Source of the DNA: Vulcanimicrobiota bacterium
GTDB lineage: Bacteria; Vulcanimicrobiota; Xenobia; Xenobiales; JADMJV01
DNA: 64,000 nt
Assembly: GCA_019637395.1 (NCBI GenBank)
Contig: JAHBVR010000016.1
Span: 124,001 to 188,000, forward strand
Direction: 5' to 3'
A program made the translations under genes and the position numbers. Of this stretch, positions 1 through 64,000 are shown piece after piece; the stretch's first letter is position 1; every line of letters begins with the position of its first letter. A model generated the notes under the pieces. That model saw nothing but the letters and a program-made list of their open reading frames with translations, had not been told where the DNA came from and searched no databases.

Positions 1-1243
1 GGTTGCGCAGATCCTCGGTGGTGTAAAGGCTGCAAAAATAAGGGTAGGAAAGAACCGTGCTGCCGGGCGGCAGGTAAGAGTCACACCAGCGGTGAGCCTG
101 CCCGATAGCGCGCGCCTGCTCTTCCGATTGCGTTCGATAGACACCCCGGCGGGTCGAAATGGCGTAGGTCCAGTAGTTCTCAAGAAAGACCACTCGCGAA
201 GTCATTCCCAGCACTTCCAGGCTCCCCCAGCCGACTGCCAGCCAGGCGGCCCGAGGCAACAAGCTGAGCAACCCGGTCTGGCATAGAAAAACGGCCGGAC
301 AGGAAAAGGCCAGGTAGGCCACCGTCTGGCGATTGCCAGCGGCCGCCGCCCAGGCCAGGGCACACCATGCCAGAGTCGCCAGTTCGGGGCGCCGCTTCTT
401 CTCGAAGACAACCAGGCTGGCGAGAATGATGATATAGTAGAGCCCGTAGGTTTGGGTTTCCAACCAAAAATTGGAAACGATGGCGCAACGCGCCAGCCAG
501 GGAATCTCGGGGTTGGCGGCCACTTTGGCCAGCGCCAGCCAGGGTGCCCAGCGGTAGGCGTAGTGATTGTAGCGAAGGTGCTGCGTCAGATCGAGAAGGT
601 TCTGTTGGACCACCTGTCCGGCGGCGGGGAGGAAAGGTAACCACAGAACCAGGCTGGCGGCGACCCAGGCAAGCAGAAGGCGCGCCAGACCGGCAGGCCG
701 GTAGCGCAACCAGACCAGGCCGATCATTAGAACCGAGGCCAGCCCATCCGACTGCAGGGTCCACAGAGCCAGAGCCGCGCCAACACCAGCCCAGGGAGCG
801 AAGCGTCGCTCGCTCCGCCAACGGACCACCAGGTAGAAGGTCGAAAGCGTGAAGAGCGTGCCCCACCAGTGGTAATTAAGAATGGGAAAGGCCGTCAATC
901 CGCCACAACACCACATCAACCAGGGCAGGTAACTCAGGCGGCCGGGTAGACTGCGCTTACCGATGGAGTAAATGAAAAGACCACTCAGGGAGGCTACCAG
1001 GGCCATCAAAGAGCGCGTGGCCAAACGGTCGCTGCCGAAGATCCAAAAATACAGAGCCGATAAAAGGTAGGATCCGGGAGTATGGCGGGTATCCCAATGG
1101 TAATAAGGCCATTCTCCGCGGAGCAGCCGGCTGGCGCCCAGGACGGTGACGGCCTCGTCGTCCATTCCAAAATAAGTCGACCAGTAGGGAATGGTCAGCA
1201 GAAAGTTCACGGCGAACAAGATCGGCGCAATTCCACGGCGCAT
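1..1243 (-). CDS. GT-C type membrane glycosyltransferase (PMT/ArnT-like), 3' end beyond the window
   Basis: Reading the minus strand from an ATG at 1243 gives 414 codons without a stop up to the window edge, so the C-terminus is missing. The protein is strongly hydrophobic with many membrane segments. Near residues 18-45 it has a lumenal loop with an acidic motif (FGMDDEAVTVLGASRLLRGE) followed by YYHWDTRHTPGSYLL, the pattern of the first catalytic loop in GT-C enzymes that use polyprenyl-phosphate sugars (PMT_2/ArnT/GT39 and GT83 families). Its role would be transfer of a sugar to a lipid, glycan or protein on the outer face of the inner membrane. An in-frame TGA 12 bases before the ATG limits the start. 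No clear ribosome binding site. Donor and acceptor cannot be deduced. Confidence 0.75.
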   Translation of the reverse strand, partial: MRRGIAPILFAVNFLLTIPYWSTYFGMDDEAVTVLGASRLLRGEWPYYHWDTRHTPGSYLLSALYFWIFGSDRLATRSLMALVASLSGLFIYSIGKRSLPGRLSYLPWLMWCCGGLTAFPILNYHWWGTLFTLSTFYLVVRWRSERRFAPWAGVGAALALWTLQSDGLASVLMIGLVWLRYRPAGLARLLLAWVAASLVLWLPFLPAAGQVVQQNLLDLTQHLRYNHYAYRWAPWLALAKVAANPEIPWLARCAIVSNFWLETQTYGLYYIIILASLVVFEKKRRPELATLAWCALAWAAAAGNRQTVAYLAFSCPAVFLCQTGLLSLLPRAAWLAVGWGSLEVLGMTSRVVFLENYWTYAISTRRGVYRTQSEEQARAIGQAHRWCDSYLPPGSTVLSYPYFCSLYTTEDLRN

Positions 1244-1305
1244 GGGCTGGCTAGTTCACCCCGGCCCGGTGCGAGGCCTGTCAAGAAGATAGTACGGCTT
1301 ACACC

Positions 1306-1332
1306 TTGATTTATATCGTTATACGATATAAT
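1306..1332 (+). promoter_or_regulatory. Promoter with overlapping perfect inverted-repeat operator
   Basis: A TATAAT box (1327-1332) lies directly before the ATG at 1333, with a possible -35 TTGATT at 1306-1311 (15-base spacer). A perfect 9-bp inverted repeat, TTATATCGT (1311-1319) / ACGATATAA (1323-1331) with a 3-base spacer, covers the spacer and -10. An operator there would block RNA polymerase. The AT-rich symmetric half-site resembles PadR-family sites, but no regulator gene is in the window. Transcription would start at or after the ATG, so translation may be leaderless, from 1333 or from the in-frame ATG at 1342. Confidence 0.45.
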
Positions 1333-1764
1333 ATGCCGAAAATGTTTGAAACGCTCACCATTACCACTCTCCTCCTGATTGCCTTCTTCGCCTACCAAAA
1401 TGTGCGTTGGGGCCTGACCAGCGCAATCCCCAAGGACGCTCAAGCTCGCCTGCGCTTTTATTGCAGCGAGTGCCTCACCACCGTTAAACAACTGCTGGCG
1501 GGAGCGCGCATCGAGCACCTGGAGGGAGAGCGCCTGAGCTTTAACAACGGCCAGCAACTGTTCATCCGCGAAGGCGATGTCATTCTACAACAACCCGGCC
1601 AAAAAGACCGGGTGCTGCACACTCTGGGTAAGCGCGGCGAGCTGACCTTTGAACGCCTCTCCGATACCGGCCTGATGGTCAACATCCGCGCTCAAGAGGC
1701 CGAAGAAGCTCACCGCATCGCCTGCCGCCTCGAGGTCGAATTCCTGGAACCCGCTCAGGTATAA
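1333..1764 (+). CDS. Hypothetical protein with one N-terminal membrane segment
   Basis: 143 residues from ATG 1333. A hydrophobic stretch (TLTITTLLLIAFFAY, about residues 7-21) is followed by a soluble region rich in charged residues, giving a signal anchor with a cytoplasmic or periplasmic domain of about 115 residues. There are two Cys (FYCSECLTTV). I do not recognise a family. An open TTG lies further upstream at 1306, but the promoter and operator there make it unlikely as the start; ATG 1342 is a second candidate. The gene is divergent from the glycosyltransferase and convergent with the PRC-barrel gene. The operator just upstream suggests it is regulated. Confidence 0.6.
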   Translation: MPKMFETLTITTLLLIAFFAYQNVRWGLTSAIPKDAQARLRFYCSECLTTVKQLLAGARIEHLEGERLSFNNGQQLFIREGDVILQQPGQKDRVLHTLGKRGELTFERLSDTGLMVNIRAQEAEEAHRIACRLEVEFLEPAQV

Positions 1765-1770
1765 GTAAAA

Positions 1771-1797
1771 GCGGCCCTCGCCGTGAGGCGGGGCCGC
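1771..1797 (-). terminator. Intrinsic terminator of the PRC-barrel gene
   Basis: Stem GCGGCCC/GGGCCGC with an inner CGCC-GTGA-GGCG hairpin. On the minus strand it is followed by TTTTAC, so it acts mainly for the gene at 1820-2269; on the plus strand there is no T tract. Confidence 0.55.
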
Positions 1798-1819
1798 AGT
1801 CTTGAAGGCTGGTTAGGCT

Positions 1820-2269
1820 TTAGTGGCGACGGAAGCGGCCGCGGCGGCGATGTCCACCACCCTGACCATTCCCACCGCCGTCATGACCGCCGTGGTGACG
1901 GTGCATCTGGTGATCTCCACGATCGCCTCGGTTATCGCGATTATCGCGGTTGTCGCGATTGTCACGGTCCCCTCCGCCGTTATTGTGATGGTGACGCTCG
2001 CGGGCCAAGTAGCGGCCTTCCTGGAATTCAGGTAGGGCCGAGACTTCCTCGGAACTGATCGTGAGGAAGATGCCGCGGAAGAGGATTCTCTCCACGCTGT
2101 GCACGGGGGCGAGAACGTCATTGTGCAGCAGCATGCCTTTTTCGAGCACCAGATGGGAAACGCTTTCGCTTCCCGGGTCCACCATCATGAAGCGTAGCCG
2201 TCCAACCTTTTCACCTTCTTTGCTGTAGACGGCACTGCCGACGTGTAAGTCGGCCACACTCAAGGACAC
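1820..2269 (-). CDS. PRC-barrel domain protein with low-complexity Asn/Arg/Asp/His/Gly tail
   Basis: 149 residues. Residues 1-90 form a PRC-barrel-like domain (starts LSVADLHVGSAVYSKEGEKV, with the typical V-Y-x3-G-x-K-V-G turn and later PVHSVERI). Such domains occur in photosynthetic reaction centre H subunits, RimM and many small stress or adaptor proteins of unknown partner. Residues 92-149 are almost only H, N, G, D and R, with repeated DNR triplets and a basic HRRRGRFRRH end. The tail looks intrinsically disordered and could bind RNA, DNA or metal; this is inference. The DNA of the tail is itself a short tandem repeat. Terminator downstream at 1771-1797. Confidence 0.75.
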   Translation of the reverse strand: MSLSVADLHVGSAVYSKEGEKVGRLRFMMVDPGSESVSHLVLEKGMLLHNDVLAPVHSVERILFRGIFLTISSEEVSALPEFQEGRYLARERHHHNNGGGDRDNRDNRDNRDNRGDRGDHQMHRHHGGHDGGGNGQGGGHRRRGRFRRH

Positions 2270-2427
2270 GATAGAGTTATCTCCTGACGGATTGATGTCC
2301 TATCAGTTACAGGCAGGAGAAAGATCTCCTTCGTCCTTCCCGGCGAAGGAAATCGACACTCTAGCAGTGAAACTGGCCACCCAGCAGGCAGGGGTCCTTA
2401 CCAAATTCGCGTGTAGGAGCAGAACGT

Positions 2428-3522
2428 TTGTCCATTGAGATGAACCGGTTGCTGTTAGATATGGTCGAACAGCACGGGTCCGATCTACTGGTTGCGGCCG
2501 GTTATCCCGTCACCATGCGCAAATATGGCGCGCTGGTGAACATGAGCGATGCTTTGCTCACCCAGGCCCATGTTGATTCGTGCTTGCAGCAAGTTCTCAC
2601 CGAAACCGAGCTGGAGACCTTGCGCACCCAACAGGATATGGACTTTGCCTACCAGGTCGAGCACCCGACTCGCGGTTACTGCCGCTTTCGCGCCAACGCC
2701 TTCTATCAACGCTTCGGCCCCAGTATCTGCTTTCGTGCCATTCCCAAGGAAATCCCCACCCTGGCCGACCTGGGCTTACCCGAAGACCTGGGACCGGGCC
2801 TGATGGAATTTCACCAGGGATTGGTGCTGGTCACCGGGCCCACCGGCTGCGGCAAAACTTCGACGCTGGCCGCCCTCACCGACTTTTGCAATCGCAACCG
2901 CGCCCTGAACATCATCACCGTGGAAGACCCCATCGAATTTGTGCATCCCACCAAGCGCAGTCTGCTGGTGCAGCGCCAGGTCGGTCTGCACTGCGACTCC
3001 TACGCCAGCGCCCTGAAGGCAAGTCTGCGCGAAGACCCCGATCTGATCCTGGTCGGTGAGTTGCGCGATCTGGAAACGATTTCGTTGGCCATCACCGCCG
3101 CCGAAACCGGCCACCTGGTATTGAGCACTCTCAATACCATTTCGGCCGCCCAAACCATCAACCGTATCGTCAACGCTTTCCCACCCCGACAGCAGTCGCA
3201 GGTGCGCATGATGTTGGCCGATTCGCTGCGCGGCGTCATTTCCCAACAACTGCTGCCTCGCTCCGACGGCAAAGGCCGAGTGGCCGCCATCGAAGTGATG
3301 TATGCCAACGGCCCTATCGGCAATCTCATTCGCGAAAACAAGATGCACCAGGTGAACTCCGTGATGCAAACCGGTTCCAAGCGAGGTATGCGCCTGATGG
3401 ACGACAGCCTGCTGGCGCTCGTCAAGGCCGGCACGGTCGACCCCCGCGAAGCCGTCGACCGCGCTCACGACAAGAACACCTTTATCGAGCGAGCCCATAT
3501 CACCGGAGGCAGTAGAGGATGA
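2428..3522 (+). CDS. PilT/PilU-like secretion ATPase, divergent copy
   Basis: 364 residues from a TTG at 2428, chosen because AGGAG (2415-2419) sits 8 bases before it; the ATG at 2440 would be 20 bases away. Hexameric motor ATPase fold: Walker A GPTGCGKTS (about residue 138), Asp box ITVEDPIEF, Walker B LREDPDLILVGELRD, His box region ETGHLVLSTLNT. PilT retracts type IV pili from the cytoplasmic side of the inner membrane. This copy departs from the family: the second His-box histidine (TLHT) is Asn, and the N-terminal SDLHL is SDLLV. It overlaps the next gene by 4 bases (ATGA), so the two are co-translated. It may be a PilU-like accessory ATPase, or retuned in activity. Confidence 0.85.
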   Translation: MSIEMNRLLLDMVEQHGSDLLVAAGYPVTMRKYGALVNMSDALLTQAHVDSCLQQVLTETELETLRTQQDMDFAYQVEHPTRGYCRFRANAFYQRFGPSICFRAIPKEIPTLADLGLPEDLGPGLMEFHQGLVLVTGPTGCGKTSTLAALTDFCNRNRALNIITVEDPIEFVHPTKRSLLVQRQVGLHCDSYASALKASLREDPDLILVGELRDLETISLAITAAETGHLVLSTLNTISAAQTINRIVNAFPPRQQSQVRMMLADSLRGVISQQLLPRSDGKGRVAAIEVMYANGPIGNLIRENKMHQVNSVMQTGSKRGMRLMDDSLLALVKAGTVDPREAVDRAHDKNTFIERAHITGGSRG

Positions 3523-4616
3523 TCCGTCGTTCCGAAATGTTGGACCGCTTTCTCCACCTGGTGGTGGACCGTGGCGGCTCCGACCTGCATCTCCAGACCC
3601 AGTCTCCGCCGGCCATTCGCATCCTCGGGGAAGTCGTCTTCCTGGACGAGCCGCCACTCGACCACCAGTACATGGAAAATCTTATCAACGCCGTGCTGGA
3701 CGAAGCGCACCAGGACACCCTGTTTTCCACCGGCAGCGTCGACCTCGCCTACGAGGTGCCCGACCTGGCCCGTTTCCGCGCCAACTTCCTGCTGCAACAC
3801 CACGGTTACGGCGCCGTTCTGCGCGTAATTCCCAGCAAAATTCCCACCATGGAACAGCTCGATCTCCCCGACGTACTGCGCGATGTGTGCAACTACAACA
3901 AAGGCCTGGTGATCGTGACCGGTCCCACCGGCTCCGGCAAGTCCACCACCCTGGCTGCCATGGTCAACCACATCAACGAGAGTCGCGGCGTCCACATTAT
4001 CACCATTGAAGATCCGATCGAGTTTACCCACCCTTCCAAAACCGCCATGATTCAGCAGCGTCAGGTGGGAGTACATGCCCGCTCCTTTAACCAGGCGCTA
4101 CGCGCCGCTCTGCGCGAGTCCCCCGACATTGTGCTGGTCGGCGAAATGCGCGACCTGGAAACGATCTCCGAAGCCATCAGCGCGGCCGAAACGGGGCACC
4201 TTGTCTTCGGCACCCTGCACACCAATTCGGCCGCCAAAACCGTCGACCGCATCATCGACGTCTTCCCGGCCGACGCCCAGGACTCGATTCGCTCCATGCT
4301 CTCAGGCACGCTCAAAGCCGTGATTGCCCAGCAACTGGTCAAAACTGAAGACGGCAGCGGCCGCGTGGCCGTGCAGGAAATCATGCTGGTCAACATGGGC
4401 GTGGCCGGCCTGATCCGCGAAGGCAAAACCACCCAGATCAGCTCTTTTATCACCATGGGCGCCAAAGAGGGCATGCAGAGCATGGACCAACATCTGATCC
4501 GCCTGACTCAGGAAAACCGCATTTCCGTGGAAATGGCCTACGAACGCTGCCACGTCCCCACCTCGCTGCAGCGCGCCGGCATCAATCCGCCGCCCGGCTG
4601 GGGCCAAAAGGATTAA
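3519..4616 (+). CDS. pilT: Type IV pilus retraction ATPase PilT
   Basis: 365 residues, ATG inside the ATGA overlap with the preceding paralog, GGAGG 12 bases upstream. Canonical features: SDLHL near residue 19, Walker A GPTGSGKST (about 132-140), Asp box ITIEDPIEF, Walker B LRESPDIVLVGEMRD, His box ETGHLVFGTLHTNSA, and the C-terminal GLIREGKT region matching AIRxLIRE of PilT. It would drive pilus depolymerisation and twitching. With its neighbour it forms a two-gene pilT/pilU-type operon. The pilus machine itself is not adjacent, though a related operon is at 34275-40205. C-terminal tail ends PPPGWGQKD. Confidence 0.92.
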   Translation: MIRRSEMLDRFLHLVVDRGGSDLHLQTQSPPAIRILGEVVFLDEPPLDHQYMENLINAVLDEAHQDTLFSTGSVDLAYEVPDLARFRANFLLQHHGYGAVLRVIPSKIPTMEQLDLPDVLRDVCNYNKGLVIVTGPTGSGKSTTLAAMVNHINESRGVHIITIEDPIEFTHPSKTAMIQQRQVGVHARSFNQALRAALRESPDIVLVGEMRDLETISEAISAAETGHLVFGTLHTNSAAKTVDRIIDVFPADAQDSIRSMLSGTLKAVIAQQLVKTEDGSGRVAVQEIMLVNMGVAGLIREGKTTQISSFITMGAKEGMQSMDQHLIRLTQENRISVEMAYERCHVPTSLQRAGINPPPGWGQKD

Positions 4617-5758
4617 CCGCGCAGCATATTAAGCATGACCTCGACGGCCAACTCATTGATGACGCGCCGGTTGCGTCCGTGGGTCACCAGGTAGGTCTCG
4701 GCTTCCTCCAGTGCGTCCCAGTAATCCTGATGGCAGACCGAGTGACCTCTTTTGTGGGCCAGCAGACCGGCATGCACCTTGAGAAACTGCGGGAGCATGG
4801 TCATCTGCAACAGGCTGGGCAATAACGGAGGATGCACCACCAGAGCTTTACGCCAGACCAGATGATTCAGGTAGCGGTCGATATCCGCGTCAAAACGCTC
4901 ATCAGCCAGGGCGTTCAGCTCGGCCAGCGTTCCACGCCAGCTATAGTGGGGCAACGCAAAGGGCGTCCCGTCATAAAGAGCCGCCTCCACTTCGTCCCAC
5001 TTGCCGCGCTCCAACGAGAATTTAAAGTAATCACAAAGCTGCAGGTCGCCCAGCGAGCGTAATTGGCGCCCGGCCGAGCCGGGTGGCATGGCCGGATGAC
5101 TCCACATCTCGGGAAGTTTTTTCCCGATGGCCTCCACACCGTCTTCCAGCAACGGCAACTCGGCCATCACGCAAGCCAGGCCCAGGGTCGCCTGGGCCAA
5201 GGCCTCGCGCAATCCCAGCGCCTCGGCCCGAGTCAGCAGTTCTTTCTCCAGCCCCAGGTAGTCGCGATAGCTGATGTAATAACGATTGTGAATGACCAGC
5301 CCGTCGGCGGCCACCTTGTTGATGGGAGCGCCGTGCTCCAGTTGCACTCGCAAGTCCGCCTCATGAACACTGGTGTTGCGGCCATGATTCTGGCGGGTGG
5401 CCGTGCAGTAATAGGTGGTGCCCACAAAAATCCCCTCGGGCGTTTGCGTCATCACAAAAGGGAACAGCTTGCAGGTGGCTGGCTTGGCCTCAAATCCCAA
5501 CTCCCGATGAATGGAACACAATTGATCCTCGGCCAGAAGTCGGCAGTTCGGGCAATCTTTGGAATTTTGGATGAACGTGGCGTCCTCAACCTGGCGAAAG
5601 ACCGGACCTTGCTCCTGGATAATACGCAGCACCAGCGGCCGCTTTTCCAAGTTGGCGACCACTTCCGGTTCCACCGGAATATCCCAACCGGCCCGGCAAC
5701 CCCGGCCGCACATCAAGCAATCGTAATTCTGCTGGGGGTCAAAATGCAGTCGTGTCAA
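4613..5758 (-). CDS. YkgJ-type Cys-cluster protein (flagellin lysine N-methylase FliB-like), paralog 1
   Basis: 381 residues from a TTG at 5758, preceded by AAGGAG (5765-5770) with 6-base spacing and overlapping the stop of the upstream paralog. The longer open frame to 6160 only runs antisense-frame through that paralog. N-terminus holds a Cys cluster (NYDCLMCGRGCRAGWDIPVE), then CPNC, a CSIH element and CKLFPF, the zinc- or iron-chelating pattern of the YkgJ/FliB group. FliB proteins methylate flagellin lysines; most relatives are uncharacterised and may bind a metal or Fe-S cluster. The C-terminal half is helical, with a conserved HLVWRKALVVHPPLLPSLL that the paralog repeats. Convergent with pilT (4-base overlap). 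Function inferred from family only. Confidence 0.75.
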   Translation of the reverse strand: MTRLHFDPQQNYDCLMCGRGCRAGWDIPVEPEVVANLEKRPLVLRIIQEQGPVFRQVEDATFIQNSKDCPNCRLLAEDQLCSIHRELGFEAKPATCKLFPFVMTQTPEGIFVGTTYYCTATRQNHGRNTSVHEADLRVQLEHGAPINKVAADGLVIHNRYYISYRDYLGLEKELLTRAEALGLREALAQATLGLACVMAELPLLEDGVEAIGKKLPEMWSHPAMPPGSAGRQLRSLGDLQLCDYFKFSLERGKWDEVEAALYDGTPFALPHYSWRGTLAELNALADERFDADIDRYLNHLVWRKALVVHPPLLPSLLQMTMLPQFLKVHAGLLAHKRGHSVCHQDYWDALEEAETYLVTHGRNRRVINELAVEVMLNMLRG

Positions 5759-6858
5759 ACCGGACTCCTTAGTTGTTCTACTAAAAATCGGGCGCAGCGC
5801 TGATATACCGGACGCAACCCTCGGCAGTGATATACCAAGAATTTTTCGGCCACATCCAGCGCGTCCCAATAGTCCTGATCTTGCATGGCTCGCCCTCGAT
5901 GGCGCGCGAAACCCTGCCCGTAGAGGGCCAGAAAGGTCGGCAAGAAATCCAGCAGGCACAGATTGGAAAGCAAGGTGGGGTGAATCACCAACTGCTTGCG
6001 AAAAACCAGATGGCGCAAATATTTCTCGACGGCGGGAGTATCCAGCGGCTCCACCCCCTCGAGGCCGCGCAGCGATTCGGTAACCTTCTGAAAGTGGGCC
6101 CGCACGCTGGACTCCACCCCCTCCAATTCGGGCAGCAAGTGTTCGGAAAGCTGAGCCCACATTTCGCGTCTTAGCCCATTTAAAAGCTCCGGGTCAGCCG
6201 GTTGGCAACCGCTCAGTTCCTCGGGAGCGGGACGGGGACTGGTGTTGCGCGGCCTGGCCCAGCCGGCCACCTGGCGGGCCACCCCGGTCAAAGCTTCGGC
6301 CAGAGCGCCCTGCATTCCAACCGAATCGGCCCGCCGCCAAATCTGGTTTTCCAGATTTCGGTAATCGCTCCACTGAGTGAACCAGGAGGCGTGCACCGGC
6401 AGCCCATCTTCCCCGACCACATTCACGGTGGTTCCAGTCTTCAATAAGGCCGTGATTTCTTCACCCTGAACCGAAAGCGGACGCCCTGCATTCTCACGGG
6501 CGGCCGTACACGAATAGGAAACACCCACAAAGGTGCCTTCCGGAGTGGTGCTTAGAATATACGGAAACAATCGGCAGATATTCGGTTTTGCTTCGACTCC
6601 GATATGACGATGGATGCCGCACAACAAGTCCGGCTCCAAGTAGCCGCAGGCGGGCGTCATATTCAAAACCGGGCCGCCTTTCTTCTCGATCAAGGCGGCG
6701 CCGTGTTCCTGAATGACCCGCAGAGTTAGAGGGTGCCCTTCCAGCTTACGCCGCACCGGCTCTTCCACGGCAATGTCCCAGCCCGCCTGACAACTACGGC
6801 CGCATTGCACACAATCGTAGTTCTGCTCGGCAGGCAGATGGAGAGAGCCAGAATCCAT
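5755..6858 (-). CDS. YkgJ-type Cys-cluster protein, paralog 2
   Basis: 367 residues from ATG 6858. Same architecture as the downstream gene: NYDCVQCGRSCQAGWDIAVE near residue 13, then a CGIH element and CRLFPYIL, a middle region, and the shared HLVFRKQLVIHPTLLSNL motif near the C-terminus. Cys spacing C-x2-C-x3-C fits the YkgJ/FliB zinc/iron-chelating family. First gene of a two-gene unit with paralog 1 (overlap TTGA). A third copy is at 9779-10789. The tandem arrangement points to duplication. I see no membrane segment, so it is probably cytosolic. Substrate unknown. Confidence 0.75.
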   Translation of the reverse strand: MDSGSLHLPAEQNYDCVQCGRSCQAGWDIAVEEPVRRKLEGHPLTLRVIQEHGAALIEKKGGPVLNMTPACGYLEPDLLCGIHRHIGVEAKPNICRLFPYILSTTPEGTFVGVSYSCTAARENAGRPLSVQGEEITALLKTGTTVNVVGEDGLPVHASWFTQWSDYRNLENQIWRRADSVGMQGALAEALTGVARQVAGWARPRNTSPRPAPEELSGCQPADPELLNGLRREMWAQLSEHLLPELEGVESSVRAHFQKVTESLRGLEGVEPLDTPAVEKYLRHLVFRKQLVIHPTLLSNLCLLDFLPTFLALYGQGFARHRGRAMQDQDYWDALDVAEKFLVYHCRGLRPVYQRCARFLVEQLRSPV

Positions 6859-6953
6859 TCTTTGTTAAGGGTTCCAAACCGATCGACGCAGTCCTGCGCA
6901 GGTTTTGCTCACCGGCTCGTGTAACATGCATGTAACAAAATAGCAACAGGCTC

Positions 6954-6981
6954 TTGACTTCCGTCCGCCGGGTGGGATAAC
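6954..6981 (+). promoter_or_regulatory. Sigma70-like promoter of the Met-rich gene
   Basis: TTGACT (6954-6959), 16-base spacer, GATAAC (6976-6981; four of six matches to TATAAT). The gene starts 38 bases further on. The direct repeat TGTAACA-TGCA-TGTAACA lies just upstream at about 6920-6937. Confidence 0.45.
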
Positions 6982-7019
6982 CGGAGGGTAAGAGTGATGA
7001 CCGGGAAAGGGCGAACCAG

Positions 7020-7793
7020 ATGGCAATCAATATGGGCATGATGAACCCTATGATGATGGGCGGCATGAACCCCATGCTGATGGGTGGGATGGGCTTCGGC
7101 AATCCCATGATGATGCAAATGATGCAGCTGATGCAGATGATGATGGGCCAGATGCAGGGCATGATGAATCCCATGATGATGGGTGGAATGGGCGGCGGAA
7201 TGCCCATGGGCATGCCGATGGGCGACGTGATGGGCGGCTTCAACGGAATGCCTCCCAACTTCTCGCAGCCGATGATGATGCCCGGTTACATGCCCCAGCC
7301 CTTTATGAATCAGTCTCCCTGGGGCGGTGGCTTCCCCTACCAGCAACCCCAGTTCGGCGGTCCCCGAGGCCCCTGGTCCAACGCGCCCATGTGCGCCCCC
7401 ACTGATTTCCGCGGCGGCAGCGCCTTCGGCAATGCCCTGGCCCGCAACTCCGCCAACGTTTGCCAGACCATGGGAAGCGCCGGAGGCAAATGCTTCCGCG
7501 GCGTCAAAAACGCCCTGGCTCCTTTAGGAGTACACCTGCAGGGTGGTTCCGCCTACATGGCGGCCGACCAGTTGGCCGGCAACCCGCGCTTCCGCGAAAT
7601 TCAAGTGCCGCGCGACCAACTGCGCAACCTGCCGCCCGGAGCGGTGGTGGTGTGGAATCGCGGACCCGGCCATCCCCACGGGCACATTTCCGTCTCCCTG
7701 GGCAACGGTATGGAAGGCAGCGACAAGCTACGCCGCCAGATCACCAACTATCCGTCCACCTGCCGAGTGTTCATCCCGAACCAGGGCCAGTAG
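7020..7793 (+). CDS. Met-rich protein with NlpC/CHAP-like C-terminal domain
   Basis: 257 residues, ATG 7020, AAAGGG about 10 bases upstream. Residues 1-100 contain 38 methionines, mostly as MMM, NPMMMGG and QMMQLMQMM runs mixed with Gly, Asn, Gln and Pro; no normal signal peptide. Residues about 110-255 look like a small cysteine hydrolase: a candidate nucleophile in NVCQTM, a substrate loop LPPGAVVVWNRG, and candidate His residues in GHPHGHISVSLGNG. This is the pattern of NlpC/P60 or CHAP cell-wall amidases, which cut peptide bonds in peptidoglycan. Met runs are known in copper-binding proteins and as oxidation sinks; which applies here is unknown. Overlaps the convergent PAP2 gene by 46 bases. 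Domain call is by pattern, moderately sure. Confidence 0.75.
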   Translation: MAINMGMMNPMMMGGMNPMLMGGMGFGNPMMMQMMQLMQMMMGQMQGMMNPMMMGGMGGGMPMGMPMGDVMGGFNGMPPNFSQPMMMPGYMPQPFMNQSPWGGGFPYQQPQFGGPRGPWSNAPMCAPTDFRGGSAFGNALARNSANVCQTMGSAGGKCFRGVKNALAPLGVHLQGGSAYMAADQLAGNPRFREIQVPRDQLRNLPPGAVVVWNRGPGHPHGHISVSLGNGMEGSDKLRRQITNYPSTCRVFIPNQGQ

Positions 7794-8386
7794 GAGACCC
7801 AGCCGGATATCACGATACCCAGAATGGCCACCAGAAACCCTCCCAGGATATCCCAGCAATAATGGGAGCGGGTAGTTACGATGGTGAGACTGAGTAACAG
7901 CAAACCGCCGTACAACATCCAGCGGTTGAGGCCGTCACAGGTCAGAGCCCAACAATCGATGGTCGGCAGGAAGATGTGCCCCGACGGGAAGCAACACGCG
8001 AAACCGTCGGTGCTGACCGTCAAATTATACAGCCAGGTGGTCCAGCTTCCATCCGGTCTCAGAATGGGGCGCACGATGGTGGTGGGCAAGAAAATCCAGA
8101 ACAGCAGAGTGAACAGCATCATGATCAGATAGGCCACCTGGGCCCTGCGCACCACCGTCGGCGTGCGGATCAGCAGGGCCAGGCCGGGCGAGAGCATGAG
8201 GAAGCCCAGATAGGGCCAGATCGTCCAGGGCCAAAAAGGCAGTGCCTCATCCCACCAGGTCTTGGGCAAGTGCATGGGCGGACGGGGTGGATGGGTGCAC
8301 AGGTAGGCGTAGAGACAAGACTGAAAGACCGTCAAGGGCAGAACCCACTTCCAATTGCTGCGCACCGCTTCAGCCCAGGACAACAT
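7748..8386 (-). CDS. PAP2-family membrane phosphatase
   Basis: 212 residues with about six membrane segments. The acid-phosphatase signature is in the second half: FPSGHIF (PSGH motif) and TTRSHYCWDILGG (SRxxxxxHxxxD type, with TRSH-x4-D). These residues form the phosphohistidine active site of PAP2 lipid phosphatases/phosphotransferases, which remove phosphate from undecaprenyl-PP, phosphatidic acid or inositol phospholipids at the inner membrane. The Cys-rich GFACCFPSGH resembles the inositolphosphotransferase-type subgroup, but the substrate is uncertain. The 3' end overlaps the Met-rich gene. Monocistronic; divergent from 8459. Confidence 0.85.
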   Translation of the reverse strand: MLSWAEAVRSNWKWVLPLTVFQSCLYAYLCTHPPRPPMHLPKTWWDEALPFWPWTIWPYLGFLMLSPGLALLIRTPTVVRRAQVAYLIMMLFTLLFWIFLPTTIVRPILRPDGSWTTWLYNLTVSTDGFACCFPSGHIFLPTIDCWALTCDGLNRWMLYGGLLLLSLTIVTTRSHYCWDILGGFLVAILGIVISGWVSYWPWFGMNTRQVDG

Positions 8387-8458
8387 CGCCCCCAGTTCCG
8401 TGAACAGCTTAAGGTCCCTGCGAAGGGAGCGCTGCAGCCAACCTCAAAGGCCCCAGCT

Positions 8459-9811
8459 ATGGACGACGAGTTCGCCAATCTGGTTCCGGACGAAGACGAG
8501 GAAATCCCGGAAGACGCTGAGGATCTGGAGGAGTCCACTGCCGAGGTTCCTCTTGAAGTATTGGCCCGCTGCCGAGAGTATACCGACGTCGAACCTTTCG
8601 AGGAACTGAAAAAGGAAGCCGAAGCCTATCTACGCGGCGAGGTAGGCGCCGAGTCCGTGCGCGAAAAGTGGCAATCTCTGGACCAGGAGCTGGGTGCCCG
8701 CCACCACTACTTTCAAGACGGCTTACGCTTTCAGGAATGGAGCGAGCAACTGGTGGTTACGGGCCGCCAGATTTTTGAGCAATTCGAATGGATCCAGGAT
8801 CAAATGGGCCGCCTGGAGGTTGGACTGGCGGCCGGCCTGGAACTGGAAGTTGCCTACGCCCTGGAACAGATTCATGGCTCGCTGGCGGTGCTCAAGAGTT
8901 CCTATCAAACCTTGCGCGACCTCCAGGACAGTCTGCCCACTCTCTCGGAGAATCCCATGGTGGCCGAGTTGATCCGCGTCGGCCAGCTGGCCCTGGAACA
9001 GAAGATCCCGATGGAGTCGTTCCTGGAGCGCCTGGCCGTGTACGCCGACATGCAGGACCGCCTGCAACAAGCGCTGCTGACCGCCCAACCGGCACCGCGC
9101 GAACGCTCCATCCTGGAGGCGGAGCGCGCCAACCTGGACGAAGCCTTCGCTCATCAGCAACGCGGTCTGGACGAGCTTTACGGTTTCGCCGAGAACCCCG
9201 ACGCCGCCGAATTGGAGAAGGGAATTGCTTCTCTGGAACTGGGCTCGCAAATGCAGTTGCGCTTGCGCGAACGCTTGCTGCAAACGGTCGGTGCCGAGGA
9301 CACCCGGGCCTGCCCTTTTTGCGGCAGTGACAATCAAAGTCAAAATCGCTTTTGTGCCTCGTGCCAGGCCCGGCTGCCCGAGAACCTGGCCGTGCAGGCC
9401 GAGGAAATTTCTCTGGGGAGTCCACAAGACAATGGACTTCCCAGCCATTTCCAACGTCTGGTATCGGCCGTAGAACAACGCCAGGCGGAACAGCTCGACG
9501 ATCCGGCCTGGCAATCTACCCTTAGCTGGTTTCGCGGTCTCTACATCAACGTCTGTCGCCAACGGGATCGCCAGAAGCCTCCTCCGGCCAATATTCCCCC
9601 AGAACAACTCGAGCTGCTGGAAAAGGCCGGGGAATCTTTGAATACGGGCCTGGAGCTGATCGGTGAAGGACTGGGTCTGCTCGAAGACGGCGAGGAACTG
9701 CAAAACGGCCTGGATTTGATTCTACGCGGCGGCGAAAAGCTTCAGGAAATGCCGGCCTGGCTGGACGAAGCCACCAACTTAACGAACGCCCTGCAAGAAA
9801 GCCAGGCTTAG
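8459..9811 (+). CDS. Coiled-coil protein with zinc ribbon
   Basis: 450 residues from ATG 8459 (AAAGG 8 bases upstream). The upstream open frame to 7976 is antisense to the PAP2 gene and was not used. N-terminus is acidic (DEDEEIPEDAEDLEES), followed by long Glu/Leu/Gln-rich helices typical of coiled coils. About residues 280-305 form a zinc ribbon: CPFCGSDNQ, then FCASCQARLP, giving two CxxC knuckles. The C-terminal third is helical. No enzyme motif, signal peptide or membrane segment, so probably a cytosolic scaffold or adaptor. I do not recognise a family. Its 3' end overlaps the convergent YkgJ paralog by 33 bases. Confidence 0.75.
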   Translation: MDDEFANLVPDEDEEIPEDAEDLEESTAEVPLEVLARCREYTDVEPFEELKKEAEAYLRGEVGAESVREKWQSLDQELGARHHYFQDGLRFQEWSEQLVVTGRQIFEQFEWIQDQMGRLEVGLAAGLELEVAYALEQIHGSLAVLKSSYQTLRDLQDSLPTLSENPMVAELIRVGQLALEQKIPMESFLERLAVYADMQDRLQQALLTAQPAPRERSILEAERANLDEAFAHQQRGLDELYGFAENPDAAELEKGIASLELGSQMQLRLRERLLQTVGAEDTRACPFCGSDNQSQNRFCASCQARLPENLAVQAEEISLGSPQDNGLPSHFQRLVSAVEQRQAEQLDDPAWQSTLSWFRGLYINVCRQRDRQKPPPANIPPEQLELLEKAGESLNTGLELIGEGLGLLEDGEELQNGLDLILRGGEKLQEMPAWLDEATNLTNALQESQA

Positions 9812-10789
9812 CGGCGCCAGGAAATCCTCCCAGCCCTGGGCGTGAAAGGTCAGGCGGCGCTCCACCTCGCGAACGGCCAATCGGCGCATCAAGGCGGTTG
9901 GCCGGCTACTTTCCGCCAGCGCCTGCTGCCAGGTCCAATAGCGAATCATCTCGTTGATCAGGGGCAGCAAACAGACGCGGGCATGCACCGAAGGCGGCCC
10001 CCAGAGAAACTTGCGAAAGAGCAGATGGCGAAAGAAGCCCTCGACTTGTTGCCAGTGCTCCGGCTCCTCTTGCTCGAGTCGGGCCTGAATCTGCCGCGGC
10101 TCCACCCAACCGGGAAAGATACAACTGAAATACCTTCCTCCCTGGGCCTGGCTGGAGAGCACTTGCTGAGCGCGCTGCGGCTGGTCATCCGCCTCGCTGA
10201 TAGCCAGAAGCCCGCGTAAGATCCGCTGACAGGTTGATTCGACTTCGTCGCTCAGCCAGCTCAGGCGGGCCACTCCCAGACCGGCCCAATGGTCCTGCGC
10301 AAGGGCCAGCGACACGCCCAGGGCGGCGCTGAAAGCGCCATTGCTAAAGCAGAGCTGGTCGCCCAGAAACTCCTCGATCTTCAAATAGGTCTCCCAAGGA
10401 CAGGGCTGCCCTTCCACCAGTTGGGCGCGCACCCGAGGCGCGGGAAGCTCGGCCCAATCTCGATCTTCGCGCCCGATGCGCGGCCCCGAACCCTGGGCAA
10501 CGGCGGTACAGGCAAACGAGGCTCCAATGAAGCGGCCTCCGGGAGTGTCGATGGCTCGAAAGGGGAAATGGCGGCAGGCGCCGGGCCGCTGCTCGTAAAC
10601 CAGACAACGGTCCTCGGACGCCTCCGATAAATTGGGGCAGCCATCCGGCAGGCAGCGCAAATAGAGTCGACCATCCGGGCGGGTTTGTGCTCCTGGCAAC
10701 ACCAGGCCCGGGTCCACGTCCACCTCGAACATCTCACAGCTATTGCCGCAGTGGACGCATTCGTAGTTGAGCGGCGGTAAAAAAACCAT
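9779..10789 (-). CDS. YkgJ-type Cys-cluster protein, paralog 3
   Basis: 336 residues from ATG 10789 (MVFLPPLNYECVHCG). The open frame extends further to 10915, but the Cys cluster in the two paralogs begins about a dozen residues after the start, so 10789 fits best; no good Shine-Dalgarno site is seen for either. Motifs: CVHCGNSCEMFEVDVDP, a second cluster with CLVYEQRPGACRHFPF, then the shared HLLFRKFLWGPP. More divergent than the pair at 4613-6858. Family knowledge (YkgJ/FliB) suggests metal binding and possibly protein methylation. Divergent from the GapR-like gene. Confidence 0.7.
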   Translation of the reverse strand: MVFLPPLNYECVHCGNSCEMFEVDVDPGLVLPGAQTRPDGRLYLRCLPDGCPNLSEASEDRCLVYEQRPGACRHFPFRAIDTPGGRFIGASFACTAVAQGSGPRIGREDRDWAELPAPRVRAQLVEGQPCPWETYLKIEEFLGDQLCFSNGAFSAALGVSLALAQDHWAGLGVARLSWLSDEVESTCQRILRGLLAISEADDQPQRAQQVLSSQAQGGRYFSCIFPGWVEPRQIQARLEQEEPEHWQQVEGFFRHLLFRKFLWGPPSVHARVCLLPLINEMIRYWTWQQALAESSRPTALMRRLAVREVERRLTFHAQGWEDFLAPLSLAFLQGVR

Positions 10790-10933
10790 AGAAACCAGGA
10801 TAGCGCATAACGCATCAAACACCAACCACGAGCCTTCTTCGAAAAATTGTTCGACCCTCAAAAGGGCTTTGCTCTGCCGCGCGTGAATTCCATTCACGCA
10901 AAACACGAATAACAATCAAGGAGAAGCTCAACC

Positions 10934-11197
10934 GTGAACCAGGAAGCCAAGATTTTCAGCCAGACCTTAGGCGATCAACTGAACAAGTTCATCACCCGTA
11001 TCGAAGCACTCGAAGAAGAGAAGGCCGGCATCATGTCCGCCATCAAGGATCTCTTTCAGGAAGCCAAGGGCGAGGGGGTCGATGTGCGCGCCCTCAAGGA
11101 ACTGCTCAAAATGCGCAAGATGGAGCAACTGGATGTGCAGGAGCAGCAGTCCACCCTCCACCAGTACATGAGCGCCCTGGGAATGTCGCACAACTAA
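10934..11197 (+). CDS. GapR-like (DUF2312) nucleoid-associated protein
   Basis: 87 residues from GTG 10934, with AAGGAG at 10918-10923. Almost the whole protein matches the DUF2312/GapR pattern: RIEALEEEKAGI, then IKDLFQEAKGEGVDV, ALKELLKMRK, and QY(M)SALG at the end. GapR of Alphaproteobacteria forms tetramers that clamp overtwisted, AT-rich DNA ahead of replication forks and RNA polymerase and stimulates topoisomerases. Small, charged and helical here as well. Terminator directly downstream makes it monocistronic. The family is mostly reported from Alphaproteobacteria, so its presence in this genome is notable. Confident in family, less so in function. Confidence 0.8.
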   Translation: MNQEAKIFSQTLGDQLNKFITRIEALEEEKAGIMSAIKDLFQEAKGEGVDVRALKELLKMRKMEQLDVQEQQSTLHQYMSALGMSHN

Positions 11198-11210
11198 ATC
11201 GACAGAGAAA

Positions 11211-11236
11211 GACCCCCGGTCTCCCGGGGGTCTTTT
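11211..11236. terminator. Bidirectional intrinsic terminator
   Basis: Stem GACCCCCGG/CCGGGGGTC with loop TCTC, followed on the plus strand by TTTTC and on the minus strand by TTTCTC. It ends both the GapR-like gene and the convergent secreted protein gene. Confidence 0.9.
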
Positions 11237-11237
11237 C

Positions 11238-11606
11238 TCAGGGAAGCTTCTCTTCCTTGCCGCCTATTTTCAGGGGCGGGATGGACTGGGCTTCGGTCTT
11301 GCCACTCACTTTGACCTCCACCACCATCGGCTTGGTGATTTTGCTCAAAGCTTCGTCAGCGCGGAATTTGTCACGTTCGGCTCGCACCGAGTTGGGCGTG
11401 CCCCCGCCGTTATAGTAAAGCATGTCGTTGAAACCCTTGTTGACCCAATAGGCCTCGCGAGAATCAATGAATTCAACGTCTTCGACGTCACTGCTTCTCT
11501 TTTCAGTCGTAGGTTTTGTCGTAGAGGTATCGGCCTCGGCCCCTTGGGACCAGCCGGGCACCGCCAGGCAACCAAGAACGAAGGCACTCATCATAATGCG
11601 GCGCAT
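11238..11606 (-). CDS. Small secreted hypothetical protein
   Basis: 122 residues. N-terminus MRRIMMSAFVLGCLAVPGWS is a signal peptide with cleavage likely after GWSQGA. The mature part is polar (Thr/Ser/Lys/Glu-rich linker, residues 25-45) and ends in a short beta-like segment (PMVVEVKVSGK). No recognised domain. Probably periplasmic or outer-membrane associated. Monocistronic, with a shared terminator at its 3' side. Confidence 0.65.
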   Translation of the reverse strand: MRRIMMSAFVLGCLAVPGWSQGAEADTSTTKPTTEKRSSDVEDVEFIDSREAYWVNKGFNDMLYYNGGGTPNSVRAERDKFRADEALSKITKPMVVEVKVSGKTEAQSIPPLKIGGKEEKLP

Positions 11607-11689
11607 GGATAACCCCTCTCTTGTGGTTTGAATAGATTTCTAATGGGGCATGGCCGGCTCCTGCCAAAAGCCCTCGTAATCATGAGAAC

Positions 11690-12319
11690 TTAAGGCGTAT
11701 TTTTTAGCGAGAGATTGAGCAACTCGCGCAACAACACGGCCTGGTCCATGGCATCGTCCAAAGCATTATGCGGATAGGGCTTGGGCGGCCGGAAGAGACC
11801 GCGCCGAGCCAGACGCGAACGCAGTTGGCGCCGCTCGCAGCGAAAAATCCCCTGAGCCAGGCTGGCGATGTCCAAACAGGCATAACCGAAGGGATTGCTG
11901 CCCAAGAAGCGCTGTGCATAGTAGCCAATAAAAGGCTGGTCAAAGCTGGCCGGCCAGGCCGCCATCATGAACTTGGGCACGCTCAAGCGCAAATCGGCCA
12001 GATAGTCGGCCAGCTTCTGAATGCCCACCAGGGGCTCCAGGCCGTTCTCCAGCAGATGCTCGGAGGTCAGGCCGTGAACTTCATTGGCGGCCGGCAATAC
12101 GCCGGCCTCGGCGAGCGGCTGAAATTCGCAATAAAATGTCTTCTCGCCCAGACGCCAGGCCGGATTGGCCACGTCCGGAGGCAACACCGGCACGCACCCC
12201 ACGCTCACCAGCGAATAAAGGCCAGGAAAGGGCCCCGAAGCTTCCACGTCAAGACTTAGATAGAACACTGGCGGCGAGTTCTCGTTTGGCGCCGGAATTC
12301 CCAGGGGACGGGCAGGCAT
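11690..12319 (-). CDS. DnaQ/RNase T-like 3'-5' exonuclease (DEDDh)
   Basis: 209 residues from ATG 12319; a TTG at 12337 preceded by GGGAGG (spacing 5) is an equally good start. Exonuclease motifs: ExoI LSLDVEASG (Asp-x-Glu), ExoII around AAWPASFDQPFIGYYAQRF, ExoIII HNALDDAMDQA (His-x4-Asp). DEDDh enzymes remove nucleotides from 3' ends with two metal ions and act in proofreading, repair or RNA maturation. About the usual length for a stand-alone RNase T/ExoX type. Divergent from pepA, with the two ribosome binding sites lying on one palindrome. Confidence 0.8.
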   Translation of the reverse strand: MPARPLGIPAPNENSPPVFYLSLDVEASGPFPGLYSLVSVGCVPVLPPDVANPAWRLGEKTFYCEFQPLAEAGVLPAANEVHGLTSEHLLENGLEPLVGIQKLADYLADLRLSVPKFMMAAWPASFDQPFIGYYAQRFLGSNPFGYACLDIASLAQGIFRCERRQLRSRLARRGLFRPPKPYPHNALDDAMDQAVLLRELLNLSLKNTP

Positions 12320-12343
12320 TTTTCGCGTGGGACTCAAAGCCAA

Positions 12344-12355
12344 CCTCCCTGGAGG
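12344..12355. promoter_or_regulatory. Back-to-back Shine-Dalgarno sites on a near-palindrome
   Basis: CCTCCCTGGAGG reads GGAGG on both strands: the plus copy (12351-12355) serves pepA at 12366 and the minus copy (12344-12348) lies 6 bases before the TTG at 12337 of the exonuclease. Both promoters must lie inside the opposite gene's 5' region. Confidence 0.45.
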
Positions 12356-12365
12356 AAATCGGCCC

Positions 12366-13841
12366 ATGAAGTTTGAGACCTATGAAGGCAGCCTGAGGGA
12401 CCTGCACGCGGATGTGCTGGTGCTGATCCTGGATGCGCAAAACGAACTCTTCGAAGTGGATGACGAAGCGCTGCAAGAGCGCCTGGCCGGCGCCAGGTCC
12501 CAGTTCTCGGCGGGCAAGCTCTCGCGCGAACTGTCTTTTGCACCCAAAGATCTGCCGATCGACACCGTGCTCGTCTATCATAGCGATCTCGAGAAAAACT
12601 ACGGTTTCTGGGAGAACATCAAGACTTTCGCCGCTCGCGGCATTCGCTTCGGCGCGGAAACGGGCCGCCCCCGCGTGGCTTTCGCCTTGAATTCGGCCGA
12701 CGGCCTGGAACACGTGGGCAAAGTGGTCGAAGGCATCCTGCTCGGATCCTATAGCTTCGAGAAATATCGGCAGAAGCCGCGCAAACTGTTCGAAGACAGC
12801 GTGGCCGTCCTGTGGACGCAGTCGGCCGAGAAAGCCCAGGAGCAGATCGATCAGGCCGAAATCCTGTGCCACGCCACCAACGGCGTGCGCGATCTGGTCA
12901 ATGAGTCAGCCTCGGTCATTACTCCGGCCGCCCTGGTGCGCAAAGCCCAGGATCTGGCGGCCAGCCACAGTCTCCAGGTGGAAGTTTGGGACCAGGCCCG
13001 GCTGACCCAGGAGCGCATGGTCGGCCTGCTGGCCGTGGGCGCCGGCTCCGAGCACCCACCCTTTATGGTTTCCCTGAGCTACCAGCCCGAAGCCCCCAGC
13101 GATGTTCACCTGGTTTTCGTAGGCAAAGGCGTGACCTTTGACACCGGCGGCATTTCCATCAAACCGGCCGAAAAAATGCACCTGATGCGCGGAGATATGG
13201 CCGGCGCCGCCGCCGTGCTCGGCGCCATGGACATCATCGGCCAGCTCAAGCCCAAGATTCGCGTCACCGCCATCGTGGTTACCGCCGAGAACACCCCGGA
13301 CGGGAAAGCCATGCGACCGGGCGACATTCTCAGCTACCGCAACGGCAAATCAGTCCACGTCGAAAACACCGACGCGGAGGGCCGTCTGATCCTGGCCGAC
13401 GGCCTGATTCACGCCGGCGACATCGGCGCTACCCACATTGTGGACGTGGCCACGCTCACGGGCGCGGCCATCCGCGCCCTTGGCTATTCGTTCACCGGCC
13501 TGATGGGCAATAACCGCACTCTGATCAATGCCGTCACCCGGGCCGGCGGCAACCATGGCGAGGCCTACTGGAAGTTGCCGCTGCCGGCCGAATACAAGGA
13601 ATACATCAAGAGTTCGGTGGCCGACATCAACAACCTGGGCGGTCCTGTGGCCGGCGCCAGCACCGCCGCTCTTTTCCTCCAGGAATTCGTGCCCGAAAAG
13701 ACGGCCTGGGCCCACCTCGACATCGCCCCCACTTTCTGGAAAGAAAAGCCCTGGAAATACTACGGCGAGGGTGCTTCCGGCGCAGCCGCCCGCACCCTGG
13801 CCGACCTGGCCTACAACTGGGCGGAAAACACGGCGCGCTAA
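12366..13841 (+). CDS. pepA: Leucyl aminopeptidase, M17 family
   Basis: 491 residues from ATG 12366 with GGAGG 10 bases upstream. The C-terminal catalytic domain holds all M17 landmarks: KGVTFDTGGISIKP (metal-binding Lys and Asp), MRGDMAGAAAV, and NTDAEGRLILADGL, the family signature. The enzyme removes N-terminal residues from peptides in the cytosol using two metal ions, usually as a hexamer. The N-terminal domain (residues 1-150) is more divergent, as usual. The PLD-like gene starts 1 base after its stop, so the two are in one operon. Confidence 0.95.
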   Translation: MKFETYEGSLRDLHADVLVLILDAQNELFEVDDEALQERLAGARSQFSAGKLSRELSFAPKDLPIDTVLVYHSDLEKNYGFWENIKTFAARGIRFGAETGRPRVAFALNSADGLEHVGKVVEGILLGSYSFEKYRQKPRKLFEDSVAVLWTQSAEKAQEQIDQAEILCHATNGVRDLVNESASVITPAALVRKAQDLAASHSLQVEVWDQARLTQERMVGLLAVGAGSEHPPFMVSLSYQPEAPSDVHLVFVGKGVTFDTGGISIKPAEKMHLMRGDMAGAAAVLGAMDIIGQLKPKIRVTAIVVTAENTPDGKAMRPGDILSYRNGKSVHVENTDAEGRLILADGLIHAGDIGATHIVDVATLTGAAIRALGYSFTGLMGNNRTLINAVTRAGGNHGEAYWKLPLPAEYKEYIKSSVADINNLGGPVAGASTAALFLQEFVPEKTAWAHLDIAPTFWKEKPWKYYGEGASGAAARTLADLAYNWAENTAR

Positions 13842-13842
13842 A

Positions 13843-15039
13843 ATGTACAAGGCTCTTCTGGCCGCGCTCCTGCTTCTCACGGCGGCGGCCGTGGCCGATG
13901 AGGAAGAGCTCAAGCCCGGAGGACTTCCGCCCGGACTGGAACTGGTCGAAAGCGTGCCGCTGGAAACCGAGGCGGCGCTCGACGACCCGTCTATCCGCCA
14001 GACCCAGGAAGTCTGGCTGGAGATGATCAACGGCGCCAGGGAGAGCCTGGATCTCGAATTCTTCTATCTACGGTTCGAGCCCAAGACCTCTTTGGAGCCT
14101 GTGGTGAAGGCCGTGGAAGCGGCCAAAGCGCGCGGCGTACGCGTGCGCGTGCTGGTTGACTCCAAGTTCCTCATCACCTATCCCCAACTCTGGGAACGCT
14201 GGGCGGGACTGGGCATCGAGTTGCGCAAGATCAAGTTTGCCTCGGGCGTACAGCACACCAAGCTGATGCTGGTGGATCGTCAAGAGGTCTTCCTGGGCAG
14301 CCAGAACTTCGACTTCGCCTCCCTTTCCCACATTCGCGAACTGGGCGTGCGCATCACCCAACCGGAGCTGGCCAGTTGTTACCTGCAGGCCTTCGAGCAC
14401 GACTGGGCGGTGGCCGGGGGAGACACCATTCCCCCCAAACTCTCCCCGGTAACAGCCCGCTTTCCGGTCAAAATGGGCGACCTGGAGCTGTTTCCCGTCT
14501 TCAGTCCGAACGACCCTCAGTGGAATGGGGGCAACCCCGAGGAACTGGCGCTGGTGGAGCTGCTGCGTAGCGCTCGCGAGCGTATTGATCTACAGGTGAT
14601 GAGCTATTCACCACTGGTGGTTGCCTATCCCGGCGACGGTCCCATGCCCAAGCGCTACGAAACTCTCGACATCGAACTCAGAGCAGCCGCCGCCCGCGGC
14701 GTCGAGGTGCACCTGCTGGTCAGCAACTGGGGCATCAAGCCGCCCCTGCTGGCTCCGTTAGAAGCTCTCAGCACGGTCCCGCATTTGGAGATCAAGGTCA
14801 GCCACATCCCCGCCTGGAGCGGCGGCGAAATTCCCTTCGCTCGAGTCGGCCACAGCAAGTACCTGGTGGTGGACGGACAGCGCGGCTGGCTGGGCACTTC
14901 CAACTGGGAATACAGCTACTTTATGACCAGTCGCGATATGGGGTTGGCTTTCGAAGGCAAGAGTTTGGCCAGCCGCCTGCAAGCCTTCTTTGAGCGAGAC
15001 TGGGACGGACCCTACGTTCGGCACTTGCCCGGAAAATGA
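13843..15039 (+). CDS. Secreted phospholipase D-like protein
   Basis: 398 residues from ATG 13843, one base after the pepA stop. Signal peptide MYKALLAALLLLTAAAVADE. Two HKD motifs in the expected order: HTKLMLVDRQEVFLGSQNFD near residue 145 and HSKYLVVDGQRGWLGTSNWE near residue 335. PLD-superfamily proteins hydrolyse or transfer phosphodiesters (phospholipids, cardiolipin synthesis, nucleic acids) through a phosphohistidine; the length and architecture also match cardiolipin synthase-like exported PLDs, including eukaryotic PLD3/4-like members. Periplasmic or extracellular. A strong terminator follows immediately. Confidence 0.88.
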   Translation: MYKALLAALLLLTAAAVADEEELKPGGLPPGLELVESVPLETEAALDDPSIRQTQEVWLEMINGARESLDLEFFYLRFEPKTSLEPVVKAVEAAKARGVRVRVLVDSKFLITYPQLWERWAGLGIELRKIKFASGVQHTKLMLVDRQEVFLGSQNFDFASLSHIRELGVRITQPELASCYLQAFEHDWAVAGGDTIPPKLSPVTARFPVKMGDLELFPVFSPNDPQWNGGNPEELALVELLRSARERIDLQVMSYSPLVVAYPGDGPMPKRYETLDIELRAAAARGVEVHLLVSNWGIKPPLLAPLEALSTVPHLEIKVSHIPAWSGGEIPFARVGHSKYLVVDGQRGWLGTSNWEYSYFMTSRDMGLAFEGKSLASRLQAFFERDWDGPYVRHLPGK

Positions 15040-15068
15040 AAAAACCACCCCTTTTGGGATGGTTTTTT
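15040..15068. terminator. Strong bidirectional terminator
   Basis: AAAAAACCACCCC-TTTT-GGGATGGTTTTTT forms a hairpin whose flanks are A6 and T6, so it works on both strands. It ends the pepA-PLD operon and would also end the minus-strand RNA running from 16664. Confidence 0.88.
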
Positions 15069-15092
15069 CATCAACGGTTCCTAGGCCCGTTG

Positions 15093-15144
15093 CTCGTCTT
15101 ACGGCGGACGAGAACCGCCTGACCGCCACCTCGCCAGCGTCAGG
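15093..15144 (-). repeat. Two-hairpin RNA module, copy B
   Basis: As RNA: stem CCUGAC/GUCAGG around the 15-base loop GCUGGCGAGGUGGCG, linker CGGUU, stem CUCGUC/GACGAG around CGCCGUAA. It is the last module before the terminator. See copy A at 15329-15383 for the compensatory changes. Confidence 0.75.
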
Positions 15145-15303
15145 ATCTGAAGTGTGCCGAGGACACACGACAGCCACTCTGAGGCATTTACGTCGACCCA
15201 GCTCGACGGCGCGGTTTGGCCCTGCGCTGCCCTCACCCTTCTCAGATGGGTAGACCTGTCCGATGCAGCAAGCTGACCGGAGAATCGACCGAAGTCAATC
15301 CGA

Positions 15304-15324
15304 TGTGCACTGAGGTCTGGCACA
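15304..15324 (-). other. Octaloop hairpin 5 of the large RNA
   Basis: RNA stem UGUGC/GCACA, inner C-G closing pair (15319/15310), loop AGACCUCA. Members 1-4 are at 16568-16585, about 16405-16426, 16085-16102 and 15861-15876. Loops are the same, stems are not. Confidence 0.65.
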
Positions 15325-15328
15325 ACCC

Positions 15329-15383
15329 CTCGTCTTCACGGCACGGACGAGAACCGCCTGGTCGCCACCTCTCCAGCACCAGG
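15329..15383 (-). repeat. Two-hairpin RNA module, copy A
   Basis: As RNA: stem CCUGGU/ACCAGG around GCUGGAGAGGUGGCG, linker CGGUU, stem CUCGUC/GACGAG around CGUGCCGUGAA. Compared with copy B, two stem pairs change (GU/AC against AC/GU) while the 15-base loop differs at one position, which is what selection on RNA pairing produces. Confidence 0.75.
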
Positions 15384-15594
15384 ACCCGGTGACGTATACG
15401 ACCGAAGTCGATGCGCGCACTGGCCTCTCTACTTAATTTTACGTCCGAGTAGCCAGACGGTGGCCGAAGCCACGGTGATGCTCCTGGTAGTCGCATCACG
15501 GTGCAGACTGCCCGAAGGCGGTAACTGCGGCGGAACAACTTTCGCGTCCGCGTTACGAACCGCAAGCGGCTCGCCCGAGTCCGAAGACTCACGG

Positions 15595-15672
15595 CAGCCC
15601 GAAGGCCTGTGCCGTAGTGGCCAGCCCGAAGGCCTGTGCCGTAGTGGCCAGCCCGGAGGCTGTGCCGTCCGC
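15595..15672 (-). repeat. 27-base tandem repeat inside the large RNA
   Basis: Two identical 27-base units (15595-15621, 15622-15648) and a diverged third (from 15649). As RNA each unit carries GGCCUUCGGGC, a stable UUCG hairpin, and GGCCACUACGGC. The repeat suggests local expansion of a stem rather than coding sequence. Confidence 0.7.
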
Positions 15673-15774
15673 AATGGCTCCAAAGAGCGGTGCGGGGTGC
15701 GCTACTGCCGGAGCAACGAGCGCTGTGGCTCGCCGGAGCGAGACGTGAATCCGCAAGCGGAAATCACTCCACGT

Positions 15775-15839
15775 GCTTTCGCGAACGAAAGCTCCGCGTT
15801 TCGCAAGCGAAGCGCGGGTGTATTTCGCGAACGAAATAC
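15775..15839 (-). other. Three consecutive tetraloop hairpins
   Basis: As RNA, 5' to 3': GUAUUUCG-UUCG-CGAAAUAC (15820-15839), CGCUUCG-CUUG-CGAAACG (15797-15814, one mismatch), GCUUUCG-UUCG-CGAAAGC (15775-15792). All have UUCG- or CUUG-type loops on the minus strand, supporting that strand as the RNA. Confidence 0.7.
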
Positions 15840-16670
15840 GCGTAAACGCGAAGTTCACGCAGCCTGAGGTATGGCCAACCCCTGCCGACCGCACAGGTCT
15901 GAGCAGTATGGCGAATCGCCGAGACAATCGCCAGCACCATTTGCGCGGGGTGCGCCGCGTTACAGGCTAAGGTAGGCTGTCACCCCGTGGTCGTAGGCCC
16001 ACGCACCTGCGAGCCTGTGCGACTCGCCGACAAAAGCACAGCATAACCGGCCCGTCTGATCCCTGGCGGACGGAGTCCGAAGGGGAGCCTGAGGTCTGGC
16101 TCGACCCGCGGAAACTTAAGGCGTCTCTGCATGCCCCGAACGGGATTCGCAATCCCTCGATCCTGCCGCTGAAGCGACCGGTTGCCAGGGTTTTACGTCC
16201 GTGGCGGACGGCGCACGCGGTATGGCGCTACCCAGCACATCTCAGTCGTGCTCACTGCCTGCTACGTGGTTTCCCGCGCAGCAAGCGCCAGTTGCGAGCT
16301 GGCCACTGCGGTGGCCGAAGCCGCCGCGTAGATGATATGGCTCACCGAGGCCTCCGAGACCTGAAGTCCCGAAACGGGAGTGTTTTACGCCTGGCACCCA
16401 AGGCGGCAAACTGAGGTCTGCTGCAACCCTCCGAGTATCAGTTTCTCGGATCTGCCTGGGCCGACCACCACCGGCAACAGGCCCTCACCACGGATGAACG
16501 CACAAGTGCGCTCTTCACTACTGTGTGAGGCCCTGGTCATAGATTAACGAGCCTGAGCCCGGCTCGACCCGCTGAGGTATGCGGGTGACCCCCATCGATA
16601 CGCTATCGAGGAGCGCGACGATTTTCGATATTCGTCGTTCGGTCGGGGTTTTTGGCCCGGCGACTCTCTT

Positions 16671-16699
16671 ATAATAGCCCCGCCAAATTTGACCGTCAA
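16671..16699 (-). promoter_or_regulatory. Near-consensus sigma70 promoter of the large RNA
   Basis: Minus strand TTGACG (16699-16694), 17-base spacer, TATTAT (16676-16671). Expected start at about 16664. The upstream 150 bases are AT-rich, as in strong stable-RNA promoters. It is the best promoter match I noticed in the window. Confidence 0.75.
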
Positions 16700-16794
16700 T
16701 CGCAAACACCCGTTTGTACGCATGTCCCGGTCATGCCTGTACCAAATACCTCATGCGGTCAAGAATTGACGCTTATTCAAGCACAGGCAGCCAA

Positions 16795-16821
16795 AAAAGA
16801 GAAAAAATTAAAAACTCTTTT
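16795..16821 (-). terminator. Terminator-like hairpin after glcF
   Basis: AAAAGAG (16795-16801) and CTCTTTT (16815-16821) flank an AT-rich loop; on the minus strand T-rich sequence follows. It lies 48 bases after the glcF stop and before the large-RNA promoter. Stem is short, so strength is uncertain. Confidence 0.4.
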
Positions 16822-16868
16822 GTGGTCAATTCTGGTTAATACACTTTTAAGCAGCGAGATGAACGCAA

Positions 16869-18149
16869 TCATGCTGTTCGATTTCCCGATCCGCTATTTT
16901 CCCAGGCCTCGTCCAGCAGCACAATCGGATGCTCGGCGGCAATATTCAAGCCTCGCCTGGCCAGACCGTAGCGAATCTGTAATAAACATCCGGGATTGGC
17001 CACCCCTACCCGCAGCGCTCCGCTGGCCTCGATCGCATCCAACTTACGCTCGAGCAGCTCCGAAGCGGTCTCGAAATGAGTGATATTGTAGGTTCCGGCG
17101 CTGCCGCAGCACAGGTCCGCTTCCGCCAGCTCACGGTAGCCCGATCCGGCCAGTTGCCGCAGCAACTGGCGCGGTGCCTGGCGAATCGCCTGGCCGTGAG
17201 CCAGATGGCAGGCATCGTGATAAGTCAGGGATTGCACCACCTGGGGCAGAGGCGGCCGCAGCTCAATCTCGGCCAGGAACTCCTGCACATCGCGGACGCG
17301 GGCGCTGAAGGCGGCGGCCCGGTCGGCCCACTCCGGCTCCTCTGCCAGTAAATGTCCGTAATGCTTCATCAAACTGCCGCAACCGGCTGAATTGACCACG
17401 ATCCAGTCGACCGGATGGCGTTCAAAGGTCGCGATCATGCGGCGCGCCTGCGCCCGGGCCCAGTCCAGCCGCCCCGAATGCGCGTGGAGCGCGCCGCAAC
17501 AAGGCTGCTGCGGCGGCGCCTCGACCTGAAACCCCTGGCGGCGCAGCACATTGACCGTGGCCAAGTTCTCTTTAGCGAAAGCCACGTCCATCACGCAGCC
17601 CAGCAACACGCCCACCCGGCCCCGGCCGCCCGGGGTGCGCGCCGGGATTCGCTGTCGCGAGCTGTTCCAGGCGGCCGGGGGCAGCATCCTGTGGAACTCC
17701 CTCAGCTTGCCCGGCAGGATCCGGCCCAGCACGGAAGCCAGACCACTCTTTTGATACAAAAACAGCGCCCGCGTTCCCAGCAGCAACAACCAGGGCCGGT
17801 CAAAGATAGAAAGGACCAGGCTTCCCAGCATCCGCTTCCACCAGGGCCAGCGTCGCCATAGCTGATCGCGAGCCGCTTCCAGCAATTCTCCATACTGCAC
17901 ACCGGCCGGGCAGGCGGTAACGCAGCCCAGACAGCCCAAACAGTCGCTCATCTCTGCCTGGAAAACCGGCGAGTCGAGGGCCATGTCCCCTTCGGCCACG
18001 GCTCGAATCAAAGCAATGCGGCCGCGCGGTGAAGAGCGTTCTCTACCGGTCAGCACATAGGTCGGGCAAGTGGGCAGGCACATTCCGCAGCGAATGCAGT
18101 TGTTGAGCTGTTCCTGGGACGGCGCGTCGCGTTCCTCGAAGCCGCTCAC
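16869..18149 (-). CDS. glcF: Glycolate oxidase iron-sulfur subunit
   Basis: 426 residues. N-terminal ferredoxin-like domain with two 4Fe-4S motifs: CIRCGMCLPTCPTY (residues 18-31) and CLGCLGCVTACP (about 70-81). Two CCG-type domains follow: CC-GALH after EAPPQQP, GCGSLMKHYG, then CHLAHGQ, LCCGSAGTYN and NPGCLLQI. Together with GlcD it oxidises glycolate or other 2-hydroxyacids and passes electrons to quinones at the inner membrane. The start overlaps the glcD stop by 4 bases, so the order is glcD-glcF. A separate GlcE is not seen. LutA/heterodisulfide reductase-type relatives are alternatives. Confidence 0.9.
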   Translation of the reverse strand: MSGFEERDAPSQEQLNNCIRCGMCLPTCPTYVLTGRERSSPRGRIALIRAVAEGDMALDSPVFQAEMSDCLGCLGCVTACPAGVQYGELLEAARDQLWRRWPWWKRMLGSLVLSIFDRPWLLLLGTRALFLYQKSGLASVLGRILPGKLREFHRMLPPAAWNSSRQRIPARTPGGRGRVGVLLGCVMDVAFAKENLATVNVLRRQGFQVEAPPQQPCCGALHAHSGRLDWARAQARRMIATFERHPVDWIVVNSAGCGSLMKHYGHLLAEEPEWADRAAAFSARVRDVQEFLAEIELRPPLPQVVQSLTYHDACHLAHGQAIRQAPRQLLRQLAGSGYRELAEADLCCGSAGTYNITHFETASELLERKLDAIEASGALRVGVANPGCLLQIRYGLARRGLNIAAEHPIVLLDEAWENSGSGNRTA

Positions 18150-19600
18150 GGACGCAACCCCTCCAGAAGCGGTTCACACTGGCCCGAATGCACCGGCAGT
18201 TGGCCCTCGCGGCGCGGCCGATTCTGAAACAGCTTGCCCGGGTTGAGAACCTGGCGCGGATCCATCACGGCTCGGAAGCGGCGCATCATTTCCAACGCGC
18301 CCGGATCGCTAAAACGCTCCAAAAAGTCCCGTTTCAAAAGCCCTACGCCGTGCTCACCGGTCAAAGTCCCGCCCAGCTCCAGGGCCGACTCACAGATCTT
18401 CTCGAAGGCCCCTTCCATGCGGCGCACCTCGTCCGCATCACGCTCATCCAGCAGGATGGTGGGATGCAGGTTGCCATCCCCGGCGTGGCCAAAGGTACCG
18501 ATCAGCAGGCCCGAACTCTCGGCGATGCGGCGCACGGCCCGCACCATCTCCACCAGGCGGGAGCGCGGCACGCTCACGTCTTCCAAAACGGTGGTGGGCC
18601 GCATGCGAGCCAGCGCCGGAAAAGCCATACGGCGGGCCGCCGCTAACTGCACGCCCTCCGCCTCGCTCCGGGCCATCGTCACCTGAGTGGCTCCGTGCCG
18701 GCGGGCCAGATCGCCCATTTCTTCGGCCTCCGAGCGGGCCACCTCGGGGTGCCCGTCGCTCTCCATCAGCAGAATGGCACCGGCATCGGTGGGCAAACCA
18801 ATGTGGGCGAAGTCCTCCACGCAACGCAGGGTAATCTGGTCCAGAAACTCCAGGGTGGCGGGGATGATGGGGGCGGCGATGATAGCCGCCACCGTGGCCG
18901 CGGCCGTTTCCATGGAAGGAAAGACGGCCAGCAGGGTGCGCTTGGCTTTGGGCCTGGGCAGAAGCTTCACCAGAATCCGGGTAAAAAGACCCAGCGTGCC
19001 TTCCGAACCGACCAGCAGTTGTTTGAGGTCGTAGCCGGCCACATCTTTCGGGCACTTAGAACCGGTCCACATCAGCTGTCCCTCGGGCAGCACCACCTCC
19101 AGGCCCATCACATAGTCGCGAGTGACGCCATACTTGAGCCCGCGCAGTCCGCCGGCGTTCTCAGCCACGTTGCCACCCAGCGTGCAGATCTTCATGCTGC
19201 CCGGGTCAGGCGGGTAGAACAGTCCCTGGGCCTCCACGGCCTGATGCAGTTGGGCCGTGATCACGCCCGGCTCGAGACTGGCCGTCATGTTGGCCCGATC
19301 GATTTCGAGAATCCGGTTCAGGCGCAGCATGGAGAGCACGATCGCTTGCTCGAGCGCGATACTGCCCCCGGAAAGCCCGGTACCGGAGCCGCGCGGCACC
19401 AGTTTCAAGCCCTCCTGATTGGCGAACTGCACCACCGCCGCCACTTCCTGAGCCGAGCCGGGAGCGACCACGGCGGCCGGCAAGTGGCGCAACAGAGCGG
19501 TGGCATCGTGCCCGTAGACCCAGAGTTCGTCCCGCTCCTGCAGCACGTGCTGAGCTCCCACGAGCTTCCGCAAATGTTGAAGTTGACTGGCATTCAACAT
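18146..19600 (-). CDS. glcD: FAD-linked 2-hydroxyacid oxidase subunit GlcD
   Basis: 484 residues. PCMH-type FAD domain with PRGSGTGLSGGSIA (about 80-93), CTLGGNVAENAGGLRGLKYG, and GSEGTLGLFTRILVKLLP; C-terminal FAD-oxidase C domain with GHAGDGNLHP and TGEHGVGLLKRDFL. These are the flavin and substrate residues of glycolate/D-lactate dehydrogenases. Electrons go to GlcF, encoded downstream. Upstream is a 94-base divergent region shared with the calpain gene, with AGGAG some distance from the ATG. D-lactate rather than glycolate as the substrate cannot be excluded. Confidence 0.92.
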   Translation of the reverse strand: MLNASQLQHLRKLVGAQHVLQERDELWVYGHDATALLRHLPAAVVAPGSAQEVAAVVQFANQEGLKLVPRGSGTGLSGGSIALEQAIVLSMLRLNRILEIDRANMTASLEPGVITAQLHQAVEAQGLFYPPDPGSMKICTLGGNVAENAGGLRGLKYGVTRDYVMGLEVVLPEGQLMWTGSKCPKDVAGYDLKQLLVGSEGTLGLFTRILVKLLPRPKAKRTLLAVFPSMETAAATVAAIIAAPIIPATLEFLDQITLRCVEDFAHIGLPTDAGAILLMESDGHPEVARSEAEEMGDLARRHGATQVTMARSEAEGVQLAAARRMAFPALARMRPTTVLEDVSVPRSRLVEMVRAVRRIAESSGLLIGTFGHAGDGNLHPTILLDERDADEVRRMEGAFEKICESALELGGTLTGEHGVGLLKRDFLERFSDPGALEMMRRFRAVMDPRQVLNPGKLFQNRPRREGQLPVHSGQCEPLLEGLRP

Positions 19601-19694
19601 GTGCCCGCCTTCGCATTCGGCGCAGGCACTCCTATGAACGGAAATGTAACAAATCGCTCCAGCATGCTCCAGCCGGACCCGTTAAGATACTTAT

Positions 19695-21071
19695 ATGCCC
19701 GCCGTCAATCCCGTCCTGCGCCAGCAAATCTCGCAAGCTTTCGTTTCCCATCGCCTCAACAACAGCGAGCTGGTCTCGGTGACGCGCCGACTGCAGGAAT
19801 GCGAGGCGGACCAGAGCTCGCCCCAACCCACCGCCGATCTGCTCAAGAAATTCAGCCAGGTCGAGGTCGACCAGCGCGATCCGGTTACCATGGACGAGGT
19901 GCAACAGGCCGTCGCCTATCTGCGCCTGGACAGCTACGCTCAGCGGCTCAGCCAGGACAAAGCCTGGACTCCCTATGAACGCGCCCTCTACCGTCGCCTC
20001 AGTTGTCTTGAGAACGACCCGGTGCCCACCGCCGCTCGGCCCGAATCCCAGGGCAACCCGGCTTTCGCCCGGACCGTCCAGCAGAACTTCCAGCAGTGGG
20101 ACCTGGATGGCGACGGCGCCCTGAGCAATGTCGAGCTAGACAAAGCGCTGGCCCATCCCGAGCTGGCCGGCGAGGCGGCCGCCGCGGCCGTGGTTTTGCG
20201 CCGTCAATCCACCGCTCTGCAGACGTGTACCAACTCGAAGGCGGGTGTGACCCGCGCCGATCTGGAGTATTTCACCGCCCACGGCGTGCCCGACAACGCC
20301 GCCGCCACTTTCAAAATCAACATGGGCTACCAGGCCAACTGCAAGGCGGCGACCAACCTGGGCCCGGCCCCCGAACTGATGAGCGAGAACTTCGACCCCA
20401 ACCTGGTGGAACAAGGCCGGGCGGGCTCCTGCGTGCTGCTCTCCACCCAGGCGGGTGCCACCCCCGAGCAACTCAAGTCGATGCTCAAACCGCTGCCCAA
20501 CGGCACCATCAACGTGAACTTCGCCGACGGCCACACGGAAAACGTGCGCGACCTCACCCTGGCCGAGCGCCTCTATCACGCCAAGTCGCCCAACGGCGGT
20601 CGCTGGCCTGGCCTGGTAGAGGTGGCCATCGGGCAGCGCATCTTCGGCCACAGTCCCAAGGAAGACGGCTCCTTCCGCAGCGCCGCCAACGGCATCAATC
20701 CCGAGGAAGCCAGTCGAGCTCTACATGGTCGCTCTATCGCCCGGGCCAATCTCGATGAAATGAGCCTGCAAGAAACCCGTCAGATGCTCATCTCCCTGAT
20801 GGATTGCCCGCAGCCCTGGCTGGCCGGCAGCCGTAAAAACGTCAAAGGTCAGGACTCGGTCGTCTCCATCGAGGACCTGCACAACGGCATTCACAACAAC
20901 CATGCTTATTCCATCCAGGGTTTCGAGGCCGAAAGCGACACCATCTGGTTGCGCAACCCCTGGCGCCACGGGGAATGGGTCGTCCGCCCCGACGGCCGCG
21001 ACGACGGAATCTTCTCCATGCCCTTGCGCGATTTTTACGCCAGTTATCTGTGGGTATCCGTGCCTAACTAG
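19695..21071 (+). CDS. Calpain-like cysteine protease with EF-hand
   Basis: 458 residues from ATG 19695. Residues about 136-147 (DLDGDGALSNVE) form a full 12-residue EF-hand calcium loop. The second half has the calpain core: VEQGRAGSCVLLS with the nucleophile Cys (compare QGxxGDCW), NNHAYSIQGF with the catalytic His, and WLRNPWRHGEW with Asn, the C-H-N triad in order. Calpains make limited cuts in proteins in response to calcium. No signal peptide is visible; the N-terminus is the polar MPAVNPVLRQQ also seen at 29214. TAAGAT lies 6 bases before the ATG, so the mRNA may be leaderless. The usual Trp after the Cys is Val, and the D before Cys is Ser, so activity should be tested. Confidence 0.8.
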   Translation: MPAVNPVLRQQISQAFVSHRLNNSELVSVTRRLQECEADQSSPQPTADLLKKFSQVEVDQRDPVTMDEVQQAVAYLRLDSYAQRLSQDKAWTPYERALYRRLSCLENDPVPTAARPESQGNPAFARTVQQNFQQWDLDGDGALSNVELDKALAHPELAGEAAAAAVVLRRQSTALQTCTNSKAGVTRADLEYFTAHGVPDNAAATFKINMGYQANCKAATNLGPAPELMSENFDPNLVEQGRAGSCVLLSTQAGATPEQLKSMLKPLPNGTINVNFADGHTENVRDLTLAERLYHAKSPNGGRWPGLVEVAIGQRIFGHSPKEDGSFRSAANGINPEEASRALHGRSIARANLDEMSLQETRQMLISLMDCPQPWLAGSRKNVKGQDSVVSIEDLHNGIHNNHAYSIQGFEAESDTIWLRNPWRHGEWVVRPDGRDDGIFSMPLRDFYASYLWVSVPN

Positions 21072-22563
21072 AGCAGCTCAGGGCCGAACATCCCGGAGCG
21101 CTGCGGGCCCACTCGGGCCGGCGCTGAAAGAGCGGATCCTCGTCGCCGCGTTCGCGGTAGGGATGGCGCAACTGCTCCAACATCTGGCTGACCGCGCCCT
21201 CATCGCCCTGCTCGGCCCGGTCGATCACTTCTTGCACCAGGTAATTCCGCGGAATCAGGCTGGGATTGACGCGATTCATCAACTCCAGGTCGCGCTCCTG
21301 ACCCAGATAACGGAGCAGCCACAGCCGCATTTTCTCCACGTACTCGCCTTGCGGTTCTGTGTAGTAAGCGCGTAGCAGGGGCGCCGGCAGCCCCTCCCCG
21401 GCCAGCGAACTCACGCGCGCCAGATTACGAAAGAAAATCGTCATATCCGTTTCGACCTCGTCCAGCAAAACCAGCAAATCCCCCAGCAACGAATCATTGG
21501 AGGCGGGTAGACCGAGTTTGGCCCACATGTTCTCGCGATAACTCTGCTCGAACGTACGCAAATAAGCGTCCAGACTTGCTTCCAGCGGCTTCTCGTCTTT
21601 GACCAGGGGCAGCAGGGCCTCGGCCAGCCGGGCCAGATTCCATTGCCCGATGCGGGGTTGCTGCCCATAGCAGTAGCGCAAGTTGCGATCGGTGGTGTTG
21701 GGCGTGAAGTCCAGTTGATAGGGATCGAGCCAACCATAGGGGCCATAATCGATGGTCCAGCCCAAGATGGAGAGATTGTCGGTGTTCATCACGCCGTGCA
21801 CAAACCCGACCCGCATCCAGTGGGCCATCAGCCGGGCCGTGCGCCGGCACACCTCATCGTAAAAGGCATAAATGTCGCTCTTGCATTCGGGATAATGGTG
21901 GGCCATCACAAACTCGGTCAGCTGGCGCAAAACCTCGGTTTCCCCGCGTGAGGCGAAAATTTCGAAGTTGCCGAAGCGCACGAAAGTGGGCGCCAGCCGG
22001 GTCACCACCGCTCCTGGTTCCTCGGCCGGGTGACCGTCGTAAAACATGTCCCGCATGACGCCCTCGCCCGTGCCCACCAGGGCCAGGGCCCGGGTGGTGG
22101 GGATGCCCAGGTGGAACATCGCCTCACTGCACAGAAACTCGCGCACCGATGAGCGCAATACGGCGCGACCATCGGCCCGGCGCGAATAGGGGGTGGGACC
22201 GGCTCCTTTCAGCTGCACTTCCCAGCGCTCGCCTCGCCGGTTGAGCACTTCCCCCAGGGTCAGAGCCCGTCCATCCCCCAACTGCCCGGCCCAATGCCCG
22301 AACTGGTGGCCACCGTAACAGGCCGCATAAGGCTTCATGCCGGGAAGCACCCGGTTACCGCCCAACACTTCAGCCATTTCCGGCGTCTGCTCCCAGTCGA
22401 GCAGCTCGGCCGCCTCGCTCGACCAGGCCAACAGCCGGGGGCGGTGCACCGGCGTCGGAGTCACGCGAGAATAGCACTGGCCGTGGACCTGGCGCGAGCC
22501 GGGCCGAACCTCCTGTTCGCCCGGCAAGCTGCGCACCCATAGATCATCAAAAACAAATTCCAT
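21064..22563 (-). CDS. selO: Protein adenylyltransferase SelO (YdiU/UPF0061)
   Basis: 499 residues from ATG 22563 (MEFVFDDLWVRSLPGEQ), where homologs begin; the ATG at 22599 would overlap the divergent transporter start. Conserved blocks: YGGHQFGHWAGQLGDGRA, QLKGAGPTPYSRRADGRAVL, SSVREFLCSEAMFHLGIPTT, and the active-site NTDNLSILGWTIDYGPYGW. SelO is a pseudokinase-fold enzyme that transfers AMP to Ser/Thr/Tyr of proteins, affecting redox proteins. The tail PGCSALSCSS holds Cys residues near the position of the selenocysteine of some SelO proteins; there is no in-frame UGA that suggests Sec. The 3' end overlaps the calpain gene by 8 bases. Confidence 0.93.
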   Translation of the reverse strand: MEFVFDDLWVRSLPGEQEVRPGSRQVHGQCYSRVTPTPVHRPRLLAWSSEAAELLDWEQTPEMAEVLGGNRVLPGMKPYAACYGGHQFGHWAGQLGDGRALTLGEVLNRRGERWEVQLKGAGPTPYSRRADGRAVLRSSVREFLCSEAMFHLGIPTTRALALVGTGEGVMRDMFYDGHPAEEPGAVVTRLAPTFVRFGNFEIFASRGETEVLRQLTEFVMAHHYPECKSDIYAFYDEVCRRTARLMAHWMRVGFVHGVMNTDNLSILGWTIDYGPYGWLDPYQLDFTPNTTDRNLRYCYGQQPRIGQWNLARLAEALLPLVKDEKPLEASLDAYLRTFEQSYRENMWAKLGLPASNDSLLGDLLVLLDEVETDMTIFFRNLARVSSLAGEGLPAPLLRAYYTEPQGEYVEKMRLWLLRYLGQERDLELMNRVNPSLIPRNYLVQEVIDRAEQGDEGAVSQMLEQLRHPYRERGDEDPLFQRRPEWARSAPGCSALSCSS

Positions 22564-22597
22564 AGGAAAGGCTTCGGAGCCGAGGAAAAGGATCCTC

Positions 22598-23581
22598 ATG
22601 CACAGTCACGCCGGCCAGCGTAAACAAAGCGCCGCCCTGCTCTCCATCCTGTCCAACTCGTCGCTGGTGGTGGGCAAACTGGTGATCGGCCTATTGTGCA
22701 GCTCGGTGGCCGTGATTTCTGAGGCCGTACATTCGGCCAGCGATCTGATGGCCTCGATCATGGCCTACGCCGCGGTGCGCATGTCAGATAGCCCGCCGGA
22801 TGAGGACCACCCCTACGGCCACGGCAAAATAGAAAGCATCTCCAGCCTGGCCGAGGCTCTGCTCATCTTCGCGGCCGCCCTCTATATCGTCTACGAAGCG
22901 GTGCACAAGCTCCTCAAGCCGCCCACCTCCTCCCCTCCCCTGTATCTGGCCATGGGGGTGATGGCCGTGTCGGTGGTAGTCAACTATTTCATCTCCCGCT
23001 ACCTGCGCAAGGTCGGCAAAGAAACCGATTCGCAGGCGCTACTGGCCGACGCCGAGCATCTGAAGGTGGACGTCATTACAGCCGCCGGCGTGTGTCTGGG
23101 CCTGGGCCTGGCTCAACTGACGGGCAAGACCTGGCTGGATCCGCTGGCGGCCCTGGGAGTAGCCCTGCTCATCTTCAAGGCCGCCTGGGAACTCTGCCTG
23201 GAAGCCCTGCAACCGCTGATGGACGCGCGCCTCCCTTTAGAGGAGGAACAACAGGTGCGGGGAGTGCTCAACGGCGACCCCCGCGTGCTCGGCTACCACA
23301 AGCTGCGTACGCGCAAATCGGGCTCGCAACGCCACGTCGACGTGCACGTCCAACTGGACGACGACATCACTTTGCTGGAAGCTCATCAGGTGTCGGAGGA
23401 TCTGGAGGACGAAATCCGCAAACTTCTTCCCATGCTGCTCATCAACATCCACATCGAGCCTTATCTGGCCGAGATGCAGCATCAGTTGGAAGTGCACGGG
23501 CTCCGCCCGGAAGAACTCAATCAGAAAGAATTCCCCAGCGAAGAACTCGTCGAAGCCAACCTCGCAAAATTGTCAGGATGA
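22598..23581 (+). CDS. Cation diffusion facilitator (zinc/iron efflux) transporter
   Basis: 327 residues, about six membrane segments and a cytoplasmic ferredoxin-like domain. Metal site A is visible: HSASD in TM2 (HxxxD) and DAEHLKVD in TM5 (DxxHxxxD-like). YGHGKIESI in the TM2-TM3 loop is the conserved CDF signature. The C-terminal domain (residues 205-300) holds VDVHVQLDDDITLLEAH. CDF proteins exchange cytosolic Zn2+, Fe2+, Co2+ or Mn2+ for protons at the inner membrane. The H-x3-D / D-x3-D set suggests zinc or iron. Divergent from selO and 69 bases upstream of the porin gene. Confidence 0.92.
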   Translation: MHSHAGQRKQSAALLSILSNSSLVVGKLVIGLLCSSVAVISEAVHSASDLMASIMAYAAVRMSDSPPDEDHPYGHGKIESISSLAEALLIFAAALYIVYEAVHKLLKPPTSSPPLYLAMGVMAVSVVVNYFISRYLRKVGKETDSQALLADAEHLKVDVITAAGVCLGLGLAQLTGKTWLDPLAALGVALLIFKAAWELCLEALQPLMDARLPLEEEQQVRGVLNGDPRVLGYHKLRTRKSGSQRHVDVHVQLDDDITLLEAHQVSEDLEDEIRKLLPMLLINIHIEPYLAEMQHQLEVHGLRPEELNQKEFPSEELVEANLAKLSG

Positions 23582-23608
23582 GATCGCCAAAGCTGGTTAG
23601 AATAGCCA

Positions 23609-23628
23609 GCAACCCCACAGGGGGTTGC
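23609..23628 (+). other. Stem-loop in the porin 5' leader
   Basis: GCAACCCC/GGGGTTGC with loop ACAG, 22 bases before the porin ATG. There is no T tract, so it is more likely an mRNA-stabilising or regulatory 5' hairpin than a terminator. TAGAAT at 23598-23603 could be the -10 box. Confidence 0.45.
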
Positions 23629-23650
23629 ACCTCTATTTAAAGGCTTATTC

Positions 23651-26200
23651 ATGAAGAAATCCACCTTTTTTGCGGCCGCGTTGGCCCTGGTTCCCGTCCT
23701 GGCCATGGCGGCTCCTCTGTTTCCCGATGCGAAAAACGACCACTGGGCGGCCGACGCGCTACGCCGACTGGCGGCCCAAGGCCTGGTGGAAGGCTACCCC
23801 GATGGGACCTTCAAGGGCGACCGGGCCGCCAGCCGCTATGAAGTGGCCATGGTGGTGGCTCGTTTGTTGGCCAAGATGGAACAGGCCAATGCGACTTTCG
23901 CCACCAAAGAACAACTCGAAGAAGTGCGCAAGCTGGCCCTGGCCCTCAAAGATGAGCTGGCCGCTTTGGGTGTGCGTGTCACCAACCTGGAAGAGAACGT
24001 GGGCCGTCTGGACGAACGGGTTTCCGAACTCGAACGCATCACCTTCTACGGCAGCTTCGAATCGCGGGTCACCGCCCAGTCTTTCCACAACGACGGCCAA
24101 CCTGACAATGACTTTTCGCGTGGCGGGGCCGGCGTGGCCGGCAACCCCTACCTGAATTACAACACGACGGTTGGAAGCTCGGTGGGAGCCACCTTGCGCC
24201 CCCAGATCCAGGGAGTGATCCCGGTGGTCGATTACCGCAACGGCCGCGCTCTGGTCAACGGCGTCGGCTACACGGCGGTGGCCCGCCTGGGCCTGAAAAA
24301 TCGCATCGACGCCGACAATGAATTCGGTCTGGAAATTGCCGGCTATACCGCCCAGGGCAATCAAAACATCGATTCTTATTGGGGAGCCAGCGCTCCCTAT
24401 CTGGCCAATCCCTGGACCGCCAATCAGACGGCGCTGGGGCTGGGCGGTCAAAACAACGCCCCCTGGAGCCGGGTGGTCTTCGACCACGCCTGGTATGAGC
24501 ACAAACCCAGCAAGACTCGCCTGACCCTCGGCTATTACGACACCCTGCGGATGGATCCGTTCATTTACGCCGGTCAGACCAATAACAATGCCTATGGTCC
24601 GGCGCGTTTCGGCGGCTTTGGCCTGCAACTACTGGGTCAATTTGACCTGGGCGAAGATCAAGATCTCAAGTACGAGCTCTTTGGCAGTCGCTTCGGCGAC
24701 GGCGGCAACGTCTACGCCGGCACCAACTATACCCAGCTCACCTTCGGCGGCGATCTGATGTACCGCAACCACAATTGGGACGCCAAGTTCAACTGGGTGC
24801 GCTACTATGGAGATTCGCCCGAGGCCAATGGTCCGCTGGTCGGGCTGCAAAATATCACCAATGTGGCCTATCTTAACTCGGCCGGCTGGTCCCAAACCCA
24901 GTGGGTGAATCCGCCCGGTTATTTTGCCGGCCAGACGCAGGTGTTGGGTGCCGGCCAGGTCGCCAATGGGGCCTTCGTGCCCAATCAGGTGGATATTCGA
25001 CCGATTGCCGGCTGGAACGGTAACGCCGACAATACCCTGGGGATCACTACCGGAGCCGGCAATTATGGTTCGCAGAGCCAGAACACCTACGGATTGTCCA
25101 CGCACTTCTGGCTGCCGCTGGGCGAAGAAAAAAGCAAAGAAGGTCTCAAATTTACCGGCGAATACGGCCACTCCGACTTCAAGTCGAACCGCAACTCGAG
25201 CTACGTGAGCAAAGGCAACCTGGGGCGGGTCGAGTTGGCGGCGGTGCTGGATGAAGGCAACCTGACTCTGAATCTGGCCGGCATGCGCGTCGACCCCAAT
25301 TACAACCCGGCCATTTTCAATGCTTCGTTATTGGGGATCCGCTTCGTACGCAGCTACAATTTCCTGGGACGCTTCGCCCTCTATGACAACGGCAACTATC
25401 CCCAAAACCGCGAAGGCATCCTGTTCAAGGGTAACTACTGGTTCAACGAAAAGCACACTTCGGTCGGCCTCAAAGCCAACTTCCTGCAGCAAACCCAGAC
25501 CTCACTGTACGACGTGCGCGTGCCCGGCAACGGGGTCAGTCCGGGCATTCCCACCAATGCGGTCATCGGTTTCTCGCCGGGCTTCTACGACCCGATGTTC
25601 GCCGGCTTTGCCCATCCCAATCTCTACGGCACGCGCTCCGGCAACAGCTTTGACGCCAACCTCAATCCGCTGGAGAACCCCCGCGGCACGGAGCAAAATT
25701 TCGGTTTTTACGCCAAGCATATCCTGGATGAGCCCAAGTTGACCTTCGATCTGGCCCTGGAACGCAACCAGTACCGGCGCAATTCCAACCTGGGTCCCGC
25801 CCAGGGCGGCAGCCAGAACCAGGTCGACCTCAAGACCGACTACGGACTGCTGGGCCTGAGCTGGGGCGTCAACGCCGATTGGACGGTGCGTACCGGCCTG
25901 GAAGTGGTGCACGCCTACGGCCATCACGACCCGGGCGGCCTCTACAACGGCTTTGCCAACGCCACCGGCCAGACCAACTTCACCAACGTCAACTCGTTAC
26001 AAACCATTCCGTTCTTTGGCTTTGACGATCAGCTGAGCAAAAACACCAGCTGGGGAATGGACTTCCGCTACTATACCACCACCGATCACGTCGACGGAGC
26101 CGTCTACGCCGGCGCCGGCCTGGCCTCCATCGGAGCCAGCGCCAATCCCTTTGCCTGGAGCGGCCCTCAGGTCAGCAGCTACTATAAAATGACCTTTTAG
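23651..26200 (+). CDS. SLH-domain outer-membrane porin
   Basis: 849 residues. Signal peptide MKKSTFFAAALALVPVLAMA. Residues about 21-75 are an SLH domain (FPDAKNDHWAADALRRL, then GLVEGYPDGTFKGD and SRYEVAMVV). A coiled-coil stretch with heptads (AALGVRVTNLEENVGRLDER) follows to about residue 125, then a long beta-barrel-type region rich in Asn, Gly, Tyr and alternating hydrophobics, ending SSYYKMTF with the terminal Phe read by the BAM machine. The SLH domain would anchor the barrel to peptidoglycan or its secondary polymer, as in cyanobacterial and Deinococcus-type major porins. AAAGG 8 bases before the ATG. It is key evidence that the cell is diderm. Confidence 0.93.
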   Translation: MKKSTFFAAALALVPVLAMAAPLFPDAKNDHWAADALRRLAAQGLVEGYPDGTFKGDRAASRYEVAMVVARLLAKMEQANATFATKEQLEEVRKLALALKDELAALGVRVTNLEENVGRLDERVSELERITFYGSFESRVTAQSFHNDGQPDNDFSRGGAGVAGNPYLNYNTTVGSSVGATLRPQIQGVIPVVDYRNGRALVNGVGYTAVARLGLKNRIDADNEFGLEIAGYTAQGNQNIDSYWGASAPYLANPWTANQTALGLGGQNNAPWSRVVFDHAWYEHKPSKTRLTLGYYDTLRMDPFIYAGQTNNNAYGPARFGGFGLQLLGQFDLGEDQDLKYELFGSRFGDGGNVYAGTNYTQLTFGGDLMYRNHNWDAKFNWVRYYGDSPEANGPLVGLQNITNVAYLNSAGWSQTQWVNPPGYFAGQTQVLGAGQVANGAFVPNQVDIRPIAGWNGNADNTLGITTGAGNYGSQSQNTYGLSTHFWLPLGEEKSKEGLKFTGEYGHSDFKSNRNSSYVSKGNLGRVELAAVLDEGNLTLNLAGMRVDPNYNPAIFNASLLGIRFVRSYNFLGRFALYDNGNYPQNREGILFKGNYWFNEKHTSVGLKANFLQQTQTSLYDVRVPGNGVSPGIPTNAVIGFSPGFYDPMFAGFAHPNLYGTRSGNSFDANLNPLENPRGTEQNFGFYAKHILDEPKLTFDLALERNQYRRNSNLGPAQGGSQNQVDLKTDYGLLGLSWGVNADWTVRTGLEVVHAYGHHDPGGLYNGFANATGQTNFTNVNSLQTIPFFGFDDQLSKNTSWGMDFRYYTTTDHVDGAVYAGAGLASIGASANPFAWSGPQVSSYYKMTF

Positions 26201-26309
26201 GAAGCTGCCGAGACGATCGACAGGTTTAAACGATCTAAATGAACCCGCAATTTTTGATCGACCAACCTCAATAAATCCGGCTGTAGAACACCTGCCCTGG
26301 GAGCTCCGG

Positions 26310-27140
26310 GTGGTTACGCTCCATTTCTTGGGGGATTGTCTGGGTCAGCATAAGAATTGCCTTCTCATGTATACTTTGGATTCAGCCAGTCGGCAGCTCT
26401 TAGCGAGTTGGTTCGAAGAGCCGTTCTCGGTCAGCGCTCTCGAAGAGCGGGACCAGCTAGGCGGACGTTTTAGCGTGATTCGCAAGGAATCGGGCCGATG
26501 GCTGCTGCACTCCTCCCGCCGGGCCATGGTCTGGGTCCGAGTGGCGGGGGATCAGGCGGTGGCCTACCAACTCTTCGAGGGTGAAGAGGCGCGGCGACTG
26601 GACCGCGAGTTCGGGCTCTCCGCATCCAAGGGGGTCCGCAAGCTGATTGCCGATCTTGTGGTGATGGGCGGTGACCCATGGGAGGCCTTTGATGCGCTGG
26701 ATGCCGAGGTCGATGACCTGGAACTGGTGGCGGAGGGTCCGCCGCAGGTGTGGTTGGTAGGCGAAGAGGGAGTCGTGGAAGTGGATGTTTCCAACGACCG
26801 AATCACCGGTGTCAAGATCTACACGGGGTCGGCGGCTTTCGACCGGTTGCCCGAGCCTCAGCCGGCGGTCGCAGTCCCCACTACGGGCTACGCTCAGGAT
26901 CCCGGAGACCTGGTACTGCTGGCACGACGCCTGGAGAGGCAAGGAGACCTTCTGGGAGCAGCCGAGGCGGTGAAAAAGGCGCTCACGTTTATTCCCGAGG
27001 GTGCCGAGAAAGTACCAGAGGACGTCTTCATTACGGCGGCCACGTTGTGGATGTACAGGAAAGACCCCGCCATCTCTCGGGAGCAGCTTCTGGCCTGGGC
27101 AGAGTCGCTGCGGGAGCATCAAAATCGCCCCCCACTTTGA
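26310..27140 (+). CDS. Hypothetical protein with TPR-like C-terminal end
   Basis: 276 residues from GTG 26310 (GGGAG 6 bases upstream); ATG 26367 (MYTLDSASRQLL) is a second candidate. The first 180 residues are mixed alpha/beta with many Glu/Asp and Trp (SGRWLLHSSRRAMVWVRVAG). Residues about 205-250 form two helices like one TPR unit (PGDLVLLARRLERQGDLLGA, then AVKKALTFIP). No signal peptide, membrane segment or known motif. I do not recognise it. Flanked by gaps of 109 and 174 bases in which I see no other gene. Confidence 0.55.
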   Translation: MVTLHFLGDCLGQHKNCLLMYTLDSASRQLLASWFEEPFSVSALEERDQLGGRFSVIRKESGRWLLHSSRRAMVWVRVAGDQAVAYQLFEGEEARRLDREFGLSASKGVRKLIADLVVMGGDPWEAFDALDAEVDDLELVAEGPPQVWLVGEEGVVEVDVSNDRITGVKIYTGSAAFDRLPEPQPAVAVPTTGYAQDPGDLVLLARRLERQGDLLGAAEAVKKALTFIPEGAEKVPEDVFITAATLWMYRKDPAISREQLLAWAESLREHQNRPPL

Positions 27141-27314
27141 AACCTCGCCCATCACAATACAGACCGATCTCATTTCCGTTCGGGTCAAGAAAGTAGCGTC
27201 GAAACCGCCCGTCAGCAGACGAACGCCGCGTAGGAGCTGACAGAAAATCCCAAACCTGGCAAAATGACCTTCTAACTGAAGGAAGCCCCTTCCACTTAGC
27301 CAAAGTCGGCAGCG

Positions 27315-28466
27315 ATGAGCGCTCTCGAGTTGTCAGTGGTCATGCCCTGCTTGAATGAAGCGCGCACGGTGGTCACCTGCATCAAAAAGGCGCTCGATTT
27401 TATGGAGCGCAACGGAGTGGCCGGCGAGGTCATCATTGCCGACAACGGCAGCACCGACGGCTCACAGCAATTGGCCGAAGAGGCCGGTGCCCGAGTGGTG
27501 CCGGTCAGCGAAAAGGGCTACGGCAACGCGTTGATGGGTGGATTCCGGGCTGCTCGGGGCCGCTACATCGTGATGGGCGACGCCGACGATAGTTACGACT
27601 TCTCTTCGCTGGAGCCATTTTTGGAAAAGCTGCGCGAGGGCCACCAACTGGTAATGGGCAACCGCTTCCGCGGCGGTATTGATGCCGGCGCCATGCCCAT
27701 TCATCACCGCTATCTGGGCAATCCCGTGCTCACCGGCATCGGGCGCCTCTTCTTCAACAGCAAGATGGGCGACTTTCACTGCGGCCTGCGGGGCTTTCAT
27801 CGCGATATTCTGGAAACTCTCGATCTGCGCACCACCGGCATGGAGTTTGCCAGCGAACTGGTGGTCAAATCGGAACTTAACCAGCTCAAAATCTGCGAGG
27901 TGCCTACCCGGCTGGCCAAAGACGGACGCGGCCGCCCACCCCACCTCAATAGCTGGCGCGACGGCTGGCGCCACCTGCGCTTTCTCTTGCTCTACAGTCC
28001 GCGCTGGCTCTTTTACTATCCCGGCACGCTGTTGGTGTTGGTGGGATTGTTCCTGTTCGGCTGGCTACTACCCGGGCCCAAGTATTTCCTCAACATCCAA
28101 TTTGACGTGCACACCCTGCTTTACGCCTCCGGGTTCCTTCTCTTGGGCACCCAGGCCATTATGTTCGGATTCTTCGCCCGCGTCTTCGCCATCAGCGAAG
28201 GCCTGATGCCCAAAGATCCCCGGCTGGACAGTCAACTGGACGGCCTGCCCCTGGAAAAAGGACTGATCGTCGGCACCCTGTTGATCCTGTGCGGCCTCTT
28301 CGGCTCGCTGCTGGCGCTGGGCGCCTGGCGCTCCCTCGGCTACGGCGACCTCGACGTCAGCTCCAGCGAACGCCTGGTCATTCCCTCGGTCACCATGTTG
28401 CTCTTGGGCGGGCAGCTGATCATGGGCAGCTTTTTCTTAAGCCTGTTAAGACTCGGCCGCCGCTAG
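27315..28466 (+). CDS. Family 2 glycosyltransferase with C-terminal membrane segments (DPM1/GtrB-like)
   Basis: 383 residues. GT2 domain: ELSVVMPCLNEARTV at the N-terminus, IIADNGSTDGS (nucleotide-binding Asp), VMGDADDSYDF (DxD-type metal site), then GNRFRGGIDAGAMP and HCGLRGFHRDIL. After residue 225 come four hydrophobic segments. This is the arrangement of enzymes that move sugar from UDP- or GDP-sugar onto polyprenyl phosphate on the inner leaflet. The product could feed GT-C enzymes such as the one at 1-1243. Start ATG 27315, weak Shine-Dalgarno. Stands alone. Confidence 0.9.
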   Translation: MSALELSVVMPCLNEARTVVTCIKKALDFMERNGVAGEVIIADNGSTDGSQQLAEEAGARVVPVSEKGYGNALMGGFRAARGRYIVMGDADDSYDFSSLEPFLEKLREGHQLVMGNRFRGGIDAGAMPIHHRYLGNPVLTGIGRLFFNSKMGDFHCGLRGFHRDILETLDLRTTGMEFASELVVKSELNQLKICEVPTRLAKDGRGRPPHLNSWRDGWRHLRFLLLYSPRWLFYYPGTLLVLVGLFLFGWLLPGPKYFLNIQFDVHTLLYASGFLLLGTQAIMFGFFARVFAISEGLMPKDPRLDSQLDGLPLEKGLIVGTLLILCGLFGSLLALGAWRSLGYGDLDVSSSERLVIPSVTMLLLGGQLIMGSFFLSLLRLGRR

Positions 28467-28566
28467 AAGCGGCCGCGCCAGCAATCGACCCAAGCTCAGA
28501 CTTGCCATAAATCATGGCATAGCCAACAAAAACTTCCACGTTCCGCTTTCCGAGGAGCTCTACTCG

Positions 28567-28791
28567 ATGCTCCATACCGAGGCTGCACCGCGGGGGGAGG
28601 CGCGGAACCCGGGTCCCACCACAGTCTTTATGCCCTCAGGCACTGCCAATCTGAACCGAGATAGCCTCGTTCTGGCCCATCAGACTACGACCATGGACCG
28701 TTCGAAGCTGACCGCCAGGGTCGGCTCGTTGCCAGAATTGACGCTATGCGCGGCGGAAAGAGCTTTGCTGCACGCACTGGCCATCAAGTGA
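28567..28791 (+). CDS. Possible small protein, doubtful
   Basis: 74 codons from ATG 28567 with GAGGAG 9 bases upstream, the only reason to keep it. No recognisable motif, mixed codon use, and the last 48 bases overlap the convergent gene at 28744-29214. The rest of this 277-base gap holds an imperfect hairpin at the end of the GT2 gene (GGCCGC/GCGGCC, about 28455-28476) and TGCCAT/ATGGCA at 28504-28519. Confidence 0.25.
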   Translation: MLHTEAAPRGEARNPGPTTVFMPSGTANLNRDSLVLAHQTTTMDRSKLTARVGSLPELTLCAAERALLHALAIK

Positions 28792-29214
28792 GGTGATGAG
28801 CCACTCCTGGACCTGGGCGTCCTGGTTGTCGATCTGGTAGCGGCGCAGGCGCAGCCCGGCTTCATCCTGGACTGACTCGTAGCGCACCACCCGGTTGTCG
28901 TTCTGGCTGCTTTCGCGCTGAGTGCAGGCCAGCGGCACGCCGTTGGGATCACCGCCGGGCAGCATGGACTCGCATACGTAAAGGCTGTTCTTGTAGACCT
29001 CGGCCTGGTAGCGGGCCGGGTGATTGTAGACATCCAGTTTGCCGGCACGCGGGTCGCGGTCGGCCGAGTTCTGATCGTAGGCTTCGAACTTATTCCAGTC
29101 CGATTCCACCTGATTCAGGATCTGCTGCGCCTGACCCGGGGCCAGCGGCCGAGCGGGCACTCGCGAGAAGTCCACGCTGGCGAACTGGCGTCTCAAAGTC
29201 GGATTGACGATCAT
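28744..29214 (-). CDS. Hypothetical soluble protein
   Basis: 156 residues from ATG 29214. Starts MIVNPTLRRQFASVDFSRVP, like the start of the calpain-like protein (VNPVLRQQ). No signal peptide or membrane helix. Two Cys (YVCESMLPGG, LACTQRES) might form a disulphide. The C-terminal half is predicted beta-rich by alternation (VVRYESVQ, LRLRRYQI, EWLITSL). No known family. Divergent from the M14 peptidase at 29296. Confidence 0.6.
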   Translation of the reverse strand: MIVNPTLRRQFASVDFSRVPARPLAPGQAQQILNQVESDWNKFEAYDQNSADRDPRAGKLDVYNHPARYQAEVYKNSLYVCESMLPGGDPNGVPLACTQRESSQNDNRVVRYESVQDEAGLRLRRYQIDNQDAQVQEWLITSLDGQCVQQSSFRRA

Positions 29215-29295
29215 TACCCGGGCAGTGTAACCCGGACAACCGGCTATTCACAAGTTAGACACGTGGTGAATTCTGGGGGCTGGTAATCTGTTCAT

Positions 29296-30471
29296 ATGAA
29301 GATTCAAAATCAACCCACCGTCAAATCAGGGGGACTGCCGTCTCCGCTGCGAGGACCATCGTTCAGCCAATATTCCCAAGCCGACCAGGCCATCCTCAAA
29401 GACCTGTACGACCAGGGCGACCTGCGCGAGAACGCGGATGTGGGTAGGGTTTTGCAAGAATACAAAAATTCGCTCAGCGGCGCCCCCCGGGTGGAAGGCG
29501 CCACCGGCTACCACACCTACGAAGAAATGAATGCCGCTCTGCGCGAGCTGGCCGAGCGTTTTCCCGACAAAGCCGAAGTGGTGTCGCTGGGCCAAAGCGG
29601 CGAAGGCCGGGAAATCTACGCTCTGCGCGTGGGCAACCAGGATGAGACCAATTCCAAACCTGGTATCGTCATCACCGGCTGCCATCATGCTCGCGAATGG
29701 ATGACCGTGGAAGTGCCGCTGCACACGGCTACCAACATGCTGGAGAACTATGATAGCGATCCGGCCTCGCAAGAACGGGTCGACAAAACCGTCACCTGGT
29801 TCGTCCCCATGGTCAACCCGGACGGCTACGAATTCAGCCGCACTAAGAACAGTTGGTGGCGCAAGACCCGCCGCCCCATTCAGGAAACCGGCTGCCCCAA
29901 CCTGAAAGGCAACTACGGAGTCGATCCCAACCGCAACTACTGGGATGGCAAGCCGGAGAACTTCGAACTCTACCGTCCGGCCGGCGACACGCCCTGCTCC
30001 ACCGCCGATGATTTCGGCGGCGGCAAGACTAGCGACAATCCCAAGGCCGACACCTACCGCGGACCCTCAGGCGGCTCCGAACCGGAAGTCCAGGCCCTGC
30101 TCAACCTGGAATTGAACCCGGCCAACAACATCAAGGGCGTAATCGACTACCACAGCTATGGCGATATGATTTTGTATCCCTACGGCAGTAAAGAGCTGCC
30201 TTCCGACCGCCTGGAAATCTACCGCGACATCGGCGGCAAAATCAATCAAGCGCTAGGGAACAAGTTCGATCTCATGCCGAGCAGCGACCTCTACCCCACC
30301 AGTGGTGGCTCCAATGACCTCCACGAAGCCAACGGCATCCTGGGCTTGACTCTGGAGATCGGTCGCAGCTTTCAGCCGCCCGCCTGGGAGATTCCCAAGC
30401 AGACTGCCTACATCACGCCCGCTAACCTGGTCTTTATTGACGAGATCAAGTCACGCTTCACACAAGCGTGA
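29296..30471 (+). CDS. Zinc carboxypeptidase, M14 family
   Basis: 391 residues. An N-terminal segment of about 70 residues without a classical signal peptide (MKIQNQPTVKSGG) precedes the M14 domain. Metal ligands: HHARE (His-x2-Glu) and the third His in DYHSYGD; substrate Arg in VDPNRNY; catalytic Glu in LTLEIGRSF. The domain reads like carboxypeptidase A/T, which removes C-terminal residues with one Zn2+. The N-terminus could be a pro-segment. Its stop overlaps the next start (GTGA), so it is in an operon with the AI-2E-type permease. The polar M-K-I-Q-N start recurs elsewhere in the window. Confidence 0.92.
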   Translation: MKIQNQPTVKSGGLPSPLRGPSFSQYSQADQAILKDLYDQGDLRENADVGRVLQEYKNSLSGAPRVEGATGYHTYEEMNAALRELAERFPDKAEVVSLGQSGEGREIYALRVGNQDETNSKPGIVITGCHHAREWMTVEVPLHTATNMLENYDSDPASQERVDKTVTWFVPMVNPDGYEFSRTKNSWWRKTRRPIQETGCPNLKGNYGVDPNRNYWDGKPENFELYRPAGDTPCSTADDFGGGKTSDNPKADTYRGPSGGSEPEVQALLNLELNPANNIKGVIDYHSYGDMILYPYGSKELPSDRLEIYRDIGGKINQALGNKFDLMPSSDLYPTSGGSNDLHEANGILGLTLEIGRSFQPPAWEIPKQTAYITPANLVFIDEIKSRFTQA

Positions 30472-31607
30472 ACTCCCGCTGGTTCCTCCTTCTCGGCCTG
30501 ACGGCCGTGATGCTGCAGTTGTGCTGGCAGATCCTGACCCCGTTTCTGTCCATTTTGTTATGGGCCTCAGTACTGGTGCTGGTCTTTTATCCCGTTTACC
30601 GGCGCATCCTGGATAAGCTTACCGGACGCACCACCGCCGCCTCCATCCTGACCACCTTGCTGGTGCTGGCCACCATCATTTTGCCTATGGTGGTGGTGAC
30701 CGGGATGGTGGTGGGCGAATTGGAATCGACGGCCCGCGAAATCCAGGCGGAGATTCCGCGCCACCTGGAGCGCCTACCCGAGTTCCTGGAACTCGTCTAC
30801 CGCTACACCGGCATGACCCAGGACGAACTCAAGCGGGCGGTGCAGACGGGGGCCCGCACCAGCAGTCAGACGCTGCTGGGAGGCTTGCTCAGTGTAGTCG
30901 GCGGCGCGGTGGGCTTTCTCGTCAATCTGGGCTTCGTCAGTTTCACCATGTTCTATCTCTTTATCGACGGTGACAAGGCTGTGCAGAGCCTGCGCGACTG
31001 GCTGCCGTTGGAACGCTCGCAAAGTCAAGCGCTGCTGGTGCGCGCCGGCGAGATCATCAGCGCCAGCGTCTACGGGGTGGTGGTGCTGGCCGTCATTCAA
31101 GGCTCGCTGGGAGGCCTGATGTTCTGGTGGCTCGGATTGCCTTCGCCCCTGCTCTGGGGCGTGGTCATGATTTTGTTCGCCACCATTCCCATGCTGGGCA
31201 CTTTCGTGATCTGGGTGCCGGCCGCCATCTACCTGGGCCTCAACGGCCATATCATCAAGGCCTTGATTCTCACCCTCTGGGGTTCGGTGGTGATCGGCAT
31301 GTCGGATAACCTGCTACGCCCTACCCTGGTGGGCAAAAAAGCCAAGATGCACGACCTCATGATCTTCTTCGCCGTTTTAGGGGGCCTGCGCGCCTTCGGC
31401 GTGCTGGGAATCCTTATGGGACCCGTGGTTCTGGCGGTTTCCCTGACGCTACTGGAGGCCTTCCGCCGGGCCGATCCGATGCGCTCCCCCGAGCCCTCGG
31501 TGGAGCTGGACCTGGCCGTCAGCCTTCCTCTGGTGGAGCCCATGACGGTCTCGAGTCCGCCCCCTCCGGACGACGAGCCCACCACTCCAGAGCCGCCGCC
31601 TGAGTAG
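30468..31607 (+). CDS. AI-2E family transporter (TqsA/PerM-like)
   Basis: 379 residues from GTG 30468 within the M14 stop. About seven to eight membrane segments with the family layout: two at the N-terminus, a soluble linker (residues 80-130), then LGFVSFTMFYLFIDGDKAV, IPMLGTFVIWVPAAIYL and the C-terminal block (DNLLRPTLVGKKAKMHDL, then FFAVLGGLRAFGVLGILMGP). Members export autoinducer-2 or act as sodium/proton antiporters; the substrate is open. The last 45 residues are Pro/Glu-rich and variable (PPPPDDEPTTPEPPPE) and overlap the convergent GrpB gene by 89 bases. Confidence 0.9.
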   Translation: MNSRWFLLLGLTAVMLQLCWQILTPFLSILLWASVLVLVFYPVYRRILDKLTGRTTAASILTTLLVLATIILPMVVVTGMVVGELESTAREIQAEIPRHLERLPEFLELVYRYTGMTQDELKRAVQTGARTSSQTLLGGLLSVVGGAVGFLVNLGFVSFTMFYLFIDGDKAVQSLRDWLPLERSQSQALLVRAGEIISASVYGVVVLAVIQGSLGGLMFWWLGLPSPLLWGVVMILFATIPMLGTFVIWVPAAIYLGLNGHIIKALILTLWGSVVIGMSDNLLRPTLVGKKAKMHDLMIFFAVLGGLRAFGVLGILMGPVVLAVSLTLLEAFRRADPMRSPEPSVELDLAVSLPLVEPMTVSSPPPPDDEPTTPEPPPE

Positions 31608-32097
31608 CCTGAATCCATGCGCTTTTGCAGTCGGTGTAACCATAGGCATCCTCTCGGTAGCGCTCGGCGCAGGCTTGTTTGATTCTTTCGTAGTCCCGGG
31701 CCATCTCGGGATGGGCTCGTAGATAATCTCGGAAAGCCAGGTGGCGCACTAATTGTTCATCGCCGCTGAGAAAACAGTGCACGTTGACACGCCGCCAGCC
31801 GTCACCGCCGGTCTGTGGGCAGAAACGCCGGCGCGGGATGCCGTAGTCGCCCCAATACTCGAACCCGGCCGCTTCAATCTGAGGCTGCATCTCATCCAGC
31901 CACTCCAGAGAAGTCACTTCCGGCAGCAGATCGATAATGGGCTTGGCCTGAATCCCCGGAATCGAAGTGGAGCCGATATGATGGATGCCGATCAAGCGCC
32001 GATCGCGACCGAGCGCGGCGGCAAAACGCTCGGCCTCGCGCACGGCCTGCTCGGCCCAGTCCCCACGATGATCCAACAATTCAACTTTGGTGCTCAT
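31519..32097 (-). CDS. GrpB family protein (UPF0157)
   Basis: 192 residues from ATG 32097 (MSTKVELLDHRGDW). GrpB/UPF0157 signature HHIGSTSIPGIQAKPIIDLL (GS-x-x-PG-x-x-AKP-x-x-D) is a nucleotidyltransferase-type core; later RRVNVHCFLSGDEQLVRHLA fits the family. The function of GrpB is not established; members are sometimes fused to CoaE or other kinases. The longer frame to 32406 is antisense to the phosphatase gene. Its C-terminus overlaps the AI-2E gene end, and the extension (ADSRPSWAPPEEG) is probably variable. Confidence 0.85.
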   Translation of the reverse strand: MSTKVELLDHRGDWAEQAVREAERFAAALGRDRRLIGIHHIGSTSIPGIQAKPIIDLLPEVTSLEWLDEMQPQIEAAGFEYWGDYGIPRRRFCPQTGGDGWRRVNVHCFLSGDEQLVRHLAFRDYLRAHPEMARDYERIKQACAERYREDAYGYTDCKSAWIQATQAAALEWWARRPEGADSRPSWAPPEEG

Positions 32098-32134
32098 GAA
32101 AAGGCAATTGTCAGCCCGCGGCAAAATACCCTGG

Positions 32135-32644
32135 ATGAAAAAATTTCTATTAGTGGCCCTTTTGATGGTGGCGCCGGCCCTGGCCGATCCCCCCGGGCAC
32201 AACGTCCACCTGGTGGTGAAAAAAGAGCACAACTCGTTTTGGCGCGGCGGCGGTCCCACCCGCGAAACCATGCTGGCGCTACAGGCCAGCGCCAAGGAAC
32301 TCAACCATCCGGTCACTCTCATCGATCTGCGCCATCCCCCTTTTGACGACGACTGGATCAGCCACGCCGGCCGCCTCAACCCTACCGGGGAGGAGAAGAT
32401 GGCCAAAGAACTCGGCCTGCGCTACCACTCCATCAGCGCCCTGGACAAGGGCCTGATCAAGCTCATCGACGAGGCCCTGGCTCAGGGAGACGTCTACATT
32501 CACTGCCACTACGGCGTCAACCGCACCGGCTTTGCCGTCGGGCGCTACGCCACCGCCCGCGAACTGGAAGTGGACCGGTCCAAGCTGGGCGAGCGCGACT
32601 GGAAACAGGGAGTGGCATTTCAGAAACGCCTGATGGGACAGTAG
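32135..32644 (+). CDS. Secreted dual-specificity-type protein phosphatase
   Basis: 169 residues from ATG 32135. Signal peptide MKKFLLVALLMVAPALA. Active site YIHCHYGVNRTGFAVGRY, the C-x5-R loop of the tyrosine/dual-specificity phosphatase superfamily, near residue 128; a general-acid Asp may be in FDDDWISH. Exported phosphatases of this type act on phosphotyrosine, phosphoinositides or inositol phosphates. Separated from GrpB by 37 bases (divergent). Monocistronic; the 261 bases after it hold no gene or clear terminator. Confidence 0.85.
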   Translation: MKKFLLVALLMVAPALADPPGHNVHLVVKKEHNSFWRGGGPTRETMLALQASAKELNHPVTLIDLRHPPFDDDWISHAGRLNPTGEEKMAKELGLRYHSISALDKGLIKLIDEALAQGDVYIHCHYGVNRTGFAVGRYATARELEVDRSKLGERDWKQGVAFQKRLMGQ

Positions 32645-32905
32645 CAAGACTCAGGACATGGTTACCCGCGGTATCAAGACCAAATCGGCGCTCAGGTCAG
32701 GTCAAAACTGGCCTTGAGGAGCCCATAGAGTAAATTCCTGACGTAGAGTCGTTTGAATTTCGGCCTCCCCCTTTACGCTGCCGCCAGAAATGCCAGTGGC
32801 CAGCCGCGAGATCGCCATGCGTTGAGGTTCGGTTGAGGATCCTCGCGGCCCTGTGTAGAAGGCCGCCTCTCCAGGGGAGTTTGGTCAAAGGGGGAAAGGT
32901 GCCCT

Positions 32906-33979
32906 GTGAAGCTCTCTTTGAACTGGTTGCTAATTTTCGTCCCTATCGCGGCGGTATTGAACCATACCCACGCCGGGCCGGCGGTGGTCTTTTTCGCCGC
33001 CTGTCTGGCCATTATTCCGCTGGCGGGCATCATGGGCCAGGCGACCGAGGTGCTGGCCGACCGGGCCGGCGCCGCCGTGGGCGGCTTGCTCAACGCCACT
33101 TTTGGCAACGCCGCCGAGTTGATTATCGCTTATGTGGCCATGTCTAAAGGACTGCATGATGTGGTGAAGGCCTCCCTGGTCGGGTCGATCATCGGCAATA
33201 TCCTGCTGGTGCTGGGAGTGTCCACTGTGGTCGGTGGAATACGCCATAAGATTTTGCGCTTCAACATTACGGCCGCCAGTAGTGGAGCCTCTATGTTGTT
33301 GCTTTCGGCGGTCGGCCTGCTGGTACCCGCCATGTATGCCCATATGGCCCGCAACCCCCACTCCATTCGTGAGTTGTCCACGGAGATCGCGGTCATTCTC
33401 TTGGTCTGCTATCTTTGTAGCCTGATCTTCTCTTTGAAGACCCATAAATATCTCTACGACGGCGGTGCGGCCGCCGAGGCGGCCGAGGAAGCCGACCAAC
33501 TGGAGGGCGGGCATCAAGGGGGTTCCATCAAAGGCGCCATGCTTACCCTGCTGGTGAGCACCTGCGTGGTGGCCTGGATGAGCGAAGTGCTGGTGGGCGT
33601 GGTCGAGGCTGCCTCGGAAACCATGGGCCTTACCGACGTTTTTGTGGGGATTATCGTGGTGGCCGTGATCGGTAACGCCGCCGAGCATAGCAGCGCCGTG
33701 ATGATGGCATTGAAAAACAAGATGGACGTGGCCTTTGGCATAGCCGTCGGCTCCAGCATCCAGATCGCCCTCTTTGTCGCTCCCGTGCTGGTGCTGTGCA
33801 GCCTCGGCATGGATAAGCCGATGGATCTGGTCTTCAGTGAACCCGAGGTGATGGCGGTGATCATCTCGGTGCTGGTGGTCGGGCAGATCAGCCAGGACGG
33901 TGAGTCCCACTGGCTGGAAGGCGTCCAATTGCTCTCGGTTTACATGATCCTGGCCTTCGTCTTCTTCCATATTCGCTAG
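32906..33979 (+). CDS. Calcium/proton antiporter, CAX (CaCA) family
   Basis: 357 residues from GTG 32906 with GGGGAAAGG just upstream (32891-32899). Eleven or so membrane segments in two inverted halves, each with the CAX alpha-repeat: GLLNATFGNAAELIIAY and VIGNAAEHSSAVMMALKN. An acidic, His-containing loop (GGAAAEAAEEADQLEGGHQ) separates the halves. Exchanges Ca2+ for H+ across the inner membrane. The 260-base leader upstream holds hairpins but no riboswitch class I recognise. Possibly linked to the calcium-dependent calpain by theme only. Confidence 0.93.
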   Translation: MKLSLNWLLIFVPIAAVLNHTHAGPAVVFFAACLAIIPLAGIMGQATEVLADRAGAAVGGLLNATFGNAAELIIAYVAMSKGLHDVVKASLVGSIIGNILLVLGVSTVVGGIRHKILRFNITAASSGASMLLLSAVGLLVPAMYAHMARNPHSIRELSTEIAVILLVCYLCSLIFSLKTHKYLYDGGAAAEAAEEADQLEGGHQGGSIKGAMLTLLVSTCVVAWMSEVLVGVVEAASETMGLTDVFVGIIVVAVIGNAAEHSSAVMMALKNKMDVAFGIAVGSSIQIALFVAPVLVLCSLGMDKPMDLVFSEPEVMAVIISVLVVGQISQDGESHWLEGVQLLSVYMILAFVFFHIR

Positions 33980-34274
33980 TTTCTCGATCGCCTGCTGCCC
34001 CAGACGGCGGCAAAGACCCCGCCAGGTAGCCGAGCGGCTGGTCCAGGAATCCACCCGGCACCCCTTCTCGGTCCTGGACTTGAGCGAAGTGCCGGCTTTC
34101 TCCTGTGCGGTGAAAGGACTCGGCCAGGCAGTGGCCGAGAGTGGGCTGACCACCGAGCTACTGCGCGACCGCGACGTGGTCGATCCGGCGCTGGCGAAAC
34201 CGGCTGGGAACAGGTCATCGCCAGGCTCGACGCTTCGCCCCCTGAGTAACTCGGGCCGGAGGAATTCTCTTCAA
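33980..34274 (+). other. Gap before the secretion operon; open frame of unclear status
   Basis: Between the antiporter stop and the first pilin start. One plus frame is open through most of it and, from about 34030, reads like protein (VQESTRHPFSVLDLSEVPAF and onward) into the pilin frame, but without a start that makes sense. It might be a gene remnant. A GGAGGA Shine-Dalgarno site for the pilin gene is at 34257-34262. Confidence 0.3.
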
Positions 34275-35018
34275 GTGAAAGAAGCCCACTGGCCTATGGG
34301 GCGGGCACGAGCATTCACCTTGATCGAAATCATGATTTGCATTGCTCTGTTCGCGATCTTCTTCAGCATCGCCATTCATCGTGCCGACACCGGCGGTTGG
34401 CTCAGCCAGGAAGCCGACTATCGTTTCGCCTTACGCAACGCCCGCCTGCAACTGGAGGATTTACGCGCACTTCCCTTCGATTCTCTGCCCCCTCAGCAAG
34501 TCAAGGTTGGCCGGGACGGCTGGGTCCAACTGGCTCACGGGCAGCTGGTACCGGGCAGCCTGCGCTGCCGGTCCCAGGTTAAAGCGCTCGATGAGCAGCG
34601 GGGACGCGTGCAGCTCAAGGCTGCGGCCGGCCAAACGGTCCTGGTCGACTACGCCTACTACGCCGGCGACCAGGGCGAAGCGCATACCATCCCGAGTTCG
34701 GCCCCCTATCGGATTACTCTGCGCAACTCCCCGGTGGTTAAAGTCGACCGGGTGCACGCCTACCGCGGCAGCCAGTCACGCACGGTAAGTTGCCGGCAAT
34801 TCGGCGACCAGCTTGAGTTCGGCCCGGACATGGCCGGCCAGGTCGTGTCCGTGGACTACTCCGGCGCCCGGGTGCGCAACCAGGTCTCCGGCATCTTTCT
34901 GGACGACCGCCTCTCGCCCAGCGATCAGCCGCAGAACACCCGCCTTCTTTGTGTCAAGGAAGCCTACGGCCAGCCAGGCACCACTCGGATGCAGCTCACC
35001 CTGGTGAAATCTCGATGA
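34275..35018 (+). CDS. Type IV prepilin/pseudopilin with large C-terminal domain
   Basis: 247 residues from GTG 34275 (GGAGGA 12 bases upstream); ATG 34296 is the alternative. Prepilin leader ends GRARA before FTLIEIMICIALFAIFFSIA, so the cleavage site is A/F rather than the usual G/F, with Glu at +5. After the hydrophobic helix comes a beta-rich globular domain of about 200 residues. It would be cut by a prepilin peptidase (not in the window) and join the pseudopilus. First gene of a seven-gene unit in which every stop overlaps the next start. Size and leader suggest a minor or specialised pilin. Confidence 0.82.
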   Translation: MKEAHWPMGRARAFTLIEIMICIALFAIFFSIAIHRADTGGWLSQEADYRFALRNARLQLEDLRALPFDSLPPQQVKVGRDGWVQLAHGQLVPGSLRCRSQVKALDEQRGRVQLKAAAGQTVLVDYAYYAGDQGEAHTIPSSAPYRITLRNSPVVKVDRVHAYRGSQSRTVSCRQFGDQLEFGPDMAGQVVSVDYSGARVRNQVSGIFLDDRLSPSDQPQNTRLLCVKEAYGQPGTTRMQLTLVKSR

Positions 35019-35467
35019 AGCAGCGACGGGCTTTTACGCTGGTGGAGATCGTGGTGGTGCTATGCCTGGTCGGGATTTTGCTGGTCCCGATCGGAAGCGT
35101 GCTGGAAATGGGCTACCGGCATTTCACCACTCTCAGCCGCCAGGCGGACGCCAAGACGGAATGCCAGCACGCCGGCGAACGGATTTTCCGCTGGCTCAGT
35201 CAGCACCCTAAATATCAGATCGACTCGGACAACCACGGCCTCAGCGGAGCCGACGGCAGCCGCATCCGCTGGCGCGAGCAACGCCTGGAGATGACCGAGC
35301 GGGGTCACATGCAGTCGCTGCTGAAATGGCCGGTAGCGGATTTCGCGGTATTACCGCACCGGGGCGGAGTGACTTTGAACCTGACCGTGGATGTGCTGAC
35401 CGATTCGCGCAGTCCCCTCCTGCGTATGCACGAAATCTATGATTACCCCCGGGTGGGCCCATGGTAA
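35015..35467 (+). CDS. Pseudopilin, GspJ/PulG-like minor pilin
   Basis: 150 residues from ATG 35015 in the ATGA overlap. Short leader MKQRRA before FTLVEIVVVLCLVGILL: a class III signal with Glu at +5 and again Ala instead of Gly at -1. The globular part (residues 40-150) has two Trp-containing strands (RWREQRLEMT, LLKWPVADFA). Likely a minor pseudopilin of the complex encoded here. The long upstream open frame to 34949 belongs to the previous gene's region and was ignored. Confidence 0.82.
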   Translation: MKQRRAFTLVEIVVVLCLVGILLVPIGSVLEMGYRHFTTLSRQADAKTECQHAGERIFRWLSQHPKYQIDSDNHGLSGADGSRIRWREQRLEMTERGHMQSLLKWPVADFAVLPHRGGVTLNLTVDVLTDSRSPLLRMHEIYDYPRVGPW

Positions 35468-35790
35468 GGCGGCGCGGAATCACCCTGGTCGGCACTCTGT
35501 GGACCCTGGCGCTGCTGGGCATTCTCTTGAGCGCCACGTTGGGCGGCATTTCGATGCTGCGGGCCCGGCTGCAACGCCACAAGGATCTGCAACAAGCTTC
35601 CGCCCTGGCCGTCTCCGGCCAGGACTATGCCCGCGCTCAGTTGCGCCGGCACCGCTGGCGCCCTCCCCATCATTTCCAATCTCCGGAACTTCCCGGTGGG
35701 GGACATTTTGAGGTGGAGGTCAGCGCCGGCAAAATCCGCAGCACCGGTTACTATGCCCGAGCCCGTCAGCAACTGGAGGCGGCGCCGTGA
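35461..35790 (+). CDS. Small pseudopilin-like protein lacking Glu5 (GspK-like)
   Basis: 109 residues from ATG 35461, overlapping the preceding stop by 7 bases. Leader MVRRRG then ITLVGTLWTLALLGILLSA: Gly at -1 but Gly instead of Glu at +5. In type II secretion only the tip pseudopilin GspK lacks Glu5, so this may be the tip-initiating subunit, though it is much shorter than GspK (usually about 300 residues). Followed by a basic linker and a small beta domain (GGGHFEVEVSAGKIRSTGYY). Confidence 0.75.
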   Translation: MVRRRGITLVGTLWTLALLGILLSATLGGISMLRARLQRHKDLQQASALAVSGQDYARAQLRRHRWRPPHHFQSPELPGGGHFEVEVSAGKIRSTGYYARARQQLEAAP

Positions 35791-37082
35791 GCATCGGCTC
35801 GCAGTTTCACCTGCCCTCTCCGCTGCCCGTGCCTCTGCGCACACGTGGCTTCCGCGTGGCGGGAGCCTGCCTGCTGGCCCAAATTGTGCTCGGCGGCATC
35901 GGGATGGGAGCGGACTATCTGGGGGAAGACTACGGGAAACTGACCGGTTACCTTTCACCCCTGATCGCTCTGCTCAACCTGATCATGTGGCTCAGCTTCT
36001 TTGTTACTTTCTTTTACAACTGGCTGCGCGGCCGCAACGACGCTCAGGACCAACAACTGATTCTGGGCCAACTGGCTGATTTATTGAAGATGGGGCTGTC
36101 CTTGCCGGATGCCCTGGAAGCCCTTTCCCGCCACCAGGGCACCAACTGGCGCTCGCGCTGGTCGCAAGGACGTCGCGCATTCCTATCCCTATCCAACGAA
36201 TGCAATCGAGGCGATGGTCTGGGCGCGGCCATGAGGCGCGACGCCTATTTCCCACCCCACATGGCCAGCCTGTTAGAAATCGCCGAAGAGCGCGGCCTGC
36301 TTATCGAAGTGCTGGAGAACCTGAAGTTGGGCCGCTCGGACCGCCCCTGGTTCACCACCTGGTTCTGGATCCGCCTCTTCTGCCTGTGGCTTTTGGCTCT
36401 GCCCATGGCCGTGTTCCTGTGCACCTACATTATGCCCACCTTTGTAGTGCTCTTCGAGGGGATGAGCTTGCGCTTGCCGGCCGTCACCCAGTTCGCCCTT
36501 ATCGTTATGCGCTGGCTACGCTCCCCGCTGGGAGTCCTGCTGAATCTCTTATTGCCGTTGATTCTGATCGCCACCGTGGTGGCCTGTCATTTCCATACGC
36601 GCTTCGCCCGGCGGGTGCGCGACATCTTGTGCCTGCTGCCTCCCTTTCGCCAGGTCCTCCCCCTGCAAGATCAGGCTTCCGTGGCCATTCTGTTGGCCGG
36701 CGGCCTGCGTCTCGGTCTGGATGAACAGCAGACCCTCGAAGTGGCCTCGATGGGCGCCGATCATCCGGCCTATCGCCGGGCCTTGAGCGTGAGGCCGGGA
36801 AGCATCGCCGACATTCTCAACGCTCATCCCGGCCTCTTCGGTGCCCCTCTGCGCTGGCTGGCCCGCCAAGGGGAGAGGCACGGCAATCTGGAGCAAGCCC
36901 TCAGTTCGGCGGCCGTCTATCTGACCGAAAGAGCCGACCAGGCCAAACTGCGCTGGAGCATCTGGCTGGAATGGATGATGACGATGGCTTTTGCCCTGGT
37001 CGTGTCGTTGATGGTGGTGGGGACTTATCTGCCCATCATTCAGGCCACCATGAACTTGATGGAAACTTCGGTGATGCCGTGA
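35787..37082 (+). CDS. GspF/PilC-type inner-membrane platform protein, copy 1
   Basis: 431 residues from GTG 35787 (4-base overlap). Two helical T2SSF domains: residues about 85-195 (LADLLKMGLSLPDALEALSR) and about 285-420 (ILLAGGLRLGLDEQQTLEVA), each ending near a membrane segment. Extra membrane segments at the N-terminus (GACLLAQIVLGGIGM, LIMWLSFFVTFFYNW). GspF/PilC forms the rotor-like platform that couples the cytoplasmic ATPase to pilus assembly. First of three successive copies; the other two are shorter. Confidence 0.87.
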   Translation: MSIGSQFHLPSPLPVPLRTRGFRVAGACLLAQIVLGGIGMGADYLGEDYGKLTGYLSPLIALLNLIMWLSFFVTFFYNWLRGRNDAQDQQLILGQLADLLKMGLSLPDALEALSRHQGTNWRSRWSQGRRAFLSLSNECNRGDGLGAAMRRDAYFPPHMASLLEIAEERGLLIEVLENLKLGRSDRPWFTTWFWIRLFCLWLLALPMAVFLCTYIMPTFVVLFEGMSLRLPAVTQFALIVMRWLRSPLGVLLNLLLPLILIATVVACHFHTRFARRVRDILCLLPPFRQVLPLQDQASVAILLAGGLRLGLDEQQTLEVASMGADHPAYRRALSVRPGSIADILNAHPGLFGAPLRWLARQGERHGNLEQALSSAAVYLTERADQAKLRWSIWLEWMMTMAFALVVSLMVVGTYLPIIQATMNLMETSVMP

Positions 37083-38077
37083 ACGGATTTTTTGAATCGG
37101 CTCACCTGGCCCGTGACCTGCATCTCTTGCTGCAGGCGGGCATGCCCGTACCCGAAGCGTTGGCTCGCATTCAGGCGCGCTCTAAAGGGCGATGGGGCGT
37201 AGCCGTGCGCAAAGCCCGGGATGCAGCCGCGGCCGGAACGCCACTGGCGGCGGCTCTGCGCAAAGCGCAAGGCTTTCCGCGGCTACTGGTGGACGGACTG
37301 GATGCGGCCGCGGAGGAACTGCCGCTGCAGCGCCTTTCTGAACTGTTGGAGCGCGCCGATTTGCGCCAACGCCAGACCGCCATCGTGCTGGCTTACCCCC
37401 TTATGCTGTTGATCGCGGGGTTGGCGCTGGTGTTGCTGCTCTCCACCACGGTGGGTCAATCTATCCCGAAGTTCCTATCGGAAATTAATACCCAACTGCC
37501 GTTACTCAGCCGAATCACCTTGAATTTTTTGGAGCTAATCAACAACCCGGCCGTTTTGGTCCTGCTGCTGGCAGCCGTGGCCGGATTTGGTTGGGTCCTC
37601 TACGGTTCAGGCCCGGCTGCCGCCTGGCGTTTGCGGGTGCCGCTGATCGGCTCCTGGATCCGGCGCAGCGAGACGGCCACCTGGTTGGACTGGGCCGACT
37701 ACTACCTGGATCAGGATCGGCCTCTGCCCGAGGCCCTGAGACGCGCCGCGCTGGCCTGTCAGGATCTGGCCTTTCGCCAACGGGCCGAGGCAGCCGCGGC
37801 GGACGCCGAGCGCGGCCAGGATGTGAAGACAGCGCTGCAGCGCCAGGGTATGGTAGATGAGTTAGCTCTATGGCTGATGGCTCAAGGAGAAGTTCAAGAG
37901 TTCCCCCCTCACTACCTCAGTCGCGCCTCGCAATTGCTTCAGCGCGAGCTCGATGCCGACGCTGAGGGCGGCCTGGCCTGTCTGGAAGTAGCCAGTCTGC
38001 TGGTGATCTCCGTGGTCCTCTTTCCGATGATCATGAGTTTATTTTTGCCTATTTACAACCTGATGGGGTCACTCTGA
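37079..38077 (+). CDS. GspF/PilC-type platform protein, copy 2
   Basis: 332 residues from GTG 37079, in the GTGA overlap with copy 1 (the frame to 36971 runs inside copy 1). One T2SSF domain at the start (ARDLHLLLQAGMPVPEALAR), a pair of membrane segments (YPLMLLIAGLALVLLLSTTV and FLELINNPAVLVLLLAAVAG), a second, degenerate domain (WADYYLDQDRPLPEALRRAA), and a C-terminal membrane segment. This is the normal order for GspF, slightly shorter than the usual 400 residues. It may pair with copies 1 and 3 in a heteromeric platform. Confidence 0.85.
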   Translation: MNGFFESAHLARDLHLLLQAGMPVPEALARIQARSKGRWGVAVRKARDAAAAGTPLAAALRKAQGFPRLLVDGLDAAAEELPLQRLSELLERADLRQRQTAIVLAYPLMLLIAGLALVLLLSTTVGQSIPKFLSEINTQLPLLSRITLNFLELINNPAVLVLLLAAVAGFGWVLYGSGPAAAWRLRVPLIGSWIRRSETATWLDWADYYLDQDRPLPEALRRAALACQDLAFRQRAEAAAADAERGQDVKTALQRQGMVDELALWLMAQGEVQEFPPHYLSRASQLLQRELDADAEGGLACLEVASLLVISVVLFPMIMSLFLPIYNLMGSL

Positions 38078-39042
38078 TGAGTCAGCCTCAGCCACGCGAG
38101 ATTCTCAATGCTTTGCGCCAACTGGCTATATTGGTGCGGCTCGGCTATCCTCTGGCCGAAGGTCTCCGCCAGATGGCGCCCGATGCCTCTCCCTGGTTGG
38201 CGCGATTGGGGGAAGACATGGAGCGCGGGGACAGCCTGGAGCAAGCCATGGGACGCCAGCCGCGGCTTTTCTCGCCCTATTTCCGTACCCTCATCGAGGC
38301 GGCCGCCGACCATCCACAACCCGACAAAGTGCTGGAAGATTTGAGCCACTGGCTGGAACGCTCCGAACAAGTCGAACGCAAAGTCAATACGGTGCTGACT
38401 TATCCAGCCGTGGTGCTGCTGATGCTTTTTGCCTGCCTGGTGATTGGTCTGGGATTGGTTGCCCCGCTGACCTTCGACCTTATGCACGTCCAGCAAGCCA
38501 ACGCCGTCACTCCCTCCTACCTGGCCTACCTCGTCTGGTTACCGGTGTTGCCGCTTTTGGCGATGCTGCTCTCGCTGGTGCTGGGCCAGCCGGCTCGGCC
38601 ACTGCTCTGGCTCTTTCCTGAGATTCGCAACCTCAATAATCTGGCCAGCCAGGCCGTCTGGGCGCGAGCTTTCGGTTCGCTGCTGGCGGCCGGTGTGCCG
38701 CCGATCGAAGCGGTGGAGAAATCGCTGCCCATCGTCAAGGATGCGCGATTGCGCGGGCAAATGGCCGAGGCCGCCGCGCAGGCGCGGCGCGGCACCAACC
38801 TGGAGACCGCGCTGGCCCGGTGCGGCCTGGAGCCATCGTTGATCTGGTGCCTGGACGGCGAAGCAGTGGCTCAGCGGGTGCTGGACGGAGCCGATGCCAT
38901 CGACCGCGAAATAGGGTTACGCGCCGACCTGCAACTGCGCCTCATGGCGCCCCGCGCGCTGATCCTGATCGGCATCCTGTGCGGGTTGGCGCTGGTCGCT
39001 TTCTGGTGGCCCTTCTATTCGGCCACCGCCGCCATCCAGTGA
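38077..39042 (+). CDS. GspF/PilC-type platform protein, copy 3
   Basis: 321 residues from ATG 38077, sharing one base with the previous stop. T2SSF domain 1 with LRQLAILVRLGYPLAEGLRQ, two membrane segments (YPAVVLLMLFACLVIGLGLV and YLVWLPVLPLLAMLLSLVLG), domain 2 with ARAFGSLLAAGVPPIEAVEK, and a final membrane segment. Full GspF order in a compact form. Low identity to copies 1 and 2 suggests an old duplication or separate roles. It directly precedes the ATPase gene. Confidence 0.85.
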   Translation: MSQPQPREILNALRQLAILVRLGYPLAEGLRQMAPDASPWLARLGEDMERGDSLEQAMGRQPRLFSPYFRTLIEAAADHPQPDKVLEDLSHWLERSEQVERKVNTVLTYPAVVLLMLFACLVIGLGLVAPLTFDLMHVQQANAVTPSYLAYLVWLPVLPLLAMLLSLVLGQPARPLLWLFPEIRNLNNLASQAVWARAFGSLLAAGVPPIEAVEKSLPIVKDARLRGQMAEAAAQARRGTNLETALARCGLEPSLIWCLDGEAVAQRVLDGADAIDREIGLRADLQLRLMAPRALILIGILCGLALVAFWWPFYSATAAIQ

Positions 39043-40205
39043 GTCTGCCTCCGGATCTGGCTCAACTGCTGACTCCCCCGCAGGACTTTGATGCCCGGCC
39101 CGCCGTGGAGTGGTTGATCCGCCAGGCAGCCCGCGCCGGAGCCAGTGATCTCCACCTACGGCCCAATCAGGGCAAAGTCGAAGTGCTGACCCGGGTCGAC
39201 GGCGTGCTGGCCGAGCAACTGGAGCTGCCGGGTGAAATCTACGAACGATTGCTGGTGGGTCTAAAGAATATGGCCCGGGTCCAGTCGTTTCGCAAATCGA
39301 CTCCCCAGGACGGCCGGCTGAGCGTAGACGGCTGCGAGGTGCGCCTGGCCACCGGCCCCAGCCATTTCGGAGAAAAGGTCATCATGCGCCTGGTCCGGTC
39401 CGGCCAGCAGCTGCCCGACCTGGAGCAACTGGGCCTGGAAGAATCTCAGCTACATCGCTGGCAATCCATCCTCCGACAACCGCAGGGATTATTGTTGGCC
39501 ACCGGCCCTGCCGGCAGCGGCAAGACGACCACCCTCTATGCCTCGCTGCGCTGGCTGTGGAAAGGTCAGGCCCGCTGGCTCGGACCGCGCCGCGGCGCCC
39601 GCCTCAATGTAGTGACCTTAGAGGATCCGATCGAAGTGGTTTTGCCGGAATTTACTCAGACGCCGCTGCAACCGGCTGCCGGCATGACTTTCGCCAGCGG
39701 CTTGCGCTCGCTGTTGCGCCAGGACCCGGATGTCATTCTGGTGGGAGAGATCCGCGACCCGGAGACCGCCGCGGCCGCCGTGCAGAGCAGCTTGACCGGA
39801 CATCTGGTGCTCTCTACCGTGCATGCCCGCGACAGCGTTGGAGTAGCGCCCCGTCTGCTGGAACTGGGAGTGGAGCCCTACCTGTTGTCGGCCGCTCTGG
39901 GCGGAGTCATCTATCAAAGATTGCTGCGCCGCCTCTGCGCACACTGCAAGAGCGAGGAGGGAGAGCCGATTGGCTGTGACCACTGCGATTCCAGCGGCTA
40001 CCGTGGACGCGTGGCGGTGGCTGAAGTCATGACCGTCTCGGAAGAGCTGCGTCAGGGAATTTTAGATCGCCTGCCGCTGGCTCGGCTCCGCCGTCTGGCA
40101 GAGGAAAGCGGTATGCTGCCTCTGCTCGAGGGAGCGCGCCTGCTCCTGAAAACAAATTGCACCTCGCAAGACGAGGTGCAACGCTGTGTGGGTGCGTGTG
40201 GCTGA
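39039..40205 (+). CDS. GspE/PilB-type assembly ATPase
   Basis: 388 residues from GTG 39039 in the GTGA overlap. N2 domain with ARAGASDLHLRPNQGKV; Walker A GPAGSGKTTT (about 155-164), Asp box VTLEDPIEV, Walker B LRQDPDVILVGEIRD, His box LTGHLVLSTVHA. The tetracysteine zinc element of GspE/PilB is present: LCAHCK then GCDHCDSSGYRG. The N1 domain of about 150 residues found in most GspE/PilB proteins is missing, so this is a short form. It powers pseudopilus extension and is the only ATPase for three platform proteins. Last gene of the operon. Confidence 0.9.
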   Translation: MSLPPDLAQLLTPPQDFDARPAVEWLIRQAARAGASDLHLRPNQGKVEVLTRVDGVLAEQLELPGEIYERLLVGLKNMARVQSFRKSTPQDGRLSVDGCEVRLATGPSHFGEKVIMRLVRSGQQLPDLEQLGLEESQLHRWQSILRQPQGLLLATGPAGSGKTTTLYASLRWLWKGQARWLGPRRGARLNVVTLEDPIEVVLPEFTQTPLQPAAGMTFASGLRSLLRQDPDVILVGEIRDPETAAAAVQSSLTGHLVLSTVHARDSVGVAPRLLELGVEPYLLSAALGGVIYQRLLRRLCAHCKSEEGEPIGCDHCDSSGYRGRVAVAEVMTVSEELRQGILDRLPLARLRRLAEESGMLPLLEGARLLLKTNCTSQDEVQRCVGACG

Positions 40206-40207
40206 AA

Positions 40208-40387
40208 TTATCCGGCCATAAGCTCTTGTTCCAGGCGGGCCATCTTGGCTTCCGTGGCGGCGATCTGGCGGAACAAACGCTGATGCTGACGAGGGCTGCC
40301 CGTGCGCATCGCTCGCGACAAAACGTGGGATAATTCGCGCTCGGCGGCGCGCATTTCTAAGACCGCAGCTCTTACTCGATCAGGCAT
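40208..40387 (-). CDS. Small basic helical protein, 59 residues
   Basis: ATG 40387 with GGAGG (40397-40401) 9 bases upstream; stop at 40208, 2 bases from the GspE stop. The product starts MPDRVRAAVLEMRAAEREL and ends AKMARLEQELMAG, a charged amphipathic helix pair, perhaps a short coiled coil. No homolog known to me. The strong ribosome binding site and the helical pattern support it as real. It would be the second gene after 40490-40918 if co-transcribed, across 102 bases. Confidence 0.6.
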   Translation of the reverse strand: MPDRVRAAVLEMRAAERELSHVLSRAMRTGSPRQHQRLFRQIAATEAKMARLEQELMAG

Positions 40388-40489
40388 TTTTTTCGTCCTC
40401 CAAAGTTCGACTTTCTAAGGACGATTATGCCGGGGGAAGTGAGCTTTGCTCAGACAGAGCCGTACCCGACCGCTGGTATTGGAATAATC

Positions 40490-40918
40490 TTAGTGTTCCG
40501 GCTGGGAGATGATGACCAGAGTGGGCAACAGCATACCGCTCAGAAAGGCGATAGGCAACAACATCAACGACTGTGAAGCCAGACTGACGAAGGTGAGCAG
40601 GCCGGTCAGGGCGCCCGCCTGAGTGGCCGACAGAACGAATTCAGCCAGCGCATGCTCGCCTCGCTGATGTTCGTAGCGAGCATAGGCGCAGCCGCCCAGG
40701 CTAAAGATCAACCAGGCGGCCAGAGCGCCGACCATCTCGTGGGCGAAGGCCGAACCCAAGGCTCCACCCACCAGGGTGCAGACAAAACCCAGCATCGCTC
40801 CAGTCAGTCCGGAAAGCAGAGTGTCCACTTTTACCGGGGGCAGGGCGCGCGCGCTGGAATGGGTCAATTCGAGTTGGCGTAATAACACTGATTTGTCCTC
40901 CTGGACTGAATCTACCAC
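40490..40918 (-). CDS. Small membrane protein of unknown function
   Basis: 142 residues from ATG 40918. A 25-residue polar N-terminus, then four hydrophobic segments (about 38-58, 63-80, 95-113, 117-136) separated by a short charged loop (ARYEHQRGEHALAE). Gly and Ala are frequent within the helices (GAMLGFVCTLVGGALGSAFA). No signature motif. Inner membrane. AGGA lies before the start. Divergent from 41068. Confidence 0.6.
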   Translation of the reverse strand: MVDSVQEDKSVLLRQLELTHSSARALPPVKVDTLLSGLTGAMLGFVCTLVGGALGSAFAHEMVGALAAWLIFSLGGCAYARYEHQRGEHALAEFVLSATQAGALTGLLTFVSLASQSLMLLPIAFLSGMLLPTLVIISQPEH

Positions 40919-41067
40919 CAGCTTAGGGCGTACCGCTAAAGCAAGGTGAAAACAATCCTGGATCCTTGTAACAAAGTTGTTGCATGATTTTGCGATTCCG
41001 TTAACGCCCCGACATGGTTTGTTTCACCCCGACAAGGGGCCACCCCCGAGGGTTCGAACTCAAAGGA

Positions 41068-42264
41068 ATGGCCAAAAGCGAGCTCGAGCAACTGGTGCAG
41101 CGGGCGCGGGAGCAAGGCCAGTTGCATTCCACCGGCCGCTTCAGCCTGGATGTGGCTTCCGCCTCTCGCCAGTTTGGCCAGTACGCTCTACCCGAACCGA
41201 TTTCCGTGGTGGCTCGCCTGATCCGCGTGGGCGCTCTATGCGGCGGCGCAGTGCAGGCCGACTTGAGTTCGAAAAAGACCACTCTGACCATCGCCGGACA
41301 CTGGGCCTCGGTCAGTTCGTTAGCCCAATCCTTCGACCAGGTACTTTCCCAGGACGCGGCCGACCGCGAGTTCTCCATCGCTCTCAACAGCATCATCACC
41401 AGGCCCTTTCAAGACTTGCGGATCCTGAGGGGGGAGCCGGGTCGGATCGGGCAACTCGTCATGAATAAGGAGCGTGAGGTGGAAGTGGCCGAGGCCGTCA
41501 ATCTGGCCCAGGACCTCTACTTTACGCGCCTCGAGTGGGCTACGCCCAAGGGGCGTTCCTTGTCGTCCGATCTGGCGAAACTGGAAGCCTGGTTTCGCTA
41601 TTGCCGGGTTCCAGTGACCCTCAACGGCCAACCTTTGCAGGTCCCCCTGGGCCATCCACGCGGCCCGGGTCTGCTCAAGCACCTGGGGGCAGCCAAACAG
41701 GTACTCCTGAAAGGTCCCTGGTACCAACCGGCCAGCTACTTCTGGGCCGACCACCAGATCCTCGAGTTTCGCCTTTACAGCCCCCAGGCCGCCCGCAACG
41801 AGGTTCGCCTGCCCACTCCCAGCCTGGCCAGCGCCCGCCTCTGGGCCGGTACCCAGCAGCCCGAAAACTGGGATTGTTGCTATCTGGCTCTTTCTTTTGC
41901 CAGCGATTTGAGTCAACCCGGCCGCATCGACTGGGTTCATCGTGGTCAGTTGGTGGAAAGGGAGGAGATCGAGTTCTCCCTACCGGCGGTCACGGCCATC
42001 GTCTCTTGCCACGGCCTAAGCATGGATCTCCTGGGCGAAAAGCCCGTGCACAACCAGGCTTTCGATGCCCGGCGCCAGTTCTTGCGCGACTGGCTGGATT
42101 GCCTGCAGGAAGAATTGGAGGCCCGCTATCCCGAGGCAGGACGGGAGTTGCTGCTCAAAGTGCTCTTCGACAGCCGTTGGCGCAAACAGATAGTGCGCCT
42201 ACCCGGCAAGCGGCGCGTGGACGAACTGCTGCGCCGCCTCAATCCTGCCAATCAGACGGCTTAA
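41068..42264 (+). CDS. Hypothetical cytosolic protein
   Basis: 398 residues from ATG 41068 (MAKSELEQLVQRAREQG); the open frame extends to 41014. A first region of about 100 residues (FSLDVASASRQFGQYALPEP and onward) has a rhythm like GHKL/Hsp90-type ATP-binding domains, with ALNSIITRPF near residue 110, but I cannot find a complete set of ATP-binding motifs. The rest is mixed alpha/beta with many Leu/Arg/Gln. No signal or membrane segment. Its end overlaps the convergent UbiB-type gene by 26 bases. Function unknown. Confidence 0.7.
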   Translation: MAKSELEQLVQRAREQGQLHSTGRFSLDVASASRQFGQYALPEPISVVARLIRVGALCGGAVQADLSSKKTTLTIAGHWASVSSLAQSFDQVLSQDAADREFSIALNSIITRPFQDLRILRGEPGRIGQLVMNKEREVEVAEAVNLAQDLYFTRLEWATPKGRSLSSDLAKLEAWFRYCRVPVTLNGQPLQVPLGHPRGPGLLKHLGAAKQVLLKGPWYQPASYFWADHQILEFRLYSPQAARNEVRLPTPSLASARLWAGTQQPENWDCCYLALSFASDLSQPGRIDWVHRGQLVEREEIEFSLPAVTAIVSCHGLSMDLLGEKPVHNQAFDARRQFLRDWLDCLQEELEARYPEAGRELLLKVLFDSRWRKQIVRLPGKRRVDELLRRLNPANQTA

Positions 42265-43591
42265 GCCAGTGGAGAACGGTGTGGCGCACGATATCCAAAT
42301 TGGACAGATGGGTGGAGAAGCCTCGCCAGTCCAGGGGAGCCGCCAGGCGCATAGGGAGTTCCGCCAGAAAGCGCAAGCCAGCCTGGGTGAAGACGTGCCA
42401 CATCAGTTGCGACTCGCCCAATTGCGCCTCGATTCCCTCCAGATGAAAGAGAATCTTGCGCAATAGAATTAAATCGAGGGGAAACTGCTCGCCCCAGCAC
42501 TCCGGGTCGAGCAGGCCAGAAAGGGTGCCGCTACGCGGGCAGGCACCCACCGGAGCTCCGGTCAGTTGGCTGGCGTAAAATTCCCAATCTTGCTGGTCCC
42601 CGCGCCAGGCCGAGAGCAGCGCCTGGGTCAGCAGAGCGCGCCGTCCTTTGGAAAGCACCAACACGCTTCCCCAGTCCAACAGAGCCAGTCGGCCTTCACG
42701 GCTGACCCACATGTTACCGGGATGCGGATCGAGGTGAAAGATCCCATCCTCCTCGGGGGTGAAAAACGGATCGGTAATCAGTACGCGAACGGCCAGAGGA
42801 AAAAGCTCGGCGGCCCGCTCATGCTCCAATAAGGGCGTGCCGTGAAGACGTTCCATGACCAGGCCTCGCAACTGCGGGTATAATTGGGGAACCTGCACTT
42901 CGGGTTGATTCTGGAAACGTTGGGCGGCCAGCAGCAACTGGCGTTGCTCACGGCTGGGATGCAGTTCGTCTTCCAGCAAGCGCACCAGGCCGGCCAGGAT
43001 GGTGCGGTAGTCGAACACCGGGAGCTCATTTTCGCGGCACCAGGCGCCTAATTTACCGCCCAGGTCCTCCCAGATGGCGAACTCTTCGCGCAGCTTTTCG
43101 GCTACCCCGGGCTTGAGTTGCTTGCACACCACCTCGGTCTCGCCCCAGGAGCAGGCAAAAACACTGGCCACCGATCCCTCCGCCAGCGCCTGCTGGGGGC
43201 ACAGTTCCAAGGGCCACTCGTAATCCTCGACGCTGGCCAGCGGCAGGCAAGACTCCAACTCGCGCAGCTTCTCCCGGAAAGACTCCGGCAGACGCGGATC
43301 GCGAGCCAGCAACTGGCCCAGCTTGTGCAGAGTGGGACAGTCGCGCATCAGAGCGGTCATGCGCTCGGCGCTGCTTTGCGCCTGTATCTGGTTGAGCAGA
43401 ATGGCCTGCCGTCGTTCCGGCTTCAGGGACTGCACGAAGTGCAGTAGCCCGCGCTCCAGCACCGGTTGATAGCGCTGGTAAGCTTCAGGGAGCAGGTCTT
43501 GGAGCCAACCTTGAATATCCACGGTGGGAACTTCGGAGGCGAAAGGAGTTCCCATCCCTGGAGCCGTCATCCCGCGGCCAATCCCGATCAC
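42239..43591 (-). CDS. ABC1/UbiB/AarF family atypical kinase
   Basis: 450 residues; ATG 43591 used, with ATGs at 43570 and 43555 also possible. Motifs: KLGQ (HKLGQLLARDP) near residue 110, Ala/Ser-rich nucleotide loop AEGSVASVFACSWGET followed by VVCKQLKPGV (catalytic Lys), ERLHGTPLLEHERA, HLDPHPGNMWVSREG (compare HADPHPGN) and LLDWGSV in place of DFG. ABC1 kinases bind ATP and support quinone biosynthesis or lipid handling at membranes. The replaced Ala-loop (SVASV for AAASIGQV) marks a divergent branch. Monocistronic. Confidence 0.88.
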   Translation of the reverse strand: MIGIGRGMTAPGMGTPFASEVPTVDIQGWLQDLLPEAYQRYQPVLERGLLHFVQSLKPERRQAILLNQIQAQSSAERMTALMRDCPTLHKLGQLLARDPRLPESFREKLRELESCLPLASVEDYEWPLELCPQQALAEGSVASVFACSWGETEVVCKQLKPGVAEKLREEFAIWEDLGGKLGAWCRENELPVFDYRTILAGLVRLLEDELHPSREQRQLLLAAQRFQNQPEVQVPQLYPQLRGLVMERLHGTPLLEHERAAELFPLAVRVLITDPFFTPEEDGIFHLDPHPGNMWVSREGRLALLDWGSVLVLSKGRRALLTQALLSAWRGDQQDWEFYASQLTGAPVGACPRSGTLSGLLDPECWGEQFPLDLILLRKILFHLEGIEAQLGESQLMWHVFTQAGLRFLAELPMRLAAPLDWRGFSTHLSNLDIVRHTVLHWLKPSDWQD

Positions 43592-43667
43592 GAGCGGATT
43601 GAACCTCGCTTGCCACCCAGCTCGGCGGAACTGCGAGAAAGGGTCATTTCGGAAGTCACGGCAGCCC

Positions 43668-43695
43668 CAGCAGGGCGGCCAGCTCCGCCCTGCTG
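43668..43695. repeat. Inverted repeat in a 318-base gap
   Basis: Perfect 11-bp stem CAGCAGGGCGG/CCGCCCTGCTG around CCAGCT, without a T tract on either strand. It lies between the UbiB-type gene and the small CxxC protein gene; the rest of 43592-43909 shows no gene to me. Confidence 0.5.
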
Positions 43696-43909
43696 CAACC
43701 CAAAATAACCCGCAATCCAGCCACGCATCGGGTTGCCTGCCACAGCTCCAAAGCCACGAGTCGAGCAGCCCCCGTCTGCAAGGCTAGCGAACGGCGTTTA
43801 GACGAGGTATTTTTAAAACGCTATGCTCCGCATCATCAGCATCGAACTACTCCCCCACCTGAGCCACCGGAGGGCGCGGCGAGACGCCGCGCCTCAGAGG
43901 AGGCAAAAA

Positions 43910-44137
43910 GTGGGGAAACCATCAGATAAGTTCAAGGTCAGTCGCCGCCGCAAGCATAAGTTTCGGATGCGAGGCCACGCTCAGCGCGTGTTTCCAGATT
44001 GGGCACATGCCTGGAGCGCCGGCGACCATCTCAAGGTCTGCAGTTGCTGGATGTGCGGCAATCCTCGGCGCCACATGAAAGGCAAGGAACGGCTGCCTTT
44101 TGCTGAGCGACGTGCCCATCTCTACTGGGACGATTAA
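43910..44137 (+). CDS. Small Cys-motif protein (CSCWMCGNPRR family)
   Basis: 75 residues from GTG 43910, preceded by AGAGGAGG with 6-base spacing; the frame to 43823 has no ribosome site. Very basic N-terminus (FKVSRRRKHKFRMRGH), then VCSCWMCGNPRRHMKGKERL, a C-x-C-x2-C-G-N-P-R-R block that I recall from many small uncharacterised bacterial proteins, and an end rich in Arg/Glu. Probably binds zinc and nucleic acid; this is inference. A strong terminator follows. Confidence 0.75.
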   Translation: MGKPSDKFKVSRRRKHKFRMRGHAQRVFPDWAHAWSAGDHLKVCSCWMCGNPRRHMKGKERLPFAERRAHLYWDD

Positions 44138-44141
44138 CACA

Positions 44142-44176
44142 AAAAGCCCCCGATCTTGGCGAGATCGGGGGCTTTT
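44142..44176. terminator. Bidirectional terminator
   Basis: AAAAGCCCCCGATCT / AGATCGGGGGCTTTT with loop TGGCG, A and T tracts on both sides. Ends the small Cys-motif gene and the etfBA transcript on the other strand. Confidence 0.93.
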
Positions 44177-44187
44177 CTTTAAACGAA

Positions 44188-45147
44188 CTAGGCCTTGAGT
44201 TCTTCAGCCAGCTTGGGGACGAACTCGAAGAGGTCGGCCACGACTCCGTAGTCGGCCACCTTAAAGATGGGCGCTTCGGGGTTATTGTTGATGGCCACGA
44301 TGCAACCGGAGTTCTGCATCCCCACCAGGTGCTGGATGGCGCCGGAGATACCGACGGCCACGTAGAGTTCGGGGGTGACCACTTTGCCGGTCTGGCCGAC
44401 CTGATAGCGGTGCTCCTTCCAGCCGGCGTCGACGACCATACGGCTGGCGCCGACCGCCCCATTGAAGGCGGTGGCCAGGCCATCGATGAGGTGGAAGTTC
44501 TCCGGGCCTTTGAGGCCGCGGCCACCGGCCACCACCACCCGGGCTTCGGAGAGGTCGACGGCGCCGGACTCCCCTTTGCCTTCGACGGAAACGAGCTGGA
44601 TACGGCTGTCGCCCTGGCCGGCGGCCAGATCCGAGACGGTAGCCGTCTTGGACGAATCCGCGGCGGCCACGTCGAGCACGTTGGGACGAACGGTGGCGAA
44701 GGCCGGGCTGCCGGTCAGCTTGACGGTGGCGCGCGCCTTGCCCGAGTAGACGGGGCGAACGGCTTTGAAGTTGTCTCCATCAGCCGTCAGGCCGATGATT
44801 TCACTGGCCAGGCCGGCCGAGAAGCGAGCGGCCAGCTTACCGGCCAGCTCTTTGCCGTGGGTGGTGGCGGGCACCAGCACCAGGTTGGCGCCGGTCGACT
44901 TGATGGCGCCTTCCACGGTGCTGGCCACGGCGGCCAGATCCCACTTGTCAAAGGCGGCGTCTTCGTTGGCGTGAACCTGGGAAGCGCCCTGGTGGCCGGC
45001 GGCGGCGGCAGCGGCTTTGGCGCCGGTGCCGAGCAGGACGCAGTGAACAGAGCCACCCAGGCCGGCGGCCAGGGAGAGGCACTCCAGGGTAGGACGGGTG
45101 ATCTCGCCGTTGCGCACCTGTCCGAATACGAGAATTACTTTCGACAT
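44188..45147 (-). CDS. etfA: Electron transfer flavoprotein alpha subunit
   Basis: 319 residues from ATG 45147 ([10 protein letters not shown]) with AAGGAG upstream; the frame to 45225 runs into etfB. The C-terminal FAD domain is clear: [59 protein letters not shown] and [11 protein letters not shown]. Holds the FAD that accepts electrons from acyl-CoA dehydrogenases and passes them to ETF:quinone oxidoreductase. Third gene of the operon acyl-CoA dehydrogenase-etfB-etfA, ended by the terminator at 44142. Confidence 0.96.
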
Positions 45148-45157
45148 CGTGAACTCC

Positions 45158-45925
45158 TTAGATGACCTTGGCTTCGCTGCGCAGCAGGCGGACCAGTTCT
45201 TTGGCCTTATCGGCCGCGCTCTCACCGGGGACCATGCGTCCCGGCGGGCGGGCCGGCGGATACTCGAGTTTTTCGAGTTCGACCTTGCGCAAAGAGGCCA
45301 GATCCCCCTCGGCGGCCACGGTCTCGATGGGCTTCTTCTTGGCCTTCATGATGGCCGGCAGGGAAGCGTAGCGGGGCTCGCCGCGCACGCCCTTCTGGGC
45401 GCAGATGACGGCGGGCAGGGTGACCTTGAATTTCTCCTTGGAACCACCCTCGACGTCGCGGGAAACGGTGACCGCGCCACCGTCGATTTCGATCTCGGTG
45501 ACCAGGCCGACGTAGGGCAGGCCCAGCAGTTCGCCCAGCATGGGGCCGACCGCGCCGCGGTCGCTGTCGGTGCCTTTGTTGCTCACGAAAATCAGGTCGT
45601 GGGGCAGCTTTTTGATCTGGTTGGCCAGCGCGGTGGCGATGGCCAGAGCGTCGTCCGCTCCCGTATCCTGCACATGCACGGCCTTGTCGGCGCCGACGGC
45701 CAGGCAGTGGCGCAGAGTTTCGGCGGCTTTCTCGCCGCCCACGGTGATGGCGGTCACTTCGCCGCCGTTCTTTTCCTTGATCTGGGCGGCCGCTTCCATA
45801 GCATACTCGTCATAGGGTCCGAGCACCAGCTTGACGCCATCCAGCTCGATGCCGTTAGCGGCACCATTGATTTTGATTACGGTTTCCGTGTCCGGGGTTT
45901 GCCGGACGCAGGCAATGATATTCAT
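45158..45925 (-). CDS. etfB: Electron transfer flavoprotein beta subunit
   Basis: 255 residues. Starts MNIIACVRQTPDTETVIKIN; contains ELDGVKLVLGPYDEYAMEAA, TVGGEKAAETLRHCLAVGAD and the AMP-binding/family signature region VEGGSKEKFKVTLPAVICAQ. The C-terminal arm (about residues 225-255) wraps around EtfA in known structures. Lies 10 bases upstream of etfA and 15 bases downstream of the dehydrogenase. With them it forms a fatty-acyl or branched-chain acyl oxidation unit. Confidence 0.96.
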   Translation of the reverse strand: MNIIACVRQTPDTETVIKINGAANGIELDGVKLVLGPYDEYAMEAAAQIKEKNGGEVTAITVGGEKAAETLRHCLAVGADKAVHVQDTGADDALAIATALANQIKKLPHDLIFVSNKGTDSDRGAVGPMLGELLGLPYVGLVTEIEIDGGAVTVSRDVEGGSKEKFKVTLPAVICAQKGVRGEPRYASLPAIMKAKKKPIETVAAEGDLASLRKVELEKLEYPPARPPGRMVPGESAADKAKELVRLLRSEAKVI

Positions 45926-45940
45926 CGTTCTCTCTTGTCC

Positions 45941-47119
45941 TTAACCTTCGCTGAGCAGGTGGCGAGCGATCACCAGTTTCTGCACTTCGCTGGTTCCCTC
46001 ATAGATTTGGGTGATTTTGGCGTCGCGCAGCAAGCGCTCCACCGGGTATTCCTTGGAATAGCCGTAGCCGCCGTGCACCTGGATGGAATCCAGAGCGGCC
46101 TTGACGGCCACTTCGGAAGCAAACCATTTGGCCATCGAGGCTTCCTTACCAAACTTTTCGCCGGCGTCGCGCTTGCAGGCGGCCTGCCACACCAGCAGGC
46201 GGGCAGCTTCGATCTGAGTGGCCATCGAAACCAGCATTTCTTGAACGAGCTGGAATTCCGAGATGGCTTTGCCGAACTGGGCGCGCTCTTTGGAGTATTT
46301 GATGGCATTCTCGAGAGCGGCCTGGGCGATACCGACGGCCTGGGCGGCGATGCCGATACGGCCGCAATCCAGCGTGGCCATGGCGATGTTGAAGCCCTTG
46401 TTCTCTTCGCCCAGCAGGTTCTCTTTGGGAATACGCACGTTGTCAAAGGTGAGCGGACAGGTGCCGGAAGCACGCACGCCCATGGTTTCTTCGTGTTTGC
46501 CGATGGTGAAGCCCGGGGTACCTTTCTCGATCAGAAAGCAACTGGTGGACTTGTGCTTGGTGGCCGGGTCCTTGAGCGCATACACGACGAAAAGTTCGGC
46601 GGCGGTGGAGTTGGTGATCCAGTTTTTCTGCCCGTTGATGACCCAGTGGTCGCCGTCGAGCACGCAGGTGGTCTTCATACCGGCCGCGTCCGAACCGGAA
46701 CCGGGCTCGGTCAGGGCGTAGGCGGCGATTTTCTGGCCGCTGGCCAGCAGGGGCAACCATTTTTTCTTCTGCTCGTCGCTGCCGAAGGCCAGAATCGGAT
46801 AGGAACCCAACGAGTTCTGCACGGCCGTAATGACGCCGGTGGAAGCGCAGGCTTTGGAGATCTCCTCGATGATCAGCACGTAAGCCAGCGTGTCCATAGC
46901 GGCACCGCCGAACTGCTCGGGAACCATCACGCCCATCAGGCCGAGTTCGGCCATCTTCTTGATGTTGTCCCAGGGGAATTCGCGGGTGCGGTCATACTCG
47001 GCCGCGCGCGGGGCGATTTCATCGGTGGCGAGCTTCCTCACCATGTCGCGAACCATCTTGTGGTCGTCGGAGAGATTAAAGCAGACGCCGGCGTTCTGCG
47101 ACATCGTGGCAACACTCAT
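45941..47119 (-). CDS. Acyl-CoA dehydrogenase (short/branched-chain type)
   Basis: 392 residues, full length for the family. Motifs: YALTEPGSGSDAAGMKTTC and WVINGQKNWITNSTAAELFV (FAD and acyl binding), LLGEENKGFNIAMATLDCGR, KERAQFGKAISEFQLVQEML, and the catalytic Glu in YEGTSEVQKLVIARHLL. Introduces the alpha-beta double bond into acyl-CoA and gives electrons to EtfAB encoded next to it. Pattern is closest to short/branched-chain (butyryl/2-methylbutyryl) enzymes. AGGAG is 12 bases before the ATG. A second, different dehydrogenase is at 53034-54227. Confidence 0.95.
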   Translation of the reverse strand: MSVATMSQNAGVCFNLSDDHKMVRDMVRKLATDEIAPRAAEYDRTREFPWDNIKKMAELGLMGVMVPEQFGGAAMDTLAYVLIIEEISKACASTGVITAVQNSLGSYPILAFGSDEQKKKWLPLLASGQKIAAYALTEPGSGSDAAGMKTTCVLDGDHWVINGQKNWITNSTAAELFVVYALKDPATKHKSTSCFLIEKGTPGFTIGKHEETMGVRASGTCPLTFDNVRIPKENLLGEENKGFNIAMATLDCGRIGIAAQAVGIAQAALENAIKYSKERAQFGKAISEFQLVQEMLVSMATQIEAARLLVWQAACKRDAGEKFGKEASMAKWFASEVAVKAALDSIQVHGGYGYSKEYPVERLLRDAKITQIYEGTSEVQKLVIARHLLSEG

Positions 47120-47578
47120 TTCTTACTAGATCTCCTAGGGAAAGTATGCCCCTGATTTACCTCGCGGGGAGCCCTTCCAAACACATGCGGCGGCCATGGC
47201 AGGCGAAAAAGTTAACATAAATCAGGACCTGGTGGAAATTTCAAGATAACCGCGACGGTTCGGCCCAAATGGGGGATGGCGGCCTTATGCCCTCGCCATT
47301 ACACCACTTCAGGGTCCTAAGGGACGCTAGCAGGCGCTGGAAAAGGAAGAAGCCCCTCGAACGTAAGTCCAAGAGGCTCCTAAGCCGGCTCTTTTTTAAG
47401 GAGTCGGAAGTGAGGGAGAGATATCGATCCCCTGCTCCTGGAATCGGTGCGCCCCTAAAGAAGAGCGCAAATCGTTCCTGAGCCCGTTAACGGGACCGAG
47501 ATTTTTTCCTCACTCAGAGAATAAGCCGGCTCCAGGCTGCGCGGCAGGCACTGGCGTCCCGAAAACCAGGGAGACGAG
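47120..47578. other. 459-base intergenic region with hairpins
   Basis: No gene. Holds the promoter side of the etf operon, a stem ATGGCG/CGCCAT near 47274-47297, and, on the plus strand, a bulged GAGGCT/AGCCGGCTC hairpin followed by T6 at about 47366-47397 that could end a short plus-strand transcript. I tested the area for tRNA and SRP RNA by eye and found no complete match. Confidence 0.35.
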
Positions 47579-48583
47579 TTACTTGTGTATGGCACTGGCG
47601 GGAAGCGAGAACGTGAATTCAGCCACTTTGCCGCCGTCCGACTCCACACTGGAGGGAATGGCCACGGTCAGAATGACACTGCCGTCCTTCGCCTCGCGCA
47701 GCGAGAAACCGTTGTTCATATGACTGTCCAGCGACTCCATATCGGGTTGCTGGTAATGCAGGCCGGCGGGATTGTTCAGGCCTGAGGTAATGGCGTCGGC
47801 CATCTTTACGTAATCCTCGCTGCTGACCAACTCACTCAGGTTGATCTCCTTGTGCGTCTGACTGTCGATGGTGCGCAGCTTGACTTCGGTGGCCTCAGTG
47901 CCGCCCGTGAAACGGGTGGTGGTTTCCGAGACCGAGATATATTTGCCGTAGTGACCAGCCCCTTTGATGACGCTGGTGGTCTTCCAATTACCCTCAGCCT
48001 GATCGTGAAAATCCAGCGTGCCCAATTCGGCATCATCCGAGCTGTAGAGCACATGACCATCGGCGGTGCCGCTCAAGCGGTCGATGCGGATGTCGTGCGT
48101 CAACTCGGTGCCGTTAGGCCCGGGCTTGGCCTCAATACGCTTGTCGGTCTCGATCTTGCCCAGCTTGCCCACATCGTGCACGCTGGGCGTGACGCCGATA
48201 CGCGCCGTCAGCAGGTGGGTGGGTGCCTGCTGTTCCTGCAGCAGGGTAGTGGGAGCGGTCTTCGTTTGTTTGACCACCTGTACATGAGCCGAGTCTGCCT
48301 GGGCGGGCGACATGCCGGCCATAATCAAGTTGGTGCCGGCCACCGTACCGGCGATGGCCAGGGTGCTGAAGGTGGCCGCCAACCCGACCTGGCGCAACCA
48401 GCTGGAGGACTTCTTCTGCGGGGCCGCCGCCGGTTCATGGCCGGGCAGGCGGAGGTTGACCTGATCACCGGGAACTTCGTGATTCTCCTGGGGGGCCTTG
48501 CTGGACTTGACCGGGCTCAAATGGTTCAGGTTACGAACCGGACCGGTAGATTGGATGCTGGGTAAGTTCGGGTTGATGGCCAT
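47579..48583 (-). CDS. Hypothetical single-pass membrane protein
   Basis: 334 residues. A 60-residue polar N-terminus (MAINPNLPSIQSTGPVRNLN) precedes one membrane segment (VGLAATFSTLAIAGTVAGTN, about residues 67-88); the remaining 245 residues would be outside the cytoplasm. That part is beta-rich with many Thr/Ser (SVSETTTRFTGGTEATEVKL) and no Cys. N-terminal cytosolic tail plus C-terminal external domain resembles anti-sigma-factor or sensor topology, without a recognised domain. It has the recurrent M-A-I-N start. Downstream of 48620 by 36 bases and possibly co-transcribed. Confidence 0.65.
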   Translation of the reverse strand: MAINPNLPSIQSTGPVRNLNHLSPVKSSKAPQENHEVPGDQVNLRLPGHEPAAAPQKKSSSWLRQVGLAATFSTLAIAGTVAGTNLIMAGMSPAQADSAHVQVVKQTKTAPTTLLQEQQAPTHLLTARIGVTPSVHDVGKLGKIETDKRIEAKPGPNGTELTHDIRIDRLSGTADGHVLYSSDDAELGTLDFHDQAEGNWKTTSVIKGAGHYGKYISVSETTTRFTGGTEATEVKLRTIDSQTHKEINLSELVSSEDYVKMADAITSGLNNPAGLHYQQPDMESLDSHMNNGFSLREAKDGSVILTVAIPSSVESDGGKVAEFTFSLPASAIHK

Positions 48584-48619
48584 GGGGAAGGCTTCTGGGT
48601 GGCCCGATTTATCCCTGGT

Positions 48620-49240
48620 TTATCCGGCGGTTGTTATCAATCCTAAACCACTTGCACAGGCGCGTTGCAGATATTCCCAGGCCGCCTCCAGCACCTGACC
48701 TGGCGTCAGCTGGCTGGTGTCGATTTCAAAAAAACGGGGATGTTGGGAGAATTCGCTGCGCAGGTGGTGTTCCATGGCCAGGAATTGATCGCTCTTGGTG
48801 AACACCCAATGGTCGGCCCCATGAATGGAACGTTTACGGCAACGCCACTGGCGCATTTTCAGGGAAGTGGAAAGATAAATTACGGCCGAGAAATCGACCC
48901 CCGGAACTTGTTCCCAGGGCAGCGGCACGCCCTGGCGCCGATCAAAGGCCTTGGAGCGTAACCAGCAACTGTCCTGAATATGCACTCCCGGACGATCCGG
49001 CTGGTAATGGCGCATGTCCCAGAGATGGGTGGCTAGAAAAAGAGCCGAGGCCTCATACGGGTGGCGGCGAGATTCATCGGCGATGCGCTCGGCGATTTTG
49101 CAAATAGGGTTGTCCGGGCACAGGGAGTTTTGGCTCGACCAGGCCGGAATACCCATTTCCTGATAGCGATTCACGAGCCCTTGGGCCAGCGTGGTCTTAC
49201 CCGAGAAATCCATTCCTTCCAAAAGAATTCGCTGGCTCAT
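48620..49240 (-). CDS. Thymidylate kinase-like P-loop nucleotide kinase
   Basis: 206 residues from ATG 49240 with GAGGAG upstream. Walker A LLEGMDFSGKTTLAQGLVNR at residues 6-25. A DR-like base-binding site is replaced by IQDSCWLRSKAFDRRQG; a lid region may be RCRKRSIHG. Family members phosphorylate dTMP or deoxynucleosides with ATP. The D-F-S in GMDFSGKTT in place of GxDGAGKTT and the weak DRY motif mean this may be a divergent relative acting on another substrate. Confidence 0.75.
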   Translation of the reverse strand: MSQRILLEGMDFSGKTTLAQGLVNRYQEMGIPAWSSQNSLCPDNPICKIAERIADESRRHPYEASALFLATHLWDMRHYQPDRPGVHIQDSCWLRSKAFDRRQGVPLPWEQVPGVDFSAVIYLSTSLKMRQWRCRKRSIHGADHWVFTKSDQFLAMEHHLRSEFSQHPRFFEIDTSQLTPGQVLEAAWEYLQRACASGLGLITTAG

Positions 49241-49522
49241 CGGCTCCTCATCTCCTAGGGGATTCTCCTATTTTAGACGGAGGAAAGGGCCATGACTGTG
49301 TGCTGGCTCACATTTCCTGTTAGCAGAAGATTGCCGAAATACCAGAAAAACGGTTTCTAGCATTTGAAAGGGCTGAGATCAGCCAGGACTTTCCCGCTCA
49401 GACTCAGCAACTGAGTCCTGCCCAATCCGTTGTGGTAAAAGCTGTATCACGGGCGCATTGATGAGCGCCGCCGTGCGTCGTGGCACGACGCACATCCCGG
49501 TTCAAGAACCACGGCGTACAAC
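49241..49522. other. Intergenic region with two strong hairpins
   Basis: No gene seen. GACTCAG/CTGAGTC around CAA (49401-49417) and GTGCGTCGTG/CACGACGCAC around one base (49473-49493) lie between a terminator (49523-49549) and the kinase gene. They may belong to the kinase 5' leader or a small RNA. Confidence 0.35.
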
Positions 49523-49549
49523 AAAAAACCCCCGAGCGAACCCGAGAGT
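49523..49549 (-). terminator. Intrinsic terminator with UUCG loop
   Basis: Minus strand ACUCUCGGG-UUCG-CUCGGGGGU followed by U6; nine pairs including G-U wobbles. Ends the gene at 49574-50113. Confidence 0.75.
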
Positions 49550-49573
49550 CTCTTTTAGCGAAACCGAAAGGAA

Positions 49574-50113
49574 CTACTTAGCCTGAAAGGCGGACCAGGC
49601 ACCCATTCCAGCCAGGGTGACGCCGGCACCGATGGCCATCGCCTGCGGGTTGATTCCGCCCAGCGCCAGACTGGTGACGACGCCGCCGAGGGCGGCGGCG
49701 TAAGCCGAGGTGAGGGCGGTCCGGCCGGCGCGGCTGTTTCCGGTGGCTTTTTCGATCAGATTTAGGGGCTTGTCGGCCAGGCCGGCGCCGTAGCGGTAGC
49801 CCATGAACGAACCGGCCAGACCGCCGGCCATCGAGCCGACCTGGGCCATACCCATGGCCAACTGACCGCCGCCCATCAGGGAGCCGACGGTTCCGAGGCC
49901 CATTCCGCCGACGAGGCTACCCACCGAACCACCGACGAACATAACCGTCAGGGGGGTGAGTACGCGAGCAACTTTTTCACTGGTGCGATCCATTTCGGAG
50001 GCGAAACGATCTCCGAAGCCCGGGCCCTTGGGAGCTTCCGGCTGCTGGTCCTGCCCTTTAGGGGCGGTAAGGGTGCGGGGGATGTTGAACTTAGGGGCGT
50101 TGGTGACTTGCAT
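49574..50113 (-). CDS. Gly/Ala-rich membrane-associated hypothetical protein
   Basis: 179 residues from ATG 50113 (GGAG about 9 bases upstream); the ATG at 50140 lacks one. Begins MQVTNAPKFNIPRTL, then a polar 45-residue part, then several Gly-rich hydrophobic stretches (LTVMFVGGSVGSLVGGMGLG, MAGGLAGSFMGYRYGAGL, AYAAALGGVVTSLALGG). The Gly-zipper pattern resembles small membrane or pore-forming proteins with glycine-zipper domains. No known family. Its N-terminus follows the recurrent motif. Own terminator at 49523. Confidence 0.65.
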   Translation of the reverse strand: MQVTNAPKFNIPRTLTAPKGQDQQPEAPKGPGFGDRFASEMDRTSEKVARVLTPLTVMFVGGSVGSLVGGMGLGTVGSLMGGGQLAMGMAQVGSMAGGLAGSFMGYRYGAGLADKPLNLIEKATGNSRAGRTALTSAYAAALGGVVTSLALGGINPQAMAIGAGVTLAGMGAWSAFQAK

Positions 50114-50202
50114 GACACTCTCTCCTTTTGTTTGTGTCACCTACTTTAGGTACTCCCTATGAACCCGACGTTGCCAAAGTTTTGCCATGGCGCCAAGTCC
50201 GG

Positions 50203-52443
50203 CTACTTCCTCCTTTTCTTCTTCTTTTTGGGAACCGGCGGCGGGGGCGGCTGCATCTCGGCCAGCATGGGCGAAAGATTGCTTTGCTCAGCCAGCAGCA
50301 CGCAATGGCGCCGGGCGCGAGTGATGGCCACGTGCAGAATGCGCCGCTCTTCTTCCTCGTCCTCGGATAGGCGGTGCGGAAAAAGGCCCCCGTTCACCCC
50401 ATAGACGACCACGCAAGGCCATTCCTGGCCCTTGACGCGGTGCACCGAAGACAGTCGCACTCCGGACTCCTCTCCGGGCCGGTCCAGCAGTTCTTCCAGC
50501 CACCCCACAAAGTCCTCAGGCGGTCCCTCGTAGACGGCCGCACACTGCTCCAGAGCCAGCAAATCATCGCGGTGACTGCTGCCGGAGAGGCCCAGTCCGC
50601 TCCGGTCCAGTTGATCCAGGGCCTGTAAGAAATCGGTCTGCTGGCGTAACGCCTGAAAAAAGGCGGACAGGCTCCGGTTCAAATGCCTGCCCAGCATGCG
50701 TAAATCGTCCACGAACTCGTCGATCTGGGAAGCCGGCCAGGCCTCCTGCTGCATCCCCCACTTCCAAAGCTCGTCGAGACTACGGCAGCGGCTGGCTTTC
50801 TCCAGGAGCTCACGCTTGAGTTTGCGGCTGGGCCGGCGCAAGGCGTCCGCCAGATCGGCCTGGACCAGGCGAGTCGGGTGCAGCGCCAGGCGCAGGTAGG
50901 CCAGCGCCGAGCGAAGGCCGGTACGCTGAAGAATATGGGAGTCCAGGCTGCGGCTGTAGGGGATGCCCCGCTGTGCCAGCAAGAGCTGTACGGGCATCAG
51001 AACGGCGTTCACCCGGGCCAGCACGGCCAGGTCGCTGGCCACATGCTCACTCAGCCAGGCTTCCACGAGCTCCACCGCCCGCAAGGCGCAGCCGGCCGCC
51101 GGCGCCATCTCCAGGCGCAAGGTTCCCTCGCTTTGGGCGGCGTGGATCTGCTTGGCCACCCGCAGTCGGTTGCGCCCCAGCAAGTGTCCGGCCGCTTCCA
51201 CAATAGGGGCCGGGCAGCGGTAATTGGTTTCCAGAATATAAGCGCTGGACCGGTGAAAATAGCGCTGAAAATGGACCAGATAATCGGGGGTGGCTCCGGC
51301 GTAGCCATAGATCACCTGATCGTCATCCCCCACCCCAAAGACCTGGTAAGCCGGCGCGCACAATAGCCGCACCAACAGCAGAAAGGCCGGGGTCAAATCC
51401 TGGAACTCGTCGACCAACAGGTGGGTGCAGGAACGTTGCGCTTGCTTACGCGCCTCCGGATGGCGCAGTAACAGTTCCAGCGCGCCGTAGATCTGCTCGT
51501 CGTGGTCGACCAGCCCGCGCCGCCGCAACTCCTGGCGATACTCCGGGAAGGCCTCGGCCAGCCCGGGGACGTCATCCCGGCTCTCTTCCACGGCCTGCGG
51601 CTCGACCAGGCCCAGGCGCACTTGCTGTAACCCCTCCAGGTAAGGCTGCAGCGGATCCTGATTGAGTAACGGCGGAGGCTTGACCAGCCGGCTCAGAATA
51701 GCGCGTACCTCGCGGTCCTCGGCCACCCGCACTTCACGATCGCGGCGTAGCAACGCATAGCCCAGCGCGTGCAGGGTGCCCACCGGCGCCTGCGGCAAGC
51801 GCTGGCGCATTTCCAGAGCGGCCCGCCGATTATAGGCCAGCGCCGTTACTCTTTCCTTTTCAAAGCCGCAACCCAACAGATAGGCCAGCCGCTGCGTGAG
51901 CACGCGGGTCTTGCCCGAACCGGCCGGAGCCAGCACGCGCGCGGCACCGCCCCTATGGCGCACGGCCTGCAGCTGGTCGGGAGCCAGCTCCAGGTCGAGA
52001 GCGGCTTCGGGCTGGCTCAGCCGCACCGAGCCGAGCTCCACGCTCTCACGGTGCAACACGGCCATGGGCAAAGTGCAGCGAGGCCCCCCATCGACTTCGC
52101 CGGAAAACCCCAGGCGCTGCGCCAGGCGGCCGTGCCACCAGATAGGCTCGCCTTTGGTGCCGTCGTAGTTGTTGGCCCAGACCAAGAAATGCAGACGCTC
52201 GCGAGCAAATTCGAAATCCGGCTCGAGCCGGTAAGGCTCTTCCTCGCAGATCTCGGGCTGGCGCAACTCGGAGATGGGAAGGTGCAATTCCACCACCACG
52301 GGCCGGCGTTGCAGCCAGTGATCGCTGAGCGCCTCCAAGACTTCGGGAGCCGGTTGGCGCACCACCACTCTCTCCACGCCCTCCCAACCGGGGGGCAAAG
52401 TCTGGCCCGGCAACAACACCAGGCCGCGACCGAAGGTTCTCAT
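50203..52443 (-). CDS. UvrD/Rep-type superfamily 1 DNA helicase
   Basis: 746 residues. After a non-helicase N-terminal part of about 140 residues: Q motif LELAPDQLQAVRHRGG, Walker A LAPAGSGKTRVLTQRLAYLL, motif Ia TALAYNRRAALEMRQRLP, motif II LLVDEFQDLTP, motif III GDDDQVIYGYAGATPDYL, motif IV NYRCPAPIVE, motif V SVHRVKGQEWPCVVVYGVNG, motif VI ILHVAITRARRHCVLLAEQ. Unwinds DNA 3'-5' in repair or replication restart. The tail is PPPPPVP followed by KKKKKRRK, probably for DNA or protein contact. The unusual N-terminal region distinguishes it from plain UvrD, PcrA or Rep. Confidence 0.92.
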   Translation of the reverse strand: MRTFGRGLVLLPGQTLPPGWEGVERVVVRQPAPEVLEALSDHWLQRRPVVVELHLPISELRQPEICEEEPYRLEPDFEFARERLHFLVWANNYDGTKGEPIWWHGRLAQRLGFSGEVDGGPRCTLPMAVLHRESVELGSVRLSQPEAALDLELAPDQLQAVRHRGGAARVLAPAGSGKTRVLTQRLAYLLGCGFEKERVTALAYNRRAALEMRQRLPQAPVGTLHALGYALLRRDREVRVAEDREVRAILSRLVKPPPLLNQDPLQPYLEGLQQVRLGLVEPQAVEESRDDVPGLAEAFPEYRQELRRRGLVDHDEQIYGALELLLRHPEARKQAQRSCTHLLVDEFQDLTPAFLLLVRLLCAPAYQVFGVGDDDQVIYGYAGATPDYLVHFQRYFHRSSAYILETNYRCPAPIVEAAGHLLGRNRLRVAKQIHAAQSEGTLRLEMAPAAGCALRAVELVEAWLSEHVASDLAVLARVNAVLMPVQLLLAQRGIPYSRSLDSHILQRTGLRSALAYLRLALHPTRLVQADLADALRRPSRKLKRELLEKASRCRSLDELWKWGMQQEAWPASQIDEFVDDLRMLGRHLNRSLSAFFQALRQQTDFLQALDQLDRSGLGLSGSSHRDDLLALEQCAAVYEGPPEDFVGWLEELLDRPGEESGVRLSSVHRVKGQEWPCVVVYGVNGGLFPHRLSEDEEEERRILHVAITRARRHCVLLAEQSNLSPMLAEMQPPPPPVPKKKKKRRK

Positions 52444-52452
52444 ACCCAGAGG

Positions 52453-53037
52453 CTATTTTAGCTTGGGCAGGATCTGGCCGAGCTTGACCAGGTCAAAGAG
52501 GGTGGGGCGGCGGCGGTAGATCAGATAATAATTGCCATGCTTGACGTTAGTATAGGAAGTGCCGATAGGATTGCCAATTTCATCCTTAACGAAGACCTTC
52601 ATGGTGACGGCCGGCATTTCATACAACGGAGACAGCGCGTTGTTACCCACCTTAACGCCACTGAGCGTCTCATCGCCGGAAATGGCATACATTTCCATGC
52701 CGACGGGGTAGCCCGCCCCATTGAAGAAACCGCAGGCTTTGACCGGCTCCTGGCCACCCGTCTGGGTGGCGCCGGCATCGGTCAGCACCGCCCGGCCATC
52801 CGGACCCGGGCCGATTACATAAAAGCGGTCTTTGGATAGAGGGCCCTGGTAAATCTGGGTGCCCTTCTCGTCCAGAACCGTGATCTCGGTTCCTTCCACC
52901 GTCACCGGCTGCATCGACGAGGCCGAGGTATCTCGTCCCCCGCAACGCAACGTAACTTCGTTCGGGTAAACCGAAACGACGTTAATCTCAGCTTGGGCCA
53001 GGCCGCCCAACAGCAGAAAGAGAGCCAGCCGTTTCAC
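52453..53037 (-). CDS. Secreted hypothetical protein
   Basis: 194 residues from GTG 53037, overlapping the upstream dehydrogenase stop (GTGA). Signal peptide (VKRLALFLLLGGLAQA). The mature part is beta-rich with Gly turns (VYPNEVTLRCGGRDTSASSM, FYVIGPGPDGRAVLTD, VFVKDEIGNPIGTSY), reminiscent of Ig-like folds; two Cys may form a disulphide. No known family. Operon position after the acyl-CoA dehydrogenase may be incidental. Confidence 0.65.
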   Translation of the reverse strand: MKRLALFLLLGGLAQAEINVVSVYPNEVTLRCGGRDTSASSMQPVTVEGTEITVLDEKGTQIYQGPLSKDRFYVIGPGPDGRAVLTDAGATQTGGQEPVKACGFFNGAGYPVGMEMYAISGDETLSGVKVGNNALSPLYEMPAVTMKVFVKDEIGNPIGTSYTNVKHGNYYLIYRRRPTLFDLVKLGQILPKLK

Positions 53038-54227
53038 GCCGGCTGATAGCCTTTGAGCAGCTCGCGAGCGATGACCACCCGGCAAATTTCGTTGGTTCCT
53101 TCCCCGATGGTGCACAGCTTGGCGTCACGGAAAGCACTGGAAAACTTAGAATTCATTTCCAGGCCACGCTCGGCCATGTAGGTGACCAGGCGGTCGGTGG
53201 CGCGCATGGCCACTTCCGAGGCGAACCATTTGGCCATGGCGCCGTCCTGGGTCCAGCGCGGCTGCAGATCCTTGGTGATGGCGGCGTTGTAGATCATCTG
53301 GCGAGCGGCCGCCAGCTCGGTGGCGATTTCCGCCAGGGGAGCCAATTTATATTCGTGCGCCCACAGGTCTTTGGTGTAATTTTCGCCCACGACCGCTTTG
53401 ACGGCTTCTTCCAGAGCGGCGTAGCCCAGACCCAGAGCCATGGCGCCAATGGTAATCCGGCCTCCGTCCAGGGTCTTCATGAAATACTTGAAGCCCTGGC
53501 CCTCTTCGCCCAGCAGGTTCTCGGCCGGCACTTTGCAATTGTCGAAGAGCAGCACGCCGGTGGCCGAAGCACGCAAACCCATCTTGTCTTCTTTCTTCCC
53601 GAAAGAGAAGCCGGGAAAGTCTTTTTCGACGATGAAGGCCGAGATACCGGAGCCTTTGCCCTTGTCACCATCGGTCACCGCGCTGACGACATAAGAAAAG
53701 GCTTCGGTGGCGTTGGTGCACCAGGCCTTGGCGCCGTTGAGAATCCAATGCGTCCCGTCGAAGCGGGCATTGGTTTTGGTGGCGCCCGAGTCGGAGCCGG
53801 CCTGTGGCTCGGTCAGACCGTAGCCCCCCATGCGCTCACCCCTGGCCAGCGGCACCAGGTATTTACGCTTCTGCTCTTCATTGCCCCAATTCCAGATGGG
53901 CGAAGAGCCCAGCCCGATATGGGCGGCCATGATGATACCCAACGATCCCCAGGCGCGCGAAAACTCTTCGATGGCCATGGCCAGACTCAGGGAATCCAGA
54001 CCCATGCCGCCGTATTCCTTAGGGAAGGGGATACCCAGAAAGCCTTCCTTAGCCATATCCTTCAGGATGTCCCGAGGGAACCGCTCATGAGCCTCATACT
54101 CGGCCCAGACCGGCTCGACGTGCTCGGCCAGATAGCGGCGCAGGCGAGCGCGAAACTCGTGATGCTCCGGCTTGAGCAAATGGCTATCGGGCAACAGATC
54201 GGGGGGCAGATGTTTTACAGCGGACAC
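53034..54227 (-). CDS. Acyl-CoA dehydrogenase (second type)
   Basis: 397 residues from GTG 54227, overlapping scoB by 13 bases; the longer frame to 54401 runs inside scoB. Motifs: GYGLTEPQAGSDSGATKTNA, WILNGAKAWCTNATEAFSYV, FGKKEDKMGLRASATGVLLF, LLGEEGQGFKYFMKTLDGGR and GEGTNEICRVVIARELL with the catalytic Glu. Full length. Different from the enzyme at 45941 and encoded with a CoA-transferase, so it probably serves a particular acyl-CoA (for example from ketoacid or branched-chain breakdown). Electrons would go to EtfAB. GGAG lies 11 bases upstream. Confidence 0.93.
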   Translation of the reverse strand: MSAVKHLPPDLLPDSHLLKPEHHEFRARLRRYLAEHVEPVWAEYEAHERFPRDILKDMAKEGFLGIPFPKEYGGMGLDSLSLAMAIEEFSRAWGSLGIIMAAHIGLGSSPIWNWGNEEQKRKYLVPLARGERMGGYGLTEPQAGSDSGATKTNARFDGTHWILNGAKAWCTNATEAFSYVVSAVTDGDKGKGSGISAFIVEKDFPGFSFGKKEDKMGLRASATGVLLFDNCKVPAENLLGEEGQGFKYFMKTLDGGRITIGAMALGLGYAALEEAVKAVVGENYTKDLWAHEYKLAPLAEIATELAAARQMIYNAAITKDLQPRWTQDGAMAKWFASEVAMRATDRLVTYMAERGLEMNSKFSSAFRDAKLCTIGEGTNEICRVVIARELLKGYQPA

Positions 54228-54877
54228 GTGGGAACAGGCTCCTTGACAATAAGATCGGCATCCGTGGCCTCCAACACCTGTTGAGTGGTGAAGCCAGGTT
54301 GAACTTCCAACAATAATAGACCTTCGGGAGTTACTTTCATGACGGCCATCTCGGTGACGATGGTGTCGACCACCTTCACTCCCGTCAGCGGCAGAGTGCA
54401 CTTTTTCAGAATCTTCGAAGCACCGTCGGGCCCGGTGTGCTGCATGGCGATGATCACGCGTTTGGACCCGGCGACCAGATCCATGGCACCGCCCATGCCC
54501 TTAATCATCTTGCCTGGAATCATCCAGTTGGCCAGATCGCCGTGTTGATCCACCTCCATCGCGCCGATGACGGTGATGTCAATGTGGCCTCCGCGCACGA
54601 TGGCGAAGGATTCAGCCGCGTTGAAGAAGCTGGAGCCGGGAATGGTGGTCACGGTCTCCTTGCCGGCATTGATCAGGTCGGCGTCTTCTTCACCCTCCAG
54701 CGGGTAATCGCCGATGCCCATCAGCCCGTTTTCAGAATGCAAAATGACTTCGCAGCCCTCGGGAATATAGCTGGCCGCCAGCGTGGGAATGCCGATACCC
54801 AGGTTGACGTAGAAGCCGTCCTTAAATTCCCGCGCCACTCTTCTGGCGATTAACTCTCTTTTCGATGCGCTTGTCAT
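54215..54877 (-). CDS. scoB: 3-oxoacid CoA-transferase subunit B
   Basis: 220 residues. Family landmarks: GFYVNLGIGIPTLAASYIP, the active-site SENG (ILHSENGLMGIGDYP, Glu forms the CoA thioester), GGHIDITVIGAMEVDQHGDL, NWMIPGKMIKGMGGAMDLV. With ScoA it moves CoA between succinyl-CoA and acetoacetate or related acids. Overlaps scoA by 56 bases and the dehydrogenase by 13, so the three are one translational unit in the order scoA-scoB-dehydrogenase. Confidence 0.95.
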   Translation of the reverse strand: MTSASKRELIARRVAREFKDGFYVNLGIGIPTLAASYIPEGCEVILHSENGLMGIGDYPLEGEEDADLINAGKETVTTIPGSSFFNAAESFAIVRGGHIDITVIGAMEVDQHGDLANWMIPGKMIKGMGGAMDLVAGSKRVIIAMQHTGPDGASKILKKCTLPLTGVKVVDTIVTEMAVMKVTPEGLLLLEVQPGFTTQQVLEATDADLIVKEPVPTCPL

Positions 54878-55529
54878 AGCGTTCTCCCTTGATCACCATA
54901 TCCACGAACACGCTGGGCGTAACGATTTGTTCGGCGTCCAGCTGGCCGGCCTCGACGATTTCTTCCACCTCGGCCACCACAAAATCGGCGGCCGTAGCCA
55001 TCACCGGATTGAAGTTGCGGGCCGTCATGCGATAGACCAGGTTGCCGTGCTTGTCAGCCTTATAAGCCTTCACGAAAGCCACGTCGCCGCGAATGGCCGT
55101 TTCCATCAAATAGTCCCGGCCATTAAAGTTACGCGTTTCCTTACCTTCAGCCACCGGAGTGCCCACGCCGGTGGGGGTGAAAAAGGCGGGAATGCCGGCG
55201 CCGCCGGCGCGCACGCGCTCGGCCAGCGTGCCCTGGGGATTGAGTTCCACCTCGATCTCACCGGCGATGACCTTCTGCTCGAGAACCTTGTTCTCGCCGA
55301 TATAGCTGGAGATCATTTTGCGAACCTGGCCGTTCTCGATGAGCAGGCCGATGCCCGCTCCTTCCACGCCGGCATTGTTGCTCACAATGGTAAGGTTCTT
55401 GGTGCCCCGTTGCTGCAGCGCCCGCACCAGATTCTCCGGAATGCCGCACACGCCGAAGCCGCCCATCAAAAGGGTGGCCCCGTCCTGGATCCTCTCCATG
55501 GCGGCTTCGATTGTTCCTACTTTATTCAA
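54822..55529 (-). CDS. scoA: 3-oxoacid CoA-transferase subunit A
   Basis: 235 residues from TTG 55529, set by GGAGGAG 5 bases upstream; the frame to 55676 runs antisense into the next gene. Contains GATLLMGGFGVCGIPENLVR (oxyanion-loop glycine cluster), IVSNNAGVEGAGIGLLIENG, ELNPQGTLAERVRAGGAGIP and FTPTGVGTPVAEGKETRNF. First gene of the scoA-scoB-dehydrogenase operon and divergent from the 668-residue protein gene, 64 bases away. Confidence 0.95.
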   Translation of the reverse strand: MNKVGTIEAAMERIQDGATLLMGGFGVCGIPENLVRALQQRGTKNLTIVSNNAGVEGAGIGLLIENGQVRKMISSYIGENKVLEQKVIAGEIEVELNPQGTLAERVRAGGAGIPAFFTPTGVGTPVAEGKETRNFNGRDYLMETAIRGDVAFVKAYKADKHGNLVYRMTARNFNPVMATAADFVVAEVEEIVEAGQLDAEQIVTPSVFVDMVIKGERYDKRIEKRVNRQKSGAGI

Positions 55530-55593
55530 GGTTGCTCCTCCGAGGGAGCACGTATACCCAGGGGTGGGAGCGTCAAATCCCGAAGTTTCGGCT

Positions 55594-57600
55594 ATGCTAA
55601 CGACTTCGCCCATACCCCAGGAGCTGCAAGACCTTGACCCCGCGGAAATCCGCCGGCGCACCCGCTGCGGACCCAAAGAAGCCCTCGAAGTGCAGGCGGC
55701 CCTCCGGGACGGAGTCGGGGCCGTCCTCCGATTTCCCGACCTGGTGGCCCAGTTACTGGGTGATCCTCAGCCGCGCCTGCTCCGTAAATTCTCCGCCCAG
55801 CGCCCCGGGCTATTGCGCAAAGTGCGCCGTGGCCAGCGTCTGGACGCACTGCGCCAGCTGATGGAAGACGGAGAGCTGAGCCAGTTTCAAGCTCGTGACT
55901 TCCTGCTCGGGCTGGAACGCCAGGGCGAGAACTGGGAGCAGCTGGAAAAGCTTTACGCCAATCCGGGCGATCATTTCTGGCAAAAGCGCCCGCAGCCGAA
56001 AGAGGCCGCCGAGATCGGGTTCGAGATGGTCTTCGCTCCCGAGACTTTTGATCCCGAACTGGTCCTGGAATGGCTGCGCAAAGGCGAGCATCGGGCGGCC
56101 GTGCGCTGGCTGCGCCAGCTCTCGGGCGCCAGCCGCCAGGATTGCCAGGACCTGGTCGACCGCCTGGAAGAAGCCGTTTTCGACCATCATCCGGACCCCT
56201 GGCGGCTGGCCAGCCGCCTCTGGCCCGGGGTGGTGGCGCCTTTAGCCGGACTACCCAATCCCGACTGGCTGGAAATCCTGGAGCCACAGCGCGCCGACTT
56301 GCTGGACAAGCTCCTCCACCAGCGTTCGGGGGCGGCCATACAACTGGTGGCCGAAACCATTCCCTGTAGTCCGATCGAAGCCCGCCGCTTCTTGCGCTTG
56401 CTCAACAACGGGGAAAAGTGGGACAGCACTCTGGAAACCTTCACTCTGGGCCAAATTTTTCCCAAGCCGAAACCCAAGCCCGCCCCTCCCAAGGTTTTAC
56501 CCCCCCAGCCCAAAGCTCCGGAGATCAAAGTCGAGGCTCCCGAACCACCGGCCGCAGTGCTCGAAGCGGCAGCCGCCATCGTGGCGGCCGCTCCGGAATT
56601 CACGGGAGCCGCCCCTACCCCGTCACCCTGGGCGGAGGAACGCGAGAAGGAGCGCCAGGCCGCCGCGGCGGCTCGCCAGAAAGAGCGTGAAGAGGCGGAA
56701 CGCGCCCGACAAAATGAGCGGGAAAAATCCGACCGGCAGCGTCATGCCGAACTGGAGGCGACGGACCGGGCCCGCCATCAGGAACAGGAGAAACTCGAAG
56801 CCGCCCGCCAGCCCAAACTCAACCTGCCACCGGCCGCGACGGTGACCCCGGTGGCCGCGCCGCCGGTCCCCCAAAAGCTGGACTTGAACGATACCGACCA
56901 GGTCATCGACCGGCTGACTCGCCTGGGTGAAGCCTGTGCCGCCCAAAACAGCCTGGAAGCGATGTTCATCCTGGAAGAACTCGAGCAGGCCGGCCTTAAC
57001 CGCGACTACGTGGCGGCCCGCTTTCCGGCCATGCTCCCCTGGCTGCCCGACGATCCCTGGAGCGATCAACTGGAGAAAGTGGGCGTCTTTGCTCCCATTT
57101 TGGGCAAGTTGCTGAAAGGTGAAGTGAACGCGGTCGAGTTGGCCAGGCAATGGGTATCCGGCAGCGGGGTAGCCCAGGTGGGAGAACTCGAGCAGGTGGT
57201 GGCCTCGCTGGAGAAAGCCTGGAAAACCAAAAGCAAGACCGACCTGGAGGCGGCTCTGGGCCTGCTCAAACAAAAACCCCATCTGGCCGAGGAAATCAAC
57301 CGGCGAGTACCCTGGCTGGCCGGCCTCTTGGACATGGATGGAGACGGAACTCCCGACGTGCTGGAGGCTTATGACGACCCGGCCGCCTATTTCGGCGAGC
57401 TGATGCGCACACGCTTCCCGGATCTGGAAACCCGCCTGGGCGAAACACGCATTCAAAAAATCAAAGAGATTTTACCGGAGCTGCTCCAGGCCATGAAAGA
57501 GCGCAATATGCGCGGACTTATGCGAGCTCTGTCTCGCCTGCGGCTGGGACCAAGCGACGTGAAGGCGCTGCTGGGCGCCCTCAAGCACATGCATCGCTAG
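55594..57600 (+). CDS. Large hypothetical protein with charged coiled coil and calcium-loop motif
   Basis: 668 residues from ATG 55594. Residues 1-280 are helical, with repeated short Leu/Arg/Asp motifs (DLVAQLLGDPQPRLLRKF, FLGL-type turns), a Pro/Lys linker (FPKPKPKPAPPKVLPPQPK) at about 290-310, a highly charged stretch of Arg/Glu/Gln from about 345 to 405 that should be a single long helix, and a C-terminal helical domain. In it DMDGDGTPDVLE (about residue 585) matches a 12-residue calcium-binding loop as in dockerins or thrombospondin type-3 repeats. No signal peptide or membrane segment. Family unknown. Convergent with the adenosine deaminase gene (4-base overlap). Confidence 0.7.
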   Translation: MLTTSPIPQELQDLDPAEIRRRTRCGPKEALEVQAALRDGVGAVLRFPDLVAQLLGDPQPRLLRKFSAQRPGLLRKVRRGQRLDALRQLMEDGELSQFQARDFLLGLERQGENWEQLEKLYANPGDHFWQKRPQPKEAAEIGFEMVFAPETFDPELVLEWLRKGEHRAAVRWLRQLSGASRQDCQDLVDRLEEAVFDHHPDPWRLASRLWPGVVAPLAGLPNPDWLEILEPQRADLLDKLLHQRSGAAIQLVAETIPCSPIEARRFLRLLNNGEKWDSTLETFTLGQIFPKPKPKPAPPKVLPPQPKAPEIKVEAPEPPAAVLEAAAAIVAAAPEFTGAAPTPSPWAEEREKERQAAAAARQKEREEAERARQNEREKSDRQRHAELEATDRARHQEQEKLEAARQPKLNLPPAATVTPVAAPPVPQKLDLNDTDQVIDRLTRLGEACAAQNSLEAMFILEELEQAGLNRDYVAARFPAMLPWLPDDPWSDQLEKVGVFAPILGKLLKGEVNAVELARQWVSGSGVAQVGELEQVVASLEKAWKTKSKTDLEAALGLLKQKPHLAEEINRRVPWLAGLLDMDGDGTPDVLEAYDDPAAYFGELMRTRFPDLETRLGETRIQKIKEILPELLQAMKERNMRGLMRALSRLRLGPSDVKALLGALKHMHR

Positions 57601-58814
57601 ACTTTCTCTCCGTTGTACCAGTAGTTGACCTGGTAAAGGTGCGAATTGAACTCGCTCATACGTTGAGTAAACTCACTGCGTAGCTGCAGCTTTTCCTCAG
57701 CCGGCAGGAAGGCCGCTTCCACCGCGTTCATAGCCACCCGCTGCAACTGCTGCAGCGACAGCCCGGTGTGGCGGGCCAGGCTGGTATATTCGTGAGCCAG
57801 GTCGATGTCGAAAATGTGACGGTCATCCGTATTGAGGGTGACGGGAATGCCGAACTGCAGGTAAGTCTTGAGCGGATAGAGCTTCAAATCGGGGGTTACG
57901 TTGAGCAGCTTGTTGCTCTCGGGGCACATCTCCAGTACCGTGCCCCGCTCTTTGATGGCCTGCATGGCGGCCGGATCTTCCTGGAGACGCACGCCGTGGC
58001 CGATACGCTCGGCGTGGCACAGCTCGACCGCTTGCAGAACGCTCTCCGGCCCGCGGCCCTCGCCGGCGTGCACAGTAATGTGCAGCCCGTTGGCTTTGGC
58101 AAAGTCAAACACTTCGGCAAACTTGGAAGCGGGATGATTGACCTCGTCGCCGGCCAGGTCCAGGCCGACGATACCGCGATCCTTGCGAGCCACCGCGGCG
58201 CGGGCGATGTCCATGGCCGACTCGACCGGGTAGGAGCGATTGATCGAGGCGATCAGGCGGGCGTCGACCCCCAGCTCTTTTTTGGCTTTTTCCATGCCCT
58301 CCAGCACCGAGTCCAGCACCTGGTCGATGGAAACTTTCTCGAGGTTCTTGCGCGGATTGATGCGTAGTTCGGTATAGTTGATGTTCTCACGGGCATTGTC
58401 TTCGATGCACTCGTAAGCCAGCCGCTTCAGGGTGTCGGGCTGATCAAAGACGAAGCGAAAATGGTCGAACTTTTTGAGAAAGGCCAGCAGATCCTCACCC
58501 TGGCGCATGCCGATCTTATGCTTGAGCTCCTCCACGGTGGGAGCGGGCAGCGGCAGCTGATATTCCTCGGCGATGTTGAGAATGGTCTGCGGGCGCACCG
58601 CCCCTTCAACGTGGGTATGTAGCTCGCACTTGGGCATACGCGCCATCCACTGGCGGAATTGCGCCTCCGAAACGAAATGAGCGCCGGGGTCCGACTCGGC
58701 GCCGTCGACCTTATAGGGCTTCCATTCCCAAGCGATGGTGGGACGCTGGAATCGAGGGGCCGAAGTGCTGGTGACCGAATAGCTGTAACTGGCTGTCCTA
58801 CCCTGGATCTGCAT
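57597..58814 (-). CDS. Adenosine deaminase-like protein
   Basis: 405 residues. A 60-residue N-terminal extension (MQIQGRTASYSYSVTSTSAP) precedes the deaminase barrel. Zinc ligands and catalytic residues: ELHTHVEGAVRP (HxH), GLDLAGDE, ITVHAGEGRGP (His-Ala-Gly-Glu), ERIGHGVRLQED, EMCPESNKLLN and VTLNTDDRHIF (Asp pair). Converts adenosine to inosine, or N6-modified purines in related branches. The barrel is complete. The extension starts with the M-Q-I-Q-G motif and has no signal peptide. Confidence 0.92.
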   Translation of the reverse strand: MQIQGRTASYSYSVTSTSAPRFQRPTIAWEWKPYKVDGAESDPGAHFVSEAQFRQWMARMPKCELHTHVEGAVRPQTILNIAEEYQLPLPAPTVEELKHKIGMRQGEDLLAFLKKFDHFRFVFDQPDTLKRLAYECIEDNARENINYTELRINPRKNLEKVSIDQVLDSVLEGMEKAKKELGVDARLIASINRSYPVESAMDIARAAVARKDRGIVGLDLAGDEVNHPASKFAEVFDFAKANGLHITVHAGEGRGPESVLQAVELCHAERIGHGVRLQEDPAAMQAIKERGTVLEMCPESNKLLNVTPDLKLYPLKTYLQFGIPVTLNTDDRHIFDIDLAHEYTSLARHTGLSLQQLQRVAMNAVEAAFLPAEEKLQLRSEFTQRMSEFNSHLYQVNYWYNGEKV

Positions 58815-58846
58815 GGGCCCAGGTTACCCCGGGCCCATGAAAATCT

Positions 58847-59938
58847 TTAGAAACCGTTGGGGAGAGGCGGCGGCGTGTTATCCAGCACCGGCGGTGTGTT
58901 TTGGAGTGGCGGCGGGGCTCCTTGCGGTTGCATCATCTTCTGGGTGGAAAGGGGCACGAAATGAACCGTTTCCTGCTTGCCGTAGGTCCAGGTATTGGTG
59001 CCCCAGCCGGACTTGCCGGTCAAAAGACTGAGAGCGCGTTTGCCGCTCCAGCCGCCTTCCAGCCTCATTCCGGGCCCTTCCTGGACGACCGTGCGCTCGC
59101 GGGTGTCGGGAGGATTCATGGTGAGCAGCTTCGACCACTGGTTGCCCTGAGAGAAGCCGGGCCAGGGCGCCCCCGGCTGCTGCGAAAAGTGGACGTCGCG
59201 AGACTCCAGGCCCTTCTGGGTCTGCTGAACCTCGGTGTAGGTGACCTCGCGGCCTCCCCCACTGCCCCCCATTCCCATCGTGAGCATGGAACTCAACCCG
59301 CCACCAGTATTCTGACCGAAGGCGCCGACATCTTCGTTGACGCGCCAGCCCCGGCTGCCGTCGGGTTTGACAAACTCAGCCTGTTCCCGGGTGTAGCCCA
59401 TATTCATCTGGGCATCCCCCGGCACTTTAGGCCGGGCCGGAGTGGCCAGACCGTAGCTGCCATCCGGATCGAGCATCACCAGAGGAGCGGAGGGATTGTC
59501 CTTGTCGGTCTGCACGTAGACGCGGCCATCCGGCATCACCGTGGTGGGCAGCGTCTTGGGCTGATTGTTCTCATCGCGCAACGCTTTACCGTCAGCACCC
59601 AGTTCGTAGGCCTGGGCCTGCTGGAAACTGGCGCCCAGGGTATTCTGGGCGGGTAAGGTGGAGATGCTGACCAGGATCGAACCTCCCAGCAAGCCACCCG
59701 GCCCGCCCGGCATGGTGGCGTAAAGCGCCGTCTGCTGGCCGCCCTGCGTGAAGCCCTCAATCTTGAGGCCGTTGGGGAAAACGTGGCCGGGAGGCTGCTG
59801 TGGCGGAGCCACGCCCTGACTAGAAACAAAGCCATCCGTGGGATTCGGAGTCTGCGGCTGAACGGGGGTTTGAGGCCGAACCGGCTGCTGAGCATACTGG
59901 GGGTGGATCTGACCACCGGAGTTCACTGGAAATGCCAC
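58847..59938 (-). CDS. Pro/Gln-rich hypothetical protein
   Basis: 363 residues from GTG 59938, chosen because GGAGGAGG lies 11 bases upstream; the GTG at 59959 would overlap that site. Starts (V)AFPVNSGGQIHPQYAQQ. First 60 residues are Pro/Gln/Thr-rich, the middle is a mixed domain with GDAQMNMGYTREQAEFV and YTEVQQTQKGLESRDVHF, and the end is again Pro-rich (PPPLQNTPPVLDNTPPPLP). No signal peptide, membrane segment or known domain. Possibly surface-related by composition. Confidence 0.6.
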   Translation of the reverse strand: MAFPVNSGGQIHPQYAQQPVRPQTPVQPQTPNPTDGFVSSQGVAPPQQPPGHVFPNGLKIEGFTQGGQQTALYATMPGGPGGLLGGSILVSISTLPAQNTLGASFQQAQAYELGADGKALRDENNQPKTLPTTVMPDGRVYVQTDKDNPSAPLVMLDPDGSYGLATPARPKVPGDAQMNMGYTREQAEFVKPDGSRGWRVNEDVGAFGQNTGGGLSSMLTMGMGGSGGGREVTYTEVQQTQKGLESRDVHFSQQPGAPWPGFSQGNQWSKLLTMNPPDTRERTVVQEGPGMRLEGGWSGKRALSLLTGKSGWGTNTWTYGKQETVHFVPLSTQKMMQPQGAPPPLQNTPPVLDNTPPPLPNGF

Positions 59939-60004
59939 GAGAGCTAAGACCTCCTCCACGAAGTGGAGTCCAGTCTATTCGTCATGGCAACATTTTTGCA
60001 ACAG

Positions 60005-60700
60005 TTATTGTTGTTTTTTAACGTCTCCCAGTGGCATATACGACCGGCTGCGCTCGTTGAAATAATCCAACCAGTTGACGCCGAAAGCCACCACGTTTCC
60101 GCCCAGCGCGATGCCCTGGGCGGTGGTGGCGAAGCCGCTCAGCGAAGGAACGGCCACGGCCGTCAAAGCGCCCGCCAATCCTAAGGCGGAGGTAGCGATT
60201 TGAGCGCCGTTGGCCACCAACGCCGCCGTCTTGATGATAGGCGGGGTTTCGCCGATTTCCCGAAACTGCTGGTGCTGTTTGTAAGACTTAAGGAACTTGA
60301 TGACGCTCAGGCCCACCGAAACACCCATCAATCCAGGCTGGTACCATTGGTTGATGTTGCTGGCCACCTCATAGGAAAGGCCACCCGTAATCATGGGCTT
60401 GACCACTTCGGTGGCCCCGGTCAGAGCCAGGCTGGGGCCGGAATTGATGGCCGCCTGAACTTCTTGCACGCCGGCCGTAAAAAACTGCTGCAGGGCGCTG
60501 AAAGTCTTCTGGGCCGGCCCGATACGGGTGCCGGCCACGGTGTATTCGTGACCATCGCCCAGGTCGACCACCAGATTGCGGTCGGTGGGCAATTGCTCGG
60601 CTTGCTGCCGGGCCCACTCAATAGCAATCTTCTCCTTGCCGGACAATTTATCCGGAAGTTTTGCGGGGGTTCTCGGCTTGGGGCTGTTTTGAATACGCAT
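60005..60700 (-). CDS. Hypothetical protein with Gly/Ala-rich hydrophobic segments
   Basis: 231 residues, start MRIQNSPKPRTPAKLPDKLS (recurrent motif). Residues 25-90 are soluble, 90-210 have several moderate hydrophobic stretches (MGVSVGLSVIKFLKSY, ATSALGLAGALTAVAVPSLS, GIALGGNVVAFGVNWL). The composition resembles the gene at 49574. Could insert in membranes. No known family. Downstream of it 59939-60004 shows no terminator that I can identify. Confidence 0.6.
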   Translation of the reverse strand: MRIQNSPKPRTPAKLPDKLSGKEKIAIEWARQQAEQLPTDRNLVVDLGDGHEYTVAGTRIGPAQKTFSALQQFFTAGVQEVQAAINSGPSLALTGATEVVKPMITGGLSYEVASNINQWYQPGLMGVSVGLSVIKFLKSYKQHQQFREIGETPPIIKTAALVANGAQIATSALGLAGALTAVAVPSLSGFATTAQGIALGGNVVAFGVNWLDYFNERSRSYMPLGDVKKQQ

Positions 60701-60757
60701 GATGGCCCACCCATCATGTGCGGGACCGGCTCTCCGTTGGTTAGCCTTTTGTAAACA

Positions 60758-61570
60758 TCATGACTCGAGGTAATCTACGAGTTGCAGCAGGCGTGGTTTC
60801 AGCCCCTCTTCCACCAGGGCGGCCGTTTCTTCATCCATTCCATAGCCGGAACCGCGCAGGCACAGCATCTGGTTTCCCGGCCCCAGCGAAAAGGTTTTTA
60901 GCTCCAGAAAGCCGTTGATTTCGCTCCAACTGAGGGAGGCTTCTTTCTCGGTCACGGCCATAATGTAGCCGGACATGACATCCCCGGCCTTGCTGATCAG
61001 GCGATAGGGCTTGCCCACCAGCGGCTCTTCGCCGGGCCATTCCTCGATCTTTTCCGCCAGCCAGTGCTCCAACCCCTCGGAACTGGCATAGAGAGCCATG
61101 ATTTCCCCGAAGGTAAACGAAGCTTTGGCCACTGCCATGAAGCTCCGGCGCGGCTTGCGGAAGTAGCGCTCCACGTAGAGTTTGAGCACAGCCATGGACA
61201 AACTCCAGTTGGAATCGGCCGAACTGTGAGGATTATGGGGAGTAAAAGGAGCCGGGGCATCGGTGACGTCCACCCAGGTTGTCTTGCCGGTGCGGCGCAA
61301 GGCGAAAGTCACGGTCTGCTGGCCGCTGCCCATGGGGCACTTGAGCACCAACTGCTGGCAGACTTTGACCTCCGCTACCTTATATTCGATGGTCATTCCG
61401 AAACGCTCCCAGGTCAGCGACAAAGTGCCGCCGACGGCCGGCCAGCCTGCGGCGCTGTCAGCCATCCATTGACCCAGCAATTCCGTATCGGTCAGCGCCT
61501 CCCAAACCTGTTCGGGATAGGCGGTCGTTTCGATACTCTTACGGATAATCGGACTTTCTTCAAGCCACAC
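60758..61570 (-). CDS. SRPBCC (START/AHSA1-type) domain protein, probably two domains
   Basis: 270 residues from GTG 61570; start uncertain, since the frame is open to ATG 61699, which shares CATG with the start of the divergent gene. First SRPBCC domain at the start: IRKSIETTAYPEQVWEALTD, LLGQWMADS, AVGGTLSLTWE, TGKTTWVDVTDA. A second, more diverged half begins near FGEIMALYASSEGLEHWLAE and repeats the order. AHSA1-type proteins hold hydrophobic ligands or act as Hsp90 activators; here the ligand is unknown. Cytosolic. Confidence 0.75.
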   Translation of the reverse strand: MWLEESPIIRKSIETTAYPEQVWEALTDTELLGQWMADSAAGWPAVGGTLSLTWERFGMTIEYKVAEVKVCQQLVLKCPMGSGQQTVTFALRRTGKTTWVDVTDAPAPFTPHNPHSSADSNWSLSMAVLKLYVERYFRKPRRSFMAVAKASFTFGEIMALYASSEGLEHWLAEKIEEWPGEEPLVGKPYRLISKAGDVMSGYIMAVTEKEASLSWSEINGFLELKTFSLGPGNQMLCLRGSGYGMDEETAALVEEGLKPRLLQLVDYLES

Positions 61571-61697
61571 GCGCCGCTCTTCGGGGCCACCTGAAGGCGA
61601 ACCTGTGAGCTTGCGGGCCGGCTTGACGGCTTTTTGGCAACTCTTGCCAAGTTTCCGGGAAGGCTCAGCCCCCGTTGGAACTGAAGTGAGGCCCGGC

Positions 61698-62891
61698 ATG
61701 CGAACTCTCTTGAAAGCTCTGCGCGCTCGAATCGTCGAGGAACGACCTCTTTGGGTAGCCGAACTGGCCGCCTTGCGCGGTGTCGACGCCTTTCAGGCTC
61801 TCGTCTCAGAAATTCTGCCACTGCTGGATGCGATCCAGTGGTTGGAGCGCAGAGCCCAGCGGGTGCTGCGCAGCAAACGACCCGGCTGGCGAGAACAACC
61901 ACCCTGGATGATGGCCCACCGTCTGGAAATTCACCGCCGCCCGCACGGCCACGTGCTCATTGTCGGGCCGGGGAACTATCCGCTTTTCCTACCGGGTGTG
62001 CAATTGCTCCAGGCGCTGGTGGCCGGCAACACCGTTTCGGTCAAGCCGCAGCAAGGCTGCGAAGCCCCCTTGCGCCGCCTGGTGGAAAGCTTGTATTCGC
62101 TGGGATTGCCACGCCGGCGCCTGACGCTGCTGCCCAGCCCGGTGGACAGCGTCTACCAAGAACTAGAAAGCCGTGCCGATCTGGTGATTCTAACCGGTTC
62201 GCTAGAGACGGGCCGCAAGTTGCTGCCCGTCTGTGCTCAGAAACCTGTGCCCGTGATCGCCGAACTCTCGGGAAGGGATCTGCTCATCGTCGGTCCGGGC
62301 GCCGACCGCCACACCGTCGATAAAGCCCTGGAGTGGAGCCGAGGCCTCAATTTTGGCAACACCTGCATGTGCCCGCAGCGGGTCTGGTTGCCCGGAGGCT
62401 GGGAGCTCGAGAAGGCCTTGCCCACTCGGCATTACCAAAACCTCTCCGAGGTTCAAGAGTGGCTGGCTGAAGAAAAATACGGCCTGGGCATCAGCCTTTT
62501 CGGAAATGAGCCATGGGTTGCCGAACTGTTGCCGCACTGCCGCACTGGTTTTGTTACCGTCAACGATATCATCGCCCCCACGGCCGATCCGCGCGCCCCC
62601 TTCGGCGGCCGCGGTCTTTCCGGCCATGGAGTGACCCGTGGCGAAGAGGGTTTGCTGGCGATGACTTATCCGCAGGCGGTTTTTACCAATCGCGGACCAC
62701 GCTTTCATCTATGGCCACCCTCAGGGCGAGAGCTGGCTTTGATGCAGGCTTACACCGACTTTCATCACGGCGGCCCGTGGCGCCGTTGCAAAGCCAGTCT
62801 GGCCATGGGCTGGGCCTGGGTTCGGCTGGTATATCGGATCCTCAAAACGCAAAAGGGTAGGCCACCCTGGCGAGGCGAAAAAGGACCCTGA
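61698..62891 (+). CDS. Aldehyde dehydrogenase superfamily protein, short form
   Basis: 397 residues from ATG 61698 (GAGG 7-8 bases upstream). NAD-fold landmarks: HVLIVGPGNYPLFLPGVQLL (compare PWNYP), VAGNTVSVKPQQGCEAPLR, VILTGSLETGRKLL, AELSGRDLLIVGPGAD (general-base Glu), FGNTCMCPQRVWLP with the catalytic Cys, and VNDIIAPTADPRAPFGGRGL. All key residues are present, but the protein is about 60-80 residues shorter than usual at the N-terminus. It oxidises an aldehyde to the acid with NAD(P)+. Next gene starts 1 base after its stop. Confidence 0.87.
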   Translation: MRTLLKALRARIVEERPLWVAELAALRGVDAFQALVSEILPLLDAIQWLERRAQRVLRSKRPGWREQPPWMMAHRLEIHRRPHGHVLIVGPGNYPLFLPGVQLLQALVAGNTVSVKPQQGCEAPLRRLVESLYSLGLPRRRLTLLPSPVDSVYQELESRADLVILTGSLETGRKLLPVCAQKPVPVIAELSGRDLLIVGPGADRHTVDKALEWSRGLNFGNTCMCPQRVWLPGGWELEKALPTRHYQNLSEVQEWLAEEKYGLGISLFGNEPWVAELLPHCRTGFVTVNDIIAPTADPRAPFGGRGLSGHGVTRGEEGLLAMTYPQAVFTNRGPRFHLWPPSGRELALMQAYTDFHHGGPWRRCKASLAMGWAWVRLVYRILKTQKGRPPWRGEKGP

Positions 62892-62892
62892 C

Positions 62893-63663
62893 GTGTTTTC
62901 GGGATTGCTGTCAGGCTTTAAAAACTTCTTCTCCAATAAAGGTGGAGGAGCTTCTCCGGAAAGCGCCGGCTTTCGCGAACGCCGCAAGCTGGTGCGCCTG
63001 CGTTGCGCCTATGAAGTCAAGGGGAGCATCGGCGACAAGAAGTTCAAGGCGACCATCGTCGACATCGGCGTGGAAGGCCTCAAACTGCGTACCGGCCAGC
63101 ACCTGAAGGTGGGCGAAAAGATTGTGCTCTCCCCCCCCGGCCAGGGCGTAGCGGTGCAGGCGTTGCCGGTCGAAGGCAAGGTCGTCTGGATCAAAACCAC
63201 CGAAAAAAGCTATGCTCGCCACGCCGGCCTGATTTTTACCACCAAAAAGGAAGATCGCGCCAAGACCTGGGTCAGCATGTTCTTGAAGGAGCTGGGCTTC
63301 AATCCCAGGATGATCTACACCAAGCGGCGCTTCATCCGCGCCGACTGCTTTTTGGACGCGCGCTATCAAGCCAGGCAAGTGGGCCGCGAAGTGACCGGGC
63401 GAGTCTATAACCTCGGCGTCGGTGGCATGCTGCTGGAAACCAACTACGACCTCCCCAGCGACGAACCCACCGAAATGGAATTCATCCCCCCCGAAAATCT
63501 GCCGGTGTTGCGCGTGCTCGCCTACCCCATCCAGGTCAAAAAAGAGGGCGTGGTCCGCCTCGTCGGATTGGAATTCCGCGACCTGACCGCCCGCCAGCTC
63601 GACGTGCTCGGCCAGTATCTCAAGCTGCTGCTGAAGAAGAATTTCAAAGACCAGGAAGCCTGA
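62893..63663 (+). CDS. Tandem PilZ-domain protein
   Basis: 256 residues from GTG 62893. Two PilZ modules: RERRKLVRLRCAYE with TIVDIGVEGLKL (residues 28-65) and KRRFIRADC with VYNLGVGGMLLE (about 137-180). PilZ binds cyclic di-GMP through RxxxR and D/NxSxxG. Here the Ser of the second motif is Gly in both, so binding is uncertain. Could tie second-messenger levels to pilus or envelope functions encoded in the window. Same operon as the aldehyde dehydrogenase. Confidence 0.85.
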   Translation: MFSGLLSGFKNFFSNKGGGASPESAGFRERRKLVRLRCAYEVKGSIGDKKFKATIVDIGVEGLKLRTGQHLKVGEKIVLSPPGQGVAVQALPVEGKVVWIKTTEKSYARHAGLIFTTKKEDRAKTWVSMFLKELGFNPRMIYTKRRFIRADCFLDARYQARQVGREVTGRVYNLGVGGMLLETNYDLPSDEPTEMEFIPPENLPVLRVLAYPIQVKKEGVVRLVGLEFRDLTARQLDVLGQYLKLLLKKNFKDQEA

Positions 63664-63699
63664 AACGGGGACTTTTCTCGGCTCCTCGCTGGCCCCCTG

Positions 63700-63742
63700 G
63701 ACGGCGGCTGAGGAGGCCGATTGGCCTCCCTGGGCCGCCGTC
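63700..63742. terminator. Large GC-rich stem-loop between convergent genes
   Basis: Outer stem GACGGCGGC/GCCGCCGTC, inner stem GGAGGCC-GATT-GGCCTCC. No T tract on either strand, so termination is likely but not certain. Confidence 0.45.
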
Positions 63743-63837
63743 GGGCGGGGTCACTCCCACCCTGAAAATGAATCGGCCGCCCAGCGACGGCCTGCAGTTC
63801 TTCGGTCAAGTCCATATCGAAGGAGAGAAGTGCCGGG

Positions 63838-64000
63838 TCAGCCTTCACCGTCAGGACGGGACCAGTCTGTTTTCTCAGACTCTGTAAGCGGCGCCACTTT
63901 TTCCAAATCGCGCGACTCGCGGGCGCAACTCTTCCAGGTGGTATGCAACGCGAACAGGTAAATCAGGATCGAAACCGGCGAAGCGTAGGCTACGACGAGG
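63838..64000 (-). CDS. C-terminal fragment of a membrane protein
   Basis: The minus frame entering at the window edge is open for 53 codons and stops at 63838. It reads LVVAYASPVSILIYLFALHT, a membrane helix, followed by a charged cytoplasmic tail ending SRPDGEG. The main part lies beyond the window, so no family can be given. Convergent with the PilZ gene, with the large stem-loop between. Confidence 0.5.
   Translation of the reverse strand, partial: LVVAYASPVSILIYLFALHTTWKSCARESRDLEKVAPLTESEKTDWSRPDGEG

What the first reader, a model, noticed from the sequence alone, without database searches (positions are those of the whole stretch)
15040..16664. A 1.6 kb structured non-coding RNA of no class I recognise
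Sequence shows: no coding frame, nine CUUCGG loops and other UUCG/CUUG hairpins all on the minus strand, near-consensus promoter (TTGACG-17-TATTAT) exactly at one end and a bidirectional terminator at the other. Such size plus complexity is known only for rare large bacterial RNAs (OLE, GOLLD, ROOL and similar). Inference: a new large RNA class in this lineage.
Basis: partly seen in the sequence, partly recalled or inferred. Interest (0 to 1): 0.92.

Follow-up and report, generated by a model that had tools for sequence, protein, structure and literature searches.

The report
Modular family of giant bacterial RNAs
A 1.6-kilobase stretch with no gene encodes a large folded RNA that belongs to a previously undescribed family: bacteria of one little-studied phylum carry several such RNAs each, built from repeats of one knotted RNA module, and what they do in the cell is unknown.

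Summary
Window 16664-15036 (minus) is a structured, non-coding transcription unit with a promoter at its start and a terminator at its end. It has no Rfam match. Homologues occur in all four other genomes of the genus, with paired, not codon, conservation: 107 doubly covarying pairs against 21-45 in shuffles, and the minus strand clearly favoured. This RNA is one of seven paralogous loci in this genome (Candidatus Eremiobacterota / Vulcanimicrobiota). Each is an RNA of about 0.35-1.6 kb with one to several tandem copies of a ~160-280-nt module. The module core is a G-rich-loop hairpin followed by H-type pseudoknots. In 131 module copies, one pseudoknot pair that played no part in the model is G-C 88 times and A-U 30 times, with no exception. 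The family also occurs in a second genus of the same family and in another family of the order. It was not detected in the rest of the phylum, in viral contigs, or (one member each) in phages or plasmids. The function is unknown. I favour a trans-acting chain of compact domains that acts as a multivalent scaffold or binding platform. A CsrA sponge is unlikely: this genome has no detectable csrA.

The parts
16671..16699 (-). promoter TTGACG-17-TATTAT
   Evidence: TTGACG and 17-nt spacing kept in five genomes; TTGAC promoters at the 5' end of nine other loci checked
15036..16664 (-). whole large structured non-coding RNA (~1.63 kb)
   Evidence: alignment, alifold and shuffle controls; no Rfam match
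16634..16664 (-). conserved 5' leader GUCGCCGGGCCAAAAACCCCGACCGAACGA
   Evidence: nearly invariant in five genomes
16568..16594 (-). pseudoknotted octaloop hairpin 1 (GGGGU...CCCGC[AUACCUCA]GCGGG)
   Evidence: motif scan and five-genome alignment
16404..16488 (-). divergent module copy (R3 match, 24 bits)
   Evidence: E = 5e-4; also matched in G001
16376..16404 (-). 8-nt-loop hairpin GCCU[UGGGUGCC]AGGC followed by GUAAAAC
   Evidence: five-genome alignment
16191..16233 (-). octaloop hairpin plus CGUC...GACG-UAAAA hairpin, a strongly conserved internal block
16085..16108 (-). pseudoknotted octaloop hairpin GGGU...GAGCC[AGACCUCA]GGCUC
15962..15987 (-). pseudoknotted octaloop hairpin (GGGGU...UACCUUA)
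15860..15884 (-). pseudoknotted octaloop hairpin GGGGU...GGCC[AUACCUCA]GGCU
15530..15858 (-). variable arms rich in UUCG/CUUG hairpins, mostly missing in G004
15303..15390 (-). module core: G-rich-loop hairpin + pseudoknot PK1 + pseudoknotted octaloop PK2
   Evidence: R3 E = 1.9e-16
15186..15208 (-). hairpin CGUCG[AGCUGGGU]CGACG-UAAAU
15081..15151 (-). last module copy, lacking the octaloop hairpin
   Evidence: R3 E = 2.4e-7; the two 3' copies match the same model R1
15072..15092 (-). hairpin CAACGG[GCCUAGGAA]CCGUUG; 9-nt loop holding the palindrome CCUAGG, invariant in five genomes
   Evidence: dimerisation role is inference
15036..15071 (.). intrinsic, bidirectional terminator

Best explanation
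Shown: the region encodes an independent ~1.6 kb structured RNA unit, one of a paralogous family in large-genome Eremiobacterota. Members are tandem chains of one module: a G-rich-loop hairpin, pseudoknot PK1, a pseudoknotted octaloop hairpin PK2 and an 8-nt-loop hairpin, with a GNRA hairpin in many copies. The units inspected have their own promoter and terminator. Inferred: the RNA acts in trans, not as a leader of a gene. Each module folds into a compact domain that presents the same surface, so the RNA is a multivalent scaffold or binding platform for several copies of one partner, probably a protein or ribonucleoprotein. Module number would set how many partners it holds, and the separate paralogues would be kept for different conditions or sizes. 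The confidence given is for the whole statement including the inferred mechanism; for the shown part alone it is about 0.97.
For: Homologues in 4/4 other genus members, with the same flanking genes in those read. Five-genome covariation and strand asymmetry: -446.7 on the minus strand against -376.3 on the plus strand; G-U cells 257 against A-C cells 36. Seven loci in this genome and 18-27 module hits per genus genome. In 39 modules the covariation score is 0.404 against 0.154 +/- 0.010 shuffled and at most 0.125 for slid partners. In 131 modules an unmodelled PK2 pair is G-C 88 / A-U 30 / other 0. Module spacing is mostly 160-280 nt, with one to six hits per locus. TTGAC-type promoters at 10 of 11 loci checked; terminators read at the ends of C6, C3, C1, C5, C36, C35, G006:C145 and G005:C224. 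Flanking genes are unrelated between paralogues but conserved within orthologue groups.
Against: No transcript, partner or phenotype has been shown. No gene partner co-locates with the loci. The modules in this particular RNA have diverged, so identical binding surfaces are less certain here than in the paralogues. C36 has only a weak folding z-score (-1.2), so the case for it rests on covariation.
Confidence: 0.45

Rival explanations
1. RNA-only homo-oligomer: like OLE, ROOL and GOLLD, the RNA assembles with itself through kissing loops into a cage, dimer or, given the tandem modules, a filament.
For: Size and pseudoknot density; a terminal hairpin with an invariant palindromic 9-nt loop (CCUAGG) on a stem that changes by paired substitutions. 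OLE, ROOL and GOLLD form homo-oligomers through kissing loops and A-minor contacts (PMC12286853).
Against: The palindromic loop is only in the orthologues of this locus, not in the paralogues read. It is invariant, so there is no palindrome-switching covariation. A six-base palindrome in one loop can be chance.
Confidence: 0.25
2. A regulatory sponge whose repeated G-rich hairpin loops titrate a small RNA-binding protein, as CsrB does with CsrA.
For: Repeated hairpins with G-rich loops, many with GGA; Hfq is encoded in all five genomes searched.
Against: No CsrA found in this genome, G001 or G006, though all three have the RNAs. Several of these G-rich loops lack GGA. A sponge needs short sites, not 160-280-nt pseudoknotted domains.
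Confidence: 0.12
3. A chain of catalytic or ligand-binding domains, for example self-cleaving units processed into monomers.
For: Compact pseudoknotted repeats with conserved loops.
Against: No match to any known ribozyme or riboswitch. No downstream gene under control in the loci inspected. Nothing here tests catalysis.
Confidence: 0.1
4. A mobile or selfish repeat element spread through the genome.
For: Several copies per genome.
Against: Orthologues keep the same chromosomal place across the genus. Copies are highly diverged paralogues with their own promoters and terminators. No match in viral contigs; no match of one member in phages or one paralogue in plasmids. No transposase, integrase or reverse transcriptase was noticed in the flanks read, but a family search for them was not run.
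Confidence: 0.04
5. A decayed or unrecognised protein gene.
For: Mechanical ORFs up to 116 aa on the RNA strand.
Against: No ORF is conserved in position; indels ignore the reading frame; pairing covariation.
Confidence: 0.01

Closest known systems
OLE RNA
   Same: large, ornate, stand-alone bacterial RNA of uncertain biochemical function; homo-oligomer by cryo-EM (PMC12286853)
   Different: ~600 nt, one RNA class of Bacillota with known OLE-associated proteins; no Rfam match here; OLE is not known to me as a chain of repeated modules
GOLLD RNA
   Same: many exceed 800 nt; a conserved 3' part and a less conserved 5' part
   Different: coded in phages and prophages near tRNA islands; no Rfam match here; this one is chromosomal, syntenic and has paralogues
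ROOL RNA
   Same: highly structured with several pseudoknots and kissing loops
   Different: phage and prophage coded, octameric cage; no Rfam match here; no tandem modules known to me
CsrB/RsmZ sponge RNAs
   Same: one transcript holding many copies of a hairpin
   Different: short independent hairpins binding CsrA; csrA was not found in this genome
tmRNA (pseudoknot chain)
   Same: several H-type pseudoknots in one stable RNA
   Different: no tRNA-like domain; ARAGORN and Rfam find none here

Membership tests
Any Rfam 15 family | covariance-model score above gathering | tested here: not met
   finding; paralogues; only a neighbouring RNase P RNA was hit
OLE / GOLLD / ROOL / HEARO | match to the family covariance model | tested here: not met
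   these families are in Rfam (for HEARO from my own knowledge); no match
GOLLD / ROOL | location in phage or prophage, often near tRNA islands | tested here: not met
   no tRNA in the window; conserved synteny; no viral or phage hit
OLE / GOLLD / ROOL type RNA-only assembly | homo-oligomerisation | not testable with these tools
   only a palindromic loop as a hint
tmRNA | tRNA-like domain and tag frame | tested here: not met
   ARAGORN
RNase P RNA | match to the bacterial class A model | tested here: not met
   no match in the window; the genome's RNase P RNA lies elsewhere, C36:54197
CsrA sponge | presence of CsrA in the genome | tested here: not met
This new family | match to the R3 module model, with the PK2 pair as G-C or A-U | tested here: met
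   three R3 matches in the finding; PK2 statistics over 131 modules

The most novel reading that the evidence does not exclude
A lineage has evolved a whole gene family of very large RNAs assembled by tandem duplication of one pseudoknotted domain, the RNA counterpart of repeat proteins, which builds cellular scaffolds or RNA-only assemblies whose size is set by module number.
Probability: 0.5. Interest if true: 0.95.

Novelty: categorically new. Interest (0 to 1): 0.87.

Why it matters
Very few bacterial RNAs of this size and complexity are known, and the known ones are single classes. I found no described case of a paralogous family of long RNAs built by repeating one folded module in different numbers. 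It would extend to RNA the repeat-protein principle. It also gives a deep natural alignment (131 modules in hand) for structure work, and a concrete set of loci for testing whether bacteria use long RNA as scaffold.

Tried and rejected
Single-strand minimum-energy folding was not relied on alone: z-scores of 200-nt windows are only modest. A kissing model between the ACCU octaloops and the GGGU loops of the second hairpin type was dropped, because those loops do not keep the complement; the GGG(U) just upstream of the same octaloop hairpin does. A third pseudoknot (8-nt loop GCUU with downstream AAGC) fits only some modules and is not claimed. R1 and R3 hits in G071, G009 and G012 were set aside as chance: the G012 hit looks coding (my reading of the sequence, no family search run), and G071 and G009 are single weak hits. 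G005:C117, C248 and C159 hits look coding or random, while G005:C224 is judged real. Searches for a published description of this family found none.

Full report
What is there. The region 16664-15036 on the minus strand lies between a glycolate-oxidase-like gene pair (19600-18146 and 18149-16869, same strand) and a convergent phospholipase-D-like gene ending at 15039 (gene names are my reading of the translations). It starts just after TTGACG-17-TATTAT and ends in a bidirectional intrinsic terminator. Nothing in Rfam 15 matches it, and there is no tRNA or tmRNA in the window. Nine of the 36 minus-strand CTTCGG of the 64-kb window fall in these 1.6 kb and none is on the other strand (P about 6e-8). 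The full sequence folds 7.3 standard deviations below dinucleotide shuffles.

Is it an RNA, and on which strand? It is single copy in its own genome by BLASTN, with homologues in all four other genomes of the genus, in the same gene order in the two read in full. The five sequences align over 1342-1670 nt. RNAalifold gives -446.7 for the minus strand and -376.3 for the plus strand. There are 107 pairs with changes on both sides, against 21-45 in ten column shuffles. G-U cells (257) far exceed A-C cells (36), which points to the minus strand as the RNA. ORFs are not shared and indels are not in multiples of three. The limit of this test is that five sequences give little power for any single pair.

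A family. A model of the 3' domain (R1) found an internal second copy of the same domain in all five genomes, and another locus in this genome next to a truB-like gene. BLASTN with that locus opened further loci. From 39 copies I built a model of the module core (R3). In this genome R3 hits lie at C1, C3, C5, C6, C8 (the finding), C35 and C36; this genome has 18 hits and the other genus members 20-27 each. Hits are spaced mostly 160-280 nt apart, one to six per locus. Flanking genes agree between genomes within an orthologue group and differ between paralogues (contexts). These are therefore old, separately kept loci, not recent repeats. TTGAC-type promoters with 16-18-nt spacing stand at the start of 10 of 11 loci checked. 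Terminators can be read at the ends of the loci printed.

Anatomy of the module. In order: a hairpin (CCUGG...CCAGG) with a G-rich loop; an H-type pseudoknot PK1 (GGC/GCC crossing a strongly covarying stem that usually starts CUG and ends CAG); GGGGU followed by a hairpin with an octaloop ANACCUNA whose ACC pairs back to the GGG(U) (PK2); a 5-bp hairpin with an 8-nt loop; then variable arms and, in many copies, a GNRA hairpin ACC[GCGA]GGU. On 39 sequences, 89% of cells pair. The covariation score is 0.404, against 0.154 shuffled and at most 0.125 with partners slid. The alignment of 131 matches was fitted only to the nested helices. On it, the strongest pair outside the model is the PK2 pair: G-C 88, A-U 30, nothing else. 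A neighbouring column pair is G/A 114 times and A/G 3 times, which would fit a non-canonical G.A/A.G exchange. PK1 is supported less cleanly (standard pairs in 79-83% of cells), partly because the loop is hard to align.

The RNA of the finding is a diverged member. R3 recognises three modules in it (15390-15303, 15151-15081, 16488-16404). The other octaloop hairpins, at about 16580, 16210, 16100, 15975 and 15870, suggest further worn copies; that count is my reading. Its middle holds variable UUCG arms. It ends with a hairpin whose 9-nt loop contains CCUAGG in all five genomes, which resembles a dimer-initiation loop. That is a lead, not a test.

Range. Record titles name one of the organisms Candidatus Eremiobacterota; the current NCBI phylum name is Vulcanimicrobiota. 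The other genus of the same family (G005) has a ~1.85 kb UUCG-rich RNA at C224 with its own TTGACA-17-TAAATT and terminator. Another family of the order (G006) has several loci, one a five-hit unit of about 1.3 kb. The rest of the phylum (149 genomes in all, searched with stricter filters) gave nothing credible. A strict sequence pattern across one genome for each of 84,980 species found only genus members. Viral contigs gave none. One paralogue against plasmids and this RNA against phages also gave none. A single weak hit in G012 looks coding and was set aside.

How it may work. The flanks of different loci share no gene that I could see, the units have their own promoters and terminators, and module number varies. 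That fits a trans-acting RNA better than a leader or riboswitch. A CsrA sponge is unlikely, since csrA was not found in this genome, G001 or G006; Hfq is present in all five genomes searched. I judge a multivalent scaffold or binding platform most likely (0.45), an RNA-only oligomer next (0.25). No step of either is shown. OLE, ROOL and GOLLD are the nearest known things in size and style (PMC12286853), but no defining feature of theirs that I could test is met.

What would change my mind. Absence of the transcript, or probing data against the covarying pairs, would remove the claim. Finding the module in an already described RNA class outside Rfam would make it less new; my literature searches found none, but they cover open-access papers only.

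Noticed in passing
L131:9375-11240 (G005:C224): A ~1.85 kb relative with many UUCG hairpins, its own promoter and terminator, in a ~2.2 kb gene-free stretch.
   Followed up: partly
L111:2890-4180 (G006:C145): A very regular unit with five module hits in a different family of the order; a good choice for structure work.
   Followed up: partly
L056:3490-4880 (G004:C106): Six module hits in one RNA; orthologues have four or five, so module number changes within an orthologue group.
   Followed up: partly
L050:1172-1277, L049:5299-5406, L052:4038-4139: In several modules the octaloop carries an inserted hairpin (GGAGGUCGC...GAACUCC or similar).
   Followed up: no
5' ends of paralogues (C3, C5, C35, C36): The RNAs start with GCGGACCUCGA, GCAGACCUCGAG, GCAGACCUGG or GCAGACCUCAG, which repeats the octaloop sequence at the very 5' end.
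   Followed up: no
window about 16770-16830 and upstream of other loci: Conserved elements upstream of the promoter: TTGACCACAAA at this locus and TGTAAAC-like words at others; possible regulator site.
   Followed up: no
G000:C36:54197-54567: The RNase P RNA gene lies about 4.5 kb from the C36 paralogue; probably coincidence.
   Followed up: no
G003:C119:12347 and G005:C177:18055: csrA is present in G003 and G005 but was not found in G000, G001 or G006.
   Followed up: no
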